A stretch of DNA of 14,764 nt from Clostridia bacterium. GTDB lineage: Bacteria > Bacillota_A > Clostridia > Oscillospirales > CAG-272. Position 1 is the stretch's first letter; every line of letters starts with the position of its first letter. The notes below the pieces were generated by a model. That model was given only the letters and a program-made list of their open reading frames with translations, did not search any database and had not been told where the DNA came from. Positions 1 through 14,764 of this stretch are shown one piece after another. The stretch lies in assembly GCA_017626655.1 (NCBI GenBank), contig JAGAIH010000471.1, forward strand, positions 1 through 14,764, in the 5' to 3' direction. The position numbers were made by a program, and so were the translations under genes.

Positions 1-119
1 CCCCGTCCGCGGGGCTTGTCGGGCTGGGTGACCACGCCGACCACATCCTCGCCGGATTCCACCAGAGCCTTCAGAGAATACAGGGCAAAATCGGGAGTGC
101 CCATGAATACGATACGCAT
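1..119 (-). CDS. fmt: Methionyl-tRNA formyltransferase, N-terminal fragment (runs off the left edge)
   Basis: The enzyme formylates the amino group of initiator methionyl-tRNA using 10-formyl-tetrahydrofolate, in the cytoplasm. Only the first 39 codons are in the window. They begin [16 protein letters not shown] and continue to [12 protein letters not shown]. The family N-terminus has exactly this form: a Rossmann-like first strand, the F-M-G-T-P-x-F-A motif and the T-Q-P-D-x-P-x-G-R stretch. The ATG at 117-119 is preceded by AAAGGA with a spacing of about 7 bases, which fixes the start. The gene follows peptide deformylase (394-855) in the same direction, the usual def-fmt pairing, but a 274-base repeat-bearing gap separates them instead of the usual few bases. 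I see no clear promoter in that gap. Identification is firm despite the truncation. Confidence 0.95.
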
Positions 120-193
120 AGTATAGTCCTTTCCGCGGGAAGCATGGGCAGGAGCTCCATGCACCGCATGTAAAAATCATTTTTCCTCACCAT

Positions 194-259
194 GTAGCGG
201 CGGCTATCAGCCGCACCACGGCAAATACGGGTAACGTGGCGGCTGATAGCCGCCGCTAC
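194..259. repeat. Inverted pair of hairpin units (REP/BIME-like), 21-base arms
   Basis: Two perfect 21-base inverted arms (194-214 and 239-259) enclose 24 bases. Each arm begins GTAGCGGCGGCT and is itself a small hairpin, GCGGCT-ATC-AGCCGC, so the whole unit is two hairpins facing each other. Both arms continue imperfectly into C-C-A-C-G. It lies in the def-fmt gap. It could be a REP/BIME-like repeat or a small non-autonomous element. No T-tract follows on either side, so a simple terminator role is unlikely. It has the same layout as the pair at 8752-8888. Confidence 0.8.
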
Positions 260-318
260 GAAGAGAAATATGGGAGTTGCAAGAACACTCAAATACAGAC
301 ACATATTTTCACATATAT

Positions 319-377
319 CCTTATTTGAAGGTTCTTGAGAGGAGTCCAGAGGGGAACTTCTTGCAAGAAGTTCCCCT
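319..377. repeat. Palindromic repeat, copy A, just downstream of def
   Basis: A lead of CCTTATTTGAAGGTTCTTGAG (split here as CCTTATTTGAA + GGTTCTTGAG) is followed by a perfect 13-bp hairpin at 350-362/365-377 (AGGGGAACTTCTT, loop GC). On the minus strand the hairpin starts 17 bases after the def stop, so it may act as a weak terminator or as a 3'-end stabiliser. No U-run follows it. A second copy with the same lead and a different stem sequence lies at 917-969. Confidence 0.75.
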
Positions 378-393
378 TTGGCGTTCTCCGTTC

Positions 394-855
394 TTACTCG
401 TCATCCTCATCCATGGCGTAGGCCTTGTCAATATACAGGCCGCCGTCCAGATGATCCAGCTCGTGGCAGAAGCAACGAGCCAGGAGCTCGTGTCCGGTGA
501 TCTCAAACTCCTCGCCCTTGCGGTTCAGGGCGCGGACCGTGACGTGCATGGGACGCTTGACCATGCCCCAGCGGCCGGGGACGGAAAGACAGCCCTCCTG
601 CCCGTCCTGCTCGCCCGAGTAAGCGATGATCTTGGGGTTGATGAGCTCGATGACCTCACCGGGCTCCACCTCGATGACCACGATGCGGCGGAGGATGCCC
701 ACCTGGGGGGCGGCCAGACCCACGCCGTTTGCGGCGCGCATGGTCTCCACCATGTCGTCCAGCAGCGTGTGGATGCGGGGGGTGATGGCGTCCACGGGGC
801 GGCAGACCTTGCGGAGCGCCTCGTCGCCGACCTTGCGAATTTGCAGTTTTGCCAT
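394..855 (-). CDS. def: Peptide deformylase
   Basis: A metal-dependent hydrolase that removes the N-terminal formyl group from nascent proteins at the ribosome. The 153-residue product has the three family motifs in order: GVGLAAPQ (residues 44-51), EGCLS (87-91, metal-ligand Cys89) and HELDH (131-135, two metal-ligand histidines and the catalytic glutamate). Length is normal for a type I/III bacterial enzyme. The frame is open 12 codons further upstream, but the start at 853-855 (MAKLQIRKVG) is chosen because AAAGGA sits 8 bases before it and the homologous N-terminus begins there. It is followed by fmt in the same direction. Its upstream neighbour is the DUF4340 gene, 164 bases away across a repeat, not the priA seen in many Firmicutes. 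The C-terminus ends in an acidic run, DEDDE. Confidence 0.96.
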   Translation of the reverse strand: MAKLQIRKVGDEALRKVCRPVDAITPRIHTLLDDMVETMRAANGVGLAAPQVGILRRIVVIEVEPGEVIELINPKIIAYSGEQDGQEGCLSVPGRWGMVKRPMHVTVRALNRKGEEFEITGHELLARCFCHELDHLDGGLYIDKAYAMDEDDE

Positions 856-916
856 AATGCAATTCCTTTCTGTCCAAAAGGTTTGTCTCAAAGGGCCTTC
901 GTCATACCCTTATTGC

Positions 917-1014
917 CCTTATTGAAAGTTTTGGGGATTCTTAAGGGACTTTTTCAAAAGTCCCTTAAGCGGGTGCAGGGCAGAGCCCTGCCGGGGGTCA
1001 GGGGCAGAGCCCCT
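917..1014. repeat. Palindromic repeat, copy B, with two extra GC-rich hairpins
   Basis: The lead CCTTATTGAAAGTTTTGGGG (917-936) matches copy A at 319-337. A perfect 14-bp hairpin follows at 940-953/956-969 (core TTAAGGGACTTTT, loop TC). Two GC-rich hairpins with identical AGA loops come next: GCAGGGC-AGA-GCCCTGC at 975-991 and AGGGGC-AGA-GCCCCT at 1000-1014. On the minus strand this series begins 5 bases after the stop codon of the DUF4340 gene, the position of a terminator or attenuator, though there is no clean U-tract. A 9-base tandem duplication (CCCTTATTG, 907-915 and 916-924) overlaps its left end. Confidence 0.75.
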
Positions 1015-1019
1015 CGTTC

Positions 1020-3410
1020 TCAGTTCTTGGAATCCACCACGATCTCGGTGCCCTCCATGAAGCGGTAGGCATCGGCGATGAGCTTGTCGCAGAAGGAGCG
1101 GAGGACGTAGAACACGCCCTGGGCCTCGGTGGAGTTACCCGTATCAGAGGTGGAGTCCAGCACCTCCACCGTGAAGTAGGCCTTGCGTTCGGTGTAGCGG
1201 TAGAAGCGGTAGCAGATGTTGGCGGTGGAGCCCTTGCCGTCGTCAGCCTGAATGGTCAGCTTCAAGAGGCACTCCCCGTCGGGGGTCTCGCGGAAGGCCT
1301 GCATCTCCTCGGGAGTCAGCTCGGCGTTGCCCTCCATGGAGGCGGTGAGCAGAGCCTGGAAGAAGCGGCGGAAGTTGTAGGAGGCGGTCTCGGTGGCCTG
1401 GGAGCCCGAGGGCTTGGTCACGGTCAGGGTGTAGTCCATGAGATCTCCGTTGGCGTAGATCTCCAGCTTATCCGAGTTCATGCCGTTGGATTGGTCGGAC
1501 TTGGAGTTGTCCAGGGTGAAGATAATGGGGGACTTCACGCCCGCGCCCTCCAGCTTGATGGTCTGGACGTGGGCGATGTTGAAGAGGAAGTACTCCCGCT
1601 CGTACCAGTCGATCTCCTCCCACTCCAGGTAGGTCAGCTGACTCTCGTCAATGACCAGGATCATGTCGTAGATCTCGGAGTAGGCGTAGTACTTGCCCTC
1701 CTCGGTCTTGTCGCTGATAATGAAGTGGTTGTCGAACTCCTGGCCCTCGGCGTTCTTGTAGGTGAAGGTGAAGTCGTGGGCGGGGATGTCCAAATTATAG
1801 GCCTCCAGCTCCTCCTCGGTGGGGGAGAGGACGGCTACGCGGTCAAACTGCATGCTGTACAGGCTCTGGAGGACCGCGCCGATGTTGTCGGAGTTGGGGA
1901 GGTAGCCCTCCATGTAGTCCGAGGACATCATGTAGGGCAGGGAGGAGTACAGGGTGTCGGTGCGCTGGTCCATGTCGATGAAGGAGAAGGCGGTGACCAG
2001 ACGGGAATTCTCCACGAAGAGACGGTCGTACATCTTGGCGAATTCCTTCTCGTCCATGTCGGCGATGGCCTTGGAGGCCTCGTCCAGCTTGGCCTGGACC
2101 TCCTCGGAATAATTGCCATCCTCGTCGGGCTCCACCGTATCCATGTCAAAGCCTGTGACCTCCTTGACCATGTCGCGGTAAATGGCGTAGTGGTCGATAT
2201 CCGAGCGGTAGGTGAAGTTGGAGACCTGGAAGTAGGTGTTCAGGGACATGGGGTAGACCATCATGGGGGTGATGAGTGCCTCCACGGGCTGGAGCACGGC
2301 GGCGTCCAGGTTGGCCGAGGACAGGATGTAGACCGTGTCGCGGTCCTCGTAGCGGGCGTAGTAGCCGGCCTTGGAGACGGTGGGATCACCCAGAGTCACC
2401 GTGTAGGTCTCGTTCGTCATGGTGGTGACGGTGTACCAGGTGGGCTTGTAGTCGTAGGTCACGGGGTTGCCGTTCTCGTCCACCTTGTCGGTGCCGTCCT
2501 CGTTCTTCTCCACCCGCTTCTCGGGGGCGAGGCCGTACTCGGAGTAGTCGATGGAGCCGTCGGGGAGACGGACGGGGTTCTCCAGCCTCTGCATGGAGAT
2601 GGTGTAGCCGCAGCCCACCGACAGCTGGGCGAACAGCTCATCCACCAGAATGGCGGTGGGGCAGTCCTCCACCTCGAAGCGGTTGTTCTCGCCGCGGTTG
2701 ACGATGATCTCACCCTTCTGGTTGTGGACCTCGATGCGCTTGATGACCTTGGAGAGGTCATTGGTGGAGGACTGGTCGTAGGTCAGCTGCTTGAACATCA
2801 GCACGCGCTGGCCAACGCCTACCACCTCGGTGCCGGTGGTGTCCACCACGGCGTAGATCTCGTACTCGCCCGTCTCGGGATCCACGTCCAGCTGGGTGCC
2901 CAGGTCGGTCAGATAGTAGCCGTCCTTGTCCACGTCGCAGATGACGCCGTCCTTGTAGAGGCCGTAAACGCCTTTTTTCTTCTTGATGGTGTACTCGATG
3001 CCGTCGAAGTCCTCGTACTCGTAGATGTCCACGATGACAGACACCACGCCGAAGGCCACGGCCAGCGCCACCGACAGGATGAGCAGGACCGCGATGGCCC
3101 GCTTCTGAGTGCGGATGGAGGACTTCTTGGCAGAAGTCCCCTTGGCGGCGGGCTTATCCCACTTGGCGCAGAGGGTCACGTCGGTCAGTGTCCCTCCCAG
3201 CATGGCCAGGTCCAGCACCGTCTCGGCGGTGACGCGGATGGCATCGGGGGAGAAGGGATCTCCGTTGGGGGCGATGTACCAGCCCCCGAAGACATAGCCC
3301 TTGCGGACAGCCTTGGGCATGGCGCCCACGCGGTCGCCCACCACGGCGGTGATGCGGGAGAGGGAGACCGAGCCCTTGCCCGGGTTGAATATCAGTTGAA
3401 TTTCCTGCAT
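1020..3410 (-). CDS. Membrane-anchored DUF4340-type protein with N-terminal InlB-like repeat
   Basis: A 796-residue protein that closes the Gld-type ABC cassette; proteins of the DUF4340 family commonly follow GldG-like genes, and their biochemical role is unknown. Residues about 4-84 resemble one Listeria-Bacteroides (InlB B) repeat: an I-x-L-x-F-N-P-G-K-G start, then G-Y-V-F-G-G-W-Y, ending V-T-L-C-A-K-W. A basic linker (about 85-103, rich in Lys/Arg/Ser) leads into one membrane helix (about 103-127). The remaining 670 residues are acidic and polar and should lie outside the membrane. Charge distribution puts the N-terminus in the cytoplasm, an unexpected place for an InlB-like repeat. The start is supported by GAGAGGAGG, about 9 bases upstream. 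The gene starts 16 bases after the preceding GldG-like stop, indicating co-transcription. The DUF4340 assignment rests mainly on layout and neighbours and is less certain than the operon link. Confidence 0.75.
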   Translation of the reverse strand: MQEIQLIFNPGKGSVSLSRITAVVGDRVGAMPKAVRKGYVFGGWYIAPNGDPFSPDAIRVTAETVLDLAMLGGTLTDVTLCAKWDKPAAKGTSAKKSSIRTQKRAIAVLLILSVALAVAFGVVSVIVDIYEYEDFDGIEYTIKKKKGVYGLYKDGVICDVDKDGYYLTDLGTQLDVDPETGEYEIYAVVDTTGTEVVGVGQRVLMFKQLTYDQSSTNDLSKVIKRIEVHNQKGEIIVNRGENNRFEVEDCPTAILVDELFAQLSVGCGYTISMQRLENPVRLPDGSIDYSEYGLAPEKRVEKNEDGTDKVDENGNPVTYDYKPTWYTVTTMTNETYTVTLGDPTVSKAGYYARYEDRDTVYILSSANLDAAVLQPVEALITPMMVYPMSLNTYFQVSNFTYRSDIDHYAIYRDMVKEVTGFDMDTVEPDEDGNYSEEVQAKLDEASKAIADMDEKEFAKMYDRLFVENSRLVTAFSFIDMDQRTDTLYSSLPYMMSSDYMEGYLPNSDNIGAVLQSLYSMQFDRVAVLSPTEEELEAYNLDIPAHDFTFTYKNAEGQEFDNHFIISDKTEEGKYYAYSEIYDMILVIDESQLTYLEWEEIDWYEREYFLFNIAHVQTIKLEGAGVKSPIIFTLDNSKSDQSNGMNSDKLEIYANGDLMDYTLTVTKPSGSQATETASYNFRRFFQALLTASMEGNAELTPEEMQAFRETPDGECLLKLTIQADDGKGSTANICYRFYRYTERKAYFTVEVLDSTSDTGNSTEAQGVFYVLRSFCDKLIADAYRFMEGTEIVVDSKN

Positions 3411-3426
3411 GGGTGGGTTCCTCCTC

Positions 3427-5121
3427 TCAACGGAATTTTCTTCTGACCCGTACAGCCACGCCCGCGATGGTGAAGACCAGGACGGGGAGCAGGGTCATGA
3501 GGGCGGTGGTGCCCAGGGCGGAGCGGATATCCACGACGTAAGCGTCGGTATCCACCTCGTAGATCTTGAAGGCCTTGAACTCCAGGTCGGCGGGCATGAC
3601 CTCTCGGCCCATGTGGCGGAGGGTGGCGGTCAGCACGTCGGCGTTGCCGTAGGAGGCGGAGTCCAGGATGGTGTCCGAGGCGAAATCGGTGGAGCCGAAG
3701 ACCGCCACGTAGGAGGGCTCCTGGGTGGACAGGTAGTTGGTCTCCATGACGGTACGGGACTCGATGGACAGAGTCATGTAGTTGAAGCGGTTCAGATCCG
3801 TCGCCACCTGGTACTGCTTGCCGAAGGCCTCCAGGGAGGCGCCGGCGGTGGTCTTGAAGACGTCGTGGAAGTAGCGGGTGACGCCGTTGCGGTAGTAGGA
3901 GCCGTAGGTGTAGGCCTCGGTGACCCCATTGGTATCGTCGGGGACCACGTGGGTCTTCTTGTAGGACTCGGACATGGCGATGGCCACGGCGTTGGGGAAG
4001 ACCACCTTGGCGGGGTAGGCCACGCTCCGCATATCCGAGGTGATGGAGGCGCCGCCGCCCGCGGTGACGTACTCGGCCAGGGGGACGTAGCCGTCCTTGT
4101 CCAGCTTGCTCTGCTGGTCGCGGATCAGGAGGTTATCCAGCTCGCCCTCGGCGTTCTTGGCGCGGCCCACGGTGATGCCCCACTCCTCCATGTACTCCTC
4201 CAGGACGGGAAGCTCGGGGGTGTCGGCGTCCACGAAGAGCATGAAGGAGTAAGCCTGGTCCAAAAACCTATCCAGCTTGTCGATCTCGCTCTGATCCCCC
4301 TCCACGAAGGCGGGGTTGCCCAGGCCCAGGAAGTCGGCCTGGGGATCGTAGGAGATGAGGAGACGGCAGTCGGCGGGGATCTCGTCCTTGGAAAGGTCGA
4401 GGGTCACCACGTCAAAGCCCGCGCGGTGGACCAGCTCACGGAGGGACTCACAGCTCTCCATGGCCTCGCCGTGGTTGGTGATGAAGGCGGCGATGGGAGA
4501 TTCGGCGCGGGTCAGAGCCAGGAGCAGGGAAGCGATCTTCTGCTCGCCGTTGTAGGCCCACTGCTCGCCCGCGTCGTTCTTCAGATAGAAGTAATCGTAG
4601 GAGCAGACGCGGTACTCGGTGCCGAACTCAAAGATGATCTGGTGGGAATAGATGTTGGTGGAGGAGGTAGCCTTGTACTTCTGCACCTGGGAGGGGTTCT
4701 TCTCGATGTTGAGGTACTCCACCTTGACGGCGTCGGGGAACTCCTTCTGGAGGGCCAGGACGCTGTACTGCACCAGGCGCAGCTTGTCGATGGAGTAGAC
4801 CTTATCCTTCTCGGCGCAGAACTTGACGTTGATGGTGATGGGCTCCTCGCCGGCCTCGGCGCGGCGGGCGTTCATCTCCTGCACCATGGGGATGGCGTAG
4901 TTACGGACCACCTCCATGAATTCCTCGGTGGGGGTGTACATGGAGACCTCGGGGCGGGAGGTGTACTTGGTGACGGTAGAGTCCACCTGCCACATGAAGC
5001 GGTCGGCCAGGAAGGAGAAGAGGACGTTGACCGCCAGCACCGCGGCGATGACCGCCACCGTGACGGCGGCGCCGACGACGCGGCGGGTACCCCTGCGAGG
5101 CATATTCGATTGATTGTTCAT
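3427..5121 (-). CDS. GldG-like ABC transport auxiliary protein (first paralogue)
   Basis: A 564-residue extracytoplasmic subunit of the PF09822-type (ABC_transp_aux/GldG) family, expected to work with the permease and ATPase of this operon. The substrate is unknown. One helix near the N-terminus (about 16-38) and one at the C-terminus (about 539-558, followed by RVRRKFR) anchor a large outer domain. Family-type features are AYNGEQKIA (189-197), TNHGE (215-219) and EIPADCRLLISYDP (247-260). These are shared almost residue for residue with the neighbouring 498-residue protein, so the two are paralogues. The start codon overlaps the stop of that gene (ATGA, 5118-5121), with AGGAGGAG 6 bases upstream, indicating translational coupling. 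Family assignment is confident; function in a non-gliding clostridium is not known. Confidence 0.85.
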   Translation of the reverse strand: MNNQSNMPRRGTRRVVGAAVTVAVIAAVLAVNVLFSFLADRFMWQVDSTVTKYTSRPEVSMYTPTEEFMEVVRNYAIPMVQEMNARRAEAGEEPITINVKFCAEKDKVYSIDKLRLVQYSVLALQKEFPDAVKVEYLNIEKNPSQVQKYKATSSTNIYSHQIIFEFGTEYRVCSYDYFYLKNDAGEQWAYNGEQKIASLLLALTRAESPIAAFITNHGEAMESCESLRELVHRAGFDVVTLDLSKDEIPADCRLLISYDPQADFLGLGNPAFVEGDQSEIDKLDRFLDQAYSFMLFVDADTPELPVLEEYMEEWGITVGRAKNAEGELDNLLIRDQQSKLDKDGYVPLAEYVTAGGGASITSDMRSVAYPAKVVFPNAVAIAMSESYKKTHVVPDDTNGVTEAYTYGSYYRNGVTRYFHDVFKTTAGASLEAFGKQYQVATDLNRFNYMTLSIESRTVMETNYLSTQEPSYVAVFGSTDFASDTILDSASYGNADVLTATLRHMGREVMPADLEFKAFKIYEVDTDAYVVDIRSALGTTALMTLLPVLVFTIAGVAVRVRRKFR

Positions 5122-6614
5122 GCGAATCTCCTCCTGATGAGTACGATGAGTCCCCAGACCGTGACGATCAGAACGGGGATCGCCACGAGGGCGATGGTGA
5201 TGTTTCGTGCCTGGGCGGTGGTGAGGATGTGGATGGTGTCGTCCGAGAAGGGCTGGGACTTCAGCTCCACGGGGACCTCGGTCTTGCCCATGGCCTCCAG
5301 GGCGGTGAGCAGGAAGGCGGCGTTGCCGTATCCGCCGCCCTGGAGGGTGGCTTCAATGGCGAACTCGGTGGAGGAGCAGACCAGCACCGAGGCGTTGGTA
5401 GACGAATCCTGAGTCAGGGTCACCAGGTCGTAGCCCTCGGCGGTGCGGTCCACGGGACGGCCGCCTGCCCAGGCCTCGGCTCCCGCGTAGGTGCGGAGCA
5501 GGGGAGTCAGGGTGCGGGTGCCGTTTACGTAGTCGCCGTTCGATGCGGCGAAGGCGTCGGGAATCCGGATCGCGGTGGCGTTGGCGGCGCGGAGGACTCC
5601 GTCGATATCCGCCATGATCTCACTGCCGCGGCCTGCGGAGGGGATACGGCCCAGAAGGGTGTAGCCGTCGGTGGTGATGGAGTGAGCGGTGTCGCGGAGA
5701 GCGAAGCACTCCTCCACGCCCTCGGCTCCGGTATCGTGGGCGAAGGTCACGCCCCAGCCCGTGAGGTAGGTCTCGATGTTCTCGAAGCCCCCGGCGGCGA
5801 AGGTGTCGGCGGAGACGAAGTACATGAACTTACCGCCCTTGGCGAGGTAGGCGTCCAGCTTGTCGATCTCGGAGATGCCCGAAACGCCGTCCGCCGAGGT
5901 GAAGTCGCGGGCGGGGTTGTAGGAGACCAGGAGACCGCAGTCGGCGGGGATCTCAAAGGACAGGGCGTCCAGGTAGTTGATCATGTAGCCCGCGTCGGTG
6001 AGGGCGTACATGAGGGCGTAGTCCTCGGTGGACTCGCCGTGGTTGAGGGTGAAGTAGGCCACGGGGGCGTCGGGGGAGACCACCGCCTTCATGGCTACGG
6101 CAAATCTCTTCTCGCCGTTGTAGGCCGAGGGGTTCTCGCTGTCCCCCACGGGGAAGAGGAAGAAGTCACGCAGGGTACAGACGCGGGACTCCTCGCCGCA
6201 GGCCACCACCACCGAGGTGGAGGCGGTAACGCCGTACGCACGGGCGATCTTGGGGTTCTCCCAGACGTTGAGAAATTCGATCTTCACCGTATCGGGGTAT
6301 TTTTCGGCCAGCTCCTCGGCGGTGTTCAGGACGTAGCTCTGGGTGACGTCGGCGCGGATGTTCTCCTCCTCGTCGCAGAAGATGAGGCGGATATCCTCGT
6401 CTGCCTTGGGGATGACGAACTCATCCAGGTAGCCGTAGCAGGTGTCGGTGACGGGGTAGAGGAGGGTGGGGTTCATGTTGACGTACCAGCCGTAGCGCAT
6501 GGCCAGGGAGGTGACCGAGGCGTTGAGCAGGATGACCACCACCACGATCAGCACCGTCAGAGCCACCGTTACGCCGCCGTGTCGGAGGGCTTTTTTGGAG
6601 GCTGTAGTTGCCAT
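5118..6614 (-). CDS. GldG-like ABC transport auxiliary protein (second paralogue)
   Basis: A 498-residue protein of the same family as the next gene downstream (3427-5121). It has an N-terminal helix (about 15-37), an outer domain and a C-terminal helix (about 470-492) ending in IRRRFA. Motifs common to the pair are AYNGEKRFA (164-172), LNHGE (190-194), EIPADCGLLVSYNP (221-234) and SEIDKLDAYL. It is about 65 residues shorter than its partner, mostly in the region before the first shared strand. Its ATG has AAAGGA 9 bases upstream, and it begins 30 bases after the permease stop. Having two different GldG-like subunits suggests a heteromeric outer assembly, or one subunit specialised after duplication; this is inference. 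Confidence 0.84.
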   Translation of the reverse strand: MATTASKKALRHGGVTVALTVLIVVVVILLNASVTSLAMRYGWYVNMNPTLLYPVTDTCYGYLDEFVIPKADEDIRLIFCDEEENIRADVTQSYVLNTAEELAEKYPDTVKIEFLNVWENPKIARAYGVTASTSVVVACGEESRVCTLRDFFLFPVGDSENPSAYNGEKRFAVAMKAVVSPDAPVAYFTLNHGESTEDYALMYALTDAGYMINYLDALSFEIPADCGLLVSYNPARDFTSADGVSGISEIDKLDAYLAKGGKFMYFVSADTFAAGGFENIETYLTGWGVTFAHDTGAEGVEECFALRDTAHSITTDGYTLLGRIPSAGRGSEIMADIDGVLRAANATAIRIPDAFAASNGDYVNGTRTLTPLLRTYAGAEAWAGGRPVDRTAEGYDLVTLTQDSSTNASVLVCSSTEFAIEATLQGGGYGNAAFLLTALEAMGKTEVPVELKSQPFSDDTIHILTTAQARNITIALVAIPVLIVTVWGLIVLIRRRFA

Positions 6615-6644
6615 ATTCGTGATTCCTTTCTGTATCGTGTGGGA

Positions 6645-7391
6645 TCAGTTCCATCTCCGCTTCTCGTAGACGCGGACGGTCAGGAACACGAAGACGAAGC
6701 AGATGGAGGCGTAGTAGAGGATGGAGGCGAAGTCAAAGAGACCGTTCTGGAAGTTGCCGAAGCGGGAGTAGACCGAGATCCAGGACAGGACCATGCGGAT
6801 CCAGTAGACGTCGATCAGACTGTTGACGAGACCCAGGCCCAGCATGAGGAAGATGATGGCGATGGTCACCACGGCGGCGGCCAGCTGGTTCTCGGTGAGG
6901 GCGGAGATGAAGGTGCCCAGGGCGATGAAGGCCGCGCCCAAAAGGAGCAGGCCCACCAGATTGCCGATCAGCTCACCGGTCACGGGGCCGATGTGGTAGA
7001 ACTCGTAGGACTGGTTGCCCCGCTCGGCGTTGGCGATGGCGTAGATCGGGATGAAGTTGATGCAGGACACCAGAAGGGAACCGCCGAAGACGGTCAGGGC
7101 CGCCAGGAACTTGCCCATGACCATGCCCGTGATGGTGACGGGGGCGGTCAGCAGCAGCTGCTCGGTGCGGAGCTTGCGCTCCTCGGCGAAGAGGCGCATG
7201 GTGAGCAGGGGGATCAGAATGCCCATGGCGAACATCATGATGGTGAAGTAGGTGGTGGTGCTGTAGCTGGAGGAGATGATGGTGGTGTAGCAGCAGATCA
7301 AGGCCGCCAGACCCAAAAACGCACCCGTATAGATGTACCCGATGGGGTTGATGAAGAAGGAGCGAAGCTCCTTTTTGTAGATAGCAAACAT
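6645..7391 (-). CDS. ABC-2 type permease, GldF-like
   Basis: A 248-residue integral membrane protein, the transmembrane half of the exporter. Six hydrophobic segments are visible, at about 18-40, 46-64, 93-118, 138-162, 170-190 and 222-241. A conserved cytoplasmic segment, FAEERKLRTEQLLLTAPVT (68-86), follows helix 2; this E-E-R-K-x-x-T-E-x-L-L-x-x-P pattern is typical of GldF/NosY-type ABC-2 permeases. The frame stays open 105 codons upstream into the ATPase gene, but those codons give an Arg/Ser/Pro-rich shadow sequence. The start at 7389-7391 (MFAIYKKELRSFF) has AAAGGA 7 bases before it. It lies 43 bases after the ATPase stop and 30 bases before the first GldG-like gene. Confidence 0.92.
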   Translation of the reverse strand: MFAIYKKELRSFFINPIGYIYTGAFLGLAALICCYTTIISSSYSTTTYFTIMMFAMGILIPLLTMRLFAEERKLRTEQLLLTAPVTITGMVMGKFLAALTVFGGSLLVSCINFIPIYAIANAERGNQSYEFYHIGPVTGELIGNLVGLLLLGAAFIALGTFISALTENQLAAAVVTIAIIFLMLGLGLVNSLIDVYWIRMVLSWISVYSRFGNFQNGLFDFASILYYASICFVFVFLTVRVYEKRRWN

Positions 7392-7434
7392 AACGTATTC
7401 CTTTATCCTGTGTGATTTGTGTACGGGCGCGGGA

Positions 7435-8517
7435 TCACTCGTCATCCTCGTCGGAGACCAGGGCGGAGCTTTCCTCCCGCTTCTTGTCGGCGTCGGCCAC
7501 CAGGCCCTCGGCCACCTGGGACTCCAGGGCGACTCGCTGCTTGGCCTTGGCGCGGCGGGTGTAGCGGGTGGGGGTGTCGTCCTCCTCGGACTTGTTGACC
7601 ACCGTGATGAAGATGTCCTCCAAAGACAGGCCCAGGGCCTCCAGGCCGATGAGAGCCCAGCCTCGGTCGGCCAGGGTGAAGAACAGCTTCTTGCGGATGT
7701 CCACACCGGGGGCGGACTCGATCATGTAGGTGGTGGCGTCCCCATCCTTTTCGGCCAGAGCCTCGGCGTAGACGATGCCCTGCATATCCTTCAGGGTGGA
7801 CAGCACCTGGTTCTGGGGACCGCAGACCTTGGCGTTGAAGCGGCGGTTGTTCTCAATGACCCGGGTGATGTTCTCGGTCTTCTCGTCGGCCACGATGCGT
7901 CCCTTGTTGATGATGACGATGCGGTCGCAGACGGCCTGGACCTCCTGGAGGATGTGGGTGGACAGGATGACGGTGTGATCCTTACCCAGGGAGCGGATCA
8001 GATTGCGGATCTCGATGATCTGCTTGGGGTCCAGACCCACCGTAGGCTCGTCGAAGATGATGACCTTGGGAGAGCCGATCAGCGCCCCCGCGATGCCCAC
8101 GCGCTGGCGGTAGCCCTTGGACAGGTTCTTGATGACGCGCTTGCGGACGTCCCCGATGCGGACCACCTCGCAGACCTCGCCGATGTGGGCCTCGCGGGGA
8201 AGCTTGCAGCCCTTCAGCTCGTAGTTGAAGTTCAGGTACTCGTCCACCGTCATGTCCAGGTAGAGGGGAGGCTGCTCGGGGAGGTAGCCGATCTGCTTTT
8301 TGGCGTTCAGTGGATCTCCCAGCACGTCGATGCCCGCCACACTGACCCGCCCCGCGGTGGAGGAGAGGTAGCCCGTGAGGATGTTCATGGTGGTGGACTT
8401 ACCCGCGCCGTTGGGGCCCAGGAAGCCGACGATCTCCCCCTCGCCGATGGAGAGGCTGATGTCGTCCACGGCGCAATTGGAGCCGTAGTTCTTGACCAGA
8501 TGCTCAATTTGAATCAT
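7435..8517 (-). CDS. ABC transporter ATP-binding protein, GldA/CcmA-like
   Basis: The 360-residue cytoplasmic ATPase that powers the exporter, and the first gene of the cassette. All nucleotide-binding motifs are intact: Walker A GPNGAGKST (34-42), Q-loop PEQPPLY (80-86, Gln82), signature LSKGYRQ (132-138), Walker B KVIIFDEP (151-158) and the switch histidine His188 in STHIL. The degenerate signature LSKGY in place of LSGGQ is common in this ATPase group. A helper domain at about 225-310 resembles the C-terminal part of other GldA-type proteins. A charged tail follows (about 311-360), ending DEDDE and longer than usual. The start at 8515-8517 (MIQIEHLVKNYG) has AAAGGA 6 bases upstream; 27 further upstream codons are open but have no ribosome site and no family similarity. 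Confidence 0.95.
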   Translation of the reverse strand: MIQIEHLVKNYGSNCAVDDISLSIGEGEIVGFLGPNGAGKSTTMNILTGYLSSTAGRVSVAGIDVLGDPLNAKKQIGYLPEQPPLYLDMTVDEYLNFNYELKGCKLPREAHIGEVCEVVRIGDVRKRVIKNLSKGYRQRVGIAGALIGSPKVIIFDEPTVGLDPKQIIEIRNLIRSLGKDHTVILSTHILQEVQAVCDRIVIINKGRIVADEKTENITRVIENNRRFNAKVCGPQNQVLSTLKDMQGIVYAEALAEKDGDATTYMIESAPGVDIRKKLFFTLADRGWALIGLEALGLSLEDIFITVVNKSEEDDTPTRYTRRAKAKQRVALESQVAEGLVADADKKREESSALVSDEDDE

Positions 8518-8613
8518 GATAGATCCTTTCTTGCGGCGTACCCGAGGGATACGCCGATATTTTTCTCTTGCGGATGCCCGATGGTGATGGGTATCCATAA
8601 TAATACATTCTAC

Positions 8614-8622
8614 AGTATATCA
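8614..8622 (-). promoter_or_regulatory. Extended -10 promoter of the ABC operon
   Basis: Read on the minus strand, TGATATACT is an extended -10 element (TG-n-TATACT), about 97 bases before the ATPase start codon. No good -35 box lies 17 bases upstream; that position is occupied by AT-rich sequence overlapping the 16-bp palindrome. The surrounding stretch is markedly AT-rich in a GC-rich region. An overlapping TAGAAT, slightly downstream, is an alternative -10. Confidence 0.5.
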
Positions 8623-8637
8623 TATTATTGTAACGAA

Positions 8638-8653
8638 TTTATGAATTCATAAA
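8638..8653. promoter_or_regulatory. Perfect 16-bp palindrome, candidate operator
   Basis: TTTATGAATTCATAAA is a perfect palindrome with its centre about 27 bases upstream of the ABC operon -10 element, so it covers the -35 region. A protein bound here would be well placed to control that promoter. The nearby XRE regulator is one possible binder; this is inference from position. Confidence 0.4.
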
Positions 8654-8751
8654 GTACATGAGGGAAATTTATTGATCTTTCCGATTTTTTTGCAGGAGAA
8701 ACAGGGGGCAAATTTGGGTTTGACGGGGTGTTTGGGTTGGCACGAACACCC

Positions 8752-8888
8752 GTGGGGAGCGACGCCCTCGTCGCTCCGCCACATAGAACACACCAATATG
8801 TATTCGGATGTAAAGGTAAATAACAAATATCCGACAATAGACAAAGGCAATTTTCAGGTTGCGGAGCGGTGAGGGCACCGCTCCCTAC
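8752..8888. repeat. Inverted pair of 31-base hairpin units with compensatory changes
   Basis: Unit 1 (8752-8782) contains GGAGCGACG-CCCT-CGTCGCTCC at 8756-8777. Unit 2 (8858-8888), read on the minus strand, contains GGAGCGGTG-CCCT-CACCGCTCC. Both units are 31 bases, begin GT(G/A)G and end GC(C/A)AC. Stem positions differ in matched pairs (AC/GT against GT/AC), so the hairpin is preserved while the sequence changes. The units face each other across 75 bases of AT-rich sequence. The layout resembles a BIME/REP pair or a short MITE. Confidence 0.8.
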
Positions 8889-8941
8889 AATGGGTTATTG
8901 GCAACCGAACCATCGTGCCGACAGCCCGCCAAATCGCAACG

Positions 8942-8971
8942 AAAAAATCCCCGCCCGGATATCCGAGCGAG
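8942..8971 (-). terminator. Intrinsic-terminator-like hairpin with no obvious gene upstream
   Basis: On the minus strand, CTCGCTCGG (8963-8971) pairs with CCGGGCGGG (8950-8958) across a 4-base loop, allowing two G-U pairs, and is followed closely by a run of six T (complement of 8942-8947). This is good intrinsic-terminator form. No minus-strand gene lies immediately upstream, so it may stop antisense transcription towards the ABC promoter, or be a relic. Confidence 0.4.
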
Positions 8972-9020
8972 ATGTAACATGCTGTGTTGCAAATCGTGCG
9001 CGCTGTCGCAGGATCCTTGC

Positions 9021-9049
9021 TTGACTTTTGCACAAGGCTGTGGTATAAT
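9021..9049 (+). promoter_or_regulatory. Sigma-A type promoter of the XRE regulator gene
   Basis: TTGACT (9021-9026), a 17-base spacer and TATAAT (9044-9049), with TGG directly before the -10 making it an extended -10 as well. Expected transcription start is near 9056, giving a leader of about 30 bases with GAGGAG before the ATG at 9088. Confidence 0.88.
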
Positions 9050-9087
9050 TTGTATCGAAAATTATGTCCGAATACGAGGAGACTATC

Positions 9088-9552
9088 ATGAGCTTTGGGA
9101 AAAATGTAGGATATTATAGGAAAAAGATGAAAATGACCCAGGATGAATTGGCAGAGCGCCTATACGTTTCCCGCCAAACCATCTCCCGCTGGGAGACCGA
9201 TGCGATTTTACCCGACGTAGAAACGGTGATCCGGCTCTGCGAGCTGTTTGAATGCAACATGGACACTCTCGTACGCGGTGATGCAGAGATACAGAGCGAA
9301 GCATCCGACTCATCCCCCGCAAAAGAAAATACGCAACCCCCAACACCTCCCAAAAGCTCTGCGGACCGATGGTTGCTGGGAGAGCGGATCAATAAAGCCG
9401 TCAGTTCTACCGTCATGCTCATAGCCTTAATCGTGTTCCTGCTCTGCGGGATCCTGTGGGGATTGTGGCACCCCGCATGGATTGCCTTTGTTATCGGTGC
9501 GCTGCTCTGCGGAATCAGCGGTATCATCATTCATGCCATTTTTCAACGGTGA
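9088..9552 (+). CDS. XRE-family transcriptional regulator with C-terminal membrane helices
   Basis: A 154-residue predicted DNA-binding protein. Residues about 4-63 form a Cro/C1-type helix-turn-helix: YYRKKMKMTQDELAERL, then VSRQTISRWE as recognition helix region, then LPDVETVIRLCELFECNMDTLV. A Ser/Pro-rich linker (about 68-92) leads to two hydrophobic helices (about 104-126 and 129-151). The protein is thus probably tethered to the membrane with the HTH in the cytoplasm, a known design in Firmicutes. An in-frame ATG at 9064 exists, but GAGGAG 6 bases before 9088 and the position of the HTH favour the later start. GC content is visibly lower than in the flanking operons. It is divergent from the ABC operon, whose first codon lies 570 bases away; control of that operon is plausible but unproven. 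Confidence 0.88.
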   Translation: MSFGKNVGYYRKKMKMTQDELAERLYVSRQTISRWETDAILPDVETVIRLCELFECNMDTLVRGDAEIQSEASDSSPAKENTQPPTPPKSSADRWLLGERINKAVSSTVMLIALIVFLLCGILWGLWHPAWIAFVIGALLCGISGIIIHAIFQR

Positions 9553-9596
9553 ACTTTTGGATTAAATAAGCCGGCCATCACGGCGCAACAAACGAG

Positions 9597-9627
9597 TAGC
9601 CCTCGTTCCGAAATGGAACGAGGGCTA
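9597..9627. terminator. Strong hairpin between convergent genes, probable bidirectional terminator
   Basis: A perfect 13-bp stem, TAGCCCTCGTTCC (9597-9609) and its complement (9615-9627), with loop GAAAT. It lies 45 bases after the XRE stop and 37 bases after the stop of the convergent minus-strand gene. The plus-strand continuation is AT-rich (TTAAATACATATTTAT) but lacks a pure U-run. Confidence 0.7.
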
Positions 9628-9663
9628 TTAAATACATATTTATGATATTGGGTTTACGGTAAA

Positions 9664-11748
9664 TTACTCCCTGTACAGATAATTGAACCGCCCAATCGGC
9701 GCGGTATCACCGTTGGCATAGAAGTCCATAACGGTGGCCTCCTGCATATTGTCGCTCCACTTGAACTCGAAGTTCAGCTTGCCCTCCAGACCCACCAGGG
9801 CGCGGGGGACGGCGACGGTCAGGGTATCGCCCGAAACACGGAAGGTAGCGGTGCCGATCTGCTCCCAGGTAAAGCTCCCCTCCTCCAGGGTGCGGACGTA
9901 CTTCTCGATGGAGGCCTGATTCTTCTTGCCCATCTTGCGGTTGATGACGAAATCGTATCCCTCCCAGCCCGTGGCCTTGGAGCGGTCGGTGTCGATGAAC
10001 AGGGTCATCCAGCCGTCGCCCTCTCTGGGGGTGATGGTGTCGGCGCACTTGACGCGGAAGTAGATATTCTCGTCGTCGCGGGAGACGCGGGCCTCCACGA
10101 TATCGTTGCGGCCGGTGGTGTTGACGTAGTGGTAATCACCGAAGCCGTCCCAGTCGCGGTGGATGGTGGTGCCCTTGGGGTTGCGGTAGACGGGGGTCAC
10201 GGCGCTCCAGGCCTTGGCTCCCGACATGAGATCCACGATCCCCGCGGGGGAGGTTGCCTGACGGGGGGCGGCACCCTTGAAGCGGCGGATGTTGTGGGCC
10301 AGCTGGAGGTAGTAGGTGTCCAGGTAGCCGTCCTTGTCCATCTCAATGTCGCGGCTGTGCTCGCGGTCGTACTGATCCACCATGGCCAGCTGGGTGGACT
10401 CGTTGTCCGACAGCCAGGGCTCGTGCCACTGGCCCATGATCCACTCGTTCCAGCCCGTGACGAAGACGATATCGGGATCGAGATCCAGGGCGCGCTCCCA
10501 CTGCTCCTGGACGTTGTAGCCATACTTGTAGGAGTCGGGGGTCAGAAGATCGTGACCGTGCTGACCCGTATAGCTGCGGCCGAAGGTCTTCACGTCGTTG
10601 AAGTGGGTGCAGATGCGGTCCTTGTTGGCGTTCTGTCCCACGCCTACGGTGACCATCTCACAGCTTCCGTCGGGGCGGGTGACGTACTTGTGCTGGGGGT
10701 AGACCTCCAGCCAGCCCCACTGCTGGTTGTTCCAAGGTCCACAGCCGTAGCCGGGCTGACCGGGACGGAAGGTGAAGAACTCGCGGATCTCGTTGAGGAT
10801 ACGGGTATCAGCCTCGCAGGTACCCTCGGCGGGGAGGGCGTCGGGATAACCCATGACCATGGGCTTGCCGTCCAGCATATACCACAGGTCGGAGTACAGG
10901 CCGGGCTTGTAGACGTTCTGGTACAGGGAGCGGAGCATCCGCTCGGTGGTCTCCTGGGGGCCGAAGTTGAGCATGAAGGCCACCTTGGGCACCTTGATGC
11001 CGTCAGCCTTGGCCTCGCGGAGTCCCTTGAATAGAGGCTCGTAGGCGGAGCGCCAGGTCAAAGCCCCGTTGGTGCAGTCAAAGAGCAGGAAATCCACACC
11101 AGCGGCCGAGAGCAGAGCGGCGTGATGGCGGATGACGTAGGGGTCGGAGTCGCGGTAGAAGCCGTAAAAAGGCTCGTGCCAGTAGGGCTGGAAGGGACGC
11201 TCGCCCCAGGCGGGGTGATCCTTGCGGTATTCGGCGGCGGGGTACTTGTCCAGCACCTCCACCACGTCCACGGGGCGGAGGTCGGCGTGGCCCTCGTGCC
11301 AGGTCCAGTAGAAGATGCCCACCTGCTTGTCCTTCTTTTTGCCCACGTCCTCCACCGACGCCACCTTGCGGCCCAGCATATCGGTGGCCTCCCAGGTGTC
11401 GTAGCCCAGGTCCAGGGTGGCCTTCTCGGGGATGGGCTCGTAGGTGATGCCTGCGTAGACAGGCTCGCCGGATGCCTCAAAGGACAGGAGCTTGGCGCTG
11501 CCGCGCAGGGCGATGGTCACGTCGTGGACCCCCTCGGTGGGGTCGATCTCGCACCGCGCCTCGGTGTCCTCGTTGTCGTAGCTGGTGAAGGCGATGACGC
11601 CGATGTCCTTGCCGTCGGCCTTGATGTAGCCCAGGGTCGTGTTGCCCGAGTGGGCGAAGCGGATGCGGACGCTGATGCTGCCCGTACCGAAGTCTACCTT
11701 GTCGGCCCGCCAGAGCTTGGCTTCTTTATCGAGATACAGTTCTGCCAT
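9664..11748 (-). CDS. GH99/WbsX-like glycosidase-type protein with CBM9-like C-terminus
   Basis: A 694-residue protein without signal peptide, so probably cytoplasmic. Three parts are visible. Residues about 1-95 form a beta-rich N-terminal domain resembling a CBM6-type fold (alternating strands, ends in a K-L-L-S-F-E strand). Residues about 143-490 look like a GH99/GH71/WbsX-type barrel: VGIFYWTWHEG (143-153), YWHEPFYGFY (189-198), AAGVDFLLFDCTN (215-227) and FVTGWNEWIMGQWHEP (429-444). The W-N-E-W signature is typical of WbsX/GH99-like proteins. Residues about 548-694 resemble CBM9/DOMON: VEARVSRDDENIYFRVKC, then G-W-M-T-L-F-I-D-T-D and GYDFVINRK. The start at 11746-11748 is preferred over the ATG two codons upstream because GAGG is then 8 bases away instead of 2. 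The real activity is not established; members act on mannose-containing glycans, but that cannot be read here. Confidence 0.72.
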   Translation of the reverse strand: MAELYLDKEAKLWRADKVDFGTGSISVRIRFAHSGNTTLGYIKADGKDIGVIAFTSYDNEDTEARCEIDPTEGVHDVTIALRGSAKLLSFEASGEPVYAGITYEPIPEKATLDLGYDTWEATDMLGRKVASVEDVGKKKDKQVGIFYWTWHEGHADLRPVDVVEVLDKYPAAEYRKDHPAWGERPFQPYWHEPFYGFYRDSDPYVIRHHAALLSAAGVDFLLFDCTNGALTWRSAYEPLFKGLREAKADGIKVPKVAFMLNFGPQETTERMLRSLYQNVYKPGLYSDLWYMLDGKPMVMGYPDALPAEGTCEADTRILNEIREFFTFRPGQPGYGCGPWNNQQWGWLEVYPQHKYVTRPDGSCEMVTVGVGQNANKDRICTHFNDVKTFGRSYTGQHGHDLLTPDSYKYGYNVQEQWERALDLDPDIVFVTGWNEWIMGQWHEPWLSDNESTQLAMVDQYDREHSRDIEMDKDGYLDTYYLQLAHNIRRFKGAAPRQATSPAGIVDLMSGAKAWSAVTPVYRNPKGTTIHRDWDGFGDYHYVNTTGRNDIVEARVSRDDENIYFRVKCADTITPREGDGWMTLFIDTDRSKATGWEGYDFVINRKMGKKNQASIEKYVRTLEEGSFTWEQIGTATFRVSGDTLTVAVPRALVGLEGKLNFEFKWSDNMQEATVMDFYANGDTAPIGRFNYLYRE

Positions 11749-11799
11749 GTGCATATCCTCACTTGCGTTCAGAGTCGGGGTGATCTTCCCCGCATGACC

Positions 11800-11828
11800 A
11801 TAGTACCATAGAATGAGGAAAATGTCAA
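11800..11828 (-). promoter_or_regulatory. Sigma-A type promoter of the GH99-like gene
   Basis: On the minus strand, TTGACA (complement of 11823-11828), a 17-base spacer and TACTAT (complement of 11800-11805), with TGG directly before the -10. It is about 50 bases from the start codon. The leader contains a small hairpin (CGGGG/CCCCG, 11776-11780 and 11788-11792). Confidence 0.87.
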
Positions 11829-11848
11829 CAAGTTTTGATGAAAAAATA

Positions 11849-11877
11849 TTGACTAATTGCTATATATGTTGTATAAT
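11849..11877 (+). promoter_or_regulatory. Sigma-A type promoter facing the nuclease element and secreted glycosidase
   Basis: TTGACT (11849-11854), a 17-base spacer and TATAAT (11872-11877). Expected transcription start is near 11884, just before the left inverted repeat at 11893. It is divergent from the GH99-like promoter; the two -35 boxes are only 20 bases apart, so one regulator could affect both. Its downstream genes are the nuclease ORF at 11988 and then the glycosidase at 12521. Confidence 0.85.
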
Positions 11878-11892
11878 AGTCACAACACCCTA

Positions 11893-11951
11893 CCGCGTCT
11901 TTGCCTTCCCCAGCGGGGAAGGGGGACCGCGAAGCGGTGGATGAGGAGAGC
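11893..11951 (+). repeat. Left terminal inverted repeat of the DUF559 element
   Basis: Contains two consecutive hairpins: CCTTCCCC-AGC-GGGGAAGG (11904-11922) and ACCGC-GAA-GCGGT (11926-11938), followed by GGATGAGGAGAGC. It starts about 9 bases after the predicted transcription start of the promoter at 11849-11877, so it is transcribed as part of the leader of the nuclease gene. Confidence 0.85.
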
Positions 11952-11987
11952 CAATTGCTGATACCCTGACGGAGGAGCGGATAACCT

Positions 11988-12365
11988 ATGCAATATAACT
12001 ATAACAAGAACCACACCTCCCTTTCTAAGACTCTCCGCAAAAAGATGACCCCTGAAGAAAAACACCTCTGGTACGATCTCCTTAAACGCCTCCCCGTAAC
12101 TGTTAACCGCCAAAAAACCATCGGTGACTTCATTGTTGACTTCTACATTGCAAGCGCAAGGCTCGTTATCGAGATCGACGGTCAACAGCACAATTCTTCC
12201 GAGCACGCCGAAGCGGACCGCAAGCGGGACTTTGATCTGTGCAAACTCGGAAATACCGTGTTGCGGTACTCGAATCGGGATATCCGTGAGCGGTTTTCGG
12301 TGGCGTGTGAGGATATTTTGAGACACTTGGGGCTGAGTTATGAGGATTTGAAACCTAAAAAGTAG
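11988..12365 (+). CDS. DUF559-domain endonuclease-like protein (Vsr/PD-(D/E)XK type)
   Basis: A 125-residue protein of the DUF559 family, distantly related to very-short-patch-repair endonucleases. Visible family features are LRKKMTPEEKHLW (16-28, conserved Glu23), Q-K-T-I-x-x-F-I-V-D-F-Y (42-53, Asp51), LVIEIDGQQH (59-68, Glu62, Asp64, His68) and a C-terminal LGNTVLRYSNRDI strand-helix. Asp51 and Glu62 fit the D-Xn-E-X-x core of the PD-(D/E)XK nuclease fold, so a DNA-nicking or cleaving activity is likely; the target is unknown. GGAGGAG lies 10 bases before the ATG. The gene is enclosed by long inverted repeats and is more AT-rich, with codon choice unlike the adjacent glycosidase genes, which suggests acquisition. 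Length matches stand-alone DUF559 proteins. A bona fide Vsr partner, a cytosine methylase, is absent. Confidence 0.88.
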   Translation: MQYNYNKNHTSLSKTLRKKMTPEEKHLWYDLLKRLPVTVNRQKTIGDFIVDFYIASARLVIEIDGQQHNSSEHAEADRKRDFDLCKLGNTVLRYSNRDIRERFSVACEDILRHLGLSYEDLKPKK

Positions 12366-12418
12366 CTATTGGCTTTGCTTTTATGTGGTTGGCACCTCCG
12401 GTAGGTGCGTGGAAATTC

Positions 12419-12478
12419 GCTCTCCTCATCCACCGCTTCGCGGTCCCCCTTCCCCGCTGGGAAAGGCCAAGGACGCGG
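12419..12478 (-). repeat. Right terminal inverted repeat of the DUF559 element
   Basis: Read on the minus strand it repeats the left end: GGGGAAGGGGGACCGC, then GAAGCGGTGGATGAGGAG, identical over 43 bases (12461 down to 12419). Differences are restricted to the outer part, for example CCTTT for CCTTC, which breaks one pair of the first hairpin. A separate 6-bp hairpin (GCACCT/AGGTGC, 12392-12408) precedes it inside the element. Confidence 0.85.
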
Positions 12479-12520
12479 AACTCAATTATGAAAGCATACC
12501 CTTATGAAGGAGGATATGAA

Positions 12521-14764
12521 ATGAAAACCAAGAAGTACGCCCCCCGCCGCGCCCTGGCCCTTGCCCTCGCCGTCCTCATGGCCCTGAGCACCGTCACCGC
12601 CGTGGGATACACCGCCATCCTCTCGGCCTTCGCCGCCGAGGGCGTGGACAAGTACGCGCCGAACGGCACCGTCCTGGTCTCCAAGGACGCCAAGGTTTCC
12701 GTCTCGGCCTGCACCAACCAGCGGGCAGGCTCCGAGAACAGCTACGAGATGCCCTCCGAGACCTGGACCAAGATCAACCTGACCGACGGCCAGATCGGCA
12801 ACGGCGGTTGGTCCTGCCAGCCCTACGACCGAGAGATGGACCACACCAAGCCCGTCACCGTCACCCTGGAGCTGGTCACCCCCTCCGAGGTCTGCGCCGT
12901 GACCCTCTTCCCCCACGGCCAGTTCCCCGCCAAGTACGAGATCCGGGTCTCCTCCGACGGTAAGACCTATGAGAAGGTGGCCGAGGACGCGGGTATGCCC
13001 ATCAACCAAAGCTCCCCCAAGTCCTACAGCTTCGCCGCCAAGAAGGCCAAGTTCGTCCAGCTCCACATCATCGAGCGCAACCCCGCCACGGGTCCCGACG
13101 GCGCTCTGGCCCAGCTGGGTGAGATCGCCGTCTTCGGTGTCGCTACCGCCGACGTGACCCTGGACCGCACCATGCTGGAGCTGTTCGTGGGCGAGACCGA
13201 CAAGCTCTCCCCCGTCTTCGTGGGCACCAAGGACACCTTCCCCGTCACCTTCAAGAGTGCCGACACCTCGGTAGCCACCGTGGCCGCCGACGGTACGATC
13301 ACCGCCAAGAAGTTGGGCAAGACCACCGTCACCGCCACCTGCGCCCAGCTGAACAAGACCGTCACCTGCTCGGTCGAGGTGGTACAGACCAAGCACTCCT
13401 TCGACGAGAACATCATGATCTCCATCTTCTGGCCCCCCACGCCCGAGTATATCACCGACGAGCAGTACAAGCTCCTGGCCGACGCGGGGGTCAACTGGGT
13501 CATGGGCGCAGGCGAGGAGACCCTGGCCACCGTGGAGAACCAGAAGAAGATGCTGGAGCTGTGCGCCAAGTACGGCATCGGCATGACCGTCTCCGACGGC
13601 AACTTCGGCGGCTCCCTGCTGAATAAGAGCGAGACCCAGATCGCCGCCGCCGTGGCCCGCTACAAGAACGTCCCCGCCGCATACGGCTTCTACATCCTGG
13701 ACGAGCCCTTCAACCCCAACGCCTATCTGGACGCCTACATCAACCTCAAGAAGGCCGCTCCCGACGCCTACATGCACCTCAACTTCCTCCCCAGCGGCTC
13801 CTACGGCTCGGAGGAGATCTACAAGGCCCAGATGAACGACTGGGCCAGACTGACCGCCTCGGCGGGCTACCCTCTGGACTACCTCATGTTCGACCGCTAC
13901 CCCTTCCCCCTCCAGGCGGGTGCCATGGACCGCGCGGGCTTCTTCAAGAACGTCCGCTCCTGCTATGAGGTGGGTCTGAAGAACGACGTCAAGACGGGTC
14001 TGTACATCCAGACCGTCTGCCAGGAGGTGGCCTTCCGCCGTCCCACCGACAGCGAGATCCGCTACCAGATGTACGCCTCCCTGGCCTTTGGCTACAAGCA
14101 GCTCTCCTTCTTCACCTGGTTCACCCCCGTCAACCGCTCCGAGCCCTTCAAGGACGGTATCATCGCCCCCGACGGTACCCCAAACAAGCACTACGAGACC
14201 ATCAAGACCATCAACCACGAGATCCTCGCCATCGGTGAGACCCTGGTCAAGTGCGACGCCCTGGAGGTCTATTTCAACGGCCCCGACACCTACGGCCAGC
14301 CTACGCCCCCCGCCGACTTCTTCGTCCAGGCCGACAAGAAGGATTCGGTGATCCTCTCCTTCCTCCGCCACAAGGAGACGGGGCGCAACTACCTCATGGT
14401 GGTCAACAACAACTACGGCGCCAAGCAGGAGGTCGAGCTGACCTTTGATGCCGCCATCAAGTCTGTCTCCGAGGTCAGCCGCGTGGACGGCTCCCTGAAG
14501 GCCCTGAAGCTGGACGGTCAGAAGCTGAAGCTCACCCTCCCCGCCGGTGACGCCATGTTCATCGCCCTGCCCGAGGGCTTCGATCACTATGACGCCCCCG
14601 AGGGCCAGCCCGCCGCCACCACCAACCTGGCCATCGACGCCATGATCACCGCCCCCTATTCCGCAGGCTCCGACGGCTGGTACATCTCCTGCCTCCAGGA
14701 CGGCCAGCGCATCTCCGAGGGCCTGGGCAACGGCTGGAGGACCGAGAACCGCAAGGCCTCCTAC
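12521..14764 (+). CDS. Secreted multidomain glycosidase-like protein (discoidin, BIG2, barrel, discoidin), runs off right edge
   Basis: An open frame of 748 codons to the window end with no stop. Residues 1-38 are a signal peptide: basic MKTKKYAPRR, hydrophobic core, cleavage near AFA-AE. Residues about 57-206 form a discoidin (F5/8 type C, CBM32-like) domain, with KYEIRVSSDGKTYEKV and KFVQLHI near its end. Residues about 208-288 form a BIG2 domain: LDRTMLELFVGET, then T-S-V-A-T-V-A-A-D-G-T-I-T-A. Residues about 291-600 look like a clan-A type barrel, with GFYILDEP (389-396), where Asp-Glu-Pro stands in the place of Asn-Glu-Pro, and IQTVCQE with Glu502 as a possible nucleophile; about 600-685 is a beta-sandwich. 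A second discoidin domain begins near 702 and is cut at 748. AAGGAGG 7 bases before the ATG fixes the start. Exact GH family and substrate are not recognised. Confidence 0.85.
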   Translation, partial: MKTKKYAPRRALALALAVLMALSTVTAVGYTAILSAFAAEGVDKYAPNGTVLVSKDAKVSVSACTNQRAGSENSYEMPSETWTKINLTDGQIGNGGWSCQPYDREMDHTKPVTVTLELVTPSEVCAVTLFPHGQFPAKYEIRVSSDGKTYEKVAEDAGMPINQSSPKSYSFAAKKAKFVQLHIIERNPATGPDGALAQLGEIAVFGVATADVTLDRTMLELFVGETDKLSPVFVGTKDTFPVTFKSADTSVATVAADGTITAKKLGKTTVTATCAQLNKTVTCSVEVVQTKHSFDENIMISIFWPPTPEYITDEQYKLLADAGVNWVMGAGEETLATVENQKKMLELCAKYGIGMTVSDGNFGGSLLNKSETQIAAAVARYKNVPAAYGFYILDEPFNPNAYLDAYINLKKAAPDAYMHLNFLPSGSYGSEEIYKAQMNDWARLTASAGYPLDYLMFDRYPFPLQAGAMDRAGFFKNVRSCYEVGLKNDVKTGLYIQTVCQEVAFRRPTDSEIRYQMYASLAFGYKQLSFFTWFTPVNRSEPFKDGIIAPDGTPNKHYETIKTINHEILAIGETLVKCDALEVYFNGPDTYGQPTPPADFFVQADKKDSVILSFLRHKETGRNYLMVVNNNYGAKQEVELTFDAAIKSVSEVSRVDGSLKALKLDGQKLKLTLPAGDAMFIALPEGFDHYDAPEGQPAATTNLAIDAMITAPYSAGSDGWYISCLQDGQRISEGLGNGWRTENRKASY

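Follow-up and report, generated by a model that had tools for sequence, protein, structure and literature searches.

Does a small nuclease gene that lies between two long inverted repeats belong to a mobile element, and does the nuclease itself move it? REPs are very common repeats in bacterial genomes. A preliminary description of the window (the whole stretch of DNA analysed here, 14,764 nt) had compared one of its loci, a DUF559 nuclease gene enclosed by repeats of this kind, with the RAYT transposases and their REPs, and had proposed it as a candidate self-mobilising element.

The window unit and its nuclease

The inverted ends (Table 1) are as close as first described, with positions 11909-11951 and the reverse complement of 12419-12461 identical at 43/43 bases. 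Their imperfect extension was found again in a gapped local alignment, which pairs 64 bases with 65 (score 51), and in an inverted-repeat search, which returned 80-nt arms of 84% complementarity; the exact figure given earlier, 59/60, was not reproduced. Both arms fold into the two hairpins reported for each end (DNA folding parameters; z = -2.55 and -2.07 against shuffles), the right arm more weakly, its hairpin 1 being imperfect (CTTTCCC faces GGGGAAG). Each two-hairpin unit carries a GGATGAGG tail. No Rfam match in the window reached the gathering score.

Table 1. Features of the DUF559 unit, in positions of the window
Feature	Position	Strand	Remarks
Left inverted arm, full	11893-11956	+	begins CCGCGTC
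Left REP	11903-11950	+	hairpins and tail; same REP type flanks relatives
Left REP, hairpin 1	stem 11905-11911/11915-11921		followed by GGGG linker
Left REP, hairpin 2	stem 11926-11930/11934-11938		followed by tail GGATGAGGAG
DUF559 (Vsr-like PD-(D/E)XK) nuclease gene	11988-12365	+	125 aa; D51/E62/D64/H68 intact
Right inverted arm, full	12414-12478	-	GACGCGG at end
Right REP, inverted	12419-12467	-	hairpin 1 imperfect
Stretch missing at the G001 counterpart locus	11895-12500	.	comparison with G001

The only sizeable plus-strand gene inside the arms encodes a DUF559 protein (PF04480, 3.7e-24), and the active-site core that had been called intact, D51, E62, D64 and H68, is indeed invariant across 44 aligned DUF559 sequences. 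An AlphaFold2 model of the protein (pLDDT 80.9) matched the DUF559 protein NGO0050 (3hrl), the homing endonuclease I-Bth0305I (3r3p, E = 2.6e-4) and, more weakly, Vsr. As modelled, the protein has the PD-(D/E)XK, Vsr-like fold of a Vsr-like homing endonuclease, with intact active-site residues. The likeness to I-Bth0305I, which we take to be an EDxHD/Vsr-like homing endonuclease, lies in the fold match and in the D, E-x-D and H residues, invariant in DUF559; the difference is that the DUF559 unit has no intron and that its gene lies between REPs. The Vsr mismatch endonuclease and the Caulobacter DUF559 protein VsrA, which PMC12907096 presents as Vsr-like, are similar in fold and in the DUF559 domain and differ in the repeat setting. 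The best PADLOC match of the window protein, to DpdF (3.9e-8), covers 55 residues rather than the whole protein and was rejected.

Pairing of DUF559 genes with REP types

A scan with the window protein returned 382 relatives, 80 of which were kept. A second search, across the family, gave 138 DUF559 matches in 68 of 146 genomes; 113 of these matches were taken, three from G001, the nearest relative genome compared, and 25 weaker or partial ones were left out. De-duplication by identical gene sequence gave 175 unique loci, and 167 remained after eight with less than 150 nt on one side were dropped; five pairs of 100% identity with differing starts (L043/L209, L044/L230, L057/L152, L062/L197 and L074/L200) were kept. 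Complementary arms with a score of at least 15 flank the gene at 85 of the 167 unique Clostridia loci and at none of 270 shifted controls (pairs of segments offset by 500 and 900 nt at the Clostridia loci). The controls scored at most 14, against 51 for the window unit, which excludes a chance origin of the window arms.

Four REP types were defined by regular expressions composed after the loci had been inspected: A (GCCTTCYCC/GGRGAAGG, tail GGATGAG), B (AAGCCTCCCTTGTGTAAAGGGAGG with GGAGGGATT), D (CTCGCCC/GGGAGAG with GGAGAGGG) and F (CTCCCC/GGGGAGG). Arms or a typed REP are present at 130/167 Clostridia DUF559 loci, the other 37/167 having neither. Among the 88 family loci outside the similarity-found set, the corresponding counts are 39/88 for arms and 61/88 for arms or a typed REP. 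One of the four types lies at most 700 nt from the centre of the gene at 61/88 DUF559 loci, compared with 5/136 control segments and 1/50 loci of Y1 transposases. The window observation exemplifies a widespread arrangement, in which DUF559 lies between inverted two-hairpin REP units.

Genome-wide counts connect the repeats to the gene in the same way. The type-A pattern occurs in 49/146 family genomes, which bears out the earlier statement that such repeats are common in gut clostridia, and the type-B pattern in 32/146 genomes at 102 places; the reversed-pattern control gave 0 for both. DUF559 is present in 40/49 type-A genomes versus 28/97 others (p = 1e-9) and in 27/32 type-B genomes versus 41/114 others (p = 1.6e-6; Fisher tests, both uncorrected for kinship), and is missing from 9/49 and 5/32 respectively; G118, for example, has 47 REP matches and no DUF559. 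Enrichment of the repeat near DUF559 genes, a check that had been proposed for this locus, was marked: 19 of the 102 type-B REPs lie 33-39 nt away from a DUF559 gene, where 0.08 would be expected under uniform spread. The window arm itself has 69 matches in G001 at E <= 10 and 66 at E <= 0.01. No exact type-B REP was found in IMG/VR, where the scans gave three distant proteins.

REP type corresponds to protein clade. Wherever both arms could be typed, they agreed (63/63 loci; A/A 42, B/B 16, D/D 4, F/F 1). On a FastTree phylogeny of 174 proteins, weakly resolved with 90/171 inner branches open, the 117 typed loci need five type changes, the minimum for four types being three; with the 57/174 untyped loci as an extra state, 30 changes are needed against a shuffled mean of 75.6, and none of 200 shuffles was as low. 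Co-inheritance of gene and arms is expected from linkage alone, and the telling point is that the unit stays intact while its surroundings change. In hairpin 2 of type B, 202/205 positions pair across 41 distinct inserts (shuffles: mean 137, maximum 155), and since the stem partners co-vary, it is the hairpin itself that has been kept. In units of the L129 type the right REP overlaps the final codons, and the DUF559 stop codon lies within the second hairpin.

The architecture also appears in some plasmids of Sphingomonadales and Rhizobiaceae. A tblastn search of plasmid records matched 44 records, of which 24 were taken and 23 loci retained, L301 being omitted as part of a longer protein. Two-hairpin REPs stand shortly upstream of DUF559 in Sphingomonas (L292), Sphingobium (L293), Novosphingobium (L294) and Shinella (L289), and the Sphingomonas REP occurs at 104 places in 14 records. 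Arms scoring at least 15 flank the gene at 9/23 plasmid loci, including four from Deinococcus and two from cyanobacteria, and at 0/62 shifted controls (maximum 13); the 14/23 loci without such arms include E. coli L299, Pseudomonas L380 and Geobacillus L382. The E. coli gene, presumably ycjD, has a palindrome upstream. A scan for double hairpins alone separated the 23 loci only moderately from control windows (21/46 sides versus 34/183). The S. meliloti L291 arms are a weak case, lying amid several copies of the same repeat, which we take to be RIME-like. At three Deinococcus plasmid loci (L297, L376 and L377) DUF559 lies in an hpa gene cluster, in a different intergenic gap each time.

Insertion sites, gene-less pairs and larger elements

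An empty site, which the preliminary description had suggested seeking in the nearest relative, is present in G001. With this site and the enrichment of REPs near DUF559 genes, both checks named as able to refute the preliminary reading turned out in its favour. The counterpart locus there lacks the element, with flanks 95% identical to the window; contig C65 runs continuously ahead of the same right-hand gene (...CACAACACCGTACCCTTTC...), and the window has ...CACCCTACC, the insert and then TACCCTTATG.... The insert comprises about 606 nt, REPs included. TACC at 11891-11894 and 12497-12500 forms a 4-nt direct repeat around it, possibly a target duplication or else a product of chance, and about 18 nt on its right (12479-12496) fall beyond the inverted arms. 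No clear target duplication was seen; where a MITE of a DDE transposon would have TIRs and a target duplication, the window insert has its inverted arms and, at most, the TACC repeat. Two further candidates for empty-site comparisons were discarded: an S. meliloti copy, taken from coverage as the empty counterpart of the Sinorhizobium K101 locus, proved to be a decayed gene with an internal deletion, and Shinella L303, which lacks the gene, has an identity of only 76-82%. For L373, a gene-less pair in G160, comparison with G141 and G038 gave no match beyond the REPs except in part of one flank, at 76%, and was uninformative about an empty site.

Related units are found in different surroundings. 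We compared 228 unit pairs of at least 80% identity, which are non-independent, and with a generous definition of 'edge' (from -130 to -30 on the left, from 0 to +200 on the right) homology was lost near the unit edges on both sides in 136 pairs and on one side in 82 more; it continued leftward in 19 and both ways in 4. Most near-identical unit pairs have the REPs in common too. Within G141 alone, three units (L129, L155 and L162) of 92-96% identity have unrelated flanks. Flanking open reading frames (ORFs) differ at the six loci inspected, except for an upstream ORF common to L134 and L136, and no transposase was seen among them by eye.

Sister species of genus g37 carry the repeats without the gene. 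At 14 of 17 places examined (13 by pattern, plus L357), an inverted REP pair encloses a spacer of about 22 nt, and the gene occupies the position where the gene-less pair has just this spacer. Two loci on one contig, L034 and L035, have genes that are 100% identical but REPs that are not: the left ones diverge from hairpin 2 outwards, and the right ones in hairpin 1, where the two strands of the stem have changed in step. The identity thus breaks inside the REPs, so that the copied tract ended there, in this single case; such a pattern would be expected if a resident REP pair had been repaired from a copy that bears the gene. There is good support both for the pairing of REPs with DUF559 and for a mobile unit.

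REP pairs also travel within larger elements with terminal inverted repeats (TIRs). In G001 two pairs are enclosed by intact elements, 241 and 252 nt long, whose TIR is AAATTTGGGTTTNTCGG, and the TIR core is found near 15 of the 17 REP copies inspected. We counted 134 copies of this TIR in G001 and 59 in G118, and it encloses other interiors as well, five intact elements having no REP tail; with the outer TIR found 134 times, we dropped REP copy number in G001 as a sign of DUF559-driven spread. A carrier end, AAAACTGTCC, lies between +128 and +135 in 13/15 type-B units and at +433 in L138; L171 has none. In G141, the L129 unit belongs to a larger inserted stretch, about 1.25 kb long, which has a TIR of its own (CTCTAAAGGACAGTTTT) and contains another ORF. 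Neither G160 nor G038 has this stretch, at flanks of 95 and 99% identity in G160 and of 80 and 83% in G038; judged by eye, the insertion had gone into a terminator-like hairpin, at its loop. Contig C24 of G160 (L357) holds a gene-less version of this carrier with both ends present. Neither carrier TIR was found at the window insert (11800-12600, up to four mismatches). Part of the spread of REPs may be owed to other, unseen transposases.

Several side observations concern these carriers. Those at L129, L130, L132, L134, L136, L142, L153, L158 and L125 have the TIR core GGACAGTTTT on both sides, varying cargo genes and a REP pair near the right end; no transposase was seen by eye in those among the six loci inspected. 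Four G118 loci (L307, L311, L313 and L325) have the same outer TIR around REP pairs of different alleles, some of them nested, as if the interior had been replaced. The window itself contains a degenerate copy of a TIR element at 8709-8939 (CAAATTTGGGTTT..), with similar stretches on about 20 G001 contigs.

Candidate movers of the unit

The analogy with RAYTs and REPs fits the anatomy of the unit. In the REPtron (RAYT/TnpA-REP, GTAG REPs and REPINs), as set out in PMC3116915, PMC8266576 and PMC3733652, a small enzyme gene likewise lies between inverted palindromic repeats, REPs are many and dispersed, inverted doublets are the short form, and enzyme and REP types co-vary. With G001 standing in for the window's genome, we found the gene between inverted REPs and both solo REPs and doublets in the genome. 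The differences lie in the enzyme, HUH/Y1 there and PD-(D/E)XK (PF04480) here, and in the repeat, which has the GTAG tag there and a double hairpin without GTAG here. Elsewhere in the window, at 194-259, a perfect 21-nt inverted repeat (GTAGCGGCGGCTATCAGCCGC and its complement, spaced 24 nt) resembles a REP pair of the GTAG type.

REPs with a CGTC tag offer a second comparison. A 2013 survey names RAYT as the dedicated enzyme of GTAG REPs and none for CGTC REPs (Di Nocera 2013, PMC3733652). Set against its text description rather than its consensus figure, type-B REPs, when reversed, likewise give CGTC beside a hairpin and then GCCA, and the window arms differ in having CACC and a second hairpin; the main text of the survey contains neither 'clostridi' nor 'firmicutes'. 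An unpaired CGTC beside the stem occurs in type B and in Novosphingobium L294 and is absent from the window arms. In the open-licence PMC literature we found no paper on a DUF559-REP pairing, which leaves its absence elsewhere unproven, and none with DUF559 alongside 'inverted repeat'; the matches there for DUF559 with transposition concern other subjects, judged by title.

We favour, at a probability of about 58%, a REPtron-like mobile element in which a Vsr-like DUF559 nuclease replaces the RAYT (HUH) transposase. REP-gene-REP would be the complete form and the gene-less inverted pair the short form, like the REPINs of RAYTs. The nuclease would recognise and cut hairpins of its own REP type, and the break would then be repaired from a gene-bearing copy (homing), or the pair would be copied to a new site. 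By analogy, if a homing endonuclease gene had inserted in the site that its enzyme cuts, it would be expected to look like a gene in the spacer of a REP pair. We infer that DUF559 is the mover of the unit. The earlier term 'self-mobilising' goes further than the results support so far, since none has DUF559 moving the unit and REP pairs (in G001 and g37) also lie in larger TIR elements, which something else may move. With the gene between mirror-image hairpin repeats and the unit at many different sites in gut bacteria, the nuclease seems to be to such repeats what the known repeat-moving transposases are to theirs, though it is a different kind of enzyme. We know of no strand-transfer activity in a single-domain PD-(D/E)XK nuclease, and homing alone fails to explain insertion at a REP-free site, as in the window.

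A narrower form of the REPtron-like explanation, with odds that overlap, is that DUF559 is purely a homing endonuclease gene, which invades existing REP pairs via double-strand-break repair while the pairs spread by other means. This is quite possible: the gene lies in the spacer of a pair, pairs that lack it are common among sister species, L034 and L035 combine an identical gene with outer hairpins from different REP alleles, and the nearest solved structures include a homing endonuclease of the DUF559 fold. Against it, the whole window unit, with its REPs, is absent from G001, and L034/L035 is a single case beside the near-identical unit pairs, most of which share their REPs. DUF559 could instead be cargo, captured between two REPs and carried along by a transposase encoded elsewhere that moves both REP pairs and larger TIR elements. 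The 1.25-kb stretch of G141, with its own TIR and second ORF and its absence from G160 and G038, the gene-less carrier with both ends in G160, and the REP pairs inside the two short TIR elements of G001, with the TIR core near most copies inspected, all argue for this view. We nevertheless consider it unlikely, as the window insert lacks either carrier TIR, homology at L171 stops exactly at the right REP, and the pairing is found with four REP types, distributed in step with the protein tree, and in other phyla as well. Nor should chance capture give matching arms at every doubly typed locus, though a genome-wide REP type could contribute.

The proposal that DUF559 is a housekeeping repair nuclease that trims REP hairpins, with the arms serving as leader, ribosome-binding tail and terminator, would account for the REP tail (GGAGGG or GGATGAGG) just ahead of the start codon, for the overlap of the right REP with the stop codon in type B and for the Vsr-like Caulobacter DUF559 protein (PMC12907096). 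Multi-copy units at unrelated sites and the empty site point to mobility instead and make it improbable. It is more improbable still that RAYT-type HUH transposases mobilise the GCCTTCCCC..GGATGAGG REPs and that DUF559 is incidental; we give this hardly any credence. Y1 proteins (PF01797) are indeed commoner in REP-bearing genomes (type A 26/49 versus 28/97, p = 0.006; type B 21/32 versus 33/114, p = 0.0003; Fisher tests uncorrected for kinship). However, no Y1 match was found in G001 or G118, which have the most type-A REPs among the 146 genomes, nor in G071, and the one Y1 locus in 50 with a DUF559-type REP nearby (L270) adjoins a DUF559 gene, to which this REP belongs. None of 20 weak, RAYT-like Y1 loci has DUF559-type REPs as arms, and two of the RAYT-like loci, L265 and L280, are flanked by GTAGGGGC repeats instead.

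Beyond the REPtron-like reading of the unit, we advance more tentatively that DUF559 nucleases may form a second, independent class of REP-dedicated enzymes in Bacillota, Alphaproteobacteria and Deinococcota, one that would include the missing partner of CGTC REPs and would home into REP pairs, spreading both itself and the repeats. If this is true, REPs would have a testable partner in a Vsr-like nuclease that has REP types of its own. Such a nuclease would also account for the scattered, multi-copy DUF559 genes, and would link the fields of REP repeats and homing endonucleases.
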